Assembly: GCF_002105535.1 (NCBI RefSeq)
Contig: NZ_CP015848.1
Location: 3,824,926-3,888,925, forward strand
Source of the DNA: Magnetospirillum sp. ME-1
Lineage (GTDB): Bacteria > Pseudomonadota > Alphaproteobacteria > Rhodospirillales > Magnetospirillaceae
Length of the DNA stretch: 64,000 nucleotides
Direction of reading: 5' to 3'
Of this stretch, positions 1 through 64,000 are shown one piece after another (the first letter of the stretch is position 1; every line of letters starts with the position of its first letter). The position numbers and the translations under genes were made by a program. Under the pieces are notes generated by a model, which saw only the letters and a program-made list of their open reading frames with translations, was not told where the DNA came from and ran no database searches.

Positions 1-321
1 GGCCGGCGCCTCGGTGTCGAAGGGGATGTAGGCGGCGCCCGCGGCCAAGATGCCCAGCAGCGCCACGTGCAGATCCAGCGAGCGGCTCATCCACAGCCCG
101 ACGAAATCGCCGCGTCCGATGCCCCGGGCCGCCAGGGCGCGGGCCACTTTCTGGGCGCGGGCCGACAGCTCGCCATAGCCCAGCGTCACCTCGCCGAAGG
201 TGGCGGCGGGCGCATGGGGAAACGCCCGGACGCTGGCGGAAAAGATTTCCCACAGGGTTTCGTCGCGGATCAGCGAAGGATCGCGGAGGCCGAAGAGGGC
301 TGAAGGCAAGGACTGTGTCAC
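1..321 (-). CDS. NRPS-like adenylation (AMP-binding) protein, N-terminal part only
   Basis: This is the amino end of an adenylate-forming enzyme; the gene runs off the left edge, so only about 107 residues are visible. The reverse-strand translation begins VTQSLPSALFGLRDPSL and contains LWEIFSASVRAFPHAPAA, LGYGELSARAQKVARAL and GILAAGAAYIPFDTEAPA, the A1/A2 core region of amino-acid-adenylating domains of nonribosomal peptide synthetases. The GTG start at 319-321 overlaps the TGA of the phosphopantetheinyl transferase, so the two are translationally coupled. The coupling suggests the transferase primes a carrier domain further along this protein, which would be outside the window. An acyl-CoA synthetase is the alternative reading. 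Confidence 0.8.
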   Translation of the reverse strand, partial: MTQSLPSALFGLRDPSLIRDETLWEIFSASVRAFPHAPAATFGEVTLGYGELSARAQKVARALAARGIGRGDFVGLWMSRSLDLHVALLGILAAGAAYIPFDTEAPA

Positions 322-929
322 GTTGTTCCCGGTTTTGGCGAGGTCTCGGCGCGGGCGGCGATGACCAGAACCTCGTCGATGGGGAGGGTATACCAAGTCA
401 CGGCATAACATTCACCCCCTACATGCATCTGAATGGGCCGCCAGGGGGGCGGCGCCGACAGGTCGTCCAGATGCGCCAGGGCGGGTTCGGCCAGGCCATG
501 GACGATGCCGGTGCCGCGCGCCTTCAAAACCGCTTCCTTGGCGGTCCACAGCCGGGCGAAGGCCAAGGCGCGGTCCGGCGGGGGCAGGGCGGTGAGCCGG
601 GCCCGTTCGGCGGGGGCGAAGGTGGCGGATGCGTCCTCCCACACCGGGATGCAGCGCTGGACGGTCTCGATGTCGGCGCCCACCGGTCCGGTGCGCGAGC
701 TGGCGATCAGCAGCAACCCGTCCACGGACGAGCAGTTGAACCAGTACTTGAGGTGGGGGTCGGTGAGGCGCGGCTTGCCGAACGGGTCGCGCTCGATGGC
801 GATGTCGGCCTCGGGCCGTCCCAGTTCGGCCGCCAGATGGCCGAGCAGGGCGCGCCGCCGGGCTTCCGGGGCGGCGGCGAGGCCGGCATAAAGCCGGGTT
901 TGGCCATCTAATCGCATCGACTCCGACAT
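318..929 (-). CDS. 4'-phosphopantetheinyl transferase, Sfp type
   Basis: 203-residue enzyme that transfers phosphopantetheine from CoA to a serine of carrier proteins. The two family signatures are present: GADIE at residues 84-88 (Mg-binding Asp and Glu) and WTAKEAVLK at 128-136. An N-terminal segment RDPFGKPRL matches the usual substrate-side motif. Length fits the short Sfp/Gsp class. The start is the ATG at 927-929 (MSESMRLDG); an in-frame ATG 12 bases later is also possible. A much longer open frame extends upstream but only across the opposing Sel1 gene, so it is not coding. It is coupled to the adenylation gene downstream, which is its likely target. It is divergent from the Sel1-repeat gene. 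Confidence 0.9.
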   Translation of the reverse strand: MSESMRLDGQTRLYAGLAAAPEARRRALLGHLAAELGRPEADIAIERDPFGKPRLTDPHLKYWFNCSSVDGLLLIASSRTGPVGADIETVQRCIPVWEDASATFAPAERARLTALPPPDRALAFARLWTAKEAVLKARGTGIVHGLAEPALAHLDDLSAPPPWRPIQMHVGGECYAVTWYTLPIDEVLVIAARAETSPKPGTT

Positions 930-968
930 TTGCTTACGGCATGCTAGTGGACTATTCACTCGGGATGG

Positions 969-2159
969 ATGGCCAGAATGGCGCGTGAACCTGAGATCGT
1001 CACCCGTTATCGCCGTCTGGCGCTGGAGAATGATCCGGTCGCCCAGTTCAAGCTCGGTGATCTTTACCGTCTGGGCTACCAGGTCAAGCGGGACCTGGAC
1101 GAGGCGGTGGTATGGCTGGTGCGCTCGGCCCGCCAGGGCAACGCCGAGGCCATGGCCCTGCTGAAGAAGATGGCCGCCGAAGGGGTGGACGTGCGCCGCC
1201 GGGTCGACGATCTGCCGGGCAAGGCGCCCCATGCCGAGCGCCCCGATTACGGAACGCCCCCGGCCGAGGCCGCGTCTCCTCCGCCTCCGCCCCCGCCGGA
1301 ACCCGTTTCCGCGCCCCCTCCTACCCCCGTCCAGGCCGGTCCTAAGGTCATTGCCCTGCCCGAGATCGAGGTGGAGACCGACCCGCTGCATATCGGCGAG
1401 TTCGTCGCCGACCCGGCCCGTCTGCGCGCCGCCGCCGACAAGGGCGATACGGCGGCCATGGTGGCGCTGGGCAACGCCTACCGCGAGGGCAAGGGCGTGG
1501 CGGCCGATCCGGCCGAGGCGGTGCGCCTTTACACCCTGGCGGCCAAGGCGGGCGACGCGCGGGGCCAGTACTCGCTGGGGGTCATGTACGACCAGGGCCT
1601 GGGGGTGGCGCAAAGCAACGCCCACGCTCTGAAATGGTTCCGCGAGGCGGCCAAGCAGGGCGACGCCCAGGCCCAGTACAACCTGGGCAACATGATCCAG
1701 CAGGGGCGCGGCGTCGAATCCAGCGCCGAGGTGGCGGTCAAATGGTTCCGCCAGGCCGCCGACCAGGGCGACGCCGGGGCCATCTTCGCGCTGGGCGCCC
1801 TTTACGAATCCGGCAAGGGGGTCGAGCGGGACGAGACCCAGGCGGTGGAGCTTTACCGTCAGGCCGCCGACCAGGGCCTCGCCTCCGCCCTGCACAACCT
1901 GGCCAACATGCTGCGCCAGGGACGCGGCACCGACGCCGACCCCACCGAGGCTGCCGTGATGTGCCGCCGCGCCGCCGAGCAGGGATTGCCCGAGGCCCAG
2001 TACAATTACGCGGTGATGCTGGCGCTGGGTCTCGGCGTGGACAAGGACGACGAGGCCGCCATCCGCTGGTTCCGCCGCGCCGCCCAGTCGGGCGATCCGC
2101 GCGGCGAGGTGCAGGCGGCGGCGCTGGAAAGGCGCCGCACGGCGGAGGCCTCGTCATGA
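969..2159 (+). CDS. Sel1-repeat (TPR-like) protein
   Basis: 396-residue protein. Residues about 14-60 form one Sel1-like helical pair (AQFKLGDLYRLGYQVKRDL), followed by a Pro/Glu-rich linker (about 95-125, with runs of proline), then six consecutive 36-residue Sel1 repeats of the pattern A...LG..Y..G.GV..D...A..W...AA..GD. No signal peptide or enzyme motif is seen, so it probably acts as a cytoplasmic protein-interaction scaffold; partner unknown. The stop TGA overlaps the ATG of the next gene (ATGA), which indicates a two-gene operon with the unrecognised 560-residue protein. An alternative ATG lies 9 bases downstream of the chosen start. Confidence 0.85.
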   Translation: MARMAREPEIVTRYRRLALENDPVAQFKLGDLYRLGYQVKRDLDEAVVWLVRSARQGNAEAMALLKKMAAEGVDVRRRVDDLPGKAPHAERPDYGTPPAEAASPPPPPPPEPVSAPPPTPVQAGPKVIALPEIEVETDPLHIGEFVADPARLRAAADKGDTAAMVALGNAYREGKGVAADPAEAVRLYTLAAKAGDARGQYSLGVMYDQGLGVAQSNAHALKWFREAAKQGDAQAQYNLGNMIQQGRGVESSAEVAVKWFRQAADQGDAGAIFALGALYESGKGVERDETQAVELYRQAADQGLASALHNLANMLRQGRGTDADPTEAAVMCRRAAEQGLPEAQYNYAVMLALGLGVDKDDEAAIRWFRRAAQSGDPRGEVQAAALERRRTAEASS

Positions 2160-3838
2160 GCGGCCCGAAGATCTCGTACGAGGTCCAGGTCCTGGCCGAC
2201 AAGAACTGGGTCATCGCCGAAATGGCGCCCGACGAGGCCAAGGCCAAGGCCTTCGCCGAGAACCTGCTGCAGGCGGGCAACCATGCCGCCGTGCGGGTGG
2301 TCAAGGATCACGAGCGCATCGACGGCACCCATTCCGAAACCATCCTGATGGAGAAGAAGGCGGCGGAGAAGGCCGCCGGCGATCCCACCCTGGCCACCAT
2401 CACCGAGGCTCCGCTGTGCTCGGATCTCGAGGATTACTACGCCCAGCCGGCGCGCACCACCATGGGCAAGCTGCTGCGCAAGTATCTGGACGAGGCGCTG
2501 GTGACGCCCTTCGAGCTGCTGCACGACGCCAAGGAGATGAAGCGCTTCGCCGACAAGGGCAACCTGCTGTTCTCGGCCATCGACCGGGTCGCCACGCTGC
2601 AGGCCAAGGCCACGGGCGAGGAGTCCAAGGCGCGCAAGGACATCCTCGACAAGACCTGGGAGGAGATGGGCAAGCGGGCGCGCGACTTCGCCGCCAAGAA
2701 GCCCAAGCCGCCCGCCACCTTCGCCGAGGCCATGGAAGCGGCCAAGGGTGATCCCTTCACCCTGCGTTCGACCATGACCCTGGCGCTTTTGGAAAAGCGC
2801 TCGTGGTTCGGCAAGCTGGACCTGCTGATCACCTGGGCGGCCGAGCCCGAGGCCAAGGGCAACATGGTGGAGATCGACGCGGTGATCGCCGACCTCACCG
2901 TGCCGGCCCAGGTCATCCAGGACCTGCTGGGCTTCCAGTCCAACCTGTCGGCGGCGCTGTGCACCATCGTCGCCCTGACCGAAGGCGGCGCGGAAGCCGC
3001 CAAGTTCGCCCCCCAGACCTTCACCGAGCTGAACAAGCTGTTCGCCGAAGGGGCGCTGCCGCAAAGCCGCGACGTGCTGATGGGCCGGGTGATCCGCGAG
3101 GCCGGCGGCACCAATCCCCTGTCGCGCAACGATTCCTCCCAGGAATATGAGATGTTCCACAAGCTGCTGACCCGGCTGGTGGACAAGGACCGGGTGGTGG
3201 GCGGCGCGCCCATGGCCGAGGCGCTCTTGCAGCGCGGCGCCCGCGTGCTCAATTCCGGCGGCGCCAGCGTTTCCGCGCCCCAGGCGCTGCAATTGCTGCT
3301 GGGCGCGTTGCCGGACGGCTGCGTCCGGCTGCAGTTCCTCCTGACGCTGGCCGGCTCCAACCTGGGGCGCAGCATGGGCGAGATCCTGACCGAGATGCTC
3401 GACGCCCATGTGCGGCGCTCCAACCACATCGACGCCTGGGTGCCGGTGCGGCTTGCCCCGCCCGCCCGCATGGCGGCGCTCAACAACGCCAACAAGCTGC
3501 TGCGCACCTGCCCCAATCTGGTGGACGAATTCAGGAAGGAACTGGCCGACCGCATCGACGACGTGATGGTCCGCTACCTCACCGCCGAGGAGATCATCGA
3601 GAAGGTGGACAAGCCCGACGATCCGCTGGCCATGCGGGCCATCCGTCTGGTCAAGTTCTGCGGCTCGGGCGTGCTGATCGAGGGCAAGTCGCTGAACATG
3701 GCCAAGGCCCGCGTGGTCGAGCATCTGCGCCAGAAGCAGTTCGAGGAGAAGTTCGTCGCCTCCATGCCCGACCCCAGCCAGGGCGAGAAGCACCTGCGCG
3801 ACTTCCACCGTCTGCTGGTGGAGTGCGGATTCGGGTAA
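2156..3838 (+). CDS. conserved-looking protein of unknown function (560 aa)
   Basis: I do not recognise this family. The protein starts MSGPKISYEVQVLADKNW and has a small alpha-beta N-terminal segment (about residues 1-70) that could be a separate domain, followed by a long, mostly helical, charged soluble region. No transmembrane segment, signal peptide or catalytic signature is apparent. Codon use is the same as its neighbours and the reading frame is uninterrupted, so it is a real gene. The start overlaps the stop of the Sel1-repeat gene by four bases (ATGA), so the two are translationally coupled and may act in one process. The gene is followed by palindromic repeat copy A. Confidence 0.8.
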   Translation: MSGPKISYEVQVLADKNWVIAEMAPDEAKAKAFAENLLQAGNHAAVRVVKDHERIDGTHSETILMEKKAAEKAAGDPTLATITEAPLCSDLEDYYAQPARTTMGKLLRKYLDEALVTPFELLHDAKEMKRFADKGNLLFSAIDRVATLQAKATGEESKARKDILDKTWEEMGKRARDFAAKKPKPPATFAEAMEAAKGDPFTLRSTMTLALLEKRSWFGKLDLLITWAAEPEAKGNMVEIDAVIADLTVPAQVIQDLLGFQSNLSAALCTIVALTEGGAEAAKFAPQTFTELNKLFAEGALPQSRDVLMGRVIREAGGTNPLSRNDSSQEYEMFHKLLTRLVDKDRVVGGAPMAEALLQRGARVLNSGGASVSAPQALQLLLGALPDGCVRLQFLLTLAGSNLGRSMGEILTEMLDAHVRRSNHIDAWVPVRLAPPARMAALNNANKLLRTCPNLVDEFRKELADRIDDVMVRYLTAEEIIEKVDKPDDPLAMRAIRLVKFCGSGVLIEGKSLNMAKARVVEHLRQKQFEEKFVASMPDPSQGEKHLRDFHRLLVECGFG

Positions 3839-3849
3839 ACGCCCCCCTT

Positions 3850-3951
3850 GTCATCCCGACGCCCTGGGCGGAGGGATCTCCGTTTGGCGTGCTGTTTCCT
3901 GCTTGGGAAAGCCGGTTCAGGATGAGATCCCTCGCCAGGGCTCGGGATGAC
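3850..3951. repeat. palindromic repeat element, copy A
   Basis: 102-bp element with ends GTCATCCCGA and TCGGGATGAC. The inner arms GGAGGGATCT and AGATCCCTC pair as well, so the whole element can fold into a long interrupted hairpin. It lies in the 215-bp gap before hpnA. Related copies occur at about 10.97, 12.50, 18.80, 44.59 and 48.89 kb. Confidence 0.85.
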
Positions 3952-4053
3952 GGGTTGAGAGCCCAAAGAATCACTGGCGGTGCGCCGCACAATCGTTGTA
4001 ACTACCAGCCATCGGCCGCGCGATCCCGCCCGGCCGCGATGAGGCGTGGGGAA

Positions 4054-5046
4054 ATGCCAGGACCTGTTCTCGTCACCGGAGCGACCGGATTCGTCGGCGC
4101 CGCCATCGTGCGCGCCCTGCTGGCCCGCGGCGAGTCCGTGCGCGTGCTGGCGCGCCCCACCTCGGACCGGCGCAACGTCGCCAACCTGCATGTGGAGGTG
4201 GTCGAGGGCCGGCTGGAGGACGCGGCCTCGCTCCGCAAGGCCATGCAAGGCTGCCGGGTGCTGATCCACACCGCCGCCGATTACCGCATCTGGGTGCCCG
4301 ACCCGGCCGCCATGATGCAGGCCAACGTGGAAGGCACCCGCGCCCTGATGACCGCCGCCCTGGCCGAGAAGGTGGAGCGGGTGGTCTACACCTCGTCGGT
4401 GGCGACCTTGGGCCATATCGACGGCGGCGTGGCCGACGAGGACACGCCCAGCGACATTTCCGACAAGGTCGGCCCCTACAAGCAGTCCAAGTTCCTGGCC
4501 GAGGAGGTGGTGCGCCGCATGGTGGCCGAGAACGGCCTGCCGGCGGTGATCTGCAACCCGTCCACCCCCGTCGGCCCCGGCGACGTCAAGCCGACGCCCA
4601 CCGGGCGCATGATCGTCGAGGCGGCGTCGGGCCGCATGCCGGCCTATGTGGATACGGGCCTCAACATCGTCCATGTGGACGACGTGGCCGAAGGGCACCT
4701 GCTGGCGCTGGACAAGGGCCGCATCGGCGAGCGCTACATCCTGGGCGGGGACAACCTGACCCTGGCCGCCATCCTGAACAAGATCGCCGGAATCACCGGC
4801 GGCAAGCCGCCGCTGATGAAGCTGCCGCGCTGGCCGCTCTATCCGCTGGCCCTGGGTGCCGAGACCTGGGCGCGCTTCTTCGGCGGCGAGCCCTTCGTCA
4901 CCATCGACGGGCTCAAGATGTCGCGCTGGCATATGTTCTTCTCCTCGGCCAAGGCCGAGCGGGAATTGGGGTACCGCCACCGTCCCGCCGACGAAGCGCT
5001 GGACGCGGCGGTGGAGTGGTTCAAGAGCATCGGGGAGGTCTCATGA
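4054..5046 (+). CDS. hpnA: hopanoid-associated sugar epimerase/dehydratase HpnA
   Basis: 330-residue extended SDR-family protein. The N-terminal Rossmann motif VTGATGFVG (residues 7-15) binds NAD(P), and the YKQSK segment supplies the Tyr-x3-Lys catalytic pair. HpnA-family proteins are found in hopanoid clusters and are thought to act on the sugar part of the polar side chain; the exact reaction is not settled. The start was set at the ATG 4054 because GGGGAA lies just upstream; an ATG 15 bases earlier is in frame. The stop overlaps the hpnB start (ATGA). First gene of the operon hpnA-hpnB-hpnD-shc-hpnG. Confidence 0.9.
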   Translation: MPGPVLVTGATGFVGAAIVRALLARGESVRVLARPTSDRRNVANLHVEVVEGRLEDAASLRKAMQGCRVLIHTAADYRIWVPDPAAMMQANVEGTRALMTAALAEKVERVVYTSSVATLGHIDGGVADEDTPSDISDKVGPYKQSKFLAEEVVRRMVAENGLPAVICNPSTPVGPGDVKPTPTGRMIVEAASGRMPAYVDTGLNIVHVDDVAEGHLLALDKGRIGERYILGGDNLTLAAILNKIAGITGGKPPLMKLPRWPLYPLALGAETWARFFGGEPFVTIDGLKMSRWHMFFSSAKAERELGYRHRPADEALDAAVEWFKSIGEVS

Positions 5047-6206
5047 GTCTGGCGTCGCTTGCTGGCGTGGTCGGGGCGGGAGCCTGGGCCTGGCTGTTGA
5101 CCATGCGCGGTTCGTTCTGGCGGATCGAGGATGCCCCCCAGGCGGTGGTGCCGGAAGTCTGGCCCCAGGTGGTGGCGGTCATCCCCGCCCGCGACGAGGC
5201 CGACGTCATCGGCGCCACCATCGAATCCCTGCTGTCCCAGAACTACCCAGGCGAGTTCTCGGTGGTGCTGGTGGACGACCATTCCTCGGACGGCACGGCC
5301 GAGGCGGCGCGCAAGGCGGCCGAGGAGATGGGGCTGTCGGCCCGCGTGACGGTGGTCGAGGCCCCGGAACTGCCCCGGGGCTGGACCGGCAAGATGTGGG
5401 CCCAGAATCACGGCGTCGCCGTGGCGCGGTCCAAGTTCCCCGAAGCTGACCTGCTGCTGCTGTCCGACGCCGACATCCGCCACGGGGCGGGCGAGTTGCG
5501 CCGCACCGTGTCGCGCATGCTGGCCGAGGGTCTGGACATGGCCTCGCTCATGGTGCGGCTGTCCACCGAAAGCATTTGGGAAAAGGCCATCGTTCCCGCC
5601 TTCGTGTTCTTCTTCCGCATGCTCTATCCCTTTTCCTGGGTGAAGGATTCGCGCTCGACCACGGCCGCCGCGGCCGGCGGCTACGTGCTGATCCGCCCGG
5701 CCATGCTGGAAAAGATCGGCGGCATCAAGGCCATCAAGGACGCGCTGATCGACGATTGCACCCTGGCGGCGGCGGTGAAGGCCCATCACGGCCGCCTGAC
5801 CATCGACCTGGCCGAGGAAACCATCAGCACACGGCGCTACGAGGGGCCGGAGGGGCTGTGGCGGATGATCTCGCGCTCGGCCTATACCCAGCTGCGCCAT
5901 TCGCCCGCCTTGCTGATCGGCACCGTGGTCGCCATGCTGCTGGTCTTCGTGGCGCCGCCCCTGCTGGCCATGAGGAATGGCGGCGGCGCCTCCACCGGCG
6001 CCCTGGCCTGGGCGGCCATGACCATCGCCTATTATCCCATGGTGCGCTATTACCGGCTGTTCCCGGCCTGGGCGCTCGCCCTGCCGCTGGTGTCGCTGTT
6101 CTACCTGGGCGCCACGCTGCATTCCGCCGTGATGTACTGGCGCGGCCGGGGCGGCGAGTGGAAGGGACGGTTGCAGGACACCCACGGCCAGGGGGCACGC
6201 CCTTGA
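5043..6206 (+). CDS. hpnB: hopanoid-associated family 2 glycosyltransferase HpnB
   Basis: 387-residue membrane-bound GT-A glycosyltransferase. An N-terminal hydrophobic segment (residues 1-22) is followed by the nucleotide-sugar domain with VVLVDDHSSDGT and LLLLSDADI (metal-binding DxD-like). Several hydrophobic helices lie near the C-terminus (about 290-365: LLIGTVVAMLLVFVAPPLLAM and ALALPLVSLFYLGATL). The family member HpnB is linked to hopanoid side-chain glycosylation. The start ATG at 5043 overlaps the hpnA stop, and only five bases separate its stop from hpnD. Catalysis probably takes place at the cytoplasmic face of the inner membrane. Confidence 0.9.
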   Translation: MSLASLAGVVGAGAWAWLLTMRGSFWRIEDAPQAVVPEVWPQVVAVIPARDEADVIGATIESLLSQNYPGEFSVVLVDDHSSDGTAEAARKAAEEMGLSARVTVVEAPELPRGWTGKMWAQNHGVAVARSKFPEADLLLLSDADIRHGAGELRRTVSRMLAEGLDMASLMVRLSTESIWEKAIVPAFVFFFRMLYPFSWVKDSRSTTAAAAGGYVLIRPAMLEKIGGIKAIKDALIDDCTLAAAVKAHHGRLTIDLAEETISTRRYEGPEGLWRMISRSAYTQLRHSPALLIGTVVAMLLVFVAPPLLAMRNGGGASTGALAWAAMTIAYYPMVRYYRLFPAWALALPLVSLFYLGATLHSAVMYWRGRGGEWKGRLQDTHGQGARP

Positions 6207-6211
6207 ACGCC

Positions 6212-7072
6212 ATGAGCCCGACCGTCTTCACCATCGACCCCGCCCAGTACGAGATGGTGGCGGGCATCGTGCGGGCCTCGGGGTCGTCGTTCTACTGGGG
6301 CATGCGCCTTCTGGACCGGCCCCGGCGCTACGCCATGTACGCCATCTACGCCTTCTGCCGGGTGGTGGACGACATCGCCGACGAGCCGGGCGATCCCGAG
6401 GTCAAGCGGGCAGGACTGGCCGAGTGGCGGGTGGAACTGGACCGGCTCTATGCCGGCGCCCCCACCGATCCCATCGCCAAGGCCCTGCATGGGCCGGTGC
6501 TGCAGTACAACCTGCCCAAGGAAGACTTCCTGGCGGTGATCGCCGGCTGCGAGAGCGATGCCCAGCCCGAGGTGACGGGCCTTTCCATGGCCGAGCTGGA
6601 GCTTTACTGCGACCGGGTGGCCTGCGCCGTCGGCCGCCTGTCGGTGCGCGTGTTCGGGCCCCTGCGGCCCCGGTCCATCGAGGCCGCCAACGCCACCGGC
6701 ATGGCGCTGCAATTGACCAACATCCTGCGTGACGTGGCGGTGGACGCCAGGATCGGGCGGCTTTACCTGCCCGACGAACTGCTGGCCAAGCACGGCATCG
6801 CCAGCCGCGCCCCCAACGAGGTGCTGGCCCATCCCAATCTGGTGGCGGTGTGCCGCGAACTGGGCGAGACGGCGCGCGGTTATTTCGCCGCCTCCGACGC
6901 CGCCCAGGCCGAGTGCTCGCACTCCGACATGCGCCCGGCCACCCTGATGAAGGAGATGTACCGCGAGATCTTCAAGCGGGTCGAGGCCGAGGGCTTCGTA
7001 CCGCGCGATCCGCCGGTCAAAGTCTCGAAAGCCTTCAAGCTGTGGTGTATTCTCCGCCACGGTTTGCTCTGA
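6212..7072 (+). CDS. hpnD: presqualene diphosphate synthase HpnD
   Basis: 286-residue squalene/phytoene-synthase-family enzyme. In the three-enzyme bacterial squalene route, HpnD condenses two farnesyl diphosphates to presqualene diphosphate. It carries the FYWGMRLLDRPRRYAMYAIYAFCR block typical of HpnD, read as overlapping parts here, the first Asp-rich motif VVDDIADE and the second region TNILRDVAVDARIGRLYLPDE. HpnC lacks the first block in this form, so HpnD is preferred. The partners HpnC and HpnE are not in this window. Start is the ATG at 6212, six bases after the hpnB stop; squalene-hopene cyclase follows after 21 bases. Confidence 0.9.
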   Translation: MSPTVFTIDPAQYEMVAGIVRASGSSFYWGMRLLDRPRRYAMYAIYAFCRVVDDIADEPGDPEVKRAGLAEWRVELDRLYAGAPTDPIAKALHGPVLQYNLPKEDFLAVIAGCESDAQPEVTGLSMAELELYCDRVACAVGRLSVRVFGPLRPRSIEAANATGMALQLTNILRDVAVDARIGRLYLPDELLAKHGIASRAPNEVLAHPNLVAVCRELGETARGYFAASDAAQAECSHSDMRPATLMKEMYREIFKRVEAEGFVPRDPPVKVSKAFKLWCILRHGLL

Positions 7073-7093
7073 GCCATGATTTGAGGTCGAACA

Positions 7094-9049
7094 GTGTCTC
7101 CCAGCGAAATCAATCCCCGTGACTTCACCGCCGCCTCGTTCCGCGATCCCCTGGAGCGGGCGATCAACGACTCCGCCGCGGCCCTGCTCGCCAAGCAGAA
7201 GGACGACGGCCACTGGGTGTTCAAGCTCGAAGCCGACGCCACCATCCCGGCCGAATACGTGCTCTACCTGCACTATCTCGACGAGCGCGACCCCGAGCTC
7301 GAGGCGCGCATCGGCGTCTACCTGCGCGAGATCCAGGAAGACCACGGCGGCTGGCCGCTGTTCCACAGGGGCGATCTGAACATCAGCGCCTCGGTGAAGG
7401 CCTATTTCGCGCTCAAGGCCATCGGCGACGACATCAATGCGCCGCATATGGTGAAGGCCCGCGAAGCCATCCTGGCCGCCGGCGGCGCCGCCACGGCCAA
7501 CGTCTTCACCCGCACCCTGCTGGCGCTGTTCGGGCAGATCCCCTGGAAGGGCGTGCCGATCATGCCCGTGGAGATCATGCTGCTGCCGCGCTGGTTCCCC
7601 TTCCACATGGACAAGGTCAGCTACTGGTCGCGCACCGTGATCGCGCCGCTCACCGTCCTGATGACCAAGCGGCCCCAGGCCCGCAATCCGCTGGGCATCC
7701 ATATCCAGGAACTGTTCGTCACGCCGCCGGAGAAGGTCACCAACTGGTATCTGGAGCCGGTGCGCTCCAACTGGGCCTATCTGTTCCGCGGTATCGACAT
7801 GATCCTGCAGAAGGTCTACCGCTTCTTCCCCAAGTCGGTGCAGGACAAGGCCATCGAGAAGGCGGTGGCCTTCGTGGACGAGCGCCTGAACGGCGAGGAC
7901 GGGCTGGGCGCCATCTTCCCGGCCATGGTCAACGCCGTGTGGATGTACGACGTGCTGGGCGTGCCCAAGGATGACCCCCGCGTGGTGATCGCCAAGCAAT
8001 CCATCCGCAATCTGGTGGTGGAGGAAGGCGAGCGCGCCTGGGTGCAGCCCTGCCTGTCGCCCATCTGGGATACGGCGCTGGCCACCCATGCCATGCTGGA
8101 GGTGGGAACGCCCGAGGCCGACGCCGCGGTGCGCAAGGCCGCCGACTGGATGGTGGCGCGCCAGATCACCGACGTGGTGGGCGACTGGGCGGTGCGCCGC
8201 CCCGGCCTGGCGCCCGGCGGCTGGGCCTTCCAGTACAACAATCCCCATTACCCCGACGTGGACGATACCGCCGTGGTGATGGCGGCCTTGGACCGCATCG
8301 ACCCGGTGAAGTACGCCGAGCCCATCGAGAAGGGCAAGGTGTGGATTCAGGGCATGCAGTCGGAAGGCGGCGGTTGGGGCGCGTTCGACGCCGAGAACAC
8401 CAGCTACTACTTGAACCATATCCCCTTCGCCGATCACGGCGCGTTGCTGGATCCGCCCACCGCCGACGTGTCGGCCCGCTGCGTCTCGGTGCTGTCGGTG
8501 CTGGGCGAGCGGGGCAAGGATAAGGTGGCGCACGAAGGCGTCGATTACCTGCTGCGCGAGCAGGAGGCCGATGGCTCGTGGTTCGGCCGCTGGGGCACCA
8601 ATTACGTCTACGGCACGTGGTCGTCCTTGTGCGCGCTCAATGCCGCCGGCCTGCCCCACGACCATCCCGCCTTCAGGAAGGCGGTCAAGTGGCTGGAATC
8701 CAAGCAGCGGGAAGACGGCGGCTGGGGCGAATGCGGGCGGTCCTACTGGGACGACCAGCCGCGCGGCCTGGGCGGCCCCTCGACGCCGTCCCAGACCGCC
8801 TGGGCGGTGCTGGGCCTGATGGCGGCGGGCGAGACCAAGTCGGCCGCCGTGGCCAAGGGCATCGACTACCTGATCCGCACCCGCAACGAAGAAGGCCTGT
8901 GGGATGAGGAGCATTACACGGCGGTGGGTTTCCCCCGCGTGTTCTATCTGCGCTACCACGGCTATCGCCAGTTCTTCCCCATCTGGGCCCTGGCCCGCTA
9001 CCGCAACCTCACCACCGGCAATGCCGGTCCCGTGATGCATGCCCTCTGA
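7094..9049 (+). CDS. shc: squalene-hopene cyclase
   Basis: 651-residue monotopic membrane enzyme that cyclises squalene to hopene and hopanol. The protonating motif DVDDTA is at residues about 388-393, and several QW motifs are visible (QEDHGGW, QSEGGGWGAF, QEADGSWFGRWG, QREDGGWGE, SQTAWAVLGL). Length matches the family. The start is a GTG at 7094 preceded by TTGAGGTCG. The 3' end overlaps hpnG by 11 bases, so cyclisation and side-chain steps are expressed together. Confidence 0.96.
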   Translation: MSPSEINPRDFTAASFRDPLERAINDSAAALLAKQKDDGHWVFKLEADATIPAEYVLYLHYLDERDPELEARIGVYLREIQEDHGGWPLFHRGDLNISASVKAYFALKAIGDDINAPHMVKAREAILAAGGAATANVFTRTLLALFGQIPWKGVPIMPVEIMLLPRWFPFHMDKVSYWSRTVIAPLTVLMTKRPQARNPLGIHIQELFVTPPEKVTNWYLEPVRSNWAYLFRGIDMILQKVYRFFPKSVQDKAIEKAVAFVDERLNGEDGLGAIFPAMVNAVWMYDVLGVPKDDPRVVIAKQSIRNLVVEEGERAWVQPCLSPIWDTALATHAMLEVGTPEADAAVRKAADWMVARQITDVVGDWAVRRPGLAPGGWAFQYNNPHYPDVDDTAVVMAALDRIDPVKYAEPIEKGKVWIQGMQSEGGGWGAFDAENTSYYLNHIPFADHGALLDPPTADVSARCVSVLSVLGERGKDKVAHEGVDYLLREQEADGSWFGRWGTNYVYGTWSSLCALNAAGLPHDHPAFRKAVKWLESKQREDGGWGECGRSYWDDQPRGLGGPSTPSQTAWAVLGLMAAGETKSAAVAKGIDYLIRTRNEEGLWDEEHYTAVGFPRVFYLRYHGYRQFFPIWALARYRNLTTGNAGPVMHAL

Positions 9050-9746
9050 CCACGCCTTTCCCGAATCCTGCTGGGGGCCGGGACTGGGCAAGGGGGCCCG
9101 CGTGGGCGTCATCGTCGGCATGACCAGCGAAGGCGCCCTGCTTCCCGCCGGCACCCATTGGGCGGCGGCGGGGGGCGTGACGAAGCGGGTTAGCGAACTG
9201 GCGGAAAAGCTGCTGGCCGAAGGCGCCGAGGGGCTGCTGTCCTTCGGCATCGCCGGCGGTCTCGACCCGGCGCTGAAGCCGGGCGACGTGGTGGTGGGCT
9301 CTGCCGTGCAGTGGGAGGGCGAGACCTACGAGGCGGACGGGGTGTGGAAATGCCGCCTGCTGTCGGGCATTGCCTTCTCGCGCTCAGGGATTGTGGCGGC
9401 GGTGTCGCGCATCGCCGCGACGCCCGAGGCCAAGCGCGCCCTCTATGAAGGCGGCGCGTCGGTGGTGGATATGGAAAGCGGGGCCATGGCCCGGGTAGCG
9501 GCCAGGGCCGGCAAGCCCTTCGCCGTCTTGCGCGCCGTGGCCGATCCGGCGGATCGGGGATTGCCCAAATCGGTATTCGTGGGGCTTGCCCCCGACGGGT
9601 CCCCCCGCCCGTGGGCCGTCATGGGGGCGCTGCTGCGCCGCCCATGGGAATTGCCGGGACTGATCCGGGTCGGCCTGGACAGCCGCGCCGCCCTAGTTGC
9701 CCTGGGAGACGCGGTGAAGGTTGTTGGCCCGTCCCTCGGCGTGTAG
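9039..9746 (+). CDS. hpnG: hopanoid-associated nucleoside phosphorylase HpnG
   Basis: 235-residue member of the PNP/UDP phosphorylase family. HpnG releases adenine from adenosylhopane to give ribosylhopane in bacteriohopanetetrol synthesis. Visible motifs are VGVIVGMTSE, SFGIAGGLDPALKPGDVVVGS and VDMESGAMARVA (the ME of the nucleoside-binding site). The first codons lie inside the end of shc. The 3' end runs 54 bases into the convergent hpnH gene, an unusual tail-to-tail overlap of two consecutive-step enzymes. Confidence 0.9.
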   Translation: MPSDHAFPESCWGPGLGKGARVGVIVGMTSEGALLPAGTHWAAAGGVTKRVSELAEKLLAEGAEGLLSFGIAGGLDPALKPGDVVVGSAVQWEGETYEADGVWKCRLLSGIAFSRSGIVAAVSRIAATPEAKRALYEGGASVVDMESGAMARVAARAGKPFAVLRAVADPADRGLPKSVFVGLAPDGSPRPWAVMGALLRRPWELPGLIRVGLDSRAALVALGDAVKVVGPSLGV

Positions 9747-10844
9747 CATTTCCAGGTTCTTGGCCATCAGTTCTTCGTAGTTGTTGATGGCCGGGCGCTG
9801 CTTGTCCAGCGGCAGATCGGGGGCGAAGGGGCCCTCGGTCTTGGGGCCGCGCAGCGCCACCACCGCCGCCTTGATGGGATTGGTGATGCAATCGGCCACG
9901 GCGGTGGGCTCGTAGCCCGAATGGACCATGCAATCGGCGCACTTCTCGTACTTGCCGGTGCCGTAGGAATCCCAGTCGGTCTCTTCCATCAGTTCCTTGT
10001 AGGTCTTGGCGTAGCCCTCGCCCAGCAGGTAGCAGGGGCGCTGCCAGCCGAACACGTTGCGTGTCGGGTTGCCCCACGGCGTGCAGTGGTAGGTCTGGTT
10101 GCCGGCCAGGAAGTCCAGGAACAGGGACGACTGGGTGAATTCCCACTTCTTGCCCTTGCCCAGACGGAACAGCTTGCGGAACAGTTCCTTGGTGGCGCGG
10201 CGGTTCAGGAAGTGCTCGGTATCGGGGGCCCGCTCGTAGGCGTAGCCGGGCGAGATGGTGATGCCGCCGACGCCGATGGTCTTGGTGTAGTCGAAGAACT
10301 TCGCCATGCGCTCGGCATCGGCGTTGTTGAACAGGGTGCAGTTGATGTTGACCTGGAAGCCGGCCGCCTTGGCCGCCTTGATGGCCGACACCGCCTGGTC
10401 GAAGGTGCCTTCGCGCGACACGGCGCGGTCGTGGTCCTCGCGGTCGCCGTCCAGGTGGACGGTCCAGGTGAAGTTCTTGTGCGGCTTGAAGGAATCGAGC
10501 TTCTTTTCCAGCAGCAGGGCATTGGTGCAGACGAAGACGATCTTGCCGCGCGCCAGCGCGCCCTCGACGATCTGGTCGATCTCGCGGTGCAGCAGCGGCT
10601 CGCCGCCGGCCAGCACCACCACGGGGGCCGGGCACTCGTCGATGGAGGCCAGCGCGTCGGCCACCGAGATGCGTGAATTCAGGATGGCGTCGGGATAGTC
10701 GATCTTGCCGCAGCCCGCGCAGGTGAGGTTGCAGCGGAACAGGGGCTCCATCATCAGGACCAGCGGGTAACGCTTGTTGCCCACCAGGTGCTGCTTGACG
10801 ATGTAGGAACCGATCTTGATGGACTGGTGAAGGGGAACGCCCAC
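9693..10844 (-). CDS. hpnH: adenosylhopane synthase, radical SAM protein HpnH
   Basis: 383-residue radical SAM enzyme that adds the 5'-deoxyadenosyl radical to diploptene to form adenosylhopane, the first C35 hopanoid. The Fe-S motif CNLTCAGC is at residues 38-45, followed by VVLAGGEPLLH and a C-terminal SPASM-like cysteine region (CYLL, KCADCMVH). The GTG at 10842-10844 gives MGVPLHQSIKIG, the usual HpnH start, and has AGGG upstream; the open frame extends 19 codons further but without family similarity. It is convergent with hpnG and overlaps it by 54 bases. Confidence 0.92.
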   Translation of the reverse strand: MGVPLHQSIKIGSYIVKQHLVGNKRYPLVLMMEPLFRCNLTCAGCGKIDYPDAILNSRISVADALASIDECPAPVVVLAGGEPLLHREIDQIVEGALARGKIVFVCTNALLLEKKLDSFKPHKNFTWTVHLDGDREDHDRAVSREGTFDQAVSAIKAAKAAGFQVNINCTLFNNADAERMAKFFDYTKTIGVGGITISPGYAYERAPDTEHFLNRRATKELFRKLFRLGKGKKWEFTQSSLFLDFLAGNQTYHCTPWGNPTRNVFGWQRPCYLLGEGYAKTYKELMEETDWDSYGTGKYEKCADCMVHSGYEPTAVADCITNPIKAAVVALRGPKTEGPFAPDLPLDKQRPAINNYEELMAKNLEMLHAEGRANNLHRVSQGN

Positions 10845-10970
10845 GGGATAAACCCTAATTCTGCCTCGACGCGCCACCCGCTTGGGAAGCGGGCGGATCA
10901 TACAGGCCGGACTTGGAAAGTTTCAACGGTTTAAGGAGTGTGGGCTTTGCGGGGCTGGGGTAGCTGATTT

Positions 10971-11056
10971 GTCATGCTGAGCGATAGCGAAGCATCTTTC
11001 AGCCTCTGGCGATTGCTGTTTCAGGCTGAAAGATCCCTCACTGCGTTCGGGATGAC
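10971..11056. repeat. palindromic repeat element, copy B
   Basis: 86-bp shorter member of the same family, running from GTCATGCTGA to TTCGGGATGAC, with inner complementary arms CTTTCAGCCT and AGGCTGAAAG. It lies between the end of phoB and the start of hpnH, where it could fold in the phoB 3' end and act as a transcript end for the pst-phoB operon. Confidence 0.8.
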
Positions 11057-11064
11057 AATCTTTC

Positions 11065-11787
11065 CTATGCCGCGTCCTCGTTGTCCAGCGCATAGCCGGC
11101 GGCGCGCACCGTGCGGATGATGTCGGCCTCGGTGTCGCAGTTCAGCGCCTTTCTTAAGCGGCGGATGTGCACGTCCACGGTGCGCGGCTCGACGTAGATG
11201 TCGGGGCCCCAGACGGCGTCCAGCAATTCCTCGCGCGAGAACACGGTGCCCGGGTGCTGCAGGAAGAACTGCAGCAGGCGGAATTCGGTGGGACCCAGAT
11301 GGATGGCCTTGCCGCCCCTGGCCACGCGATGGGCGGCCAGATCCATGGTGATGTCGCCCCAGGCGATCTGGCCCTTCTGGCTGACCGGCTGGGCGCGGCG
11401 CAAAAGGGCGCGGACGCGGGCCATCAGCTCGGGCAGCGAGAACGGCTTGGTGAGGTAGTCGTCGGCCCCCGTATTGAGGCCCCGGATCTTGTCGCCTTCC
11501 TCGCCCCGGGCGGTCAGCATGATGATGGGCAGTTCGCGGGTGGCGGGCTTGCGGCGAATCTGGCGGCAGATCTCGATGCCCGACAGCGAGGGCAGCATCC
11601 AGTCCAGCAGCACCAGATCGGGCTTGCGCTCGGCCAATACGGTCAGCGCCTCCTCGCCATCGCCGGCCTCGGCGACGCGATAGCCTTCCTTTTCCAGGTT
11701 GTAGCGCAGCATGGTAGCCAGCGCCGCTTCGTCCTCGACGACCAGAACCAGGGGCTTGGAAGGGTTGGCGGTATCGCGGGCGGTCAT
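11065..11787 (-). CDS. phoB: phosphate-regulon response regulator PhoB
   Basis: 240-residue OmpR/PhoB-type regulator. The receiver domain (1-120) has the acidic pocket VVEDE, the phosphoacceptor Asp62 in LLDWMLP and LTKPF. The C-terminal winged helix (about 140-235) has EFRLLQFFLQHPGTVFSREELLDAVWG and VDVHIRRLRKAL. It activates pst promoters through Pho boxes such as the one upstream of pstS. It is the last gene of the operon and its ATG overlaps the phoU stop (TCAT). No phoR kinase gene is adjacent. Confidence 0.94.
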   Translation of the reverse strand: MTARDTANPSKPLVLVVEDEAALATMLRYNLEKEGYRVAEAGDGEEALTVLAERKPDLVLLDWMLPSLSGIEICRQIRRKPATRELPIIMLTARGEEGDKIRGLNTGADDYLTKPFSLPELMARVRALLRRAQPVSQKGQIAWGDITMDLAAHRVARGGKAIHLGPTEFRLLQFFLQHPGTVFSREELLDAVWGPDIYVEPRTVDVHIRRLRKALNCDTEADIIRTVRAAGYALDNEDAA

Positions 11788-12479
11788 TCCATGGCTCCGA
11801 GCGAGGCGCCCTTGGGCCGGTCGCCCTTGGGCTGGGTGCCGAGAATCTGGAAGTGCAGGGTCTCGGCGATGTTGGTGGCGTGGTCGCCGATGCGTTCCAT
11901 GTTCTTGGCGATGAACAGCAGGTGGGTCGAGGCGGTGATGGTGCCGGGATCTTCGGTCATCTGGGCGATCAGATCGCGGAAAACCGTATTATAGAGGGAA
12001 TCCACCTCCTCGTCGCGTCCCCAGACGCCGATGGCCTTGGCGAGGTCCTTGTCCACATAGGCGTCCAGGATGTCCTTCAACAGCGCCAGCACCAGCTCGC
12101 CCAGGCGGACCACGCCGGCGGTCCGGGGCGTGGCGGCGATCTGGTTGAGCACCAGGGCGCGCTTGGCCAGATTGGCGGCGTAGTCGCCGACGCGCTCGAT
12201 CTCGCCCGAGATGTTCAAGGCCGCCACGATGTGGCGCAGATCGCCGGCCATGGGCTGGCGCAGCGCCAGCAGGCGTACGGCGAAGGAATCCACCTCGTGG
12301 TCCAGCTCGTCGATGCGGCAATCGTTGTCGATCACCCGTTGCGCCAGCTCGTCGTCGCGCCGGGCCAGGGATTGCAGCGCCGCGCCCAGCTGGGCCTCGG
12401 CCAGACCGCCCATGCGGGCGATCATGCCCGACAGGTGGGCCAGTTCGTCGTCGTAGGATTTTACCGTGTGATCGCTCAT
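11784..12479 (-). CDS. phoU: phosphate-signalling protein PhoU
   Basis: 231-residue all-helical protein of two PhoU repeats with the family motifs ISGEIERVGDYAANLAKRA and IAKNMERIGDHATNIAE (the E..R.GD..N/T metal-cluster helices). It links the Pst transporter to the PhoR/PhoB pathway and represses the regulon when phosphate is ample. The ATG at 12477-12479 (MSDHTVKSY) was chosen; the open frame upstream crosses palindromic copy C and is not family sequence. It is coupled to phoB by a four-base overlap. Confidence 0.94.
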   Translation of the reverse strand: MSDHTVKSYDDELAHLSGMIARMGGLAEAQLGAALQSLARRDDELAQRVIDNDCRIDELDHEVDSFAVRLLALRQPMAGDLRHIVAALNISGEIERVGDYAANLAKRALVLNQIAATPRTAGVVRLGELVLALLKDILDAYVDKDLAKAIGVWGRDEEVDSLYNTVFRDLIAQMTEDPGTITASTHLLFIAKNMERIGDHATNIAETLHFQILGTQPKGDRPKGASLGAME

Positions 12480-12500
12480 TACCTCAGTCCCGCTGAAATT

Positions 12501-12603
12501 GTCATCCCGACGACCATGGGGAGGAGGGATCTCGTTCTGGCGTGATGCCGGGGCGGTCGGCTCCATGCCAAGTGGAGATCCCTCGGCTTCGCCTCGGGAT
12601 GAC
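12501..12603. repeat. palindromic repeat element, copy C
   Basis: 103-bp element with ends GTCATCCCGA and TCGGGATGAC and inner arms GGAGGGATCTC and GAGATCCCTC. It fills most of the gap between pstB and phoU, so it lies inside the pst-phoU-phoB transcript and may set the relative amount of the distal genes or stabilise the upstream RNA. Confidence 0.85.
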
Positions 12604-12624
12604 AGGCTTTCACTTTCGGCGTCA

Positions 12625-13404
12625 TCAACCGAACCTGCCCGTGATGTAGCCCTGGGTCAGCGGCTCCTTAGGGTTGGTGAAGATTTCCTCGGTGCCGCCC
12701 ACCTCGATCAGCTTGCCCAGGTGGAAGAAGGCGGTGCGTTGCGACACGCGGGCCGCCTGCTGCATGGAATGGGTGACGATGACGATGGTGAAGTTGTCGC
12801 GCAGCTCGTCGATCAGCTCTTCCACCTTGGCGGTGGCGATGGGGTCCAGCGCCGAGCAGGGCTCGTCCATCAGGATCACCTCGGGGGCTACCGCGATGGC
12901 GCGGGCGATGCACAGGCGCTGCTGCTGGCCGCCCGACAGGCCGGTGCCCGATTCCGACAGGCGGCTTTCCACCTCGGCCAGTAATCCGGCCTTTTCCAGG
13001 CTGCTCATGACGATCTCGTCCAGCTCGGCCTGGTCGCGGGCCAGGCCGTGGATGCGCGGCCCATAGGCGACGTTGTCGTAGATGGACTTGGGGAACGGAT
13101 TGGGCTTCTGGAACACCATGCCGACCCGGGCGCGCAACTGCACCACGTCCAGCGAGCGGTCGTAGACGTCGGCCCCGTCCAGCGTCAGGGTGCCGGTGAC
13201 CCGGGCCCCGTCCACCATGTCGTTCATCCGGTTGATGCAGCGCAGGAAGGTGGACTTGCCGCAGCCCGACGGCCCGATCAGCGCCGTGACCTCGCCGGCC
13301 GGAATGTCCAGGTCGATGTCGTGCAGGGCGTGCTTGTCGCCGTAATGGACGTTGAGGCCGCGGGCGGCGATCTTGGAGGTGCCGCGGGGAATGAACTGGT
13401 TCAT
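12625..13404 (-). CDS. pstB: phosphate ABC transporter ATP-binding protein PstB
   Basis: 259-residue ABC ATPase. Walker A is GPSGCGKST (44-52), the Q-loop is [17 protein letters not shown] (typical PstB), the signature is [14 protein letters not shown], Walker B is [16 protein letters not shown] and the switch His is in VTHSMQQA. It powers PstC/PstA for high-affinity phosphate uptake. It lies four bases after pstA; palindromic copy C follows it before phoU. Confidence 0.96.
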
Positions 13405-13408
13405 GGGG

Positions 13409-14692
13409 CTACCACCGACGTTCGAATTTCTTGCGCAGCCAGATGGCGGCCATGTTCATGGTCACCAGGAACAGCAGCAGCACCATGATGGCCGCCGAGG
13501 TCTTCTCGACGAAGGCGCGTTCCGAGCTGCCGGCCCACAGATAGATTTGCACCGGCAGCACCGCCGAGGGGTCCAGCGGGCTCTTGGGGATGTCGACGAT
13601 GAAGGCCACCATGCCGATCATCAGCAAGGGCGCGGTCTCGCCCAGGGCGCGGGCCATGCCGAGGATGGTGCCGGTCAGCATGCCCGGCATGGCCAGCGGC
13701 AGGACGTGGTGGGCGACGATCTGCAAGGGCGAGGCCCCCAGCCCGGCGGCGGCCTGGCGGATGGAGGGCGGCACGGCTTTGAGCGCGGCGCGCCCGGCGA
13801 TGATGATGGTGGGCAGGCAGATCAGCGCCAGCACCAGCCCGCCCGCCACCGGCGACGAGCGCGGCAGGTGGAAGACGTTGAGGAACACGGCGAGGCCCAA
13901 GAGGCCGAACACCACGGACGGCACCGCCGCCAGATTGTTGATGTTGACCTCGATCAGGTCGGTCCAGCGGTTCTTGGGCGCGAATTCCTCGAGATAGACG
14001 GCGGTGGCGACGCCTAAGGGGAAGCTGACCGCCAGGGTGACCAGCAGCGAGAAGAACGAGCCCACCACCGCGCCCCAGATGCCCGCCTGTTCCGGTGCCC
14101 GCGAATCGCCGCCGGTGAAGAACTGGGCGTTGAAGGCCTTGCGGACCTGTCCGGCCCGCTCCAGCTCGGCCAGCCAGCCCAGCTGGCGCTCGTTGAGGGT
14201 GTTGCCCGACTGGCCCTTGACCACCATGTCCAGCTTGTCCGAGGCCAGCAGCCAGACCACGGCCTTGCTGCCGATCAGCGACGGGTCGGCCGCGACCATG
14301 CGCCGCAACTGCTCGCCGCCCATGGTGCTGACCATGGCGGACAGGTCGCGCCGGGCGCCGCGATCGGCGTCGGGGGCCAGGCGGGCGGACAGCGCGGTGC
14401 GGATCAGGGCGGGATAATCGGCGGCATCCAGCACGTCCGGCGCCCTTGTGCCGTCGGGATCGATCACCTGGGGGTCGAAGGCCACCTCGACGGCGATCTG
14501 GGTCTGCAGGAAGCCGGTCCAGCCCTTGGCGACGATGGTGCCGAGCAGCAGCACCAGAAAGCCCGCCGAAATCAGGATCGAGGCCAGTCCGAGGAGGCGG
14601 AAGCGCCGCTCGGCGGCGTAGCGCCGGTTCAGGCGGGACGCCACGGTTTCGGCGGTGCGCGCCGCCACGGAGATCTCTGTCATCTCAGTCAT
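13409..14692 (-). CDS. pstA: phosphate ABC transporter permease PstA
   Basis: 427-residue inner-membrane permease, longer than the E. coli type because of an N-terminal extension of about 200 residues containing one membrane helix ([23 protein letters not shown]) and a soluble region, a layout common in alphaproteobacteria. The transport core holds six or so helices and the EAA-like loop [24 protein letters not shown] that contacts PstB. Its start lies eight bases inside the end of pstC. Confidence 0.93.
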
Positions 14693-16058
14693 ACTTTTCC
14701 CGATACTTCTGCACGATATGCAGGGCGATGACGTTCAGTCCCAAGGTGATGGCGAACAGCATCAGGCCAAGGGCGAAGGCCGCCAGGGTCTTGGGGCTGT
14801 CGAACTCGGTGTCGCCCACCAGCAGGGTGACGATCTGGACGGTGACGGTGGTCACCGCTTCCAGCGGATTGGCGGTCAGCTTGGCCGACAGGCCGGCGGC
14901 CATGACCACGATCATGGTTTCGCCGATGGCCCTCGACACCGCCAGCAGCACCCCGCCGACGATGCCGGGCAGTGCTGCGGGCAGTACCACCTGGATGATG
15001 GTCTCCGACCGGGTGGCGCCCAGGCCGAAGGCGCCTTCGCGCAAGGATTGCGGCACGGCGGTGATGACATCGTCGGATAAGGACGAGATCAGCGGGATCA
15101 GGGTGATGCCCATGACGAAGCCGGCGGCCAGCGCGCTTTCCGCCGCGACGTTGAGGCCCAGCGCGCCGCCCACGGCGCGGATGATGGGGGCCACCGTCAC
15201 CACGGCGAAGAAACCGAACACCACGGTGGGGATGCCGGCCAGGATCTCCAGGGCGGGCTTGGCCACGGCGCGGATGTGCGGCTGGGCGTATTCCGACATG
15301 TAGATGGCCGAGAATAGGCCCAGCGGCAGGGCGACGACCATGGAGATCACGCTGATCAGCATGGTGCCGGTGAGCAGCGGCACCATGCCGAAGGCCCCCG
15401 TGCTGCCCACCTGATCCGAACGGGTGGACATCTGCGGGCTCCAGTTCAGCCCGAACAGGAAGTCGAGGAAGTCCACCATGTGGAAGAAGCGCAGCGCCTC
15501 GAACAGCAGCGACAGCACGATGCCGATGGTGGTGAAGATGGCCACGGTGGACGAGGCCACCAGGAAGACGTTGATGGTGCGCTCGACCCGGGGGCGGGCG
15601 CGCAAGTCGCGGTGGACGCGGCGCCAGGCGAAGGCGGCCCCGGCCAGCGCCAGGCTCACCGTCACCGCCACGGCCGCCGCGAAGCCGGTCTGGTGCAGGC
15701 GGGTGTAATGCTGGGCGGCCGCGGCGTAGTCGGGGTTGGTGGTGGCGTGGCCGTGGGCGGCGTTGCGGATCTCGTTGACGATGACGTCGATCTGCTCGGC
15801 CGGCAGGGACCGCAAGCCTTCCGGCAGGTCGGCGATGACCAGGGCGCGGATCAGGCCGGGCTCGAACACCAGCCACAGGCCCAGGACGGTGAAGGCGGGC
15901 AGGCCGCACCACAGCGCCACCCACCAGCCGTAATAGCCGGGCAGGGAATGGAGCGAGCCGGGATGGCCGTCCGCCACGGCGAAGGCGCGCTTGCGCCCCA
16001 GCTGGAACGCCAGGGCCGAGATCAGCAGCAGGATGGCGGCGAGGGTGAAGGTCTGCAT
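14685..16058 (-). CDS. pstC: phosphate ABC transporter permease PstC
   Basis: 457-residue permease. An N-terminal helix, a second helix (WWVALWCGLPAFTVLGLWLV) and an extra periplasmic segment precede the core BPD_transp domain. The core has GTMLISVISMVVALPLGLFSAIYMSEYA and the PstB-contact loop ITAVPQSLREGAFGLGATRSETI. It forms the channel with PstA. It is separated from pstS by a strong hairpin that probably lowers its expression relative to the binding protein. Confidence 0.93.
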   Translation of the reverse strand: MQTFTLAAILLLISALAFQLGRKRAFAVADGHPGSLHSLPGYYGWWVALWCGLPAFTVLGLWLVFEPGLIRALVIADLPEGLRSLPAEQIDVIVNEIRNAAHGHATTNPDYAAAAQHYTRLHQTGFAAAVAVTVSLALAGAAFAWRRVHRDLRARPRVERTINVFLVASSTVAIFTTIGIVLSLLFEALRFFHMVDFLDFLFGLNWSPQMSTRSDQVGSTGAFGMVPLLTGTMLISVISMVVALPLGLFSAIYMSEYAQPHIRAVAKPALEILAGIPTVVFGFFAVVTVAPIIRAVGGALGLNVAAESALAAGFVMGITLIPLISSLSDDVITAVPQSLREGAFGLGATRSETIIQVVLPAALPGIVGGVLLAVSRAIGETMIVVMAAGLSAKLTANPLEAVTTVTVQIVTLLVGDTEFDSPKTLAAFALGLMLFAITLGLNVIALHIVQKYREKYD

Positions 16059-16084
16059 GGAGTGGGGGACCCGGAAAAGGAGGC

Positions 16085-16108
16085 GGGGGAGGCCCCTAGG
16101 CCTCCCCC
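16085..16108 (-). terminator. hairpin between pstS and pstC (attenuator or processing site)
   Basis: Perfect 10-bp inverted repeat GGGGGAGGCC / GGCCTCCCCC with a four-base loop, directly after the pstS stop. On the minus strand it is followed by CCGCCTCCTTTTCC, only a weak U run. It fits partial termination or 3' stabilisation of an abundant pstS message. Confidence 0.65.
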
Positions 16109-16115
16109 CTGGCGA

Positions 16116-17141
16116 TTACATCTTCAGGTCGCCCAGGTTGCGGGCGTTGGCGGCCTGCTCCTTGCGGGTGGCGTCGGGGGAGGCGATCAGGCCCTTGTCG
16201 GCCAGATAGCCTTCCTTGCCCCAGGCCTTGTCCGAGGTGAATTCGGTGACGTATTCCTTGACGCCGGGGACCATGCCCACGTGCTGCTTCTTGATGTAGA
16301 AGAACAGCGGGCGCGACACCGGGTACTTGTTGCTGGCGATGTTGTCGTAGGTGGCGACCACGCCGTCCACCGGGGCGGCCTTGACCTTGTCGCGGTTCTG
16401 GTCGAGGTAGCTGAAGGTGATGACCCCCAGGGCGCCCGGGTTGGAGGTGATCTTCTGCTGGATGACGGTGTAGTTCTCGGACACCTCGATCCAGGCGCCG
16501 TCCTCGCGCACGGTCTGGCAGGCCTTCTTCTTGGCGGCCTTCTCCATGTCCTTCAGCTCGGGCTGCTTGGCGCAGGCGGGATCGAGCACCAGTTCCACAT
16601 AGGCGTCGCGGGTGCCGTGGTTGGGGGCCGGGCCGTAGACCAGGATCGGCTCCTTGGGCAGCGACGGGTCGACGTCGCTCCAGGTCTTGTAGGGGTTGGG
16701 CACCAGCTTGCCGCCCACCACCACGTCCTTGGCGGTGGCCTTGTACATCTGCTCGCGGGTGAGCTGGAAGTCGGGGCCGTTCTTGGAATTCATGAACACG
16801 ATGCCGTCATAGCCGATCACCACCTCGGTGATGCCGGTGACGCCGTTCTTGGTGCAGAACTCCACTTCCGACGGCTCGATGCGGCGCGACGCATTGGTGA
16901 TGTCGGGGAAGCTCTCGCCGACGCCCGAGCAGAACAGCCGCAGCCCGCCGCCGGTGCCGGTGCTCTCGACCACCGGAGTCTTGAACTTGCCGCCCTTGCC
17001 GAAGGCCTCGGCGACGGAGGTGGCGAAGGGGTAGACGGTGGACGAGCCGACGATGCGGATCTGATCGCGGGCATGGGCGGCGCCGGTGGTGGCGAAGGCG
17101 GCCAGGGCGACAGCGGCGACGGCCAGGGTCTTGGTGGACAT
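16116..17141 (-). CDS. pstS: periplasmic phosphate-binding protein PstS
   Basis: 341-residue solute-binding protein. The Sec signal peptide (MSTKTLAVAAVALAAFATTGAAHA, cut before RDQ) is followed by IRIVGSSTVYPFATSVAEAF, whose Gly-Ser-Ser-Thr binds phosphate, and by ESTGTGGG and SRRIEPSE. It delivers phosphate to PstC/PstA in the periplasm. It is first in the operon, preceded by a Pho box 93 bases upstream, and followed by a strong hairpin before pstC. Confidence 0.95.
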   Translation of the reverse strand: MSTKTLAVAAVALAAFATTGAAHARDQIRIVGSSTVYPFATSVAEAFGKGGKFKTPVVESTGTGGGLRLFCSGVGESFPDITNASRRIEPSEVEFCTKNGVTGITEVVIGYDGIVFMNSKNGPDFQLTREQMYKATAKDVVVGGKLVPNPYKTWSDVDPSLPKEPILVYGPAPNHGTRDAYVELVLDPACAKQPELKDMEKAAKKKACQTVREDGAWIEVSENYTVIQQKITSNPGALGVITFSYLDQNRDKVKAAPVDGVVATYDNIASNKYPVSRPLFFYIKKQHVGMVPGVKEYVTEFTSDKAWGKEGYLADKGLIASPDATRKEQAANARNLGDLKM

Positions 17142-17233
17142 GAAACCTCCAACGGGAGTGCAACGGAAGTGGGAGAGCCGGCTCCCACGGCCGGCATCCT
17201 ATCGGCGCTGTGTTACAGTCCCGGGACACAAGC

Positions 17234-17251
17234 GTGAAGGTTTTGTGACAG
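17234..17251 (-). promoter_or_regulatory. Pho box upstream of pstS
   Basis: On the minus strand it reads CTGTCACAAAACCTTCAC, two 7-base direct repeats (CTGTCAC, CCTTCAC) separated by four A/T-rich bases, close to the PhoB consensus CTGTCATAAAWCTGTCAY. It lies about 93 bases before the pstS ATG. A possible -10 (TGTAACA, 17217-17211) follows at a distance that suits PhoB activation. Confidence 0.75.
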
Positions 17252-17256
17252 GAATA

Positions 17257-18714
17257 TTAATCACATGGAATCAATGGTTTGATCGCCGAAAACAGGCGTC
17301 CGAGGGCATCCTCGACGCTCCATCCCGCCAGGTTTCCATAGCCCAGAATCAGTCCCGGCGGCCCTTTTATGACACGATGGAAGCCCAGCGGCGCACAGCC
17401 CAGGCCGTGGTCGCGGGCGGCCTGGGCGATGGCGGCCTCGTCACTTGCCTCGGGCAGGTGGAGGATGGCGTGCAGTCCCGCCGCTCCTGCCGTGACCGGA
17501 AGGTCGGGCCCCAGGATGCGGAGGGCGGCTTCCAGCAACTGGCTGCGGCGGCGGCCGTACAGGGTGCGCATGCGCCGCAGATGGGCGCCGAAATGGCCTT
17601 CGGTCATGAAGGCGGCCATGGCCGCCTGGGTCAGTCCGGCCGGGGCCATGTCGGCGGTGCGCCGGGCCGCCACGAAGGCGGGCAGCAGCGCGTGCGGCAC
17701 CACCAGCCAGCCCAGGCGCAGGCCGGGAAACATGCTCTTGGAGAAGGTGCCGAGATAAAGGGTGCGGTCCTGCCGGTCCAGTCCCTGCAGCGAGGCGGTG
17801 GGCGCTCCCGCGTGGTGAAAGTCGCTGTCGTAATCGTCCTCGATGATCCAGCCGCCCTTGCGCGCCGCCCAGTCGATCAGGGCAAGACGGCGCGCCAGCC
17901 CCATGGTGGCACCGGTGGGAAACTGGTGCGACGGCGTGACGCAGGCCAGCCGCGCCTGGGGGCAAAGCCGTTCGGCCAGGGCGGGATCGAAGCCGCCTTC
18001 GTCCACCGGCACCGCCTCGGCCACCGCTCCGGCGGCGCGCAGCACGCCCGACAGCCCGCCATAGCAGGGATCTTCCACCAGCACCCTTTCCCCCGGCTCC
18101 ACCAGCACGCGGGCCACCAGGTCCAGGGCCTGCTGCGAGCCGCCCACCACCATGATCTGGCCGGGGTCGCAGCGCACCGCCCGAGTGCGGCCCACATGCT
18201 CGGCGATGGCCCGGCGCAGCGGCGGATGGCCCAGGGGATCGATGCCGCACATCAGCTCCACCGGCGGCCGCCGCCACAGCCGTCCCAGCACGCGCCGCCA
18301 CTCGGCATGGGGAAAGGCGGCCAGGTCGGGCACGCCGGGGGCGAGGGGGCGGGTGGGGTCGCGCACCATCAGCATGGGCGGGGTGGCGCTCCAGGCGGCG
18401 GTCCTGCCTCCCATGGGCGATGGCGGCGGTGAGGCCGGGCCGGAGGCGGCGGTTCCCACCGGCTGCTGGCGGGCAGCCACGCGGGTGCCCGATCCCTGCC
18501 GCCCCTCGGTGAAGCCCTCGGCGGCCAATTGATCGTAGGCGGCCAGCACCGTGTTGCGCGCCACGCCCAATTGTCCGGCCAGCGAGCGCGACGAGGGCAG
18601 GGCGGCGCCTTCCCCCAGCCGTCCGTCCAGGATGGCTTCCCGCAAGGCGAGATACAGGCGGCGATGCAGGGGCTGGCCGCAATCATCGGCGGGCAGGGCG
18701 AGGGTGAGGGGCAT
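17257..18714 (-). CDS. MocR/PdxR-type regulator (GntR HTH fused to aminotransferase-like domain)
   Basis: 485-residue chimeric regulator. The N-terminal GntR winged helix (about 1-75: LYLALREAILDGRLGEGAALPSSR, LGVARNTVLAAYDQL) is linked by a Pro-rich stretch to a fold-type I PLP domain with GTFSKSMFPGLRLGW, where the Lys should bind PLP. Such proteins respond to PLP or amino compounds and usually control a divergent neighbour. Here that is a PNPOx-like flavoprotein, which supports a role in vitamin B6 or amine metabolism. The start was set at MPLTLALPADD (18712-18714); the frame extends upstream through the operator region. Confidence 0.9.
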   Translation of the reverse strand: MPLTLALPADDCGQPLHRRLYLALREAILDGRLGEGAALPSSRSLAGQLGVARNTVLAAYDQLAAEGFTEGRQGSGTRVAARQQPVGTAASGPASPPPSPMGGRTAAWSATPPMLMVRDPTRPLAPGVPDLAAFPHAEWRRVLGRLWRRPPVELMCGIDPLGHPPLRRAIAEHVGRTRAVRCDPGQIMVVGGSQQALDLVARVLVEPGERVLVEDPCYGGLSGVLRAAGAVAEAVPVDEGGFDPALAERLCPQARLACVTPSHQFPTGATMGLARRLALIDWAARKGGWIIEDDYDSDFHHAGAPTASLQGLDRQDRTLYLGTFSKSMFPGLRLGWLVVPHALLPAFVAARRTADMAPAGLTQAAMAAFMTEGHFGAHLRRMRTLYGRRRSQLLEAALRILGPDLPVTAGAAGLHAILHLPEASDEAAIAQAARDHGLGCAPLGFHRVIKGPPGLILGYGNLAGWSVEDALGRLFSAIKPLIPCD

Positions 18715-18725
18715 GATGGCCTCGG

Positions 18726-18758
18726 AAAGTGGCCCCTTCACTATACAATAAGTGGACC
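18726..18758. promoter_or_regulatory. direct-repeat operator candidate between MocR and PNPOx genes
   Basis: The nine-base pattern AAGTGGnCC occurs at 18727-18735 and 18750-18758, 23 bases apart in the same orientation, flanking TATACAAT (18742-18749), which resembles a -10 box. MocR proteins typically bind direct repeats of this spacing in divergent intergenic regions. No experimental support. Confidence 0.5.
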
Positions 18759-18799
18759 TTTCAATGGAACCACTCGCGGCGCAAGAATGCCCTCGACCT

Positions 18800-18886
18800 G
18801 TCATCCCGAGGCATCGCCGAGGGATCTTTCAGCCCAAAGCGATGGCCGGTTTTACCTGAAAGATCCTTCGCGGCGCTCAGGATGAC
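18800..18886. repeat. palindromic repeat element, copy D
   Basis: 87-bp member, GTCATCCCGAG to CTCAGGATGAC, with inner arms GGGATCTTTCAG and CTGAAAGATCC. It lies in the 5' leader of the PNPOx-like gene, ending 19 bases before its start codon, so it would be part of that mRNA. Confidence 0.8.
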
Positions 18887-18904
18887 AAAATGAGGAGCCC
18901 TGTC

Positions 18905-19495
18905 ATGCTTGCCACCACCGAACGCACCACCGTCCGCCAGCGGCCCCAGCGGGGCAGCCACGACCCGGACCTGATCGCCGCCATTCTCGACGAGGCGCTT
19001 ACCTGCACCGTCGCCTTCGTCGATGATGGCCGACCGGTCAGTATACCGACCACCCACTGGCGCATGGGCGAGAGGGTGCTGTTCCATGGGGGCATGGGGT
19101 CGCGGCTGGGCAGGATGATGGCCGCCGGGGCGGATCTCTGCGTTACCGTGACCCTGGTGGACGGGCTGGTGCTGGCCCGTTCGGCCTTTCACCATTCCAT
19201 GAATTACCGGTCGGTCGTGCTGTTCGGCCAAGCCGAAGAGATCAGCGGCCCGGCGGAGAAGGAGGCGGCCCTGGCCGCCCTGATCGAGAAGCTGACGCCG
19301 GGGCGCTATGCCTCGGTCCGGCCGCCGACGCAAAAGGAACTGGCGGCGACCCGCCTGCTGGCTCTGCCCATTGCCGAGGGGTCGGCCAAGGTGCGGTCCG
19401 GCCCGCCGGTGGACGACGAGGCAGACATGTCCTGGCCGGTCTGGGCGGGCGTGGTGCCGGTAGCTGTTGTGAAGGGGGAGCCGGTGGCGGGCTAG
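18905..19495 (+). CDS. pyridoxamine 5'-phosphate oxidase-family FMN-binding protein
   Basis: 196-residue split-barrel flavoprotein of the Pyridox_ox_2 type. Visible family segments are ALTCTVAFVDDGRPVSIPTTHWRMGERVLFHGG and the mid-region TLVDGLVLARSAFHHSMNYRSVVLFG, with AFHHSMNYRS typical of this subgroup. Substrate unknown; the family binds FMN or haem. The start ATG 18905 follows GAGGAG by eight bases and was preferred over the ATG at 18890. It is divergent from the MocR regulator, its likely controller. The stop overlaps the hemerythrin stop by four bases (convergent). Confidence 0.85.
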   Translation: MLATTERTTVRQRPQRGSHDPDLIAAILDEALTCTVAFVDDGRPVSIPTTHWRMGERVLFHGGMGSRLGRMMAAGADLCVTVTLVDGLVLARSAFHHSMNYRSVVLFGQAEEISGPAEKEAALAALIEKLTPGRYASVRPPTQKELAATRLLALPIAEGSAKVRSGPPVDDEADMSWPVWAGVVPVAVVKGEPVAG

Positions 19496-19902
19496 CCCGT
19501 CTGTCCGCTTTCGCGCAGGAATGCCGCGTATTTCACATCGAAGGTCATGATGTGGTTGCACAGCCAGTCGCGAAGCAGGTTGGAAAGCTCGCCATCGACG
19601 GCGTCGGCCCCGGATATCATCAGGCGGTCGATGATGTTTTCCAACTGGAAGATCAGGTGGTCATGTTCATAGGCATGGGCGCTGCGCTCGGGGTAGGCGC
19701 TGCGTTCCATGCTGGCGATTTCGGCGGCGAAATGCCGCTTGGTGTAGGAACTGAGATCGCCGATGGCCTGGCTGACCGCCGTCGCTCCATGGGTCGGCGA
19801 GGCGAGCAGGCGGTTCATCAGTTCGAACAGCTTCTTATGATCGCTGTCGATGGCCTCGACCCCCACGAGAAGGTCGTCCGACCAGGAAATATGCTCGGCC
19901 AT
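19492..19902 (-). CDS. bacteriohemerythrin
   Basis: 136-residue single-domain hemerythrin that binds O2 at a diiron centre. All seven ligands are in place: His22 (IDSDHKKLF), His57 and Glu61 (RHFAAE), His76 and His80 (HAYEH), His117 and Asp122 (NHIMTFD). It is probably a cytoplasmic oxygen store or sensor useful to a microaerophile. It stands alone, convergent with the PNPOx gene and upstream of rpe on the same strand. Confidence 0.92.
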   Translation of the reverse strand: MAEHISWSDDLLVGVEAIDSDHKKLFELMNRLLASPTHGATAVSQAIGDLSSYTKRHFAAEIASMERSAYPERSAHAYEHDHLIFQLENIIDRLMISGADAVDGELSNLLRDWLCNHIMTFDVKYAAFLRESGQTG

Positions 19903-19968
19903 AGCTCGCCCCTCCGTTTGGGAATGGGATGATATTACCTATGGGCTAGGCGATTGCCAAGGGGGGTG

Positions 19969-20610
19969 TCAGCGCCGCAGCGCCGCGATGTTGGCGGCGT
20001 AGTCCTTGGTCTTGAACACCGCCGAACCGGCCACCAGCACGTTGGCGCCCGCCGCCACCACGCGGTGGGCGTTGTCGGCGGTGACGCCGCCGTCCACTTC
20101 CAGGTCGATGGGACGCGTGCCGATCATTTTGCGGATGCGGGCGATCTTTTCCAGCTGGGCCTCGATGAAGCTCTGGCCGCCGAAGCCGGGATTGACGCTC
20201 ATCACCAGGACGAGGTCCAGCTTGTCCAGAACGTATTCGATGACGTTTTCGGGCGTGGACGGGTTGAGCGACACGCCGGCCTTCTTGCCCAGGGACCGGA
20301 TCAGCTGCAGCGAGCGGTCCAGGTGCTTGTCGGCCTCGGCATGGACCACGATGATGTCTGCGCCGGCCTTGGCGTAGTCCTCGATATAGGGCTGGGCGGG
20401 GTCGATCATCAGGTGGACGTCGAAGACCTTGGCGGTATAGGGCCGGATGGCCTTGATGATGGCCGGGCCGAAGGTGAGGTTGGGCACGAAATGGCCGTCC
20501 ATGACGTCGATATGCACCCAGTCGCAGCCGGCCGCGTCGATGGCCTTGACCTCTTCGCCCAGGCGGGCGAAATCGGCGGACAGGATGGAGGGTGCGATCT
20601 TGACGGTCAT
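19969..20610 (-). CDS. rpe: ribulose-phosphate 3-epimerase
   Basis: 213-residue TIM-barrel enzyme interconverting ribulose 5-phosphate and xylulose 5-phosphate. Signature segments are [53 protein letters not shown], and the phosphate-binding DGGVTADNA and GSAVFK. The start MTVKIAPS (20608-20610) matches the family; the ATG at 20634 falls in a C-rich palindrome. It is last of the cluster glpX-tkt-fba-rpe, all on the minus strand. Confidence 0.95.
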
Positions 20611-20628
20611 GGCGGCCTTCTTGCGGCC

Positions 20629-20724
20629 CCCCACCCCAACCCCTCCCCACGGGGGGGAGGGGCTAAGGCCGGAGAGGCGGTTTTATTTTCCCCCTCCCCT
20701 TGATGGGGAGGGGTTGGGGTGGGG
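20629..20724. repeat. C-rich palindrome between fba and rpe
   Basis: 96-bp element with perfect 20-bp inverted ends, CCCCACCCCAACCCCTCCCC (20629-20648) and its complement (20705-20724). A second complementary pair, GGGGGGGAGGGG and CCCCCTCCCC, lies within. It differs from the GTCATCCCGA family. In RNA it would form a very stable stem between the fba and rpe messages. Confidence 0.85.
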
Positions 20725-20731
20725 TGTCCCC

Positions 20732-21796
20732 TTACTGGATCTTGGGAGCCAGGGCGCCCTTGGCGTAGAGGGCGGACATGTCTTCCAGGCCGATCACCTT
20801 GATCTTCGAGGCCTGGCCGGCGGTGCCGAAGGCCTGGTAGCGGCTCTTGCAGACCTCGACCATGGCGGCGATGGAGGGCTTCAGGTAGTCGCGGGGATCG
20901 AACTTCTTGGGGTTGTCGTGGAAGTACTTGCGGATGGTGCCGGTGACGGCCAGACGCAGATCGGTGTCGATGTTGATCTTGCGCACGCCGTGCTTGATGC
21001 CCTCGACGATCTCCTCGACCGGCACGCCGTAGGTCTCGCCCAGGGCGCCGCCGTAATCGTTGACGATCTTCAACAGGTCCTGGGGCACCGAGGAAGAGCC
21101 GTGCATCACCAGATGGGTGTTGGGGATGCGGGCGTGGATTTCCTTGATGCGCTTGATGGCCAGCACCTCGCCCGTCGGCGGACGGGTGAACTTGTAGGCG
21201 CCGTGGCTGGTGCCGATGGCGATGGCCAGCGCGTCCACCTGGGTCTGCTTGACGAATTCGGCGGCCTCGTCCGGGTCGGTCAGCAGCTGGGAATGGTCCA
21301 GCTTGCCCTCGGCGCCGATGCCGTCTTCCTTGCCGGCGGTGCCGGTTTCCAGCGAGCCCAGGCAGCCCAGCTCACCCTCGACCGAGACGCCGCAGGCGTG
21401 GGCGATGTCGACCACCGCCTTGGTGACGCGGACGTTGTAGTCCCAATCGGACGGGGTCTTGCCGTCTTCCTTGAGCGAGCCGTCCATCATGACCGACGAG
21501 AAGCCGGACTGGATGGCGCGCACGTTGACCGCCGGGCTGGTGCCGTGGTCCTGGTGCATGCAGACCGGGATCTGGGGGTAGGCTTCGACGGCGGCCAGGA
21601 TCAGGTGGCGCAGGAAGGGCTCGCCGGCGTATTTGCGCGCACCCGCCGAGGCCTGGAGGATCACCGGCGAATCGGTGGCCGCAGCCGCCTCCATGATCGC
21701 CTTGACCTGCTCCATGTTGTTCACGTTGAAGGCGGGAATGCCGTAGCCGTTCTCGGCAGCGTGGTCGAGGAGCTGGCGCATCGAAACGAGGGACAT
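20732..21796 (-). CDS. fba: class II fructose-bisphosphate aldolase
   Basis: 354-residue zinc-dependent aldolase of the Calvin/CbbA subtype. Visible are [13 protein letters not shown], the metal-binding [46 protein letters not shown] and [14 protein letters not shown]. It condenses DHAP with glyceraldehyde 3-phosphate (or erythrose 4-phosphate). It lies 42 bases downstream of tkt in the same direction. Confidence 0.95.
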
Positions 21797-21838
21797 CTTG
21801 ACTACTCTCCTTCCTGGCGTTTTGCCGTCTTAGCCGTC

Positions 21839-23809
21839 TTAGAGGCGAGCCTGGGCGGCGTCGGCCACCGCACGCGCGGTAATGCCGAAATGCTCGTAGA
21901 GTTTCTCGGCGGGCGCCGAGGCTCCGAAGCCGTTCATGCCGATGACGGCGCCGTTTTCGCCGGTCCAGCGCTCCCACCCGAAGGTGCCCAGCGCCTCGAC
22001 GGCGACCCGCACGGTTCCCTCACCCAGCACAGAAGAACGATACTCCTTCGGCTGACGTTCGAACAGTTCCCAGCAGGGCATGGACACCACGGCGGCCGCG
22101 ATGCCCGATTCGGCCAGCAGCTTCTGCGCCTCGATGGCCAGACTGACTTCCGAGCCGGTGGCGATCAGGGTGACCTGGCGCTTGCCCTTGGCGTCCGAGA
22201 TCACATAGGCGCCCTTGGCGGTCAGGTTCTCGTCGGTGTGGGTGGTACGCAGTGTCGGCAGGTTCTGGCGCGACAGGGCGAAGACCGAGGGGCCGGTGGC
22301 GTTTTCCAGGGCGGCCTCGTAGGCCTCCATGGTCTCCACCGGATCGGCGGGGCGGAACACCAGCACGTTGGGGGTGGCGCGCAGCGCCGACAGGGTCTCG
22401 ATGGGCTGGTGGGTGGGGCCGTCCTCGCCCAGGCCGATGGAATCGTGGGTCAGCACGTAGAGCACCCGCTGGTCCATCATGGCGCTCATGCGCAGCGCCG
22501 GCCACAGGTAGTTGGCGAAGATCAGGAAGGTGCCGCCATAGGGGATGAAGCCCCCGTGCAGCGACAGGCCGTTCATGATGGCGGCCATGCCGTGCTCGCG
22601 CACGCCGTAATGAATGTAGCGGCCCGAGAAGTCGCGGGCGCTGACCGGCTTGGTGGCCTTGGTGATGGTGAGGTTGGAGTGGGTGAGGTCGGCCGAGCCG
22701 CCGATCATCTCGGGGATCACCGGGGTCAGCGCTTCGAGCACTTCCTGGCTGGCCTTGCGGGTCGCCCATTTGGGCTGCTCGGCCGAAACCTTCTTCTTGA
22801 AGTCGGAGACCGCCTGCTTCCAGGCTTCCGGCAACTGGCCGGCATTGGTGCGCTCGAATTCGGCCTTGCCCCCATAGGCGTTGAAGCGCTTCTCCCACTC
22901 GGCGCGGGCGGTGGCACCCCGGGCGCCGGCGGCGCGCCAGGCGGAGAGCACGCCCTCGGGGATCTCGAAGGGCGCGTGCGGCCAGTCGAGCTTGGCGCGT
23001 GCCCCGGCGATCTCCTCGGCCCCCAGGGGGGCGCCGTGGGTCTTCTCGCTGCCCGCCTTGGTGGGGGCACCGAAGCCGATGGTGGTCTTGCAGGCGATCA
23101 GGCTGGGCTGGCCGGACTTTTGCGCCGCCGCGATGGCCTGGGCGATGGCTTCCGGGTCATGGCCGTCCACGCGGCAGACGTCCCAGTTGGAGGCCTGGAA
23201 GCGGGCCAGCTGGTCGTCGGAGGTGGACACCGAGGTGTCGCCGTCGATGCAGATGTGGTTGTCGTCCCACAGCACGATCAGCTTGGAGAGGTTCCACACG
23301 CCGGCCAGCGAGATGGCCTCCTGGCTGATGCCTTCCATCAGGCAGCCGTCGCCGGCGATGACGTAGGTGAAGTGATCGACGATATCCTTGCCGTGGCGGG
23401 CGGCGGCCAGCTTCTCGGCCAGGGCGAAGCCCACGGCGTTGGCGATGCCCTGGCCCAGCGGACCGGTGGTGGTCTCGGCGATGGCGACGTGGCCGAATTC
23501 CGGATGGCCGGCGGTGCGGTAGCCCATCTGGCGGAAGTTCTTGATCTGCTCGATGTCGGAAATATCCTCGAAGCCGGTGAGGTGGCCCAGCGCGTAAAGC
23601 AGCATGGAGCCGTGGCCCGCCGACAGAATGAAGCGGTCGCGGTCGGCCCATTTGGGGGCCTTGGCGTCGTACTTCATGAAGCGGGTGAACAGCACGGTGG
23701 CCACGTCGGCCATGCCCATGGGCATGCCGGGATGGCCGGACTTGGCCTTCTCGATGGCGTCCATGGTCAGGAAGCGGATGGCGTTTGCCATAGCGGCGTG
23801 GGTGGTCAT
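21839..23809 (-). CDS. tkt: transketolase
   Basis: 656-residue thiamine diphosphate enzyme of the pentose phosphate and Calvin pathways. The ThDP motif begins GDGCLMEGISQEAISLAG and ends LIVLWDDN; other landmarks are HPGMPMGMADVATVLF, GPLGQGIANAVG, and HDSIGLGEDGPTHQP in the pyrimidine domain. It is in line with glpX upstream and fba downstream. A second ATG 15 bases into the frame is also possible as the start. Confidence 0.96.
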   Translation of the reverse strand: MTTHAAMANAIRFLTMDAIEKAKSGHPGMPMGMADVATVLFTRFMKYDAKAPKWADRDRFILSAGHGSMLLYALGHLTGFEDISDIEQIKNFRQMGYRTAGHPEFGHVAIAETTTGPLGQGIANAVGFALAEKLAAARHGKDIVDHFTYVIAGDGCLMEGISQEAISLAGVWNLSKLIVLWDDNHICIDGDTSVSTSDDQLARFQASNWDVCRVDGHDPEAIAQAIAAAQKSGQPSLIACKTTIGFGAPTKAGSEKTHGAPLGAEEIAGARAKLDWPHAPFEIPEGVLSAWRAAGARGATARAEWEKRFNAYGGKAEFERTNAGQLPEAWKQAVSDFKKKVSAEQPKWATRKASQEVLEALTPVIPEMIGGSADLTHSNLTITKATKPVSARDFSGRYIHYGVREHGMAAIMNGLSLHGGFIPYGGTFLIFANYLWPALRMSAMMDQRVLYVLTHDSIGLGEDGPTHQPIETLSALRATPNVLVFRPADPVETMEAYEAALENATGPSVFALSRQNLPTLRTTHTDENLTAKGAYVISDAKGKRQVTLIATGSEVSLAIEAQKLLAESGIAAAVVSMPCWELFERQPKEYRSSVLGEGTVRVAVEALGTFGWERWTGENGAVIGMNGFGASAPAEKLYEHFGITARAVADAAQARL

Positions 23810-23841
23810 CGAGGAGTCCTTGAAGAGAGTGAAGGTTTATT

Positions 23842-24804
23842 TCAGGCGCGGCGGTGCCACGAGGTCAGCATCTGGCGCGGCCCGGCGGCCCCGCCGATCA
23901 TCATGGTCTGGGTCTTTTCCAAGTCGCGGGTGCGTTCGACGCCTTCCAGCATCAGGCCGGTGGTGATGCCGGTGGCGCAGAACATCACGTCGTCGGAGCG
24001 CACCATCTCGTCGAGACGGTACCAGCGGGTAAGGTCCATGCCGGAATCTTCGACCGCGGCGGCCTCGGTGGCCAGCTGGGGGTCGATGCGGCCCAGGAAC
24101 TCGCCGCCCATGGCGCGGATGGCGATGGCCGACAGCAGGCCTTCCGGAATGCCGCCGGTGCCCATCAGGGCGTCGATGCCGGAATTGGGAATGGCCGCCA
24201 TCAGGGCGCCGGCCACGTCGCCCGCCGGATAGAGGGCGACGCGCGCCCCGGCGTTGTGGATGGCGTTGACCAGCGCCTTGTGGCGCGGCTTTTCGATGAC
24301 GTAGACGGTCATGTCCTCGATGGGCTTGTTCAGCGCCTCGGACAATTGCTTCAGGCGTTCGGCCACCGGGGCTTTGGGGTCGATCTTGCCCCTTGCGGCG
24401 GGCGGGGCGGCCAGCTTTTCCATGTAGCGGGCGGGGCCTGGGTCGAACAGGGTGCCGTGGGGGGCCATGGCCACCACCGCCATGGCGTTGGTCATGCCCT
24501 TGGCCAGGAACGAGGTGCCTTCCAGCGGGTCCACCACCAGGTCCCAGGCCGGATCGCCGCTCTGGGGCCCGAAGCGCTGGCCGTGATAGAGCATGGCGAT
24601 CTCGTCCATGGGCCCTTCGCCCACCAGCATGCGGGCGTCCAGGCTCAGGCTCTGCAGTTCGGCCTGCATGGCCGACACGGCGGCGTCATCGGCCAGGGCC
24701 TTGTCGCCGCGGCCGATCCAGGCATAGGCGGCCCGCGCCGCCCCTTCCGTGGCGCGGCGCAGTTCGTAGACTCCGACACTGCCGGTCTGTCGCTGTTCGG
24801 TCAT
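23842..24804 (-). CDS. glpX: class II fructose-1,6-bisphosphatase (GlpX)
   Basis: 320-residue lithium-sensitive phosphatase-family enzyme. The metal-binding motif is VVDPLEGTSFLAKG, with EIAMLYHGQRFG, VYVIEKPRHKALVNAIHNAGARVALYPAGDVAG and MGTGGIPEGLLSAIAIRAMGGEF. It hydrolyses fructose 1,6-bisphosphate and, in Calvin-cycle organisms, often also sedoheptulose bisphosphate. It is first of the four-gene cluster. Rubisco and phosphoribulokinase are not in this window. Confidence 0.94.
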   Translation of the reverse strand: MTEQRQTGSVGVYELRRATEGAARAAYAWIGRGDKALADDAAVSAMQAELQSLSLDARMLVGEGPMDEIAMLYHGQRFGPQSGDPAWDLVVDPLEGTSFLAKGMTNAMAVVAMAPHGTLFDPGPARYMEKLAAPPAARGKIDPKAPVAERLKQLSEALNKPIEDMTVYVIEKPRHKALVNAIHNAGARVALYPAGDVAGALMAAIPNSGIDALMGTGGIPEGLLSAIAIRAMGGEFLGRIDPQLATEAAAVEDSGMDLTRWYRLDEMVRSDDVMFCATGITTGLMLEGVERTRDLEKTQTMMIGGAAGPRQMLTSWHRRA

Positions 24805-24933
24805 CGGCCGTTTCCAATTTCCGGTGAGGTGTTTTGGCCGATAGTGGGGGGTCGGGTCAAGCGAAGGAACACCCGTTCGGTCCCATCCGCAAGATTCTTG
24901 TGGATAGGTTCGCCGCTACCCGGATGGACGGGG

Positions 24934-25173
24934 TCAGGAGAAGGCCTTGAAGGCGATCAGGGTGAAGGTGTCCTTGACGCCCGGCAGGCGCTGGATGGTG
25001 TCCACCACGAACTGGCCGATATCGGCGGAATCGTCGAGGTAGCATTTCAGCATCAGGTCGTATTGGCCCGAGATGGAATGCACCTCGGAGACCTGTTCGA
25101 TGTCGACGGCCCCGTCGGCGACCTGGTAGGCCAGCCCCAATTCGCACTTCACCTGAACGAAGATGGTCTGCAT
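24934..25173 (-). CDS. stand-alone AsnC/Lrp ligand-binding (RAM) domain protein
   Basis: 79-residue protein corresponding only to the alpha-beta C-terminal domain of Lrp/AsnC regulators (MQTIFVQVKCELGLAYQVAD, VHSISGQYDLMLKCYLDDSADIGQFV, LPGVKDTFTLIAFKAF). There is no helix-turn-helix, so it cannot bind DNA itself; such proteins form octamers that bind amino acids. It lies between glpX and the DEAD-box gene on the same strand, 14 bases after the helicase stop, so it may be co-transcribed with that gene. Confidence 0.88.
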   Translation of the reverse strand: MQTIFVQVKCELGLAYQVADGAVDIEQVSEVHSISGQYDLMLKCYLDDSADIGQFVVDTIQRLPGVKDTFTLIAFKAFS

Positions 25174-25187
25174 GGGGCTGTATCCCT

Positions 25188-26867
25188 TCAGTCCTCGGAT
25201 TCGGAATCCGTGTCGCCGTCGGCGCTGGCCTTGCTGCTCTTGACGGGCAGGGGCACGGCGGCGGCGATGAAGTCCGGCATGTGGTCGCCGAAGCCGATCA
25301 CCCCGTCGGGGTGCAGCATCTCGCCGATGCCCAGCTCGTCGATGCGGCCACGGCGGCGTCCACCGCGATCGTCGCGGCGGCCTTCGTCCCGGTTGCGCCC
25401 ACCCCGGCGGGGTTCGTCGCGGCGGGATTCGTCACGGTCGCGACCGCGTCCACGCGGGCGTTCGGCGCGTTCCGGCCGCTCGGCCCGTTCCTCGCGCGGC
25501 TGCTCGCCGACTTCAGCCGGGGCGGCCTCGACCGCTTCGGCCTCGGGGGCGGGGGATTCGTCGCGGCGGGGGCGGCGCTCGCGCCGGGGCTTGGCCTCGT
25601 CGCGGCCTTCGTCCTTGGTGCGCGAGGGACGCTTGCCGTCCTTGGGGGCGCCACGGCCGCCACGGCCCTTGCGCGCCGTCATGTCCAGCTCCAGGGCGGG
25701 GACGCCCTCGACCTCGATGCGGGGAATGGCCTGGCCGATCAGCGTCTCGATGGCGCCGACGAAGCGGCCGTCATCGGGGCTGGCGATGGTGAAGGCGTGG
25801 CCTTCCATGCCGGCGCGCCCCGTCCGGCCGATACGGTGGACGTAATCCTCGGCGTGGATGGGCACGTCGAAATTGAATACGTGGCTGACCGCCGAGATGT
25901 CGATGCCGCGGGCGGCCACGTCGGAGCAGACCATCAGCCGGGCTTCGCCCTTCTTGAACTTCTCCAGCGTCTCGCCCCGCGCACTCTGCGCCATGTCGCC
26001 ATGCAGCTGCACCACGTCGAAGCCGTGCTTCTTCAAGCTGCGGTACAGCACGTCCACGTCGCGCTTGCGGTTGCAGAAGATGAAGGCGTTCTTGACGTTC
26101 TCGATGCGGATCAGGTGGCGCAGCGTCTCGCGCTTGTCGATCTCCTCGACCACGGCCATGGCCTGGACCACGGTGGTGGCGGTGGTCCCGCGCGAGACGG
26201 TGATTTCCTTGGGGTTCATCAGGAAGGCGTCGGCCAGGCGGCGGATCTCGGGGCCCATGGTGGCCGAGAAGAACAGGGTCTGCCTGATCTTGGGCAGCAG
26301 GCCGACGATCTTCTCCACGTCGGGGATGAAGCCCATGTCCAGCATGCGGTCGGCTTCGTCGATGACCAGCACCTTGACGTCGTTCAGCAGGATGCGGCCG
26401 CGCTCGAACATGTCGAGCAGGCGGCCCGGCGTGGCGATCAGCACGTCGACGCCGCGGTCCAGCAGGGCCACCTGGTCGCTCATGGACTCGCCGCCGATGA
26501 TCAGCGCCTTCTTGAGCGGATGGTGCTTGCCGTACTTGTCGAAATTCTCCGCCACCTGGGCGGCCAGTTCCCGGGTGGGTGCCAGGATCAGCGAGCGGGG
26601 CATGCGCGCCTTGGCGCGGCCGGCCGCCAGGATCTCGATCATGGGCAGCGTGAAGGACGCCGTCTTGCCGGTGCCGGTCTGGGCGCAGCCCAGCACGTCG
26701 CGGCCCATGAGCACCACAGGGATCGCCTGGGCCTGGATGGGGGTGGGGTGCGTGTACCCCGATTCAGCGAGCGCCTTCAGAATCTCCGGCCCGAGGCCGA
26801 GGTCTTCGAAGGTGGTCGTGGCGGTTTCCGGGCCGTCTTCGCGGCCGATGTCTTGATGGGTCGTCAT
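25188..26867 (-). CDS. DEAD-box ATP-dependent RNA helicase (RhlE-like)
   Basis: 559-residue helicase. Motifs in order: FEDLGLGPEIL and the Q motif (PTPIQAQAIP), I AQTGTGKT, Ia APTRELAAQ, Ib TPGR, II DEADRMLD, III SATMG, IV IFCNRKRDVD, V ARGIDI, VI HRIGRTGRAG. The C-terminal 160 residues are low-complexity, rich in Arg, Asp, Glu and Gly, which suits RNA binding and ribosome or cold-response roles. It is divergent from the isochorismatase-like gene. Confidence 0.95.
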   Translation of the reverse strand: MTTHQDIGREDGPETATTTFEDLGLGPEILKALAESGYTHPTPIQAQAIPVVLMGRDVLGCAQTGTGKTASFTLPMIEILAAGRAKARMPRSLILAPTRELAAQVAENFDKYGKHHPLKKALIIGGESMSDQVALLDRGVDVLIATPGRLLDMFERGRILLNDVKVLVIDEADRMLDMGFIPDVEKIVGLLPKIRQTLFFSATMGPEIRRLADAFLMNPKEITVSRGTTATTVVQAMAVVEEIDKRETLRHLIRIENVKNAFIFCNRKRDVDVLYRSLKKHGFDVVQLHGDMAQSARGETLEKFKKGEARLMVCSDVAARGIDISAVSHVFNFDVPIHAEDYVHRIGRTGRAGMEGHAFTIASPDDGRFVGAIETLIGQAIPRIEVEGVPALELDMTARKGRGGRGAPKDGKRPSRTKDEGRDEAKPRRERRPRRDESPAPEAEAVEAAPAEVGEQPREERAERPERAERPRGRGRDRDESRRDEPRRGGRNRDEGRRDDRGGRRRGRIDELGIGEMLHPDGVIGFGDHMPDFIAAAVPLPVKSSKASADGDTDSESED

Positions 26868-26987
26868 GTGGGGCCGGATAATTATGGTTTCCCGGTATTA
26901 AGTCAATGACGGAACACGGTTTCCCCATTGTATCGCCCATTGCGGCGGGATTACGCTTGGTCGCCGAGCCCAAGGAGAGCCGCCGCC

Positions 26988-27530
26988 ATGCTGATCGATG
27001 CCCAACGTTCCAGCCTGCTGATCATCGACGTGCAGCAGGGATTGGCGCCGGTGATGAGCGATCCCCGGCGGGTTTACCGCGGCTGTACCCTGCTGTTGCG
27101 CGCCGCCGCCCGCCTCGGCCTGCCGGTGGTGATCACCGAGCAGTACCCCAAGGGCCTGGGCCATACCGTCGGCGAGTTGATGGAGCACGCGCCCCAGGAC
27201 GCGGTGATGGAGAAGCTGCACTTTTCCTGTGCCGCCGACCCGGCCATCCTGGCCCGTCTGCGCGAGACGGAGCGCGAGCAGGTGGTGATCGCCGGCATCG
27301 AATCCCATGTCTGCGTGCTGCAAAGTGCGCTGGGACTTCTGGAATCCGGCTTCCGGCCGGTGGTGGTGGCCGATGCCTGCGCGTCGCGCGACCCCGCCAA
27401 CTTCCAGGCGGCCATGTCGCGGCTGGCCGATAACGGCGTGGAGATCGTCACCGTCGAGATGGTGATCTTCGAGTGGCTGCACGTGGCCGGCACGCCGGAA
27501 TTCAAGGAGCTTTCCGCCCTGATCAAATGA
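26988..27530 (+). CDS. isochorismatase-like cysteine hydrolase
   Basis: 180-residue protein. The fold is shown by SSLLIIDVQQGLAPVMSD (catalytic Asp), PVVITEQYPKGLGHTV (with the basic residue in place) and VVIAGIESHVCVLQSALGLLESG, where the Cys is the nucleophile. This resembles the YcaC-type subgroup. Substrate is not evident. The start follows AGGAGA by eight bases. It stands alone; the ornithine decarboxylase leader starts about 130 bases downstream. Confidence 0.87.
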   Translation: MLIDAQRSSLLIIDVQQGLAPVMSDPRRVYRGCTLLLRAAARLGLPVVITEQYPKGLGHTVGELMEHAPQDAVMEKLHFSCAADPAILARLRETEREQVVIAGIESHVCVLQSALGLLESGFRPVVVADACASRDPANFQAAMSRLADNGVEIVTVEMVIFEWLHVAGTPEFKELSALIK

Positions 27531-27659
27531 TGGTGGGAGGGCCGGGCCCCGCTCCCCTATTCCAAGGGCTAAGGACTTGAAATATCAGGGGTGAACCCCG
27601 CGTCGGGCCAAAATCTTTTCATCAGGGATATTTTTCCCTTTCCATCGCCTGAAAACGGC

Positions 27660-28031
27660 GTATATAGCGGCTTCAGGTGAGACGTACAGCGCACGTGCCT
27701 CTGGCCCCATGCGGGTTTAAGTAACGACGTCCAAGGCGTCTTCTGGGTGCAGGCGGGGTGTAAAGCCCCCGGTGCTTGGAGGAAGTAGCTATGAACGTGG
27801 TGGCTCGGCAGTCGCTGTCGATGAACTCCAATCCTCTCTTCGCGAACGGGTTCCGTCCCCGGCAGGCCTGGGCCTTGCTGTGGGTCGACGTGCGAAGTAC
27901 CTCCCGGCGGATCTGACGGCTTCCCGAATTGCCGTCAAATGACCGTCGTCCCGCCGTTTGAGTGCGGTGGGCCGGACAGAGAGAGTTTTCGGGCCCTTTC
28001 ATGGCCCGGCCTGTTCGAAGAGGATGTCGCG
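27660..28031 (+). promoter_or_regulatory. structured leader of ornithine decarboxylase (speF RNA region)
   Basis: About 370 untranslated bases precede the decarboxylase. Alphaproteobacterial speF genes are known to have a conserved leader RNA, the Rfam speF motif, and I assign this region to it by position and features rather than by alignment. Hairpin CCAAG (27731-27735) / CTTGG (27775-27779) encloses an inner GGGG / CCCC stem. Its 3' arm runs into the Shine-Dalgarno GGAGGAAG (27778-27785) of the leader ORF. After the ORF, TGACGGC (27914-27920) pairs with GCCGTCA (27931-27937), and a nearby GACCGTC offers an alternative partner. Between 27531 and 27660 I see no gene. Confidence 0.6.
27791..27916 (+). 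CDS. 41-residue leader ORF upstream of ornithine decarboxylase
   Basis: Start ATG 27791 stands five bases after the strong Shine-Dalgarno GGAGGAAG and the frame ends at TGA 27914. The peptide starts MNVVARQSLSMNSNPLF, continues ANGFRPRQAWALLWVDV and ends RSTSRRI, so it is basic near the end (Arg-Arg-Ile-stop). The stop codon is itself the first base of a 7-bp hairpin. By analogy with SpeFL of enterobacteria, a leader peptide that stalls ribosomes in response to ornithine, this could sense ornithine or polyamines; I see no sequence similarity to SpeFL to prove it. It is too short for usual gene callers. Confidence 0.6.
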   Translation: MNVVARQSLSMNSNPLFANGFRPRQAWALLWVDVRSTSRRI

Positions 28032-29162
28032 ATGACCGCGAAGATTGCCCGTTTCCTTGAGGAAGTCCGCCCCGTCACCCCCTGCGTGGTCGTCGATCTC
28101 GACGTGGTGCGCGACAATTACCAGGGCCTGCGACGCTGGTTGCCCCTGGCCGAGGTCTATTACGCGGTCAAGGCCAACCCGGCGCCGGAAATCGTGCGCA
28201 TGCTGGTGGGCGAGGGCTCGCGCTTCGACGTGGCGTCTCGGGGCGAAATCGACCTGTGCCTGTCCAACGGCGCGCCGGCCGAGCGCATCTCGTTCGGCAA
28301 CACCATCAAGAAGCAGTCGGACATCGCCTACGCCTACGCCAAGGGCGTGCGCCTCTACGCCTTCGATTCCGAGGCCGAGTTGGAGAAGCTGGCCGAGGCC
28401 GCGCCCGGCTCGCGCGTGTTCTGCCGCATCCTGATGACCTGCGACGGCGCCGAATGGCCGCTGTCGCGCAAGTTCGGCTGCGAGACCGACATGGCCCGCG
28501 ACCTGTTGATCAAGGCCCGCGACATGGGGCTCGAGCCCTATGGCGTCTCGTTCCACGTGGGCAGCCAGCAGACCGACCTGAAGCAGTGGGACATCGCGGT
28601 GGGCAAGGCCGCCATGCTGTTCTCGGCGCTGGACGCCGCCGGCATCGAGCTGCGCATGGTCAACCTGGGCGGCGGCTTCCCGGCCCGCTACCGCAAGGAA
28701 GTGGACGGCATCGAGCGCTACGCCGAGGCCGTCATGGACGCCATGACCACCCATTTCGGCAACAACATCCCCTCCATGATCATCGAGCCCGGCCGTTCCC
28801 TGGTGGGCGACGCCGGCATTCTGGAGACCGAGGTGGTGCTGATCAGCCGCAAGGGCTATGACGACGACGTGCGCTGGGTCTATCTCGACGTGGGCAAGTT
28901 CGGCGGCCTGGCCGAGACCATGGACGAGGCCATCAAGTACCGCATCGTCACCACCCGTGACGGCGACCACACCGCCCCCGTGGTTCTGGCTGGCCCCACC
29001 TGCGATTCCGCCGACATCTTGTACGAGAAGGCCGGCTACGAGATGCCGGTCAGCCTCAAGGTGGGCGACAAGGTGCGCATTCTGTCCACCGGCGCCTACA
29101 CCACCTCGTATTCGGCGGTGAACTTCAACGGCTTCGAGCCCCTGAAGGCCTATTTCATCTAA
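28032..29162 (+). CDS. speF: ornithine/lysine decarboxylase, PLP fold type III
   Basis: 376-residue alanine-racemase-fold decarboxylase of the eukaryotic-like ODC family. The PLP lysine is in YYAVKANPAPE, the phosphate-binding Gly-rich loop is MVNLGGGFPARY, and the C-terminal active-site segment is GPTCDSADIL, with the catalytic Cys. It makes putrescine from ornithine (or cadaverine from lysine). The start ATG follows GAAGAGGATG; no better in-frame start. The long structured leader suggests feedback by the product or precursor. Confidence 0.93.
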   Translation: MTAKIARFLEEVRPVTPCVVVDLDVVRDNYQGLRRWLPLAEVYYAVKANPAPEIVRMLVGEGSRFDVASRGEIDLCLSNGAPAERISFGNTIKKQSDIAYAYAKGVRLYAFDSEAELEKLAEAAPGSRVFCRILMTCDGAEWPLSRKFGCETDMARDLLIKARDMGLEPYGVSFHVGSQQTDLKQWDIAVGKAAMLFSALDAAGIELRMVNLGGGFPARYRKEVDGIERYAEAVMDAMTTHFGNNIPSMIIEPGRSLVGDAGILETEVVLISRKGYDDDVRWVYLDVGKFGGLAETMDEAIKYRIVTTRDGDHTAPVVLAGPTCDSADILYEKAGYEMPVSLKVGDKVRILSTGAYTTSYSAVNFNGFEPLKAYFI

Positions 29163-29310
29163 TATTGGCCCCTCAAGCGCCGGGCGCGCGCCTCCGCGCG
29201 CTTGGCTACCGCGGCGTAAGCCGCGCGGCCCCTTGGGCCTAGCCCAGCCCCAACGGCATGGCCGTCGTCGCTGGGCGGGGAGCGGACCTCTCCTCGCCTA
29301 CGTTTTGATG
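29163..29310. other. GC-rich intergenic stretch with small hairpins
   Basis: No gene is seen between the decarboxylase stop and its terminator. The stretch can form several hairpins, including CAAGCGC (29174) / GCGCTTG (29198) and GCGGC-GTAA-GCCGC (29211-29224), a stable tetraloop form. It may be a 3' UTR; I cannot assign a function. Confidence 0.5.
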
Positions 29311-29345
29311 GCCCGCCCGGCAAGTTCTGCCGGGCGGGCTTTTTT
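29311..29345 (+). terminator. rho-independent terminator after speF
   Basis: Perfect 12-bp stem GCCCGCCCGGCA / TGCCGGGCGGGC with loop AGTTC followed directly by six T residues. It lies about 150 bases after the speF stop and insulates it from the flagellar gene. Confidence 0.9.
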
Positions 29346-29415
29346 GCGCCCTGGTTCCGGCAAGTCCTGCCGGTCGATGTCGGGTTAGCGCATTGATTCG
29401 CAATGAAATGGCAAG

Positions 29416-29431
29416 TGGCACTCCGCTTGCA
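29416..29431 (+). promoter_or_regulatory. sigma-54 (-24/-12) promoter of flgE-like gene
   Basis: TGGCACTCCGCTTGCA matches the RpoN consensus TGGCAC-N5-TTGCW, with GG and GC exactly ten bases apart. The predicted start is near 29443, about 30 bases before the ATG. Flagellar hook genes are RpoN-controlled in several alphaproteobacteria. Confidence 0.85.
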
Positions 29432-29473
29432 AATAACTCAGCGGATCAATGCCCGTCGTAAACGGAGGCGACG

Positions 29474-31102
29474 ATGCTGTGGGGTGCTTTTACCAACGCC
29501 AGCCAGGCGATGCAGACGATGGATTGGGCCATGGGCTCGATCTCGCAGAACATCGCCAACGTCAACACGACCGGCTACAAGGAAAAGGAAACCCTTTTCA
29601 AGACGGTGCTGTCGGAATCGCACTCGTCTCCGGTTCTGACCCAGAACTCGCCCAACAAGTCCACGGCCACCTCCGGGCTGGACATCTTCGGCGTGCGGCC
29701 GGTGGACCGCACCCTGATCACCAAGTCGGGCACCATCACCTCGTCGACCACCTGGAGCGACATGGCCATCAACGGCCGGGGGTTCTTCATCGTCTCGCCT
29801 CCCGACAGCACCGGTGCGCCCACGGGCACCAGCACCAATCTCTATACCCGGGCCGGTGAGTTCGGCCAGAGGGCGGTGAACGGCAACAACTATTTCACCA
29901 CCGCCGATGGCAACTTCCTCATGGGCTGGGCGGCCGACACCAAGGGGGTGGTCACCCCGGGAGCCCTGTCGCCGGTCTACGCCAATATCGGCCAGAAGAG
30001 CGACGGCTTCGCCACCACCAACATTCAATTGGTGGCCAACCTGCCGTCCAACGCCACCCAGACCCCGTCCGCCAAGGTCTTCACCGACACCACCAGCATC
30101 ACCGACGGCTTCGGTTCGGCCCAGGATATGACCATGACCTGGACGCGGGTGGACGGCCAGACCTGGAGCGTGGCCTTCGCCTTGCCCGCCAATCCGGCCA
30201 GCGGCAGCGTCGGCACCATCACCGGCTCGCCGGTCACCGTGACCATGGATTCCAACGGGGCCATCACCGCGCCCACCACCTCGGCGTCGGGCACCGGGTT
30301 CGCCGACCTGACCATCGACTGGTCGGCGGGTCCCACCCTGCAGACCACGGCCAGCCTGAACCTCAATTCCAACAAGCCGTCCTTCGCCAATATCGGCGAG
30401 ACCATCGCCATCTACGACAACGCCTTCAATTCCCATAACCTGACCATGACCTTCGAGCATTCGGGCAATGGCCAGTGGTACATGCGCTTCCAGCCGGTGG
30501 CGGCGGAAGGCGCCGTTTCGGCGATCACCGCCGATGGCACGACCTATACCGATTCCATTCCCATCACCTTCGACGGGGCGGGCAACATCCTCACCCCGGC
30601 CACCGCGTCCTTCACCGTCGACTGGACGGCCACGGGGGCAGGGTCGAACACGGTGAGCCTGGACATGAAGAAGCTCACCCAGTTTGCCGGTGAGACCAAC
30701 ACGAAGCTGGCCGTCAAGGTCATCGACCAGGACGGCTACGCCAGCGGCGTGATGGACAAGGTGGAAATCGCCACCGACGGCAGCGTCATGGCTCATTACG
30801 ACAACGGCGAATCCCGGCGCATCTTCCAGATTCCGGTGGCCAGCTTCGTTTCCGCCGATCAACTCGACGCCATTTCGGGGACGCTGTTCCGCGCTACCGA
30901 GCAGGCGGGCAACATGACGGTGGCCGCCATCACCGACCAGGGCAGCGGGGCAAGCATCGTCGCCTCGGCGGTCGAGACCTCCAACGTGGCGCTGGAGGAC
31001 CAGTTCACCCGGATGATCGTCACCCAGAAGGCCTATTCGGTAAATTCGAACGTCTTCAAGACCGCCGACGAGATGGTGCAGTCGGTACGCGACCTGATCT
31101 AG
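29474..31102 (+). CDS. flgE: flagellar hook protein FlgE
   Basis: 542-residue hook subunit. The N-terminal rod/hook signature is WGAFTNASQAMQTMDWAMGSISQNIANVNTTGYKE read across residues 3-38, and the C-terminal helix is ETSNVALEDQFTRMIVTQKAYSVNSNVFKTADEMVQSV; both ends form the D0 coiled coil. A Thr/Ser-rich variable middle (about 180-400) makes the outer domains and is longer than in E. coli FlgE (402 residues). It is exported by the flagellar type III apparatus without a signal peptide. The start follows GGAGG by six bases. No other flagellar gene is nearby, so it may be a secondary or relocated hook gene. Confidence 0.88.
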   Translation: MLWGAFTNASQAMQTMDWAMGSISQNIANVNTTGYKEKETLFKTVLSESHSSPVLTQNSPNKSTATSGLDIFGVRPVDRTLITKSGTITSSTTWSDMAINGRGFFIVSPPDSTGAPTGTSTNLYTRAGEFGQRAVNGNNYFTTADGNFLMGWAADTKGVVTPGALSPVYANIGQKSDGFATTNIQLVANLPSNATQTPSAKVFTDTTSITDGFGSAQDMTMTWTRVDGQTWSVAFALPANPASGSVGTITGSPVTVTMDSNGAITAPTTSASGTGFADLTIDWSAGPTLQTTASLNLNSNKPSFANIGETIAIYDNAFNSHNLTMTFEHSGNGQWYMRFQPVAAEGAVSAITADGTTYTDSIPITFDGAGNILTPATASFTVDWTATGAGSNTVSLDMKKLTQFAGETNTKLAVKVIDQDGYASGVMDKVEIATDGSVMAHYDNGESRRIFQIPVASFVSADQLDAISGTLFRATEQAGNMTVAAITDQGSGASIVASAVETSNVALEDQFTRMIVTQKAYSVNSNVFKTADEMVQSVRDLI

Positions 31103-31113
31103 CGTCCTGCCTT

Positions 31114-31138
31114 CCGAAATTCATGTCATGGATTTCGG
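31114..31138. terminator. inverted repeat between flgE and aminotransferase
   Basis: CCGAAATTCATG and CATGGATTTCGG form a 12-bp stem with one mismatch and a one-base spacer, between two convergent genes. There is no clear T run, so its role as a bidirectional terminator is tentative. Confidence 0.45.
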
Positions 31139-31162
31139 GGATGAGCAGGCCGCCACGCGAGG

Positions 31163-32317
31163 CTATTTCCGCCAGGCCTTCAGGCGTTTGGCCGCCTCGG
31201 CCATGTGTTCGGCCGAGCCGGCATAGGAAAAGCGCAGCGTCCGGTTTCCTTCCAGCGGGTCGAAATCCACGCCGGGCGTGCAGGCCACCCCGGTTTCCGC
31301 CAGCATGCGGGCGCAGAACGCCCGGCTGTCGGTGGTCAGCTCCGACACGTCGGCATAGAGGTAGAAGGCGACGTCCGACGGGGCCAGGCGGTCGAAGCCG
31401 GCTTCCGGCAGTTCCGCCAGCAGAATGTCGCGGTTGGCGCGGTAGGCGGCGACGCGGGCCTCCAATTCGTCCAGGCAGTCGAACACCGCCTCGGCCGCCA
31501 CCTGGGACAGGGTGGGCGGCGAGATGTAGAGATTCTGGGTCAGGCATTCCACCGAACGGGCCAGATCCTCGGGCAGCACCATCCAGCCCAGCCGCCAGCC
31601 GGTCATGGCGTAGTATTTCGAGAAGCTGTTGACGATGATGGCGTGCGGGGCGGCATTCAAGCCGGCGGCGGTGGCGGCGGCACGGCCATAGGTGATGCCG
31701 TGATAGATCTCGTCGGAGATCAGGCGGACCTGATGCAGTTCGCACCAGGCGGCCAGTTCCGCCACCTCGTGGGCCGACAGCATGGAGCCGGTGGGGTTGG
31801 ACGGCGACGCCACCACCACGCCGTCCAGCCGGCCTTGGATGCCGGCCAGCACCTCGGCGGTGATCTGCCAGCGGCTGCCTGGGCCCACCGGCACCAGCAC
31901 GCATTCCACCCCCAGGGCCTGGAGGATGTTGCGGTAGGCGGGATAGCCGGGTGCCGCCACCGCCACCCGGTCGCCGGCCTCGAAGGCGGCCAGGAAGGCC
32001 AGCAGGAAGCCCGCCGACGAACCGGTGGTGACGCAGATGCGCTCGGGGGCCACCGCGACGCCGTAGGCCCGCTGGTAGTGCTGGGCGATGCGTTCGCGCA
32101 AGGAATCGCGGCCCATGGCCAGGGTGTAGCCCAAAGGCTCGGCCCTGACGGCGCGGGCCGCCGCCTCCAGCACCTTGGCGGGAGCCTGACCCGAGGGCTG
32201 GCCCACCTCCAGGTGGATGATTTCGGCGCCCTGGGCCTCGCGGGCGGCGGCGGCGCGCATCACGTCCATGACGATGAAGGGGGCGATGGCGCCGCGTTGA
32301 GCGGCCTTGAAGCTCAT
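31163..32317 (-). CDS. class I/II PLP aminotransferase
   Basis: 384-residue fold-type I enzyme. Substrate-side EVGQPSGQAP, SPSNPTGSML, SDEIYHGITYG and the PLP lysine in NSFSKYYAMTGWRLGW identify an aspartate/aromatic aminotransferase-like protein; a C-terminal Arg lies in NRTLRFSYA. The donor cannot be told from sequence. The ATG overlaps the stop of the gamma-glutamyltransferase-like gene by four bases (ATGA), so they form a coupled pair, perhaps in salvage of glutathione or other gamma-glutamyl compounds. Confidence 0.9.
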   Translation of the reverse strand: MSFKAAQRGAIAPFIVMDVMRAAAAREAQGAEIIHLEVGQPSGQAPAKVLEAAARAVRAEPLGYTLAMGRDSLRERIAQHYQRAYGVAVAPERICVTTGSSAGFLLAFLAAFEAGDRVAVAAPGYPAYRNILQALGVECVLVPVGPGSRWQITAEVLAGIQGRLDGVVVASPSNPTGSMLSAHEVAELAAWCELHQVRLISDEIYHGITYGRAAATAAGLNAAPHAIIVNSFSKYYAMTGWRLGWMVLPEDLARSVECLTQNLYISPPTLSQVAAEAVFDCLDELEARVAAYRANRDILLAELPEAGFDRLAPSDVAFYLYADVSELTTDSRAFCARMLAETGVACTPGVDFDPLEGNRTLRFSYAGSAEHMAEAAKRLKAWRK

Positions 32318-33945
32318 TCCTTCTTGCCCGCCACGTTGGCCAGGCCGAAGCCGCGCGGATCGGTGGCCATGTCGCAGCCCTCGGGGTCCTTGAAGCCCAG
32401 CGGGCAGAAGATGGCCTCCACCCGGCTGGGCATGGGGGTGGCGCTGACCTGGTGGCCGCGGCTGGCCAGCGGAGCGGGGTCCAGCGCGATGGCGCCGGTC
32501 TCGACGAAGACGGCGTCGGGCTTGCCGGCATGCACCAGACGCGGCTGGGCCAGGGCCTCGGACAGCGGCTTGCCGTCGCCGGCGGCGGCCAGGAAGCTCT
32601 GGACCAGGGACGAGGCGGCGGTGCCGCCGCCCGACGCGGCGCCGATGAACCGGACGGCGCCGTTATGGGTATTGGCGGTCAGCATCACGGCGGTGGCCGG
32701 CGGGCCGTTCAGGCCGGGCACGCCCGACAGCATGATGCCGGTGCCGGGCGCCATGCGGCCGTTGCCGAACAGGCCGTGGCTGGTGACGCTGCACGCCACC
32801 GCCATGCCGTTGCCGTCCAGCACGGCGAATCCGGTTCCCGACTGGCTGTCGGAGGGAGGGGCGGCGACGTCGGTCACCGGCTGATGGCGGTCGGCGGCAT
32901 AGCCGGCCATCATGGTGGCGATGCGGCTGTCCGACACCAGGGTTTCCGGGGCCTCGTTGCTCCAGCCGTTGGGCCGCATCCAGCGGCCGCGCTCGGCGAA
33001 GGAGCGGGCCGAGGCCTCGGCCAGCAGGTGCGGGCGCTCGGACGCGTCGGTGTCCTTCCAGCGCGGCCACAGGGCGGCCACCAACTGGGCGGCCATGGTG
33101 CTGCCGGTCGAGGGCGGCGGGGCGAACCAGGCGGTCTCCGAGCCCACCTTGACGGCGATGGCGTCGCGCCAGGTGGGGCGGATGTCGCGCAGATCGTCCA
33201 GCGACAGGGTGCCCCCCGCCGCCTGCACGCCCTTGACCAGCTCGCGGGCCTGGGGGCCGACGTAGAAATTGCCGGTGTTGTGGCGCAGTGTCGAAATCAT
33301 CGCGGCCAGATGGGGCTGGGCCATCAGGTCGCCCTCGCGCAGCACCGAGCCGTCGGGCCGCATGAAGACGGCGCGCGCCGCCGGATCGCGGCCGATGATG
33401 GCCAGGCCGCGCGACAGGTCGTTGGCCAGGGCGCGCGACACCGGCACCCCGCTGCGGGCCAGGCGCTCGGGTTCGACCAGCAGGCTTTCCCAGCGCAGCT
33501 TGCCGTACTTGGCGTGCAGCGCGAAGAAGCCGCGCGGGTTGGCCGGCACGGCCGAGGGCAGAGGTCCCGACATGGCCGAGGCGAGGGCGGGAAAATCGAT
33601 GACTTCCGTCTTCTTTTTGCCGCTATCATGTACTATGCAGGTTCCGCCGCCGCCCAGGCTGGCGGTGGACGGATAGGTGACCGCCAGGGTGAAGTAGATG
33701 GCGGCGGCCGCATCGGCGGCGGTGCCGCCCGCCGACAGGACGTCGCGTCCCAGCACGGCGGCGCGGGGCTCGTCGGCGGCGACCATGCCGCCGAAGCCGG
33801 TGATGTGGCCGATTTGCCCGACCGGGCGCGCCGGATCGCCGCAGGCGGCCAACGCCAGCATCGCCGCCAGCGCGGTGAGGGAAAGAGCGGAGTTGCGGCC
33901 GCGTGCCGAATTGACCGATGAGGAGTGTTCCTTGCTCACGCGCAT
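32314..33945 (-). CDS. gamma-glutamyltransferase-family lipoprotein, divergent
   Basis: 543-residue Ntn-hydrolase-family protein. An N-terminal lipobox LALAACGD points to a lipoprotein. The region DSQSGTGFAVLDGNGMAVACSV corresponds to the self-cleavage site, with the nucleophile Thr kept but the usual following His replaced by Gly. The normal Arg-Glu of the gamma-glutamyl pocket (FRE) reads IDFPALAS here. The family cleaves gamma-glutamyl bonds in the periplasm; activity in this variant is uncertain. The ATG at 33943-33945 has AGAAGGA upstream; a GTG six bases further in is an alternative. The 5' end overlaps the divergent protease gene by 14 bases. Confidence 0.8.
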   Translation of the reverse strand: MRVSKEHSSSVNSARGRNSALSLTALAAMLALAACGDPARPVGQIGHITGFGGMVAADEPRAAVLGRDVLSAGGTAADAAAAIYFTLAVTYPSTASLGGGGTCIVHDSGKKKTEVIDFPALASAMSGPLPSAVPANPRGFFALHAKYGKLRWESLLVEPERLARSGVPVSRALANDLSRGLAIIGRDPAARAVFMRPDGSVLREGDLMAQPHLAAMISTLRHNTGNFYVGPQARELVKGVQAAGGTLSLDDLRDIRPTWRDAIAVKVGSETAWFAPPPSTGSTMAAQLVAALWPRWKDTDASERPHLLAEASARSFAERGRWMRPNGWSNEAPETLVSDSRIATMMAGYAADRHQPVTDVAAPPSDSQSGTGFAVLDGNGMAVACSVTSHGLFGNGRMAPGTGIMLSGVPGLNGPPATAVMLTANTHNGAVRFIGAASGGGTAASSLVQSFLAAAGDGKPLSEALAQPRLVHAGKPDAVFVETGAIALDPAPLASRGHQVSATPMPSRVEAIFCPLGFKDPEGCDMATDPRGFGLANVAGKKE

Positions 33946-35302
33946 AATCCTTCTGGTGACGTTCCTGTTGGTCGCTTCGATGCCGCCCGCCCTGGCCCAG
34001 TCGCAGCCCAAACGGCAGTTCATCCGTGACGCGGAGGTGGAAAATACCATCCGGACTTTCGGGACGCCAATTTTTCAGGCGGCGGGTCTGGACCCGGCGG
34101 CGATCCGCATCAATCTGATCGTCGATCCGACGCTCAACGCCTTCGTGGCCGGCGGGCAGAACATCTTCTTCCATACCGGCCTGCTGGTGCGGTCCGAGCA
34201 TCCCGGCCAGTTGATCGGCGTGATGGCCCACGAAACCGGCCACATCGCCGGCGGGCACCTGATCCGCGGCAACGACGCCATGGCCAACGCCTCGACCGAG
34301 GCGATCATCGCCACCCTGCTGGCCGCCGCCGCCGGCGCGGCCACCGGGCGGGGCGACGTCGCCATGGCCGGTGCCATCGGCGGCAACGAGCTGGCCATGC
34401 GGAGCTTGCTGGCCTTTTCCCGCAGCCAGGAGAGCCAGGCCGACCAGATGGCCATGCGCTTCCTCGACGACACGCATCAGTCGGGCAAGGGGCTGGTCGA
34501 GTTCTTCGAGATCCTGGGGGACCAGGAGGCGCTGGTCTCGTCGCGCCAGGACCCCTATGTGCGCACCCACCCGCTGACCCGCGACCGCGTCTCCTTCGTG
34601 CGCAACGCCGTGGATCATTCCCCCTATGCCAAGACCCCGTGGCCGGCGGAGTGGATCGAGATGCATCTGCGCATGAAGGCCAAGCTGTTCGCCTTCATCG
34701 AGCCGCCCATCCGCACCTTCCAGCGCTACAAGGAAACCGACACCAGCCTGGTGGCGCGCTACGCCCGCGCCGTCGCCGCCTATCGCAAGCCCGATATCCC
34801 CATGGCGCTGGGGCTGATCGACGGTCTGCTGAAGGAAAAGCCCAACGATCCCTATTTCTGGGAGCTGAAAGGCCAGATGCTGTTCGAGAACGGGCGCGGC
34901 GCCGAGGCCATGGAACCCTATCGCAAGGCGGTCAAGCTGCTGCCCAACAGCGCCCTGCTGCGCATCTCCCTGGGACAGGTGCTGATCGAGAGCGAGGATC
35001 CCGCCTTGCTGGGCGAGGCGCAGACCCACCTCACCGCCGCCGTCAACCGCGAGCCCGAGGACGTGTTCGCCTGGCAGCAACTGGCCATCGCCTATGGCCG
35101 CGACGGCAAAGAGGGCATGGCCTCCTACGCCCTGGCCGAGCACTACATGCTGACCGGCAAGCTGGCCGAGGCGCAGTTCCATGCCAACAAGGCGGAACAG
35201 CTGCTGGGCAAGCAGGGGGCGGTGTGGCTGCGCCTTCAGGACATCAAGGAACGCGCCTCCCAGGTCAAGGCCGACCGCGACCGGGGCCGTAAATGGTGGT
35301 AG
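33932..35302 (+). CDS. M48-family metalloprotease with TPR repeats (BepA/YfgC-like)
   Basis: 456-residue periplasmic protease. The signal peptide (MLTRIILLVTFLLVASMPPALAQ) starts at a TTG (33932) placed six bases after GAGGAG; no ATG precedes it in the reading frame. The zinc motif is HETGH followed by GGH, and the third ligand is in ESQADQMA. The C-terminal half (about 280-430) holds TPR-like helices (DPYFWELKGQMLFENGRGAEAMEPYRKAV). BepA assists and degrades outer-membrane proteins such as LptD. A DsbA-like gene follows, which fits envelope protein quality control. Confidence 0.88.
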   Translation: MLTRIILLVTFLLVASMPPALAQSQPKRQFIRDAEVENTIRTFGTPIFQAAGLDPAAIRINLIVDPTLNAFVAGGQNIFFHTGLLVRSEHPGQLIGVMAHETGHIAGGHLIRGNDAMANASTEAIIATLLAAAAGAATGRGDVAMAGAIGGNELAMRSLLAFSRSQESQADQMAMRFLDDTHQSGKGLVEFFEILGDQEALVSSRQDPYVRTHPLTRDRVSFVRNAVDHSPYAKTPWPAEWIEMHLRMKAKLFAFIEPPIRTFQRYKETDTSLVARYARAVAAYRKPDIPMALGLIDGLLKEKPNDPYFWELKGQMLFENGRGAEAMEPYRKAVKLLPNSALLRISLGQVLIESEDPALLGEAQTHLTAAVNREPEDVFAWQQLAIAYGRDGKEGMASYALAEHYMLTGKLAEAQFHANKAEQLLGKQGAVWLRLQDIKERASQVKADRDRGRKWW

Positions 35303-35372
35303 GCCTTGCCCCCACCTGCGGCTTCGGCCAATATGCCCGCCATCATTTCCGCCTCTTGAGGGTCCCTCGCCA

Positions 35373-36143
35373 ATGATCGCCAAGACTTTCGCCGCCGCCT
35401 TGATGGTGTCCGGCCTTGCCCTTGCCTCCCTGCCGGCCGCCGCCCAGGAGGTCCCGTTGACGCCCAAGCAGACCGAGGCGGTCAAGAAGGTGGTGCGTGA
35501 CTACCTGATGGAGCACCCCGAGGTGCTGGGCGAGGCCCTGGAGGCGCTGCGCGAGAAGATGCGCGCCCAGGCCGAAGCCGACGCCCACAAGATGCTGGAA
35601 GCCCGCAAGGACGAGATCTTCAAGGCCCCCGACGACCCGCAGGGCGGCAATCTCAAGGGCGACCTGACCGTGGTCGAGTTCCTGGATTACAATTGCGGCT
35701 TCTGCAAGCAGGCCTTCGACCCCCTGTGGGAAGCGGTCAAGGCCGACGGCAAGGTCCGCGTCGTGGTCAAGGAATACCCCATCCTCGGCCCCGATTCGGT
35801 TCTGGCCGCCCGCGTCGCCCTGGTGGCCAAGGCCCAGAGTCAGGCCAAGTACGACGATATCCACCGCGCCTTCATGAAGTTCCGCGGCCGCCTGGACGAG
35901 AAGGCCATCTACAAGATCGCCGGCGAGCAGGGCATGAATGTGGAGCAGCTGAAGAAGGATGTGGGCGCGCCCGAGATCGAGAAGCAGCTGAAGAAGAATT
36001 TCGACCTGGCCCGTTCGCTCGATATCGGCGGCACCCCCACCTTCATCGTCGGCGACCGCATCATCTCCAGCGCGTTGGACCAGCAGACCCTGAAGCAGCT
36101 GATGGACGCGGCACGCCGCTCCGCCGCCAAGCAAGGCGGCTGA
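35373..36143 (+). CDS. DsbA/Com1-like periplasmic thiol:disulfide oxidoreductase
   Basis: 256-residue protein with signal peptide (1-24, PAAAQ), a helical N-terminal segment (27-90) and a thioredoxin fold. The active-site CGFC is at 108-111 and the cis-Pro loop is GGTPTFIVG. Such proteins oxidise or isomerise disulfides in exported proteins, here perhaps haem-binding cysteines of c-type cytochromes or outer-membrane proteins. It is the same strand as the M48 protease, 70 bases downstream, and ends at a strong terminator. Confidence 0.9.
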   Translation: MIAKTFAAALMVSGLALASLPAAAQEVPLTPKQTEAVKKVVRDYLMEHPEVLGEALEALREKMRAQAEADAHKMLEARKDEIFKAPDDPQGGNLKGDLTVVEFLDYNCGFCKQAFDPLWEAVKADGKVRVVVKEYPILGPDSVLAARVALVAKAQSQAKYDDIHRAFMKFRGRLDEKAIYKIAGEQGMNVEQLKKDVGAPEIEKQLKKNFDLARSLDIGGTPTFIVGDRIISSALDQQTLKQLMDAARRSAAKQGG

Positions 36144-36173
36144 TCCTTTTCGCTTTTGGTTAAAGACGGCGAA

Positions 36174-36205
36174 AGCCCCCGGTCGCAAGGCCGGGGGCTT
36201 TTTTT
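36174..36205 (+). terminator. rho-independent terminator after the DsbA-like gene
   Basis: Stem AGCCCCCGG / CCGGGGGCT with an eight-base loop followed by seven T residues, 30 bases after the stop codon. Confidence 0.92.
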
Positions 36206-36277
36206 GCGCGGCAGGGCCCAAGAGAGGGGGCCCGGCGACCACGCGGACAGGGCTTCTTCGCCGAGGCGGTGGACTGA

Positions 36278-36371
36278 ACCACAGAGACGCAGAGACACAG
36301 AGAAGGCACGGAGAAATAAAACAGTTTCTCTTTTCCTTTGTGCCCTCTCTGTGTCTCTGCGTCTCTGTGGT
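36278..36371. repeat. CACAGAGAC palindrome
   Basis: 94-bp near-perfect palindrome: ACCACAGAGACGCAGAGACA at the left and its complement at the right, with a short A/T-rich centre (AATAAAACAGTTTCTC). This type of element is found in many unrelated bacteria as a mobile hairpin. It lies between the convergent DsbA-like and nirS terminators and differs from the other two palindrome families here. Confidence 0.85.
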
Positions 36372-36439
36372 GATACCACCCGATGCCAAATTCTCGGGAT
36401 ATGCCGATGAAGACCAAGGCGGAATGGCCGTCCCAGGAC

Positions 36440-36473
36440 AAAAAAATCCCCGGGGACCTTGCGATCCCCGGGG
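36440..36473 (-). terminator. rho-independent terminator of nirS
   Basis: On the minus strand: stem CCCCGGGGA / TCCCCGGGG with loop TCGCAAGG followed by A and seven T residues, 24 bases after the nirS stop. Confidence 0.92.
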
Positions 36474-36496
36474 TGCGTAGGGTGGAGTAAAGTGTC

Positions 36497-38146
<1,650 letters not shown>

Positions 38147-38235
38147 CTACACCGTGGCCGGGAGCCCCCCACGAGGGATCTGCGGCCAAAGCACTAAAAG
38201 TCTGGGCACAATGGCCTTCCTGGGCTGGTCGGGAT

Positions 38236-38249
38236 GTGACTATCGTCAA
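38236..38249. promoter_or_regulatory. FNR/Dnr-like site upstream of nirS
   Basis: On the minus strand TTGACgataGTCAC, a nearly perfect inverted repeat differing from the FNR/Dnr consensus TTGAT-N4-ATCAA at the inner positions. It is centred 123 bases before the nirS ATG. It is consistent with control by the Crp/Fnr regulators encoded next to it. Confidence 0.6.
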
Positions 38250-38290
38250 ATTCCGTCGAGGAAAGTCTTGAAACCAGACCTTCGTGCATA

Positions 38291-39130
38291 TCAGCTGCGG
38301 CCGCCGCCGGCTTCGAAGCAGGCGCGACGCAACAGGTCTACATCGTCTATCCGAACGGCATTGCCGGAAGTATGGACTCCCAGCACGCGGAGCCGCCCCA
38401 GCACCCGGGACAGGCTTTCGCGGCGGATGCCCACCCGGCTGGCCAGCACTTCCTTGTTGAAGGGCAGCAACACCTCGACCCGCCCCTCGGCGGACGGAGC
38501 CTGGGCCAGGAGGAACTCGGCCACGCGCTGCCAGGGGGTCAATTCCTTGAGGTCGGAAATCTCGTTGGCCAGGCGGCGGTTCCACTTGGCCAGGGCGGCC
38601 AGCATGCGGTAGGCCAGGGCATGGTCCGAATGCAGCGTGTAAAGGAAGGCGCGGCGCCCGACCCGGATCAGGGTGGCGTCCTCGATCACCTCGGCGTGCA
38701 GGGGAAAGCGGCCGGTGGACAGCATGGCGGCCTCGGCGAACGAGGTGCCGGGGCCGAAGATCTCGACGATGCTTTCCCGTCCGTCCTGGGCCAGGGCGAA
38801 CAGTTTCACCGCCCCGTCGAGCACGATGTAGAAACAGTCGGCCTCGTCTCCGGCTCCGAACAGCAGGGTGCTGCGCCGGCGCGTGACGGTGGCGGAATCG
38901 GCCAGCAGACGGTTGAGCACGTCGGGCAGGATGCCGTCGAACAGCGGCAGCGCCGCCACCACCTCCTGGGCGCTGCGCGAGCCCTTGAAGACCCGCTGCG
39001 GCGTCGACAGCGTGCGGTCGCAATCGGCGGTGGGGCCTTCGCAGGACGGCCGGCACGGGCACGACGCGGGGCCGCCCGTGGTCTTCGCTTCCTCGGGTCC
39101 GCTAGGCGGTGAACGCAGCGCAGTCGCCAT
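38291..39130 (-). CDS. Crp/Fnr-family regulator with N-terminal Cys cluster
   Basis: 279-residue regulator. The cNMP-binding-like beta barrel is at about 60-175 (STLLFGAGDEADCFYIVLDGAVKLF) and the HTH at the C-terminus (KEVLASRVGIRRESLSRVLGRLR). The first 40 residues contain Cys24, Cys26, Cys30 and Cys37 (CPCRPSCEGPTADC), a spacing unlike FNR (Cys-x3-Cys-x2-Cys) but able in principle to bind a metal or Fe-S cluster. This suggests an NO- or redox-responsive activator of nir genes. The ATG at 39128-39130 lies 29 bases inside the upstream regulator gene and has GAGGA before it. Confidence 0.87.
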   Translation of the reverse strand: MATALRSPPSGPEEAKTTGGPASCPCRPSCEGPTADCDRTLSTPQRVFKGSRSAQEVVAALPLFDGILPDVLNRLLADSATVTRRRSTLLFGAGDEADCFYIVLDGAVKLFALAQDGRESIVEIFGPGTSFAEAAMLSTGRFPLHAEVIEDATLIRVGRRAFLYTLHSDHALAYRMLAALAKWNRRLANEISDLKELTPWQRVAEFLLAQAPSAEGRVEVLLPFNKEVLASRVGIRRESLSRVLGRLRVLGVHTSGNAVRIDDVDLLRRACFEAGGGRS

Positions 39131-39782
39131 AGGTCCTCAGCGTCGCCACATCGGCGATCTCTACCTTGTCGGTGCGGCTGGCCACCACACCCTTGTCGCG
39201 GAGCTTGGCAAAGGCCCGCGACAGCGTCGCCGGGTCCATGCCCAGGTGATCGGCCAGATGCCGCTTCTCGTAGGGCAGCCGCACCACCGCCTTGCCGGTG
39301 GCATCGCCGGCCAGGGCCAGCAGATAGCTGGCCAGGCGCTCGGCGGTGGACTGCATCTTCAGTTCGGTGATCTCGCGCACCTGTTCGCGCAGGTTGCCGG
39401 CCATGGCCGAAATCATGGCGATGGCCACGTCGAAATGGGATTCGAGATAGCCCATCAGTGTGCCGGCCGGCATGGACAGCAAGGTGACGGGACCGGCCGC
39501 CCGGGCGGTGGCGGCGTGGGGGGCGCCGGTCAGCACCGCCTCTTCGCCCGCCGTGTCGCCGGCCGACAGCCGCAATTGCGGCGAGGCGGGCGAGGCGTCG
39601 ATCAGTACGTCGCCGGACAGCACCAGGAACAGGAAATCGGCAGGTGCGCCCTCGGCGAACACCACGTCGCCGTCGTTCAGGGTCAGCGTGCCGTGGCCGT
39701 CCAGCAGGACGGCGGCGTCCCCAGCCGGAACCGCCGAGAACAGCAGGCTTCGCCTTATCGCGCACACGGTGTCGGAGTTCAT
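39102..39782 (-). CDS. Crp/Fnr-family regulator (Dnr-like)
   Basis: 226-residue regulator without the FNR N-terminal cysteines: sensor barrel (about 10-115), dimerisation helix (ISAMAGNLREQVREITELKMQSTAERLASYLLALA) and HTH (YEKRHLADHLGMDPATLSRAFAKLRDKG). Its length and lack of Fe-S cysteines fit the Dnr class that senses NO through haem. It is transcribed away from the cytochrome operon and overlaps the second regulator, so both are made from one message located between nirS and the haem d1 operon. Confidence 0.87.
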   Translation of the reverse strand: MNSDTVCAIRRSLLFSAVPAGDAAVLLDGHGTLTLNDGDVVFAEGAPADFLFLVLSGDVLIDASPASPQLRLSAGDTAGEEAVLTGAPHAATARAAGPVTLLSMPAGTLMGYLESHFDVAIAMISAMAGNLREQVREITELKMQSTAERLASYLLALAGDATGKAVVRLPYEKRHLADHLGMDPATLSRAFAKLRDKGVVASRTDKVEIADVATLRTYGDCAAFTA

Positions 39783-40235
39783 CGTCCCTCCCGCCGCCGG
39801 GGAGCATTCGCCGATGTCGCCCCCGAACTTTCATTATCATCTCTCTAAATAGAGCCGGACGACTTGATCTTGGTTAAGGGGGGTGACCGGGCGCAAAGGA
39901 GGCGGCGCACCGGCGGGTCAACTGAATTAATCAATTCTAATATTCATGAATCCAAGCAAATCCAAGGTAAATTGATCAAGATCACGTCGATTGCCGGGGG
40001 CGGTGATTACAGTCCGTCACATTCCGGGGTCCGAGCGTGTTTTCCGGAAGGGCGCCCGCGCGAGCGGGATTGGGGGCGCTGCGCGGACCTGACCGGACAT
40101 GTGTCCGGGATGCCGGGGTCTTGGTTCCGACCTCTGTGTTCCGATCAATCATTGTCCAAGGTCAAGTCGGGAATCGGTCCCCCGTGGTATCGGTTCCGCT
40201 TGAGGGTGGACAACTAGGGTACGCTGGGGAGCGCA
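39783..40235. other. divergent control region between regulators and cytochrome operon
   Basis: 453 bases without a gene. It holds a weak FNR-like site (TTGATcttgGTTAA, 39864-39877) before the regulators, a strong one at 39972-39985 for the rightward operon, an A/T-rich block around 39925-39975 that stands out from the GC-rich surroundings, and a long leader of about 200 bases before the first cytochrome gene, in which I see no ORF. Confidence 0.6.
39972..39985 (+). promoter_or_regulatory. FNR/Dnr box upstream of the cytochrome/nir operon
   Basis: TTGATcaagATCAC matches TTGAT-N4-ATCAA at nine of ten positions. If it is a class II site centred at -41.5, transcription would start near 40020, with GATTAC (40005-40010) as a -10 candidate. 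It would place the whole nirECFDLGHJN operon under anaerobic or NO control. Confidence 0.75.
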
Positions 40236-41876
40236 ATGGCTACTGAATCCTTGCTCGGAAAACTGCTGAGGATGAAAGTCCTGGGTGCGTCGTTGTTTGG
40301 CGCCGGGGTGATCTTCGTCGGCGGCATCATGTTCTGGGGCGCCTTCAACACGGCGATGGAAGCCACCAACACGCTTGGCTTCTGCATCAACTGCCATGAG
40401 ATGAAGGACAACGTCTATCAGGAGTACGTCAAGACGGTCCACTACACCAACCGTTCCGGTGTGCGGGCCACGTGCTCCGACTGTCACGTGCCCAAGGACT
40501 GGGTCCACAAGTTCGTCCGCAAGATTCAGGCCAGCGGCGAGGTCTTCCACTGGCTGATGGGGACCGTCAACACCCCCGAGAAATTCGACGCCAAGCGCTA
40601 TCAGCTGGCCAAGCGCGTCTGGGCGACCATGAAGAGCACGGATTCGCGGGAATGCCGCAACTGCCATGCCTTCGACCAGATGAACCCGGCCGTCCAGAAG
40701 CAGCGCGCCAAGAAGCAGCACGAGAACGCCCAGGCCGAGGGCGGCACCTGCATCGACTGCCACAAGGGCATCGCCCACAAGCCGGTCCACCACCTGCTGG
40801 AGCAGGAGGAGGAGCAGAAGGCCGCCGAGGAGGCCAAGAAGAAGGCCGAGGCCGAGGCCAAGAAGGCCGCGTCCGCCAAGCCCGCCGCGGCTCCGGCCGC
40901 CGCCACCGCTTCGGCTCCCGCCGCCGGCGGCGCCGCGCTGCCCCCCGTCACCGGCAAGGCCGTGGACTGGAGCAAGGTGGCCGAGACCAAGACCGTGCTG
41001 TTCTATCCCGGCCAGACCGCCATGGAGTGGGTGCTGACCGGTACCGACCACGGCGGCACCCGCGCCTTCAAGAAGGGCGACCGCTGCTTCGAGTGCCACA
41101 GCAACGAGACCGCCGACATGGGCGCCAAGATGGCGTCCGGCTCCAAGGCGGAAAAGACTCCCATTCCCGGCAAGCGCGCCGCCATTCCGCTGTCCATCAA
41201 GGCGGCGTATGACGCGGACAACCTGTACATGCGCTTCGAGTTCCCGGCTGGTCCGCACAACGACGTGCCCTTCGTCAAGGGCGGCAAGATGGACCCCGAG
41301 AACGAGGTCAAGGTCGCCATGATGATCGACGGCGGCAAGGTGGACATGGCGGCTCGCTCGGGCTGCTGGACGTCGTGCCATGCCGATGCCCGTGACATGC
41401 CCCAGGCTCCCGCCGCTCCCGGCGCGGTGCCCGGCATCGACACCAAGGCCGGCTACGTCACCAAGTATGTGCCGGAAAGCCGCACCCAGTTCGACACCAC
41501 CGCGCGCAACAACTGGGACAAGGTCAAGCCGCAGGCCGAGCTGGATGCCCTGCTGGCCGGCGGCACCTTCCTCGACCTGACCCGCTGGAAGTCCTCGGGC
41601 GCGTCCGAGCAGGGCTACGTTCTGGCCGAGCGCGTGCTCAAGCCCGGCAACGACGTGGCCTATACCGGCAAGAAGGAAGGCGATAAGTGGGTGGTGACCA
41701 TGATCCGCCGTCTGAAGGCGACCCAGCCGGGCGAAGTCGCCCTGGTTGCCGGTCAGTCGTACAGCGTCGGCTTCGCCGTCCACGACGACTTCACCAATGG
41801 CCGCTTCCACCACGTGTCCGTCGACCTGAAGCTGGGTCTGGACGCCGAGGGTGAGATCAAGGCGGTCAAGATGTAG
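40236..41876 (+). CDS. NapC/NirT-type tetraheme cytochrome fused to an ethylbenzene-dehydrogenase-like haem domain
   Basis: 546-residue membrane-anchored multiheme protein. A single N-terminal helix (about 14-36) is followed by the NapC/NirT quinol-oxidising domain with CINCH (50-54), CSDCH (80-84), CRNCH (140-144) and CIDCH (172-176). A charged then Ala/Pro-rich linker (188-235) joins it to a domain of about 300 residues with CFECH (284-288) and a CX3CH site CWTSCH (377-382). The second domain resembles the haem-binding gamma-subunit domain of the ethylbenzene dehydrogenase family. It probably carries electrons from quinol to periplasmic acceptors such as NirS. The next gene encodes a soluble copy of the second domain. 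Confidence 0.85.
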   Translation: MATESLLGKLLRMKVLGASLFGAGVIFVGGIMFWGAFNTAMEATNTLGFCINCHEMKDNVYQEYVKTVHYTNRSGVRATCSDCHVPKDWVHKFVRKIQASGEVFHWLMGTVNTPEKFDAKRYQLAKRVWATMKSTDSRECRNCHAFDQMNPAVQKQRAKKQHENAQAEGGTCIDCHKGIAHKPVHHLLEQEEEQKAAEEAKKKAEAEAKKAASAKPAAAPAAATASAPAAGGAALPPVTGKAVDWSKVAETKTVLFYPGQTAMEWVLTGTDHGGTRAFKKGDRCFECHSNETADMGAKMASGSKAEKTPIPGKRAAIPLSIKAAYDADNLYMRFEFPAGPHNDVPFVKGGKMDPENEVKVAMMIDGGKVDMAARSGCWTSCHADARDMPQAPAAPGAVPGIDTKAGYVTKYVPESRTQFDTTARNNWDKVKPQAELDALLAGGTFLDLTRWKSSGASEQGYVLAERVLKPGNDVAYTGKKEGDKWVVTMIRRLKATQPGEVALVAGQSYSVGFAVHDDFTNGRFHHVSVDLKLGLDAEGEIKAVKM

Positions 41877-41949
41877 TCTGACGAAAGGGCCGGATGCGGA
41901 CGTGGGGACGTCCGCATCCGGTGGTTTCAATCCTGGGAGGGAAAAGCAG

Positions 41950-42960
41950 ATGGGTAAGTTCGCATTTCATGCCGCCGCCGCGGCGTTTGCCGTTTCGACC
42001 CTGGCGGCCGGTGCCGCCCATGCCGCCCCCAAGGCGGTGAACTGGGACAGTGTTCCCGCTTCCGAAACCATGCTGTTCTATCCCGGCCAGACCTCCATGG
42101 AATGGATCCTGACCGGCTCGGACCATGGCGGCGTGCGCGCCTTCAAGAAGGGCGACCGCTGCTTCGAATGCCATTCCCAGGAAGCCCAGGACATGGGCAC
42201 CAAGATGGTGACCGGCGCCAAGGCCGAAAAGACCCCCATTCCGGGCAAGCGCCCGGCCTTTCCGCTGAAGGTCAAGGCGGCCTATGACGCGGAGAACGTC
42301 TATCTTCGCCTGGAATTCCCCGCCGGCGCCCACGCCGACGTGCCCTTCGCCAAGGGCGGCAAGCTCGACCCCGACAACGAGGTCAAGGTCGCCATGATGA
42401 TCGACGGCGGCAAGGTGGACATGGCGGCCCGGTCCGGCTGCTGGACCAGCTGCCATTCCGACGCCCGCGACATGCCGACCGCGCCGGCCGCCGCCCAGCT
42501 CGGCGCCGCCAAGGGCATCGACACCAAGGCGGGCTATGTCACCAAGTACGTGCCGGAAAGCCGCACCCAGTTCGACACCGCCAAGCGCGACAACTGGGAC
42601 AAGGTGAAGCCCCAGGCCGATCTGGACGCCCTGTTGAAGGGCGGCGGGTTCCTGGAGCTGCTGCGCTGGAAGTCGTCGGGCGCCGCCGAGCAGGGCTATG
42701 TCCTGGCCGAGCGCGTGCTCAAGCCCGCCACCGACTTCACCGCCACCGGCAAGAAGGAAGGCGCCAACTGGGTGGTGACCATGAGCCGCAAGCTCAAGAG
42801 CGGCCAGCCGGGCTCGGTGGCGTTCGAACCGGGCAAGAGCTACGCCGTCGGCTTCGCCGTTCACGACGACTTCGCCAACGGCCGCTTCCACCACGTCTCC
42901 CTTGACCTCAAGCTCGGCCTCGACGCCGAGGGGGAAATCAAGGCGGTGAAGCTGCCCTAA
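41950..42960 (+). CDS. periplasmic haem protein, paralogue of the preceding C-terminal domain
   Basis: 336-residue exported protein (signal peptide MGKFAFHAAA..AAHA, 1-25). It is a soluble twin of the second domain of the upstream cytochrome: it shares VAMMIDGGKVDMAARSGCW, YVTKYVPESRTQFDT, EQGYVLAERVLKP and GRFHHVS, with CFECH at 71-75 and CWTSCH at 164-169. A tandem duplication followed by loss or gain of the tetraheme part explains the pair. It would be a diffusible partner or electron carrier. The substrate, if any, is unknown. Confidence 0.85.
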   Translation: MGKFAFHAAAAAFAVSTLAAGAAHAAPKAVNWDSVPASETMLFYPGQTSMEWILTGSDHGGVRAFKKGDRCFECHSQEAQDMGTKMVTGAKAEKTPIPGKRPAFPLKVKAAYDAENVYLRLEFPAGAHADVPFAKGGKLDPDNEVKVAMMIDGGKVDMAARSGCWTSCHSDARDMPTAPAAAQLGAAKGIDTKAGYVTKYVPESRTQFDTAKRDNWDKVKPQADLDALLKGGGFLELLRWKSSGAAEQGYVLAERVLKPATDFTATGKKEGANWVVTMSRKLKSGQPGSVAFEPGKSYAVGFAVHDDFANGRFHHVSLDLKLGLDAEGEIKAVKLP

Positions 42961-42981
42961 TCCCTGGGACGGAGGCCGGTC

Positions 42982-43314
42982 ATGACTCGTCGATTTCTGC
43001 TGAACCTTCTCGGCGGTGCGGCTGTGGTCCTGACCGGCCTGCCCGTCTGGGCGGGCGAGACCGCCCGGGTGGGCATGGACAAGAATCTGTTCGTTCCCCA
43101 GGTGCTGAAGATCAAGCCCGGCACCACGGTGGAATGGGTCAACGACGAAAAGCGCACCAGCCACAGCGTGTTCTTCGAGAAGGAAGGCCTGGCCGAATCC
43201 GACCGGCTGTTTCCGGGCGAAAGCTGGAAGCGGAGCTTCGACAAGGCGGGCACCTATCCCTACCGTTGCGGGCCGCATCCCGAAATGGTCGGAACCGTCG
43301 AAGTGGCGCCGTGA
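42982..43314 (+). CDS. periplasmic type I copper protein (cupredoxin)
   Basis: 110-residue plastocyanin/amicyanin-like protein with signal peptide (MTRRFLLNLL..PVWA, 1-24). Copper ligands are His61 (TSHSV), Cys96, His99 and Met102 (YRCGPHPEM). The Arg-Arg near the start is Tat-like but lacks the full motif. It is a likely electron donor to NirS, the role played by azurin or pseudoazurin in other denitrifiers. It lies 21 bases after the haem protein gene; its stop TGA overlaps a possible GTG start of nirE. Confidence 0.88.
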   Translation: MTRRFLLNLLGGAAVVLTGLPVWAGETARVGMDKNLFVPQVLKIKPGTTVEWVNDEKRTSHSVFFEKEGLAESDRLFPGESWKRSFDKAGTYPYRCGPHPEMVGTVEVAP

Positions 43315-43337
43315 GCGACAGGGGGAATGGGGGCGAC

Positions 43338-44111
43338 ATGGCCGATGATGTGAGGCCGCTGGTTCATCTGGTGGGAGCGGGGCCGGGCGACCCCGACCTG
43401 CTGACGGTCAAGGCTCTGCGCCTGATCCAGTCGGCGGACGTGGTGGTCTATGACCGTCTGGTGGGCGACGGCATTCTCGACCTCATTCCGGCGGGCACCA
43501 CCCGCATCTGCGTCGGCAAGGAGAAGGGGCGCCACCTGCTGCCCCAGGATCAGATCAACGATCTGCTGGTCAGTCTGGCGCGGCCCGGCCGCCGGGTGGT
43601 GCGCCTCAAGGGCGGCGACCCCTACGTCTTCGGGCGCGGTGGCGAGGAAGCCATGTATCTGGCCGGCTACGGCATCGCCACCGAGGTGGTGCCGGGCATC
43701 ACCGCCGCCGCCGGCTGCGCCGCCGCCACCGGCATTCCGCTGACCCATCGCGAGGTGGCGCGCTCGGTCCGTCTGGTCACCGGCCATCTGCGCGACGACC
43801 AGAGCCTGGACCTGGACTGGGAGCGTCTGGCCGACCCCTCCTGCACCCTGGTGGTGTATATGGGGGTGGGCACCGCCGGGCTGATTTCCCAGGGACTGAT
43901 CAAGGCCGGTCTCGACCCCGCCACCCCGGCGGCGGTGGTGGAAAAGGGCACCACGGCGGCCCAGCGGGTGCTGCGCGGCACCCTGGCCGAACTGGAAGCC
44001 AACGTCGCCCGCTGGCAGGTGGAGCCGCCCGCCTTGCTGATCATCGGCCGCGTGGTGGCCCTGGCCGCCGAGCAGGAGGTCGCCGAGTGGCGCGGCGCCG
44101 TCGAGGCGTGA
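43338..44111 (+). CDS. nirE: uroporphyrinogen-III C-methyltransferase for haem d1 (NirE)
   Basis: 257-residue SAM-dependent enzyme converting uroporphyrinogen III to precorrin-2, the first step to haem d1. Motifs: VHLVGAGPGDPDLLTVKALRLI, VVYDRLV, RLKGGDPYVFGRGGEEA, VVPGITAAAGCAAATGIPLTHR, VVYMGV, and VEKGTTAAQRV. Position in the nir operon favours NirE over CobA. The ATG 43338 follows GGGGG; an in-frame GTG at 43311, overlapping the cupredoxin stop, would add nine residues. Confidence 0.92.
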   Translation: MADDVRPLVHLVGAGPGDPDLLTVKALRLIQSADVVVYDRLVGDGILDLIPAGTTRICVGKEKGRHLLPQDQINDLLVSLARPGRRVVRLKGGDPYVFGRGGEEAMYLAGYGIATEVVPGITAAAGCAAATGIPLTHREVARSVRLVTGHLRDDQSLDLDWERLADPSCTLVVYMGVGTAGLISQGLIKAGLDPATPAAVVEKGTTAAQRVLRGTLAELEANVARWQVEPPALLIIGRVVALAAEQEVAEWRGAVEA

Positions 44112-44200
44112 GGTTGTTGTCGTTCCAAACTCTTGCTCAACGTCAAGCCAAAGCCGGGCCGGGAATGCTATTCCTCGCTTAGCCTGTGGGAGGGCTGAGG

Positions 44201-44575
44201 ATGCGTATGCTCGGGGCACTGACGGGTGCGATGGCGGTATTGCTGGCGGCGGGACCGTCAATGGCTGAGGTCGCGCCTGCGCGCTCAGGGGCTGAGGTCG
44301 CGCCTGCGCGCTCAGGGGCCGAGATCGCGCCTTCGCGTCAGGCGAAACTGAAGGACATGGTGGACCAGGATTGCGGTTCGTGCCACGGCATGACCCGCCA
44401 GGGCGGCCTGGGCTCGCCCCTGCTGGCCGAAGACCTGAACAAGCTGTCGGCCGAGGCGGTGATCGAGACCATTCTGGAAGGCCGCCCCGGCACCCCCATG
44501 CCGCCGTGGAAGGCCATGCTGAGCCGGGAAGAGGCCGCCTGGATCGCCGCCTATCTGATGGGAGAGATGAAATGA
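44201..44575 (+). CDS. nirC: small periplasmic c-type cytochrome NirC
   Basis: 124-residue cytochrome: signal peptide to about residue 22 (PSMA), one haem motif CGSCH (58-62) and a Met ligand candidate in PGTPMPPW. NirC carries electrons in haem d1 maturation and to NirS. Between the signal peptide and the haem domain lies an in-frame tandem repeat, GAEVAPARS, encoded by 27-bp DNA repeats. The start ATG 44201 follows GGGAGGG. Its stop overlaps the nirF ATG (ATGA). Confidence 0.88.
   Translation: MRMLGALTGAMAVLLAAGPSMAEVAPARSGAEVAPARSGAEIAPSRQAKLKDMVDQDCGSCHGMTRQGGLGSPLLAEDLNKLSAEAVIETILEGRPGTPMPPWKAMLSREEAAWIAAYLMGEMK
44264..44331 (+). repeat. 27-bp tandem repeat inside nirC
   Basis: Two exact 27-base copies (44264-44290 and 44291-44317, beginning GCTGAGGTCGCGCCTGCGCG) and a diverged partial third copy (44318-44331). 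They add nine residues each to the mature N-terminus of NirC, before the haem domain. Exact identity suggests recent duplication and possible copy-number variation between strains. Confidence 0.88.
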
Positions 44576-45846
44576 TCCATCCAGCCTGTCATCCCGAGCG
44601 CAAGCGAGGGATCTCATCCTGGCGCGTCTTTTCCGGTTTGGCACCGATGGTCCAGGCGGAGATTCCTCGCCTGCGGCTCGGAATGACGCGGATGGCCGCC
44701 CTCGTCGGCCTCGGCCTGCTGTCGGCCTGCCAGCCCGCGCTGCGCGGCACCGGCGACCTGGGGCTGGTGGTGGAGCGCGCCGACGGCCGTCTGATGGTGG
44801 TGGAGAACAGCACGTCCACCAAGCTGGCCAGCGTCGCCGGCCTGGGCGATCTGTCCCACGCCGCCCTGGTCTATTCCCGCGACCAGCGCTTCGCCTATGT
44901 GTTCGGCCGCGACGGCGGGCTCACCAAGGTGGACATGCTGACCGGGACCATCGCCGGGCGGGTGATGCAATCGGGCAATTCCATCGGCGGCGCCATCTCC
45001 CAGGACGGCACCCTGGTGGCGGTGGCCAATTACACGCCGGGCGGCATCAAGGTGTTCGACGCCGCCACCCTGGCCCAGGTGGCCGACATTCCCGCCATGG
45101 GCGCCGACGGCAAGGCCAGCAAGGTGATCGGCATCGCCGATCTGTCGGGGCGGCGGTTCATCTACACGCTTTATGACGCGGGCGAGATCTGGATCGCCGA
45201 TCTGTCCGACCTGAAATCCCCGAAGATCACCAAGCACACCAATATCGGCAAGCTGCCCTATGACGCGCTGATCACCGGCGACGGCCGCTGGTACCTGGCC
45301 GGGCTGTTCGGCGAGGACGGCATCGCCATGCTCGATCTGTGGAACCCGGACAAGGGGGTGCGGCGCATCCTCGACCATTACGGCAAGGGGAAAGAGGCCC
45401 TGCCGGTCTACAAGATGCCCCATCTGCGCGGCTGGGCGGTGGCCGGCGACGAGGTGTGGCTGCCCGCCATCGGCCACCATCAGGTGCTGGTGGTGGACAA
45501 GGGAAAGTGGACGGAAAAGGCCCGGGTCGATCTGGCGGGCCAGCCGGTCTTCGCCATGGCGCGGCCCGACGGACGGCAGGTGTGGGTCAACTTCGCCGTT
45601 CCCGATTATTCCAAGGTCCAGGTGATCGACACCCAGACCAAGAAAGTGATCAAGACCCTGGAACCGGGGCTGGCCATCCTGCACATGGAATTCACCCCCA
45701 AGGGCGAGCGGGTGTGGCTGTCGGCCAGGGATTCCGACAAGGTGGTGGTCTACGACACCGAGACCCTGGAGCAGGTGGCGGAAATTCCGGCGTCGCGGCC
45801 CAGCGGCATCTTCTTCACCAATCGCGCCCACAAGACGGGGCTCTAG
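44572..45846 (+). CDS. nirF: haem d1 biosynthesis protein NirF
   Basis: 424 residues from the coupled ATG 44572, or 387 from the ATG at 44683. NirF is a d1-type eight-bladed propeller that binds the haem d1 precursor in the periplasm. The lipoprotein-like signal MAALVGLGLLSACQ begins at residue 41 of the long form, and the propeller follows (GDLGLVVERADGRLMVVEN, FAYVFGRDGGLTKVDM). The start at 44572 overlaps the nirC stop and has GGGAGAG before it, but residues 6-38 are encoded by palindromic element E. The true N-terminus is therefore unsettled: an element-derived extension, or re-initiation at 44683 or 44692. Confidence 0.85.
   Translation: MIHPACHPERKRGISSWRVFSGLAPMVQAEIPRLRLGMTRMAALVGLGLLSACQPALRGTGDLGLVVERADGRLMVVENSTSTKLASVAGLGDLSHAALVYSRDQRFAYVFGRDGGLTKVDMLTGTIAGRVMQSGNSIGGAISQDGTLVAVANYTPGGIKVFDAATLAQVADIPAMGADGKASKVIGIADLSGRRFIYTLYDAGEIWIADLSDLKSPKITKHTNIGKLPYDALITGDGRWYLAGLFGEDGIAMLDLWNPDKGVRRILDHYGKGKEALPVYKMPHLRGWAVAGDEVWLPAIGHHQVLVVDKGKWTEKARVDLAGQPVFAMARPDGRQVWVNFAVPDYSKVQVIDTQTKKVIKTLEPGLAILHMEFTPKGERVWLSARDSDKVVVYDTETLEQVAEIPASRPSGIFFTNRAHKTGL
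44588..44687. repeat. palindromic repeat element, copy E (inside the nirF 5' end)
   Basis: 100-bp copy, GTCATCCCGAG to CTCGGAATGAC, 13 bases after the coupled nirF ATG. It keeps the reading frame open and encodes CHPERKRGISSW at its left and RLRLGMT at its right arm. The hairpin would form in the middle of the nirC-nirF message. Confidence 0.85.
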
Positions 45847-45848
45847 CC

Positions 45849-46298
45849 ATGGATCACCTCGACCAGAGGCTCCTGAACGAGTTTCAGCAGGACTTTCCGC
45901 TGGAGTCGCGGCCCTATGCCGTGCTGGGCGAGCGGCTGGGCATGGACGAGGACGAGGTCATGGACCGCCTGGCGCGCCTGACGCGGGGCGGCTCCATCAG
46001 CCGGGTGGGCGCGGTGTTCCGTCCCCACACGGTGGGCGGCTCGACGCTGGCGGCCATGGCGGTTCCCGCCCATCGCCTGGAAGAGGTGGCCGAATTGGTC
46101 AACGCCTTCGGCGAGGTCAACCACAATTACCAGCGCGAGCACCGCCTGAACCTGTGGTTCGTGGTGACCGCGCCCACCAAGGCGCGGGTGGCCGAGGTGC
46201 TGGACGAGATTTCCCAAAGTACCGGGCTCCAGGTCCTCGACCTGCCGCTGCTCGAACATTTCCACATCGATCTGGGATTCGACCTCAAATGGTCTTAA
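45849..46298 (+). CDS. nirD: sirohaem decarboxylase subunit NirD (AsnC-like)
   Basis: 149-residue AsnC/Lrp-like protein: winged HTH-like N-terminus (LDQRLLNEFQQDFPLESRPYAVLGERLGM) and alpha-beta C-terminal domain (NHNYQREHRLNLWFVVTAP). NirDLGH together remove the acetate side chains of sirohaem to give 12,18-didecarboxysirohaem on the way to haem d1. Assigned NirD rather than NirG by position (first of four) and length. Two bases after the nirF stop; overlaps nirL by ten bases. Confidence 0.85.
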   Translation: MDHLDQRLLNEFQQDFPLESRPYAVLGERLGMDEDEVMDRLARLTRGGSISRVGAVFRPHTVGGSTLAAMAVPAHRLEEVAELVNAFGEVNHNYQREHRLNLWFVVTAPTKARVAEVLDEISQSTGLQVLDLPLLEHFHIDLGFDLKWS

Positions 46299-46792
46299 AC
46301 GACGCAGATCACGCCCTGGTTTCGGTCCTGGCCGAGGGCCTGCCCCTGGTCTCCCATCCCTACCGGGCCATCGGCTCCCAGTTGGGCATGGACGAGGCCG
46401 AGGTGATCGCCCGCATCCAGGCCATGCGGGACGCGGGCATCATCCGCCGTTTCGGCATCATCGTCCGCCACCACGAACTGGGCTTCAAGGCCAACGCCAT
46501 GTCGGTGTGGAGCATCCCCGACGGCGTGGTCAGCGAGATCGGCCGCCGTCTCGGCGACGCGCCCGAGGTGACGCTGTGCTACCGCCGGCCGCCCCGGCTG
46601 CCTGACTGGCCCTACAACCTGTTCTGCATGATCCACGGCCGCGACCGGGCGGCGGTGGAGGAGACCATCCGGGCTCTGGTGCAACGTTTCGATCTGGCCC
46701 AGTATCCCCACGCCGTGCTGTTCTCCACCCGGCGGTTCAAGCAGACCGGCGCGCGCTACGGCCGGCCCATCCCGCGGGCGGCGGCGGAGTAG
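46289..46792 (+). CDS. nirL: sirohaem decarboxylase subunit NirL (AsnC-like)
   Basis: 167-residue member of the NirL/H type. The segment IIRRFGIIVRHHELGFKANAMSVW has the Arg-Arg-x-Gly and His residues implicated in binding and decarboxylating sirohaem, and CYRRPPRLPDWPYNLFCMIHG is diagnostic of this subtype. It pairs with a NirD/G-type subunit. Start ATG 46289 lies inside the nirD end. Second of four related genes, so nirL by order and length. Confidence 0.85.
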   Translation: MVLNDADHALVSVLAEGLPLVSHPYRAIGSQLGMDEAEVIARIQAMRDAGIIRRFGIIVRHHELGFKANAMSVWSIPDGVVSEIGRRLGDAPEVTLCYRRPPRLPDWPYNLFCMIHGRDRAAVEETIRALVQRFDLAQYPHAVLFSTRRFKQTGARYGRPIPRAAAE

Positions 46793-46804
46793 GGGGAAGG
46801 GAAC

Positions 46805-47248
46805 ATGGACGACATCGACCGCGCCATCATCAATTCCCTGCAGGGCGGCTTTCCCATCTGCGACCAGCCGTTCTCGGCCATCGCCGAGCCCCTGGGCCTG
46901 ACCGGATCGAAGCTTCTGGCCCGTATCCGCAAGCTGAAGGACGCGGGCGTCATCTCGCGTTTCGGCCCCATGTGGCATGCCGAGCGGATGGGCGGCGAAC
47001 TGACGCTGACCGCCATGAAGGTGCCCCAGGAGCGCTTCGAGGAAGTGGCGGACATCGTCAATTCCTTTCCCGAGGTGGCGCACAATTACGCCCGCGAGCA
47101 CGCGCTGAACATGTGGTTCGTGGTGGCCACCGAAAAGCCCGGCCGCAAGGCCGAGGTGCTGGCCGAGATCGAGACGCGGACGGGCATCGAAGTTCACGAC
47201 ATGCCCAAGATTCAGGAATTCTACGTGGGACTGAGGTTCGAGGCATGA
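46805..47248 (+). CDS. nirG: sirohaem decarboxylase subunit NirG (AsnC-like)
   Basis: 147-residue protein of the NirD/G type, closely related to nirD in this window (both have HNYxREHxLNxWFVV and an I.E.....V.D.P...F.... end). It has ISRFGPMWHAERMGGELTL where the L/H type has the RRxG...H motif, so it is probably the structural partner. Third of the four, hence nirG. It follows nirL by 12 bases after GGGGGAAGGG and overlaps nirH by four bases. Confidence 0.85.
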   Translation: MDDIDRAIINSLQGGFPICDQPFSAIAEPLGLTGSKLLARIRKLKDAGVISRFGPMWHAERMGGELTLTAMKVPQERFEEVADIVNSFPEVAHNYAREHALNMWFVVATEKPGRKAEVLAEIETRTGIEVHDMPKIQEFYVGLRFEA

Positions 47249-47724
47249 CCACCACCTTGGATCCCATCGACCGGGCCATCGTCGTCGCCACCCAGGACGG
47301 GCTGCCGCTGATGGACAGGCCCTATCACGAGGTGGCGCGCCAGGTGGGCATCTCGCCCGACGAGGTGATGAACCGCATGGAGCGCATGCTCCATGACGGC
47401 GTCATCCGCCGCATCGGCGTGGTGCCCAACCACTATGCGCTCGGCTACAAGTTCAACGGCATGACCGTGTGGGACGTGGCCGACGAGGATATCGCCGAGG
47501 CGGGGCGCCGGGTGGGCGAGCTGGATTTCGTCAGCCATTGCTACCACCGGCCGCGCCATTTGCCAGACTGGCCCTATTCCCTGTTCGCCATGATTCACGC
47601 CAAGGAGAAGGCCGACGCCGATTCCCTGGTCCAACGGGTGGCAGACGCCCTGGGGTCCTTGTCGCACGGCCACATGGTGCTGTTCTCGTCGCGCATTCTC
47701 AAGAAGACCGGCCTTCGGCTGTAG
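47245..47724 (+). CDS. nirH: sirohaem decarboxylase subunit NirH (AsnC-like)
   Basis: 159-residue NirL/H-type protein: VIRRIGVVPNHYALGYKFNGMTVWDV carries the catalytic-type Arg-Arg-x-Gly and His residues, and CYHRPRHLPDWPYSLFAMIHAKEK matches nirL. Fourth of the set, so nirH. The ATG overlaps the nirG stop (ATGA). All four subunits are separate here, as in Pseudomonas, not fused as in some denitrifiers. Confidence 0.86.
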   Translation: MTTTLDPIDRAIVVATQDGLPLMDRPYHEVARQVGISPDEVMNRMERMLHDGVIRRIGVVPNHYALGYKFNGMTVWDVADEDIAEAGRRVGELDFVSHCYHRPRHLPDWPYSLFAMIHAKEKADADSLVQRVADALGSLSHGHMVLFSSRILKKTGLRL

Positions 47725-47735
47725 GAGTTCGCCCC

Positions 47736-48878
47736 TTGTTCCGCGTTTCCCAGTTCATGCACGAACTCGTCGCCCCCAGCCCGGTGGGGCCGCGCCGCGA
47801 TCCGCCCGGCCCGGTGGTGATCTGGAACCTGATCCGGCGCTGCAACCTCACCTGCAAGCATTGCTATTCCATCTCGGCCGACAAGGATTTCGCAGGCGAA
47901 CTCTCCACCGACGAGGTGTTCGGCGTGATGAAGGACCTGAAGTCCTTCCGCGTGCCGGTGCTGATCCTGTCGGGGGGCGAGCCCCTGCTACGCCCCGATA
48001 TCTTCGACATCGCCATCCGCGCCAGGGAGATGGGCTTCTATACCGCGCTGTCCTCCAACGGCACCCTGATCGACGAGCAAGTAGCCGACCGCATCGCCGA
48101 GATCGGCTTCAATTACGTCGGCATCAGCATCGACGGCATCGATGCCACCCATGACCGCTTCCGGGCGCGCCAGGGGGCCTTCGCCGAATCCATGGGCGGC
48201 ATCCGCCGTTGCGTCAAAAGGGGCGTCAAGGTGGGGCTGCGCTTCACCATGACCATGGACAACGCCGCCGAACTGCCCCAGGTGATCGATCTGATGGAAA
48301 GTGAAGGGGTGGCCAAGTTCTACTTCTCGCACCTGAACTATGCCGGGCGCGGCAACAAGAACCGCCTGGACGACGCCACCGTGCAGGTGACCCGCAATTC
48401 CATGGATTACCTGTTCGACGTCGCCTGGGCCCATGCCTCGGCGGGACGCGAGCGGGAATTCGTCACCGGCAACAACGACGCCGACGGCCCCTATTTCCTG
48501 TCCTGGGTCCGGCGCAACCACCCGGACAAGGCCGACCACATCGCGGGCAAGCTGCGTCAGTGGGGCGGTAACGCCTCTGGCATCAACGTCGCCAACATCG
48601 ACAACCTGGGCGAGGTCCACCCCGACACCATGTGGTGGAACCATAACCTTGGCAATGTGCGCGACCGGCCGTTCTCCGCCATCTGGCCCGATACGTCCGA
48701 CGCGCTGATGGCGGGTCTCAAGGTCCGTCCCCGGCCGGTGGAAGGGCGGTGTGCGGCCTGCGCCTATCTCGACATGTGCAACGGCAACACGCGGGTGCGG
48801 GCGCAAAGGGTGACCGGCAACGCCTGGGCCGAGGATCCTGGCTGTTACCTGAGCGACGAGGAGATCGGGCTGACATGA
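47736..48878 (+). CDS. nirJ: haem d1 synthesis radical SAM enzyme NirJ
   Basis: 380-residue radical SAM/SPASM enzyme that replaces propionate side chains of didecarboxysirohaem by oxo groups. The cluster motif CNLTCKHC is at 36-43, LILSGGEPLLRPD binds SAM, and the C-terminal SPASM cysteines are in CAACAYLDMCNG and DPGCYL. The start is a TTG at 47736 (MFRVSQFMHEL after initiation), placed after TAGGAG; the first in-frame ATG comes seven codons later. Its TGA overlaps an ATG (48875) at the nirN junction. Confidence 0.92.
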   Translation: MFRVSQFMHELVAPSPVGPRRDPPGPVVIWNLIRRCNLTCKHCYSISADKDFAGELSTDEVFGVMKDLKSFRVPVLILSGGEPLLRPDIFDIAIRAREMGFYTALSSNGTLIDEQVADRIAEIGFNYVGISIDGIDATHDRFRARQGAFAESMGGIRRCVKRGVKVGLRFTMTMDNAAELPQVIDLMESEGVAKFYFSHLNYAGRGNKNRLDDATVQVTRNSMDYLFDVAWAHASAGREREFVTGNNDADGPYFLSWVRRNHPDKADHIAGKLRQWGGNASGINVANIDNLGEVHPDTMWWNHNLGNVRDRPFSAIWPDTSDALMAGLKVRPRPVEGRCAACAYLDMCNGNTRVRAQRVTGNAWAEDPGCYLSDEEIGLT

Positions 48879-48891
48879 GTATTTCCGACCT

Positions 48892-48993
48892 GTCATCCCG
48901 AGCCTTGCGAGGGATCTCCGCCTGTTCCGCCGTGCGGGTTTTGTGGAGGCGTACCAGGATGAGATCCCTCCTCCCGATGGTCGTCGGGATGAC
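48892..48993. repeat. palindromic repeat element, copy F (at the nirJ/nirN junction)
   Basis: 102-bp copy, GTCATCCCGAG to TCGGGATGAC, starting 14 bases after the coupled ATG at 48875. Its right arm encodes MRSLLPMVVGMT, the first half of the nirN signal peptide. The reading frame stays open across the entire element. Confidence 0.87.
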
Positions 48994-50539
48994 GGTTCTT
49001 GCCGTTCCCGCTCTGGCGGCCCCCAACCCGACCGAAGCGGAGGCGCCGCGCCTCTATGCCGAGCATTGCGCCGCCTGCCATGGCGGCGACCGCCTGGGCG
49101 CCATCGGCCCGGCCCTGCTGCCCGAGAATCTGGGCCGCCTTCGGAAGGCCGAGGCGGAGAAGGTCATCGCCCAGGGCCGCCCCGCCACCCAGATGCCGGG
49201 CCATGCCGACAAGCTGAACCCCGACCAGATCAAGGTGCTGGCCGATTACGTCTACACCCCGCTGGCGGCGGTGCCCGCCTGGGGCATGGCCGAGATCAAG
49301 GCCACCCACGTGGTCAACGTCGACCCCGCCACCCTGCCGGCCAAGCCGCAGTGGAATACCGATCCTTTGAACCTGTTCACGGTGGTGGAGACCGGCGACC
49401 ACCACGTCACCATCCTGGATGGCGATTCCTTCAAGCCGCTGGTCCGCTTCCAAAGCCGCTTCGCCCTGCACGGCGGCGCCAAGTACTCGCCCGACGGCCG
49501 CTTCGTCTATTTCGCGTCCCGCGACGGCTGGATCACCAAGTACGACCTTTATACCCTGCAGGTGGTGGCCGAGATCCGGGCCGGGGTGAACACCCGCAAC
49601 GTCGCCGTTTCCCATGACGGCCGCTTCCTGATGGTCGGCAACATGCTGCCCCATACCCTGGTGGCCCTGGATGCCCGCGATCTTACGCCCATGCAGGTGA
49701 TTCCGGTGGAAGGCGAACGGGTGGGCGGCAAGGTCCCCACCTCGCGCGTTTCGGCGGTCTATACCGCGCCCATGCGCTCCAGCTTCGTGGTGGCGCTGAA
49801 GGACATTCTGGAAATCTGGGAAATTCCCTATGCCGACGATTACGGCCCGGTGATGAACGGCTTCGTCCATTCCTACGAAAAGGGCCTCGAGGAAGGCATC
49901 AGCGCCGGGGGCCGCTTTCAGGCCATCCGCATCAGGACGCCCGACTACCTGGACGACTTCTTCTTCGACCGCACCTACGAGCGGGTGATGGGCGCGTCGC
50001 GCGACGGCACCAAGGGCCTGGTGGTGGATCTCGACATCAAGCGCAAGATGGCCGAGATCGACCTGCCGGGCATGCCCCATCTGGGCTCTGGCATCATCTT
50101 CCGGAAGGACGGCAAGGACTACATGGCGACGCCGCACCTGAAAGAGGCGGTGATCAGCATCATCGACATGGAAAGCTGGAAGACGGTCAAGCGCATCCCC
50201 ACCCTGGGGCCGGGCTTCTTCATGCGTAGCCACGAGAACACCAACTATGCCTGGATCGACGTCTCCATGGGCAAGGAGAAGGACGCCATCCAGATCATCG
50301 ACCTTAACGCCATGGAGATCGTCAGAACGCTGCGTCCCGCGCCGGGCCGCACCACGGCGCACGCCGAATTCGACCGGTCAGGCCGCCACGTGCTGATCTC
50401 GGTGATGGAGGCCGACGGCGAACTGATCGTCTATGACGCCGCCGGGTTCGAGGTGGTGACCCGCATGCCCATGAAGCGGCCGGTGGGCAAGTACAACGTC
50501 TTCAACAAGATCAATTATTCAAGCGGCACCAGTCATTAG
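48959..50539 (+). CDS. nirN: dihydro-haem d1 dehydrogenase NirN
   Basis: 526-residue NirS-like protein that completes haem d1 by oxidising the dihydro precursor and passes it to NirS. The signal peptide MRSLLPMVVGMTVLAVPALA is followed by a c-type haem domain with CAACH (37-41) and a d1 propeller (NLFTVVETGDHHVTILDGDSF, KYSPDGRFVYFASRDGW). The ATG 48959 was chosen because it begins a normal signal peptide and has GGAGG upstream. An in-frame ATG at 48875, overlapping the nirJ stop, would add 28 residues, mostly encoded by element F. Last gene of the operon; the 3' end overlaps the convergent gene by 29 bases. Confidence 0.88.
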   Translation: MRSLLPMVVGMTVLAVPALAAPNPTEAEAPRLYAEHCAACHGGDRLGAIGPALLPENLGRLRKAEAEKVIAQGRPATQMPGHADKLNPDQIKVLADYVYTPLAAVPAWGMAEIKATHVVNVDPATLPAKPQWNTDPLNLFTVVETGDHHVTILDGDSFKPLVRFQSRFALHGGAKYSPDGRFVYFASRDGWITKYDLYTLQVVAEIRAGVNTRNVAVSHDGRFLMVGNMLPHTLVALDARDLTPMQVIPVEGERVGGKVPTSRVSAVYTAPMRSSFVVALKDILEIWEIPYADDYGPVMNGFVHSYEKGLEEGISAGGRFQAIRIRTPDYLDDFFFDRTYERVMGASRDGTKGLVVDLDIKRKMAEIDLPGMPHLGSGIIFRKDGKDYMATPHLKEAVISIIDMESWKTVKRIPTLGPGFFMRSHENTNYAWIDVSMGKEKDAIQIIDLNAMEIVRTLRPAPGRTTAHAEFDRSGRHVLISVMEADGELIVYDAAGFEVVTRMPMKRPVGKYNVFNKINYSSGTSH

Positions 50540-51191
50540 CCGCCGGCGAGGGGATCTCGTCGCCCAGCAGGGTGGCGAGGCAGTCCCCCCAGCGCCGGGC
50601 GAAGTCCTCGCCGTCCAGGGGCGGCGGCGCCGGCTCGAAGACCGCCACGTGCGGAATGGCCGGGCGGCGGATGGTGCGGCGAACCTCGAACTGGCGGGTT
50701 TCGCCTTCCTCGGAATCGGTATCGAAGACGATCACCGCCAGCCGGGTGGGGTCCTGGGTCTTGATCACGTCCATGAACTTGTAGTCGTGCCACTGGCGGC
50801 CGATTCGTCCCGTCTCGCCGCTGGCGGTGGCGTCCAGGGCGATTACCGCGTGGATGCCGCCGCCGTCCACCGGGGTCGACCACGATGAATTGGCGATCAG
50901 CGATACCCAGGCCCCGAACGAGCGCCCGGCCAGCACCACGCGGGAAAAGCCCTCGTCCCGCGCCGCGCGGGCCTGGGCGAACAGGGCCTTGCCCAGTTCA
51001 TGCTCGCGCTTGAAATCCACCGGCACCCGGTTGACCCGGATGGTCCAGCCCTCGTCCCGGAAGCGGGCCAGCACGGGTGGCGGCGTGTCCGGGGCATCGG
51101 TTCCCACGGTGTAGAGGATCAGGCGGTTTTCGGCCGAGGCGGGCAGGGCGGCGAGGAGGCAGAGCAGCGCCAGCAGGATGCGATGGATCAT
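50511..51191 (-). CDS. exported alpha/beta-hydrolase-like protein
   Basis: 226-residue protein with a Sec signal peptide (MIHRILLALLCLLAALPASA, 1-20). The nucleophile elbow VVLAGRSFGAWVS (Gly-x-Ser-x-Gly) and a His near the end (AIPHVAVFEP) suggest a serine hydrolase fold; the acid residue may be in VFDTDSEE. Substrate unknown. The start was set at the signal peptide Met (51189-51191). It is convergent with nirN and shares 29 bases with it, and it lies just beyond the LysR gene on the same strand. Confidence 0.75.
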   Translation of the reverse strand: MIHRILLALLCLLAALPASAENRLILYTVGTDAPDTPPPVLARFRDEGWTIRVNRVPVDFKREHELGKALFAQARAARDEGFSRVVLAGRSFGAWVSLIANSSWSTPVDGGGIHAVIALDATASGETGRIGRQWHDYKFMDVIKTQDPTRLAVIVFDTDSEEGETRQFEVRRTIRRPAIPHVAVFEPAPPPLDGEDFARRWGDCLATLLGDEIPSPAANDWCRLNN

Positions 51192-51232
51192 GATCCCACC
51201 ATGCCACGCCCTGCTGACGCCAGCCTTGCCGG

Positions 51233-52144
51233 TCACCATGCCCCCGGCCCCGCCCGTTGCGAGGCGAAGCGCTCGGCCAGGAAATCGAGGAAGCAGCGGA
51301 CCTTGGCCGAGAGCTGGTGACGCTGGAGGAAGACGGCGTGGATGTCGGCCTCCACCCCCGACCAGGAATCCAGCACGCGCACCAGCTCGCCCGAGCGCAG
51401 GTACGGCGCGATGTCCCATTCCGAGCGCAGCAGGATGCCGTGCCCGGCCAGCGCCCAATCCACCGCCACCTCGCCGTGATTGGCCGACAGCGCGCCGCCG
51501 ACCTTGACCGAGGCGTTGGCCTCGGCCGAGACAAGATTCCAGGTGTTGAAGGCGCCTTCGTTCTCGCGGATGACGATGCAGTGATGGTCGCGCAGATCCT
51601 TGGGGCGCAACGGCGGGGCGTGGGCGGCGAGATAGGCGGGGGCGGCGCACAGCAGGCGGCGGTTTGCAGCGATCTTGCGGCGGACGAGGCCGGAATCCGG
51701 CCCCAGCCCGAAGCGGATGCCGATGTCCATGGCCTCGGCGGTGAGATCCAGCGGCCGGTCGGACAGATGCAGGATCACCTCCACCTCGGGATGCAGGCGG
51801 ACGAAATCCGACACCGCCGGACCGAGGTGGCGCCGTCCGAAGCCGAACCCGGCATTGATGCGCAAGCTGCCGCGCGGGCTTTGCCGCCCGGCGACCAGAT
51901 CGCGTTCCAGGCTTTCGATGTCGCCCAGGATGCGGCGGCCTTCCTCCAGGTATTTCTCGCCCTCGGGCGTCAGGCTCTGGCGCCGCGTGGTGCGGTTGAG
52001 CAGGCGCACCCCCAGACGCCCCTCCAGGGCCGCCAGGCGGCGGCTGATGGCGGGCGGCGACAGTCCCATCTCGCGCGCCGCCGCCGTCAGGCTGGCATGG
52101 CGGGCCAGCTGGGCGAAGAAGGCGATGTCGAGGGCGCCGCTCAA
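51233..52144 (-). CDS. LysR-family transcriptional regulator
   Basis: 303-residue LTTR: HTH FAQLARHASLTAAAREMGLSPPAISRRLAALEGRLGVRLLNR and a PBP-like effector domain (SLRINAGFGFGRRHLGPAVSDFV, DIGIRFGLGPDSGLVRRKI). The coding frame begins with TTG (52142-52144) after AGGAAG. The divergent TauE/SafE-type exporter is the probable target, with about 100 bases between them. The inducer is unknown. Confidence 0.9.
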   Translation of the reverse strand: MSGALDIAFFAQLARHASLTAAAREMGLSPPAISRRLAALEGRLGVRLLNRTTRRQSLTPEGEKYLEEGRRILGDIESLERDLVAGRQSPRGSLRINAGFGFGRRHLGPAVSDFVRLHPEVEVILHLSDRPLDLTAEAMDIGIRFGLGPDSGLVRRKIAANRRLLCAAPAYLAAHAPPLRPKDLRDHHCIVIRENEGAFNTWNLVSAEANASVKVGGALSANHGEVAVDWALAGHGILLRSEWDIAPYLRSGELVRVLDSWSGVEADIHAVFLQRHQLSAKVRCFLDFLAERFASQRAGPGAW

Positions 52145-52244
52145 TTATTGCTTCCTGCGCAAGAGTTCAGTGAATTTGACGCCATTGAACGTCAGTGATG
52201 CAAGGGTAATCATCGAAGACCCTCCTTCGTCAAAGGTCCGGCCG

Positions 52245-52991
52245 GTGTCCGTCTCCCTGCTTCTTTCCCTGATGCCCGTGTTGCTGCTGGGCGGCGCCCT
52301 GGGGTTCCTGGGCGGCCTGTTCGGCATCGGCGGCGGCATCGTCGCCATTCCCCTGCTGGCGTCCTTTTACGGCATGGACCAGGCCATGGCCCAGGGCACC
52401 GCCCTGGTGATGATGGTTCCCAACCTGCTGGCCGCCTGGTGGCGCTACATGCGGCGCACGCCTGTCGACCCGGGCGTGGCTCTGCGCCTCGCCGCGGTGG
52501 GAACGCTCACCACCTACGGCGCGGCGCAGCTGGCCCAGGGGCTGGACCAGCATGTGCTGCGCCTGCTGTTCGCCGCCTTCCTGGCGGTGCTGGCCTGGGG
52601 CATGGCGCGCCGTCCGGCCCCGGCGGCCGGGGGTGTCCGGGCGGCCCTGATTCCCCTGGTGGGGGTGGCCGGGGGCGGCAGCATGGGCTTGCTGGGAGTG
52701 GGCGGCGGGCTGGTGGCGACGCCGCTTCTCGTGCGCTGGTTCGGGCTGGACCAGCGGGTGGCCCAGAGTCTGGCGCTGGCCCTGGTTCTGCCCTGTTCGG
52801 CGGCCGGGCTGGTATCCTATGCGCGGGCCGGCAACGTGGACTGGAGCATGGGCGCCGCCCTCGGGCTGGGGGGACTGGCCAGCGTCTCGGCCGGCGTCGC
52901 CCTGGCCCACGCCTTTCCCGAAACCGTCATGCGCCGGCTGTTCGCGGGGCTGCTGGTCGCGACGTCGGTGGCCATGCTGGCCGCACGCTGA
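52245..52991 (+). CDS. TauE/SafE-family permease
   Basis: 248-residue inner-membrane protein with about eight helices and two internal halves, each starting with the family motif: GALGFLGGLFGIGGGIVAIPLL and GGGSMGLLGVGGGLVATPLLV. Members move sulfite, sulfoacetate or other organosulfur anions. GTG 52245 was taken as start; the ATG at 52272 is an alternative. It is controlled probably by the divergent LysR protein. Confidence 0.87.
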   Translation: MSVSLLLSLMPVLLLGGALGFLGGLFGIGGGIVAIPLLASFYGMDQAMAQGTALVMMVPNLLAAWWRYMRRTPVDPGVALRLAAVGTLTTYGAAQLAQGLDQHVLRLLFAAFLAVLAWGMARRPAPAAGGVRAALIPLVGVAGGGSMGLLGVGGGLVATPLLVRWFGLDQRVAQSLALALVLPCSAAGLVSYARAGNVDWSMGAALGLGGLASVSAGVALAHAFPETVMRRLFAGLLVATSVAMLAAR

Positions 52992-52997
52992 GGCGGC

Positions 52998-54482
52998 TCA
53001 GGCCGGTTCGCTCTCCTGATCGGGCAGGGTGAAGTAGAAGGTGCTCCCCTGTCCGGGGACGGAATCCAGCCAGATGCGGCCGCCGTGGCTTTCCACGATG
53101 CGCTTGCAGATGGCCAGTCCGATGCCGGTACCGGGATAGGCGGTGCCGGTATGCAGGCGGCGGAACACCTCGAAGACGTAGTCCTGGTACTGGGGATCGA
53201 TGCCGATGCCGTTGTCGCTCACCGCGAAACGCCAGGCGGCGCCGTCGCGCTGGGCTTCCACCCGGACCAGGGGGGCTTCGCTGCAATATTTGAGAGCATT
53301 GCCGAGCAGATTGTGGAAGATCTGGCGCAGCTGGGCCCTGTCGGCCCTGAGGCTGGGAAGGGGCCCCAGCTGGAGCTGGGCATGCTTCTGCTCGATGATG
53401 GGGCGCAGGCTTTCGGCGACCTCGTCCACCAGCTGGGCGCAATCCACCGTCTCGAGGGCGAGGCCGGCGCCGCCGGCCCGGCTGTATTCCAGCAGGTCGC
53501 GCACCAGATTGGACATGCGCAGCGCCTCGTTGACGATGAAGCGCAGGTAGTCCTTGCCCTCGTCGCCCAGGCTGTCCCGGCATTTGCGCTCCAGCAATTG
53601 CGAGAAGCTGACCAGCCCGCGCACCGGCTCCTGCAGGTCGTGGGCCGCCACATAGGCGAAGCGCTCCAACTCGGCATTGGTGCGCGACAATTCGGCGATG
53701 ACCTCCTGCAGGTCGCTTTCCGCCCGGGTCCGCTCGTGGATCTCGTGGCGCAGCTCGTCGTTGCGGTCGTGCAGGTCCTGCACCGCCAGATTCAGCTGAC
53801 GGGCGATGTTGTCATAGGCCCAGCGCAGGCGGTCGATCTCGTCGCCATGGTCGGGAAAGCCCAGCGTCTCGTCGAACAGCGAGGCCTGGGACGACAGGGA
53901 TTCCGGCACCAGCTTGCCGACGTTGCGGGCCAGTTCCTCCACCCGGCGGGTGACGATGCGGCTGAAGATCACGTACATGAAGGCCGCCACCAGGAAGGTC
54001 TTGACCGTGTTGCTGATCAGGATGGCGACGGCCTGGCCCAGCAGACGGTCGTAGATGCCGTCCAGGCTGGCCGTCACCGCCATGGTGGCGATCTGGCGCG
54101 ATTCGCCCCGCACATCGCGCATCAGGGGGAATTGGCGATGGACGTGCCGCTTGGAGACGACGGCTCCCGACGTCCACACGTTGCGCCCGTCCGAAGTGGT
54201 GATCTCCGCGAATTCCACATGGGAAAGCCGGGTCAGGGCGTCCAGCGCCAGGGTGATCTGGCGTTCGTCGAAGGTCCAGACGCTGCCGGTGATGGGGGGC
54301 AGGAAGATGCGGACGTCCTCCAACTGGTCGTCCATGTCGGCGCGCTGCCGCTGGTATTCGCGAAGTAGTTGATAGCCCGTTGCCAGAACAGCCAGAAATG
54401 AGCTGAAGGCGATGATCAGCACGATCAGGCGGCGGCCGATCTTGTTTTCTCGCCCTTTCCTGCGGAGCATCATCATCATCAT
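52998..54482 (-). CDS. membrane sensor histidine kinase
   Basis: 494-residue kinase. Helix 1 (IGRRLIVLIIAFSSFLAVLATGYQLL), a periplasmic sensor of about 120 residues and helix 2 (AVAILISNTVKTFLVAAFMYVIF) are followed by a linker and coiled coil. The H box is AAHDLQEPVRGLVSF, the N box NLLGNALKYC, and G boxes are SDNGIGID and GTGIGLAICKRIVESHGG. The H-box form resembles phytochrome-like HisKA kinases. The gene begins with five successive ATG codons. No response regulator is adjacent, so it is an orphan. Confidence 0.9.
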   Translation of the reverse strand: MMMMMLRRKGRENKIGRRLIVLIIAFSSFLAVLATGYQLLREYQRQRADMDDQLEDVRIFLPPITGSVWTFDERQITLALDALTRLSHVEFAEITTSDGRNVWTSGAVVSKRHVHRQFPLMRDVRGESRQIATMAVTASLDGIYDRLLGQAVAILISNTVKTFLVAAFMYVIFSRIVTRRVEELARNVGKLVPESLSSQASLFDETLGFPDHGDEIDRLRWAYDNIARQLNLAVQDLHDRNDELRHEIHERTRAESDLQEVIAELSRTNAELERFAYVAAHDLQEPVRGLVSFSQLLERKCRDSLGDEGKDYLRFIVNEALRMSNLVRDLLEYSRAGGAGLALETVDCAQLVDEVAESLRPIIEQKHAQLQLGPLPSLRADRAQLRQIFHNLLGNALKYCSEAPLVRVEAQRDGAAWRFAVSDNGIGIDPQYQDYVFEVFRRLHTGTAYPGTGIGLAICKRIVESHGGRIWLDSVPGQGSTFYFTLPDQESEPA

Positions 54483-54540
54483 GGTGCACGCAGCCTACCC
54501 GTATCCCCGAATGGATACGAGCTTAAAACATTCGATCGCC

Positions 54541-55296
54541 TTACTTTAGACTTGGCCTAGGGACGCCATCGACCCGCAGGGTCTCGGCGATGGCTTCCAG
54601 CCGGGCCATCACCGCTTCGGCATCGGGATAGGAGCGGCTGAGAACCAGGTGGACGTCGAGGCGGTCGATGACGTCGAACTCGAGGTCGCGGATCGGGCGT
54701 TCGGCCAGGATTTCCTCGGCGGGACCGGCATAGTCCAGCAGGTACCCGGCCCGTCCGCGCTCCAGCATGGCGAAGGCGGATTCGTGGCTGACCGTGGGGT
54801 TGTTGCCGATCCGGTTGGCCGGGTCCTTGATGTAGGCCAGGATGCCGCCATAGCTGTAGCCGTGGACGGTGATCACCTCCTTGCCGGCCAAGTTCTCCTT
54901 CGAGGTGACGGGCGGCAAATCCTTGCGGCGGTAGACCCGCAACTCGGTGCCGGCCACCGGCCGCTTGCTGATCAGACAGCACTTCTCCAGCGCCGCCCCC
55001 TTGACCAGCATGGAAAAGTCGGTCTGTCCGTCGCGCAGGTGCTCGAACATGCGCGCCGCCGGCAGCCCGCGCGCCCGCCAGGGAATGCCGGCCTGCTGGA
55101 ACAGCGGCGCGGCGAGGCGCAGCAGCGGATTATCGGGTTCTCCCCTTGCGTCCAGGCGGGTGGTCCACACCGACTGGTCGGGATAGGAGTATTCAATGGT
55201 GCGGGGCTCGGCGGCCGCCGGGCCGCAAAGGACCAGAAGAATTCCCGCCAGAAGGAGAGATGACCCGCGCCCGCTCATCATCCGTCTCCGTTTCAT
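54541..55296 (-). CDS. periplasmic solute-binding protein, family 3-like
   Basis: 251-residue exported protein (signal peptide ends near GPAAAEP). The body resembles amino-acid-type binding proteins (PLLRLAAPLFQQAGIPWRARGLPAARMFEHLRDGQTDFSML; GKEVITVHGYSYGG; ESAFAMLERGRAGYLLDYAGPAEEIL). No permease or ATPase gene is adjacent. It lies directly upstream of the sensor kinase on the same strand, so it could be the periplasmic ligand receptor for that kinase, though this is an inference. The start at MKRRR (55294-55296) is tentative; two further ATGs follow. Confidence 0.78.
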   Translation of the reverse strand: MKRRRMMSGRGSSLLLAGILLVLCGPAAAEPRTIEYSYPDQSVWTTRLDARGEPDNPLLRLAAPLFQQAGIPWRARGLPAARMFEHLRDGQTDFSMLVKGAALEKCCLISKRPVAGTELRVYRRKDLPPVTSKENLAGKEVITVHGYSYGGILAYIKDPANRIGNNPTVSHESAFAMLERGRAGYLLDYAGPAEEILAERPIRDLEFDVIDRLDVHLVLSRSYPDAEAVMARLEAIAETLRVDGVPRPSLK

Positions 55297-55440
55297 TCCC
55301 TGAAGTCCTGATCGAGAATACAGCAAGAGCGATGGCGTCACAATCGATGCCGTCATCATCCCGCCTCTTGTGTTTCACGGTGGTTTTCCTGTTCGGAGCG
55401 GCTTATCCTCGCCCCGATTTGGCAGGCAGGAGGGGTCGGC

Positions 55441-56466
55441 ATGGCCATGGACCAGGAGTTGCACGCCGGGCTGGAGCCGGGCCTGCGTTTCGCCATGCTG
55501 ATCGGTCCCGACGGCGGCGTCCGCGACCTGCGCTGGTCCGAGGTGGAGACCTGGCGGCCGACCGACGGCTTCCTGTGGGTCCATCTGGAGCGCGACGAAC
55601 CCCGCGCCACCCACTGGCTGTGCGAGCGTTCCGGCATCGATCCGCTGGTGGCCATGGCGCTGACCGCCGAGGAATCCCGTCCCCGGGTCGAGGACGTGGG
55701 CGACGCGCTGATGGTGGTGCTGCGCGGCGTCAACAAGGCCCGCGCCGGCGAGGGCGAGGACCGCTCGGCCGAGACCGAGCTGGTCCCCGTCCACATCTGG
55801 ATCGAGGCGGACCGCTGCATCTCGCTGCGCGACAAGGATCACTCGCTGAATGCGCTGCGCGACCTGCGCCTCGCCATGATGATGGGCAAGGGGCCGCGCA
55901 CGGCGGGCGCCCTGCTGGCCCGTATCGCCGAGAAGGTGGTGGACCATCTGGGCATCCTCACCGACGAGATCGAGGACGGCATCTCCGACCTGGAGGACCG
56001 CATCGGCGAGGGGCTGGCCGGCACCGACCTGCGCGAGGACATCGCCTCGGCACGGCGCAAGGTGGTGCAACTGCGCCGCTATCTGGCGCCCCAGCGCGAC
56101 GCCCTGTACCGCCTGCGCCACGACGACGCCAGTTGGCTCGACCCCGAGGCCAAGATGCGCCTGCGCGAGGTCAACGACCGCCTGATCCGCCATATCGAGG
56201 ATCTGGACGAAATGCGCCAGCGCGCCACCATCTTGCACGAGGACTTCACCAACCTGGTGGCCGAGCGCGCCGCCCAGTCGTCCAACCGTCTGACCGCGCT
56301 GGCCGCCATGGTGCTGCCGCCCTCGCTGCTGGCCGGCATGATGGGTACCAATATCGGCGGCATTCCCGGGTCCCAGGAACCGCTGGCCTTCCTGATCCTG
56401 TGCGGCGTGGTGCTCGGCATGATGCCCGTCACCTATCTGATCCTGAAATGGATCAAATGGCTGTAG
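55441..56466 (+). CDS. zntB: CorA-superfamily zinc/divalent cation transporter (ZntB-like)
   Basis: 341-residue funnel-shaped transporter with a large cytoplasmic N-domain (1-270), a long helix, and two C-terminal membrane helices (RLTALAAMVLPPSLLAGMMG and PLAFLILCGVVLGMMPVTYLIL). The loop between them reads MMGTNIGGIPGS, matching the GVNxGGIPG loop of ZntB rather than the YGMNF of CorA. ZntB moves Zn2+ with protons. The start follows AGGAGGGG by several bases. It stands alone. Confidence 0.9.
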   Translation: MAMDQELHAGLEPGLRFAMLIGPDGGVRDLRWSEVETWRPTDGFLWVHLERDEPRATHWLCERSGIDPLVAMALTAEESRPRVEDVGDALMVVLRGVNKARAGEGEDRSAETELVPVHIWIEADRCISLRDKDHSLNALRDLRLAMMMGKGPRTAGALLARIAEKVVDHLGILTDEIEDGISDLEDRIGEGLAGTDLREDIASARRKVVQLRRYLAPQRDALYRLRHDDASWLDPEAKMRLREVNDRLIRHIEDLDEMRQRATILHEDFTNLVAERAAQSSNRLTALAAMVLPPSLLAGMMGTNIGGIPGSQEPLAFLILCGVVLGMMPVTYLILKWIKWL

Positions 56467-56471
56467 CCAGG

Positions 56472-56497
56472 CGAATGAAATAATTCGTTTCTTTTTG
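56472..56497 (+). terminator. weak terminator candidate after the ZntB-like gene
   Basis: Short stem CGAAT / ATTCG with a six-base loop followed by TTTCTTTTTG. The stem is only five pairs, so confidence is low. Confidence 0.35.
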
Positions 56498-56568
56498 TGG
56501 CTCACGATTTTGGACAAATTACATAAAGGTGTCCGGGGATATTGCCCGGAATTTGGGGTTGGGGAGCG

Positions 56569-58344
56569 ATGGTGAAGGCCGGAGACAGCGGCGACGATGG
56601 CGAGGCCGTGCCGGACGGCGGGCCGAGCCATGCCCGCCGCAAGGGCAAGGCCGCCACCGGCCTGGGGCCGCCGCAGGAAGCCTATGTCGCCTTCGCCTTC
56701 GCCGCCGCCGACCTGCTGATGGAGGCCGACCATTCGGGGCGGATCATCTTCGCCATCGGCGCGTCCATGTCGCTGGTGGGCCGCCCGGCCCGCCTGCTGG
56801 CCTCCATGACCCTGCCGGAACTGATCCGGCCCGAGGACCAGTCCCGGGTCAAGAACGCCCTGAAGCGCATGGCCAAGGGCGACCGGGTCCGCCATACCCT
56901 GCTGCATGTGACGCTGCCGGGCGGCGGCAGCACGCCGGTGGCGCTGTCGGGCTATCCCCATCCCGACCACGAGGGGCGTCTGCTGCTGGTGCTGACCCAT
57001 TCCGGCACGCTGATGTCGCCCACCGTGCGGCAGAAGGATACCGGCTTGCTGGGGCGCGAGGGGTTCGAGGCCCTGGCCGGCGACCTGATCAAGGAAAGCG
57101 CCAAGGACGGCGACGAATCCTATCGCATGACCCTGCTGGACCTGCCGGAACTGGCGGAACTGCGCAGCAAGGTCGGCGCCGAGGCCACCGCCGACTTCAT
57201 CTCACGCTTCACCGATTACCTGCGCCAGTGTTCGGTGGGCGGCGGAGCCGCCGCCGACCTGGGCAACAGCAAGTACGGCCTGATCCACGGCCCCGAGGTC
57301 ACCGCCGGCGAGATCGAGACCGCCATCAGCGGACTGGCCCAGCAGGTGATGGGCGCGCCCATGAATCCCGAAACCGCCTCGGTGTCCATCGACGGCGGCG
57401 GCATCTCGGCGCAGGAAGCCACCAGCGCCCTGATCTACACCCTGAACCGCTTCACCACCGACAGCGGCGCCACCATCCACGAATTGTCGGCCATGGCGCG
57501 GCCGACCCTGTCGCAGACCGTCACCAAGATGCGCGAGGTCAAGGAGACCATCGGCAAGGGCGACTTCCAGTTGCACTTCCAGCCCATCGTCGATCTGTGG
57601 AGCAACGCGGTCCACCACTTCGAATGCTTGGTCCGCTTCGGCGACAGCGGCAATTCCCCCTACAGCACCGTGGTGTTCGCCGAGGATACCGGTCTGGTGG
57701 GGGAACTGGATCTGGCCATCTGCGCGCGCGCCATCGAGTTCATGCGCCAGGGGGTGGGCTCGGAACCCAGCCTGCGCTTTGCCGTCAATCTGTCGGGGCG
57801 CTCGCTGTCGAGCCCCAGCATGGCGGCCCGCCTGCTGCAGATGATTCACGCCGCCTCCGACCTGCGTGGCCGACTGCTGTTCGAGGTGACGGAAAGCTCG
57901 GCCATCGTCGATCTGGTGGCCGCCAATGCCGTCATCCAGGAAATCCGCGGGCGCGGCCACCCGGTGGGCATCGACGATTTCGGTGCCGGGGCGGCGGCGT
58001 TCCATTACCTGCGCGGCCTCAAGGTCGACCACGTCAAGATCGACGGCTCCTATGTGCGCGAGGCGGCGGGCAAGGGGGAATCGCTGCCCTTCCTGCGCGC
58101 CATCACCCAGCTGTGCCGCGAATTGCGGGTGGCCACCATCGCCGAGCATATCGAGGACGAGGCCACCGCCAACCTGCTGCGGGTCTACAACGTGCGTTAC
58201 GGCCAGGGCTATTATTTCGGCAAGCCCATGCGGCCGTCGTCCAAGCTGCACGGCACCAAGGCGCCGTGGGCCACGCCACTCACCCAGTGGCGCAACGGAT
58301 TGCTGTTCTTCGGCAATGGGACCGGCGCCGCCTCGGGGGGCTAG
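56569..58344 (+). CDS. EAL-domain protein (probable c-di-GMP phosphodiesterase)
   Basis: 591-residue soluble protein. A PAS-like N-terminal region (about 30-130) and a helical middle precede the EAL domain (about 330-570). Key residues are retained: Glu in FECLVRF (EAL reads ECL), Asn in FAVNLSG, Glu in EVTESS, DDFGAG, Lys in VKIDGSYV, Glu in AEHIEDE and Gln in GQGYYFGKP. It is thus probably active in hydrolysing c-di-GMP. There is no GGDEF domain. The ATG 56569 follows GGGGAG; an upstream TTG could extend it by nine residues. A hemerythrin gene follows 77 bases downstream. Confidence 0.87.
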   Translation: MVKAGDSGDDGEAVPDGGPSHARRKGKAATGLGPPQEAYVAFAFAAADLLMEADHSGRIIFAIGASMSLVGRPARLLASMTLPELIRPEDQSRVKNALKRMAKGDRVRHTLLHVTLPGGGSTPVALSGYPHPDHEGRLLLVLTHSGTLMSPTVRQKDTGLLGREGFEALAGDLIKESAKDGDESYRMTLLDLPELAELRSKVGAEATADFISRFTDYLRQCSVGGGAAADLGNSKYGLIHGPEVTAGEIETAISGLAQQVMGAPMNPETASVSIDGGGISAQEATSALIYTLNRFTTDSGATIHELSAMARPTLSQTVTKMREVKETIGKGDFQLHFQPIVDLWSNAVHHFECLVRFGDSGNSPYSTVVFAEDTGLVGELDLAICARAIEFMRQGVGSEPSLRFAVNLSGRSLSSPSMAARLLQMIHAASDLRGRLLFEVTESSAIVDLVAANAVIQEIRGRGHPVGIDDFGAGAAAFHYLRGLKVDHVKIDGSYVREAAGKGESLPFLRAITQLCRELRVATIAEHIEDEATANLLRVYNVRYGQGYYFGKPMRPSSKLHGTKAPWATPLTQWRNGLLFFGNGTGAASGG

Positions 58345-58421
58345 GCGTCACCACTTGCATGTTGAAATCCTTCGCTGCCCGTCATAATTCAGGGCTAGCG
58401 AAAGTTTGTGGGGGAATTGTT

Positions 58422-58823
58422 GTGCTGGCGTGGACGGACAGCTTGAGCGTCGGGGTTCCCAAGCTTGACGAGCATCATCGCCATCTCTTCTCCCTGCTGG
58501 CCCGCATCGCCGCCATGGTCGAGGAGAGGGGGCTGAGCCTGGATGCGCTTGGATCCGTCTTCGCCGAGCTGAACAGCTACATCGCCTATCACTTCGCCGA
58601 GGAGGAGGCGATGATGGAGCGGGCCGGCTTCCCCTTCCTCGAATTGCACCGCCACTCCCACCAGACCATCGCCATGCGGGTGGCCGATATGGCCGCGGCG
58701 CTGACCGCCGATGACATGGAGAATACCGCCCGCGATCTGCACGGTTTCCTGACCGGCTGGCTGATTCACCACATCGAAATCGAGGATTTCGAGTACCGCC
58801 CCTTCCTTGCCGGCGGTCACTAG
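58422..58823 (+). CDS. bacteriohemerythrin
   Basis: 133-residue single-domain hemerythrin with all diiron ligands: His19 (LDEHHRHLF), His57 and Glu61 (YHFAEEE), His76 and His80 (HRHSH), His117 and Asp122 (HHIEIED). The start is a GTG at 58422 after GTGGGGG. It may report oxygen to the preceding EAL protein or to motility, but that is only suggested by adjacency. Confidence 0.9.
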   Translation: MLAWTDSLSVGVPKLDEHHRHLFSLLARIAAMVEERGLSLDALGSVFAELNSYIAYHFAEEEAMMERAGFPFLELHRHSHQTIAMRVADMAAALTADDMENTARDLHGFLTGWLIHHIEIEDFEYRPFLAGGH

Positions 58824-58959
58824 CCTTTTCGGCTCAAGTATCCCTTCGCACGTGCAAAAATAAAGTTTCCCATGGGGCCTTGATTGATATTTCGGGCTGC
58901 TCCTGCTATGTTTTCCCTCAAAAGAAATAAAAGTATTCCAGGGAAGGCGAGGAGGTCCG

Positions 58960-59394
58960 ATGGCGCCCCTTACTCAGGGTCACGAGACCGGTGTGCCCGT
59001 CATCGATGCCGGGAACGAGGGGCTGCGTTTCCTGCTGGGCCGGGTGTTCCAGCCGGGTGTCGAATGCCGCCGCGGCGCGGCCGGGCGCGGTGATTGCGAT
59101 TTCAGCCGCTGTTCGCGCATTCAGGCGATCATGCGCTATGTGGAGCGCAATTTCGCCCAGCAGGAACAGGTGATGGCCGAATCGGCCTATCCCGATGCCC
59201 GGCGTCATCTGGACGACCATGCCGGTCTGCTCGATCACCTGGGGGTGATGCTGCACGCCCAGGTCTGCGCCGACAAGGACGCCGCCAAGGTCCACGACTT
59301 CATCGCCCACTGGGTGGTGGAGCACGCCCAGCGCTGCGACCGTCCGCTGGGCCGCTGGGCGGTGACCCGCCGGGTGCTGGAGCCCAAGTGCTAG
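58960..59394 (+). CDS. hemerythrin-like protein lacking several metal ligands
   Basis: 144-residue protein that follows the hemerythrin pattern but has Asn19 where the first His should be (VIDAGNEGL), Asn64 for the second His and Gln68 for the bridging Glu (VERNFAQQE). It keeps His83 and His87 (HLDDH), His122 and Asp127 (EHAQRCD). Thus at most one iron site could remain. An inserted Cys/Arg-rich loop (CRRGAAGRGDCDFSRC, about 36-51) carries three cysteines. It probably arose by duplication from the neighbouring hemerythrin type. Strong Shine-Dalgarno GAGGAGG precedes the ATG. Confidence 0.82.
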   Translation: MAPLTQGHETGVPVIDAGNEGLRFLLGRVFQPGVECRRGAAGRGDCDFSRCSRIQAIMRYVERNFAQQEQVMAESAYPDARRHLDDHAGLLDHLGVMLHAQVCADKDAAKVHDFIAHWVVEHAQRCDRPLGRWAVTRRVLEPKC

Positions 59395-59749
59395 ACTCTG
59401 TCCGGGCTTGGCTGAATCCCCGCCGCTCCCTCGTCCCTTGCCCCGGCTTCGGGCCGGGATCCGTGCTGCTTCCGGCCGGGCCGGACCCTGTCTCCGAGAC
59501 CGCGCGGATAGGGTCTTGGGCAGGGGTAGGGAGTGTTTGATTTTCCCCCGTGAACAGGGCATCCTGCCTTGCGCTGTCCAAGGTCCGGGGGGAGGGGGGC
59601 AAGTCCCGCCCGAATTCTGGGAGGACGATGCGGAAGCGACTTGCGGGTCGCGCCGCCTTTTTTGCTGTGATCCGTTTGCGCCCTCAGGCGCCGGCGGATG
59701 ATCCGGGCGGACGGCGAGTGGTGAATTTCACGAAGGTCAGGGCGGACTC
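59395..59749. other. intergenic region before the repeat-rod protein
   Basis: 355 bases with no convincing gene. Short open frames lack a ribosome site and codon bias. CCGGCTTCGGGCCGGG (about 59443-59459) can form a hairpin, without a T run. The promoter of the next gene should lie here. Confidence 0.5.
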
Positions 59750-62647
59750 ATGGGCGATACAAACATGACCAGAGGCGGGACCGAGGCGGCGGCGCAGGGG
59801 ATGGGTGCCGACGAGGCCGAGGCGAAGGATATGGCGGCCCCGATGGCGCCTCCTCTGGCGGTGCTTCGTCCCGAACCGCTGCCGTCCGGCGGCGCCGCGC
59901 CCTCGGGCGGAAAATCCTCGCAGTTGCTCGCCCTGCTGGTGACCATCGCCTGGGTCGGCGTTTGCGGCTACTGGGCCAACACCTCCATCGGCTGGGGCAA
60001 CCTTTTGTTCATGCAGCCGCAGGAGATCGGCGGCATGGTCGGCGCCGCCTTCCTGCCCCTGGCCTTCCTCTGGCTGCTGGTCGCCTATTTCGACCGGGGC
60101 CGTGAACTGCGCTCGCTGTCGGCCGAGATGCGCGAGCAGCTCGCCCGCCTGACCTATCCGGCCGAAGGCGCGGAAAGCCGGGTGTCGCGCATCGCCGAAT
60201 CGCTCCGCGCCCAGGCCCGCGACCTGACCCACGCCTCCACCGAGGCCGCCGCCAAGGGCGAGGCCGTGCGCGAGATCATGGCGTCGCAGATCGAGGCCAT
60301 GACCGGCGTCGTCGGCCGCGTCAACGACGAGGCCCAGACGGCGGTCGAGGCGCTGCGCAAGGAAGTGGACCGCCTGACCCAGGCCGCCGACGGCGCCACG
60401 GCGCGGGCGCGCGAGGTGGAAACCCTGCTGCGCATGCAGACCCAGGACCTGACCACCGTCACCGACACCTCGGCGCACCGCATCCGCGAGTTCGGCGAGC
60501 TGCTGCGCGGCCAGATCGAGAGCATCGACACCACCTCGGCCCGCGCCGCGTCGCGCGCCGATACCGTGGCCGAGCAGGTGCGTACCCAGGCCGAATCCCT
60601 GGACAAGGTCTCCCAGGCGGCGGTGGCCCGCGCCGAGCAGGTGGTCGCCATGTTCGAGCGCCAGGGCGCCCAGCTGGGCAGCTCGGCCGAGCAGGCCACC
60701 ACCCGCACCGAAGTGGTCGCCAACTCCCTGGCCGAGCGGGTCGAGGCGCTGGAAAGCCTGTTCACCCGCCAGAACACCGATCTGGATCAGGCCGCCGAGC
60801 GCCTGGCCGAGCAGACCGCCCGCATTTCCGCCTCGCTGCAGCAGCAGGCCACCGGCCTCGACCAGATCACCGAGCGCGTGCTGTCGCGCGTCAAGATCGT
60901 CGAAGAGGCGCTGGGCGTGCAATCGCGCGAGCTGGGCTCGGCCTCGGATCAGGCCATGGGCCGGTTCCGCGAGATCGAGGAAACCCTGGCCCGCCACACG
61001 GAAAACCTCAAGACCGCCGCCGACGACGCGTCCAGCCAGTTGGGCGCGGTGGGCGAGGTGTTCGTCCAGCGCCGCGACGACGTGGATCAGGCCGCCGAGC
61101 GGGCCATGGCCCGGGTGCGCGAGGTGGGCGAGGCTTTCCAGGGCCAGACCCGCGCCGTCGCCGCCGCCTCGGACCAGATGACCGCGCGGGGCCGCGAGGT
61201 TTCCGAAACCCTGCGCCTCTATATCGAGGACCTCAACAAGGGGGCCGAGAAGGCCGCCGCCCAGGCCGAGAACATCCGCACCTCGCTCAGGAAGCAGGCC
61301 GACGAGCTGGCCGACGCCGCCAACGTGGTCTCGACCCAGTCCAAGCTGTCGGAAGCATCCCTGAACCAGCAGTCGCGCCACCTGATCGCCACCTCGGACC
61401 AGGTGATGGCCAAGGTGAAGACCATCGCCGACACGCTCCGCCAGGGCACCAACGACCTGATCGCCACCTCGTCCAAGGTCGGCGTCGAGCTGGACGCCGT
61501 GGGCGAGACGCTGCGCCAGCGCACCACCGACGTGTCCGCCGCCGCCGTCAAGGCGATCTCGGATTCGGGCGGGGTGGCCGAGCTGCTGGAGAAGCGCTCC
61601 GAGCAGCTGCAGAACGTCTCCGACCAGCTGGGCTCGCGGGTTCGCGCCGCCACCGAGGTGCTGCGCAAGCAGACCGAGCAGGTGGTGGCCACCGCCGATC
61701 AGGCCGAGGCCTCGGTCAGCGCGGTGGGCGAGGCCTTGCGCGTCCAGGCCCAGTCCCTGGCCCGCGTCGCCGACGATTCGTCGGATGTTCTCAAGGCCTT
61801 CGGCTCCTCCATCCAGCAGAACGCGGTGCAGCTGGGCGAAGCCGCCCAGCAGGTGTTCGCCCAGTCGCAGACGGCGGGCGATGCGCTGCGCTCCATCAGC
61901 CGCGATTTCGAGGAAGCCTCCAACAAGACGGCGGCCCAGGTCACCGCCGCCGGCGACATGCTGCGCGCCGGCATCCGCGAGCTTACCGCCTCGGCGGAAC
62001 GCATCACCGCCCAGGTGCGCTCGGCCGGCGACGGCCTGCGCCGCCACGCCAGCGAGATGCAGGAAAGCACCGAGCGGACCGGCGCCAAGCTGGAAGCCGC
62101 CTTCGAGATGGTGCGCACCAAGTCCAACGACCTGGGCATCACCGGCGACCGTCTGGCTCAGCAGGCCGAGAGCTTCTCCAACAGCTTCTCGCGCCAGGTG
62201 GAGGAACTGGTCAACGCCTCCAAGCTGGCCGAAATCCGGGGCGCCCAGCTGGAAGAAAAGCGCGCCCAGCTGTCGGTGGAGCACTTCTTGCAGAACGCCG
62301 CCTTCATCGTCGAGAAGCTGCAGTCGCTGTCGGTGGACATCGGCCGCATCTTCAACGCCAATATCGACGAGAAGGCCTGGCGCGAGTTCCATGCCGGCGA
62401 CCAGTCCATCTTCGTGCGCAAGATTCTCAAGAATCTCGACAAGCACCAGATGGCCTCCATCAAGAACAAGTTCGAGGACGACGGCGACTTCCGCGAATAC
62501 GTCACCCGCTATCTGGCCGAGTTCGAGGCCCTGCTCAACCAGGCCCGCAATTCCGATCACCAGGACGTGCTGACCGGCACCTTCACCTCGTCCGAGGTGG
62601 GCAAGCTGTACCTGGTCCTGGCCCGCTCGCTGGGCCGCCTGGAATAG
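59750..62647 (+). CDS. membrane-anchored rod protein of 26 tandem 25-residue repeats
   Basis: 965-residue protein that I cannot name. A disordered Ala/Pro-rich N-terminus (1-55) leads to two membrane helices (about 57-76 and 96-113). From residue 151 to 811 it consists of 26 consecutive repeat units of exactly 25 residues with a consensus like xLRxQxxxLxxAxDxAxxRxxxVGE; only unit 8 is longer (36 residues, 25+11). This predicts one very long coiled coil. The C-terminal 150 residues (RAQLSVEHFLQNAAFIVEKL; AGDQSIFVRKILKNL; LTGTFTSSEVGKLYLVLARSLGRLE) look globular. Two membrane helices plus a giant coiled coil recall the Caulobacter polarity protein TipN, as an architectural analogy only. A terminator follows. 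Confidence 0.88.
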   Translation: MGDTNMTRGGTEAAAQGMGADEAEAKDMAAPMAPPLAVLRPEPLPSGGAAPSGGKSSQLLALLVTIAWVGVCGYWANTSIGWGNLLFMQPQEIGGMVGAAFLPLAFLWLLVAYFDRGRELRSLSAEMREQLARLTYPAEGAESRVSRIAESLRAQARDLTHASTEAAAKGEAVREIMASQIEAMTGVVGRVNDEAQTAVEALRKEVDRLTQAADGATARAREVETLLRMQTQDLTTVTDTSAHRIREFGELLRGQIESIDTTSARAASRADTVAEQVRTQAESLDKVSQAAVARAEQVVAMFERQGAQLGSSAEQATTRTEVVANSLAERVEALESLFTRQNTDLDQAAERLAEQTARISASLQQQATGLDQITERVLSRVKIVEEALGVQSRELGSASDQAMGRFREIEETLARHTENLKTAADDASSQLGAVGEVFVQRRDDVDQAAERAMARVREVGEAFQGQTRAVAAASDQMTARGREVSETLRLYIEDLNKGAEKAAAQAENIRTSLRKQADELADAANVVSTQSKLSEASLNQQSRHLIATSDQVMAKVKTIADTLRQGTNDLIATSSKVGVELDAVGETLRQRTTDVSAAAVKAISDSGGVAELLEKRSEQLQNVSDQLGSRVRAATEVLRKQTEQVVATADQAEASVSAVGEALRVQAQSLARVADDSSDVLKAFGSSIQQNAVQLGEAAQQVFAQSQTAGDALRSISRDFEEASNKTAAQVTAAGDMLRAGIRELTASAERITAQVRSAGDGLRRHASEMQESTERTGAKLEAAFEMVRTKSNDLGITGDRLAQQAESFSNSFSRQVEELVNASKLAEIRGAQLEEKRAQLSVEHFLQNAAFIVEKLQSLSVDIGRIFNANIDEKAWREFHAGDQSIFVRKILKNLDKHQMASIKNKFEDDGDFREYVTRYLAEFEALLNQARNSDHQDVLTGTFTSSEVGKLYLVLARSLGRLE
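60200..62182 (+). repeat. array encoding 26 tandem 25-residue coiled-coil repeats
   Basis: Units begin at 75-base steps from 60200, for example SLRAQARDLT, LLRMQTQDLT, LLRGQIESID, TLARHTENLK, AFQGQTRAVA, TLRQGTNDLI, ALRVQAQSLA, MLRAGIRELT. The period 25 equals 7+7+11, a mixed heptad/hendecad; the one irregular unit (residues 326-361) has exactly 11 extra residues. The DNA copies are diverged, so the array is ancient and maintained at the protein level. Confidence 0.85.
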
Positions 62648-62667
62648 GCTGTGGCCTGGGTCCAATG

Positions 62668-62702
62668 AAAACGGCGCCGGAGCGATCCGGCGCCGTTTTT
62701 CC
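62668..62702 (+). terminator. rho-independent terminator after the rod-protein gene
   Basis: Stem AAACGGCGCCGGA / TCCGGCGCCGTTT with loop GCGA, followed by TTTCC, 21 bases after the stop. Confidence 0.9.
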
Positions 62703-62763
62703 ATGATCGGGCTATCGCCCGAACCCATCCGGGGCCAATGCCCCGAACCCCATTTTGATTCAG

Positions 62764-62797
62764 AAATAAAAAGGAGGTTTGGAGGCATGGCCTCCAA
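62764..62797 (-). terminator. terminator of the HIT-protein gene
   Basis: On the minus strand: stem TTGGAGGC / GCCTCCAA with a three-base loop, then ACCTCCTTTTTATTT. It lies 27 bases after the HIT stop codon. Confidence 0.6.
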
Positions 62798-62823
62798 CCG
62801 GGGTACGGGGCGGGAGCCCCGTT

Positions 62824-63225
62824 TTACCCCAGCACCGCCCGCAGCTGGGCCAGCCGCGCCTCCAGTTCCTCGGGTCTGTAGGGCCGGGCGGGGACGGCGC
62901 CCCAGACCGGCTTGGGCCACGAGGCGTCGTCGGTGTTGCGGGCGATGACGTGGACGTGCAACTGGGCCACCACGTTGCCCAGCGCGGCGATGTTGATGCG
63001 GTGGGGGGACACGGCCTGGCGCAGCGCCGTCGAGGCCCGGGCGATCTCGTCGAGCAGGGTGTGCCGGTCGTCGGGGGCCAGGTCGGTGATCTCCACCACG
63101 CCGTCGCGCCTGGGCACCAGCAGCAACCAGGGATAGGTGGCGTCGTTCATCAAGAGGACGCTGCACAGCGGCCACTGGGTGACCGGCACGGTATCGGCCT
63201 GAATCCTGGGGTTCAGCTCAAACAT
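62824..63225 (-). CDS. HIT-domain nucleotide hydrolase
   Basis: 133-residue histidine-triad-superfamily protein. The core motif QLHVHVIARN has the His-x-His order with the third position replaced by Ile/Ala, and PWLLLVPRRDGVVEITDL and RINIAALGNVV are typical. It resembles the short HIT proteins acting on dinucleoside polyphosphates or nucleotidyl sulfates. The ATG at 63223-63225 (MFELNPR) follows GGAGA; an in-frame GTG five codons earlier is less likely. Confidence 0.88.
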   Translation of the reverse strand: MFELNPRIQADTVPVTQWPLCSVLLMNDATYPWLLLVPRRDGVVEITDLAPDDRHTLLDEIARASTALRQAVSPHRINIAALGNVVAQLHVHVIARNTDDASWPKPVWGAVPARPYRPEELEARLAQLRAVLG

Positions 63226-63299
63226 GTATTCAGTCTCCACGTTGCGCGCGCCTTGGTGTTCAAGGTATCAGGAAGCGCCGCTGACGAAAGGGCTTTCAC

Positions 63300-64000
63300 A
63301 TGCGCCGCCAACGTACCAATCCGTTCCGCCGATTGTTCTCGGCGCTGGGCCTGCTTTTGCTGGTGGTGGCGGTCGGTGTCGCGGGGCTGGAACTGATGGC
63401 CGGCTGGGCGGTGAAGCTGATCCGGGACAAGCGTCCGGCCTTTACCGCCAATATGTCCGACGAGGATCTGGGAAAGCTCTACAACACCGCCGACGTGGCC
63501 CGGTATCGCGACATCCTGGGGCAGAGTTGGCGGCAGTTGGACACCGTCTATACCCCCTTCGTGGAGTACCGCACCGCGCCGTATCAGAGCGCGCATTTCA
63601 CCGTCACCAATGACGGCGTTCGCAGCAATGGCGGCGTTCTTCCCGATCTGGCGGGAGACGGGCCGAAGGTCTTCGTGTTCGGCGGCTCCACCACCTTAGG
63701 CGCCGGCGTGGCCGATGCCGAGACCATCCCCGCCTATCTGGAACAGGCGCTGGGCGCGGTGGGGCGCGGTGACGTGAAGGTGTTCAATTTCGGCGCCGTT
63801 TCCTATTACTCCACCCAGGAACGCATCCTGCTGGAGCGGTTGCTGACCGCCGGATACAAGCCCGACATCGCCGTGTTCATCGACGGCGATGCCGACTTCT
63901 ATCATTGCAGCATTCCCGACAGCAGCGCCTGGAACGACCGCCTGACCCAGATCAGCGGCGCCCGGTCGCGTCTGCCGCTGTGGCGCGATCTGGCCGCCCG
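63300..64000 (+). CDS. membrane-anchored SGNH-hydrolase-like protein, 3' end cut
   Basis: The gene runs off the right edge; 233 residues are visible. A basic start (MRRQRTNPFRR) and one membrane helix (LFSALGLLLLVVAVGVAGLELMA, about 13-35) are followed by a periplasmic part with FTVTNDGVRSNGG and KVFVFGGSTTLGAGVADAETIP. The Gly-Gly-Ser-Thr-Thr block with the later NFG and DGDAD segments resembles block I onward of SGNH/GDSL-type acyl-transferring or esterase proteins. Function unknown; perhaps modification of a surface polysaccharide. Confidence 0.75.
   Translation, partial: MRRQRTNPFRRLFSALGLLLLVVAVGVAGLELMAGWAVKLIRDKRPAFTANMSDEDLGKLYNTADVARYRDILGQSWRQLDTVYTPFVEYRTAPYQSAHFTVTNDGVRSNGGVLPDLAGDGPKVFVFGGSTTLGAGVADAETIPAYLEQALGAVGRGDVKVFNFGAVSYYSTQERILLERLLTAGYKPDIAVFIDGDADFYHCSIPDSSAWNDRLTQISGARSRLPLWRDLAA

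Follow-up and report, generated by a model that had tools for sequence, protein, structure and literature searches.

The window, a 64,000-nucleotide stretch of contig NZ_CP015848.1 of Magnetospirillum sp. ME-1, contains nirJ, encoding a heme d1 radical SAM protein, the overlapping downstream gene nirN, encoding a protein with cytochrome c and cytochrome d1 domains, and further upstream nirF, whose product also has a d1 domain (Table 1). Both nirN and nirF overlap the preceding gene in an ATGA, and behind each overlap lies a copy of a palindromic repeat, at nirN 12 nt past the nirJ stop. A sequence-only reading of this DNA had recognised the arrangement at nirN, and the palindrome there is real, beginning at 48891 rather than 48892. 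The nirN frame has no stop from 48875 to 50539, crossing the repeat. Residues preceding ATG 48959 (MSISDLSSRALRGISACSAVRVLWRRTR) are element-encoded except for the first few; the right arm, MRSLLPMVVGMT, and then VLAVPALA complete the predicted signal peptide, at the end of which NirN would be cleaved. About 12 of these 20 residues come from the element, in agreement with the earlier estimate of one half, and the hairpin repeat probably becomes part of the cleaved NirN export signal. The same reading counted the signal peptide from 48959 only; the preceding residues are in frame too.

Table 1. Features of the window. Bit scores of repeat copies refer to a family model built from 24 copies, the nirN copy among them.
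Feature	Position	Strand	Basis
Repeat copy between genes, 10 nt past a stop codon	3849..3951	+	75.9 bits
Repeat copy between genes	12501..12604	-	89.3 bits
Shorter, more divergent relative of the element	18799..18887	.	35.8 bits plus strand, 34.7 minus strand
ATGA overlap nirC/nirF	44572..44575	+	sequence and open frame
nirF, predicted lipoprotein-type signal peptide (LSAC, Cys codon 44728-44730) past the element	44572..45846	+	PF02239
Palindromic repeat, nirF copy	44587..44688	-	88.1 bits minus strand; model span 44588-44688
nirJ	47736..48878	+	TIGR04051, 616 bits; TGA stop 48876-48878
ATGA stop-start overlap nirJ/nirN, favoured NirN start codon	48875..48878	+	in-frame ATG in 5/5 element-bearing species
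nirN	48875..50539	+	PF02239, PF13442
In-frame extension before ATG 48959	48875..48958	+	open in 5/5 species
Palindromic repeat, nirN copy	48891..48993	+	103.6 bits
Element right arm, where the hydrophobic part of the predicted signal peptide begins	48959..48994	+	sequence
Native remainder of the predicted signal peptide	48995..49018	+	comparison with empty-site genome G016

The palindromes at nirN and nirF exceed chance, with RNA fold z values of -4.3 and -5.5, respectively, and at least 118 places in the genome. The nirF element is in frame in G000 and G009 and absent in G016, G010 and G005. Since nirN is filled in five genomes and nirF in two of these, with the copies in opposite orientations, the earlier suggestion of two independent insertions stands; both right ends do read Gly-Met-Thr, as had been proposed.

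A dispersed repeat behind stop codons

The 149 matches listed in the genome itself fall in at least 118 distinct places, a lower bound since 150 of 5000 candidates were scored. Aligned copies carry terminal inverted repeats, TGTCATCCCGA...TCGGGATGACA, as in a short, dispersed MITE-type unit. The flanks of 107 clean-ended copies show no excess of matching 2-9 nt target-site duplications; a few copies, e.g. L010, L221 and L231, have 12-21 nt duplications farther out. A search of the genome with profile PF01797 for a Y1 (RAYT-type) transposase gave no match, while 5 of 14 control genomes were positive. No Rfam family reached the gathering threshold within 44100-49300, the open-access papers listed for the core string GTCATCCCGAG were unrelated, and open-access searches on MITEs and on signal peptides combined with palindromic repeats, or on repeats and ATGA coupling, were without result.

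Placement of the copies is far from indifferent. Among the matches listed, the distance from the upstream stop codon has a median of 11 nt and lies within 0-30 nt in 68 of 77 co-directional copies (two with negative distances, which are boundary errors, retained among the 77), 32 of 36 convergent copies have the nearer stop no more than 30 nt away, and only five copies are divergent. Among the same matches a stop precedes the element at 131 of the 133 gene ends that read towards it, and a codon-usage test found none of the 118 listed copies inside a gene body. We could reject a landing anywhere between genes, the upstream stop being nearer than the downstream coding start (Wilcoxon p 1.4e-5), as well as the idea that in-frame cases are mid-gene insertions, intervening stops being present in all 8 same-frame flanks. 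The site preference for ATGA overlaps raised by the sequence-only reading is by itself weak (such overlaps make up 23 of 77 co-directional junctions that carry an element versus 33 of 188 that do not, p 0.03), and the data are better described by placement a median 11 nt past the upstream stop. Where genes overlap, stop-proximal placement therefore puts the repeat into the first codons of the downstream gene.

In-frame copies at genes for predicted exported proteins

The earlier proposal to search the genome for copies at ATGA junctions before exported proteins led to the CcmH gene and a lipoprotein gene, and an M16 peptidase gene carries the repeat in frame at a junction just past a TGA. Together with nirN and nirF, five genes for predicted exported proteins thus have the repeat behind their start codon. 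These loci were chosen because they are in frame; the filled gene copies there keep the frame in 15 of 15 cases, and relatives have empty sites. All five in-frame 5' fusions among the matches listed concern signal-peptide genes (p ~4e-5, with a crude predictor). Three of eight open-frame copies with a start no more than 16 nt upstream (1138910, 2070000 and 2920579) were not treated as fusions, a better start being available past the element. One of them, 1138910, likewise stands before a signal peptide, and if all eight are counted, six do so (p 9e-5). An in-frame relation is not in itself over-represented (7 of 31 overlap-start junctions). The suggestion that insertions are tolerated where they allow a signal peptide to be rebuilt is consistent with all five fusions, but 'only' there was too strong, since at most other overlap-type element junctions the downstream gene starts past the element.

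Comparison of nirN 5' ends among relatives, as had been recommended, revealed the insertion in five genomes, the window included, with the frame kept in all five. The other four filled species match NirN with 89-91 percent identity and no stops. In G016, the nearest relative, a repeat-free nirN has an ordinary signal peptide beginning at ATGA; empty-site relatives such as this one share the start at the nirJ overlap. Precise excision from G016 was considered and rejected, its 5' end, ATGAAGGCTTCGTTGA, resembling G012 and being missing from the filled alleles. In the nirN frame 14 of 24 changes are synonymous against 7.5 expected (p 0.003, one among 12 region-by-frame tests), and the element part of 48875..48958 has 12 of 20 against 6.7 (p 0.009); neither of the other two frames at nirN shows an excess. 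Nor does any of the other four loci individually, and with the five loci pooled the excess is gone (43 of 128 events against 38.6 expected, p 0.22), so that it was rejected as a general feature.

Other repeats are in frame at some of the five sites in three other species. At the nirN start this concerns dispersed repeats in G003 and G017; an insert in G025, for which the rest of that genome gave only weak matches (22 nt at best), was left uncounted. In the G003 nirN sequence no ATG, GTG or TTG separates the repeat from the hydrophobic core; export of NirN there would thus require translation of the repeat, at least in part. G001 carries an odd leader at nirN and G011 an odd one at CcmH; for the CcmH leaders of G011 and G003, a second copy was absent among the fetched loci of those genomes.

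Several known repeats offer parallels. Rickettsia palindromic elements (RPE) are dispersed palindromes of ~105-150 bp translated in frame within host genes (PMC2229807, PMC10969869). The present repeat, of similar size, resembles them in its open in-frame insertions in conserved genes with empty relatives, but RPEs as described there are fused within many protein genes, while our in-frame cases are confined to signal-peptide genes and there to the first few codons. Among enterobacterial RU-1/RU-2 MITEs, the accounts cite YPO1552, where the predicted signal peptide has 41 residues and a repeat gives the first 30 (PMC2759123, PMC2229807). That gene encodes a putative exported protein, whereas nirN, nirF and ccmH are named conserved genes, with filled and empty sites in relatives at five loci and several repeat families involved. 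REP sequences are likewise dispersed palindromes past genes, a share of them 1-20 nt behind stop codons; the paper gives ~11 percent within 15 nt of a stop for its E. coli set and about half for an earlier study (PMC12306157). The present repeat differs from what is described there in its ~105 bp with nested arms, in the putative in-frame translation into the next gene and in a genome without a Y1 transposase match. The Coxiella elements QMITE1 and QMITE2 are MITE-like and overlap annotated genes, QMITE2 lying mainly behind genes, and the paper states that no QMITE was found to affect the 5' end of known-function genes (PMC5896051); our in-frame sites are gene 5' ends. Precedents thus exist both for palindromes read in frame and, in one case, for a signal peptide built from a repeat; what is new is the recurrent placement.

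Where NirN translation may begin

The explanation we favour, with moderate confidence in the whole chain, is that a ~105-bp palindromic MITE/REP-like repeat settles by preference a few nt past stop codons, which in ATGA-overlapping operon genes would make downstream codons 3-6 the insertion point. Such an insertion would survive if the frame remains open and the downstream protein has a cleavable signal peptide at its start. At nirN the ribosome would initiate at the old ATGA and read the entire repeat as a long, arginine-rich n-region, the right arm (LLPMVVGMT) and the native remainder would form the hydrophobic core, and the extension would be lost with the signal peptide, leaving mature NirN unchanged. 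Stop-proximal insertion, gene overlap and a disposable N-terminus would then give a simple reason why selfish palindromes occur in proteins at one special place; signal-peptide n-regions would shelter repeats and supply new sequence, and in genomes rich in repeats the annotated start sites would deserve re-examination.

NirN might instead start at the in-element ATG 48959, as the sequence-only reading had assumed, with the element providing a leader with ribosome-binding site and half the signal peptide, and the upstream frame incidental. The product, MRSLLPMVVGMTVLAVPALA, is as long as an ordinary signal peptide, and in this genome GGAGG stands 9 nt before the ATG, in place of the AAAGC of the family consensus, which would suit initiation there in this species. 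The ATG is kept in three of the five species, but G013 and G005 have CTG with the same insertion, and translation from the ATGA, kept in all five with its frame open, is favoured at nirN for this reason; the synonymous excess upstream of 48959 also speaks against the inner start. Conservation of inner or element-end starts at the other four loci (an inner ATG at CcmH in 3/3 and at the lipoprotein gene in 2/2) nevertheless weakens the case for the ATGA and strengthens that for an inner start, which we regard as unlikely while giving it real weight. A quite improbable reading is that the element is purely tolerated between genes, translation restarting at the element-end ATG (GGATGAC; at nirN ATG 48977 or 48989, both conserved). 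This appears to happen at folA (L233) and a short-chain dehydrogenase gene (L166), where the ATGA frame ends at an element-end TGA whose ATG opens the gene, and the conserved element-end ATG would yield a usable leader at nirF (MTRMAALVGLGLLSAC) and M16 (MTAR...). At nirN, however, it would leave MVVGMTVLAVPALA or MTVLAVPALA, lacking a positive n-region, and the CcmH gene reads the element end in a different frame. That nirN is decaying or non-exported in this clade, its frame kept by chance, is hardly credible given the identity of the filled alleles without stops and the frame kept at 5/5 for nirN and 15/15 overall.

In a further reading, held tentatively and rated below even likelihood, the repeat acts as a cassette at junctions between translationally coupled genes. 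Landing past a stop codon, the cassette would, by its open frame, keep ribosomes moving over it and let them run straight into signal-peptide genes such as nirN, or else would encode a mini-gene of ~35-50 codons from the old ATGA or GTGA start to a TGA that overlaps the ATG of the following gene. On this mini-gene reading, if true, the repeat can preserve translational coupling across its own insertion. At folA and the dehydrogenase gene it is the end of the element that supplies the new ATGA. The frame from an overlapping start ends at the next start in 17 of 34 junctions, while the other two frames of these junctions do so in 2 of 68; when starts are chosen more strictly, the coupling frame is found at 20 of 31 junctions (p 0.0004 against one third), 15 of them fully coupled, while among junctions without an overlapping start the figures are 18 and 8 of 39 (p 0.02, 15 versus 8).

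The nirJ/nirN junction and its relatives

The window belongs to a single 4.55-Mb contig of a Paramagnetospirillum-type genome (G000). At its nirJ/nirN junction a ~105-bp palindromic element lies within the reading frame of NirN, and the sequence-only reading was correct in having the right arm encode MRSLLPMVVGMT from the ATG at 48959, followed by VLAVPALA.

Features at the nir junctions and neighbouring genes (window positions)
Feature	Position	Remarks
nirJ stop overlapping ATG (ATGA)	48875-48878	nirJ = TIGR04051
Palindromic element, nirN copy	48891-48993	starts 12 nt past nirJ stop; ends TGTCATCCCGA / TCGGGATGAC
Open frame through element and NirN	48875-50539	
Palindromic element, nirF copy	44587-44688	orientation opposite to nirN copy
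nirC start region, three tandem 27-nt units	44258-44338	encode EVAPARSGA-type repeats directly past the signal peptide
Adjacent cytochrome-type genes	40236-41876; 41851-42960	alike C-terminal domain (FYPGQT...); by eye, resembling a tandem duplication

A nirN gene is present in 34 of the 60 genomes searched (own included) and in 13 of 17 within the genus, five of which (G000, G010, G009, G013 and G005) share the same insertion, in frame. The distance from the ATG to the tyrosine-alanine pair before the heme motif is 171 nt in the genomes with the element except G000, 186 nt in G000, which has 15 nt extra past the signal peptide, and 84 nt in G016, where an ordinary leader, MKASLTAAILLLAALPALA, follows straight at the ATGA without the element; the differences from G016, 87 and 102 nt, are both multiples of three. 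A tree of five genes from 12 genomes gives full ultrafast-bootstrap support to the split uniting G000 and G016, while single-gene closeness to G000 varies (at nirJ, G013 is as close as G016; at CcmH, G010 is closer). Since the G016 nirN 5' end appears ancestral, excision seems a less likely history for it than recombination with a strain lacking the element.

A repeat family placed behind stop codons

In an own-genome DNA search (best 40 of 156 candidates scored), full-length matches besides the query were 77-84 percent identical, and a covariance model built on 24 copies gave at least 149 matches, or at least 118 distinct places after merging both palindrome strands (150 of 5000 candidates scored). 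Predicted folding of both nir copies is more stable than that of shuffled sequences (z -4.3 for nirN, -5.5 for nirF); the element matched no Rfam family, and no Y1 transposase was found in the own genome. Among 64 sources, the window and nirN-flanking loci, matches were confined to the window's genus (G000, G010, G009, G013, G005 and G003). The nearest relative, G016, has no family copy in 415 kb and lacks the element at 12/12 of the G000 sites found; in G009, by comparison, 400 kb contain 6 distinct copies. Direct duplications surround the element at L010 (21 nt, 20 identical, including the ATGA junction) and L221 (15 nt), and are absent in most copies.

Classed with a codon-usage model, the flanks of the 118 copies are co-directional in 77 cases, convergent in 36 and divergent in 5, with no copy (0/118) inside a gene body. 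Gene ends reading towards the element stop before it in 131 of 133 cases, within it in one and after it in one, and stops intervene in all eight same-frame flanks. In co-directional pairs the element follows the upstream stop at a median of 11 nt (0-30 nt in 68/77) and precedes the downstream coding start by a median of 26 nt; convergent pairs likewise have their nearer stop at a median distance of 11 nt (30 nt or less in 32/36). The sequence-only reading had proposed a site preference for ATGA overlaps, of which a slight excess survives (23/77 element junctions against 33/188 without the element, p 0.03; 1/72 at convergent stops), but placement is better described by stop proximity. Stop distances and ATGA counts together thus make the preference one for stop-proximal sites, to which ATGA adds mildly at best. 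In overlapping genes, a point 11 nt past the stop falls at codons 4-6 of the next gene. Part of the REPs are similarly placed near stop codons (PMC12306157).

In-frame fusions and signal peptides

Five copies share the frame of a start 7-16 nt upstream, entering at codons 3-6, and run directly into a signal peptide: those in nirN and nirF, in two further genes at ATGA, encoding CcmH (L209) and a lipoprotein (L178; so called for its LAAC box, with no Pfam match), and in an M16 peptidase gene (L162, ATG directly past a TGA). The further copies at ATGA before exported proteins that the sequence-only reading proposed to look for thus exist, in CcmH and the lipoprotein. Across 17 genus genomes, filled orthologues (those with the element) were found for CcmH and M16 in G000, G013 and G009, for the lipoprotein in G000 and G010, and for nirF in G000 and G009 (G013, G008 and G017 not covered); over the five loci, which were themselves found by being in frame, all 15 of 15 filled copies are in frame. 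The in-frame relation is not over-represented (7/31 overlap-start junctions).

Signal peptides are the factor common to the in-frame fusions: 5/5 fusion genes carry one, against 12/77 (p 4e-5), or 15/77 on a generous count (p 1.5e-4), and among all eight open candidates the figure is 6/8 (p 9e-5). These counts come from a crude signal-peptide predictor, not SignalP, and picking the five fusions involved reading. Run on starts behind the element, the predictor flagged 7 of 75 listed co-directional downstream genes (five fusions included in the 75), none of them a fusion gene; some of the seven are probably membrane helices, and the likely signal peptides of L189 and L190 were missed.

In-frame palindromes are known in Rickettsia (PMC2229807, PMC10969869) and a MITE-derived signal peptide at one Yersinia locus, YPO1552 (PMC2229807, PMC2759123). 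The open-access literature searched yielded no report of repeats inserting recurrently into the starts of signal-peptide genes that overlap the gene before them, and it is this recurrence that is new.

Start codons, unrelated repeats and coupling

In-frame ATGs at 48875, 48977 and 48989 are conserved in 5/5 filled nirN genes, the latter two of which would give leaders of 14 and 10 residues that lack positive charge. The ATG at 48959, put forward earlier as the signal-peptide start, is not kept across species, being CTG in G013 and G005, but in the window copy TGGAGGC replaces the consensus AAAAGCC and places GGAGG nine bases before it; an inner start may be used too in this species. In the 48875 frame, changes within the nirN element are synonymous in 14/24 cases against 7.5 expected (p 0.003), and upstream of 48959 in 12/20 against 6.7 (p 0.009), with no excess in the other two frames. 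Pooled over five loci the excess is not significant (43/128 against 38.6, p 0.22); selection acting on the repeat as translated sequence is therefore not a general feature. Sequence comparison clearly favours the upstream start at nirN only, because at the other four loci inner ATGs (conserved at CcmH and the lipoprotein) or ATGs at the element end (nirF and M16, where they could begin a usable leader) could serve.

Some known export signals have long n-regions. What the sequences establish is the repeat family, its placement, the open frame, the empty sites and the recurrence at further genes; we infer that NirN translation would begin at the ATGA start and continue through the repeat, which would form a long n-region, with export and removal of the extension by signal peptidase.

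Other repeats occupy the same sites. The nirN genes of G003 and G017 carry different repeats in frame, after the ATG and before the hydrophobic core, the first palindromic (58 and 45 match rows in their genomes, where the arms of a single copy can fill separate rows; the listed contamination of G017 is 7 percent). In G003 no ATG, GTG or TTG separates repeat from core, although in-frame GTG and TTG codons lie inside the repeat, which must therefore be at least partly translated if NirN is exported. Among retrieved loci, the G003 lipoprotein leader shares this repeat (92 percent over 53 nt), in G014 the leaders of CcmH and the lipoprotein have one repeat in common (85 percent over 61 nt), and that of M16 (L291) has another, 76 percent identical to a second copy. 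This last palindrome is read in frame in the signal peptide as VVTPAKAGVHG...TWIPAFAGMT, ending Gly-Met-Thr as the nirN element does.

Coupling through the element, under definitions fixed after data inspection, is a second, less certain pattern. At junctions with an ATG/GTG overlapping the upstream stop, that frame crosses the element to a TGA overlapping the next start in 17/34, against 2/68 for the other two frames; without an overlapping start the three frames give 9, 3 and 6 of 41. By a stricter choice of start, 20/31 have the frame that coupling requires (p 0.0004 relative to one third) and 15/31 are fully coupled, compared with 18/39 and 8/39 without an overlapping start (p 0.02, 15 vs 8), so the bias is partly general. 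At such co-directional junctions, element-borne mini-ORFs of ~35-50 codons run from one gene's ATGA/GTGA to the next gene's ATGA (e.g. L010, L231, L007, L012). At L233 (folA, preceded by what we take, from its C-terminus, to be a thyA-like gene) and L166 (short-chain dehydrogenase), the old ATGA frame crosses the element out of frame and stops at the element-end TGA (GGATGAC); the ATG that overlaps this TGA apparently opens the DHFR or dehydrogenase gene.
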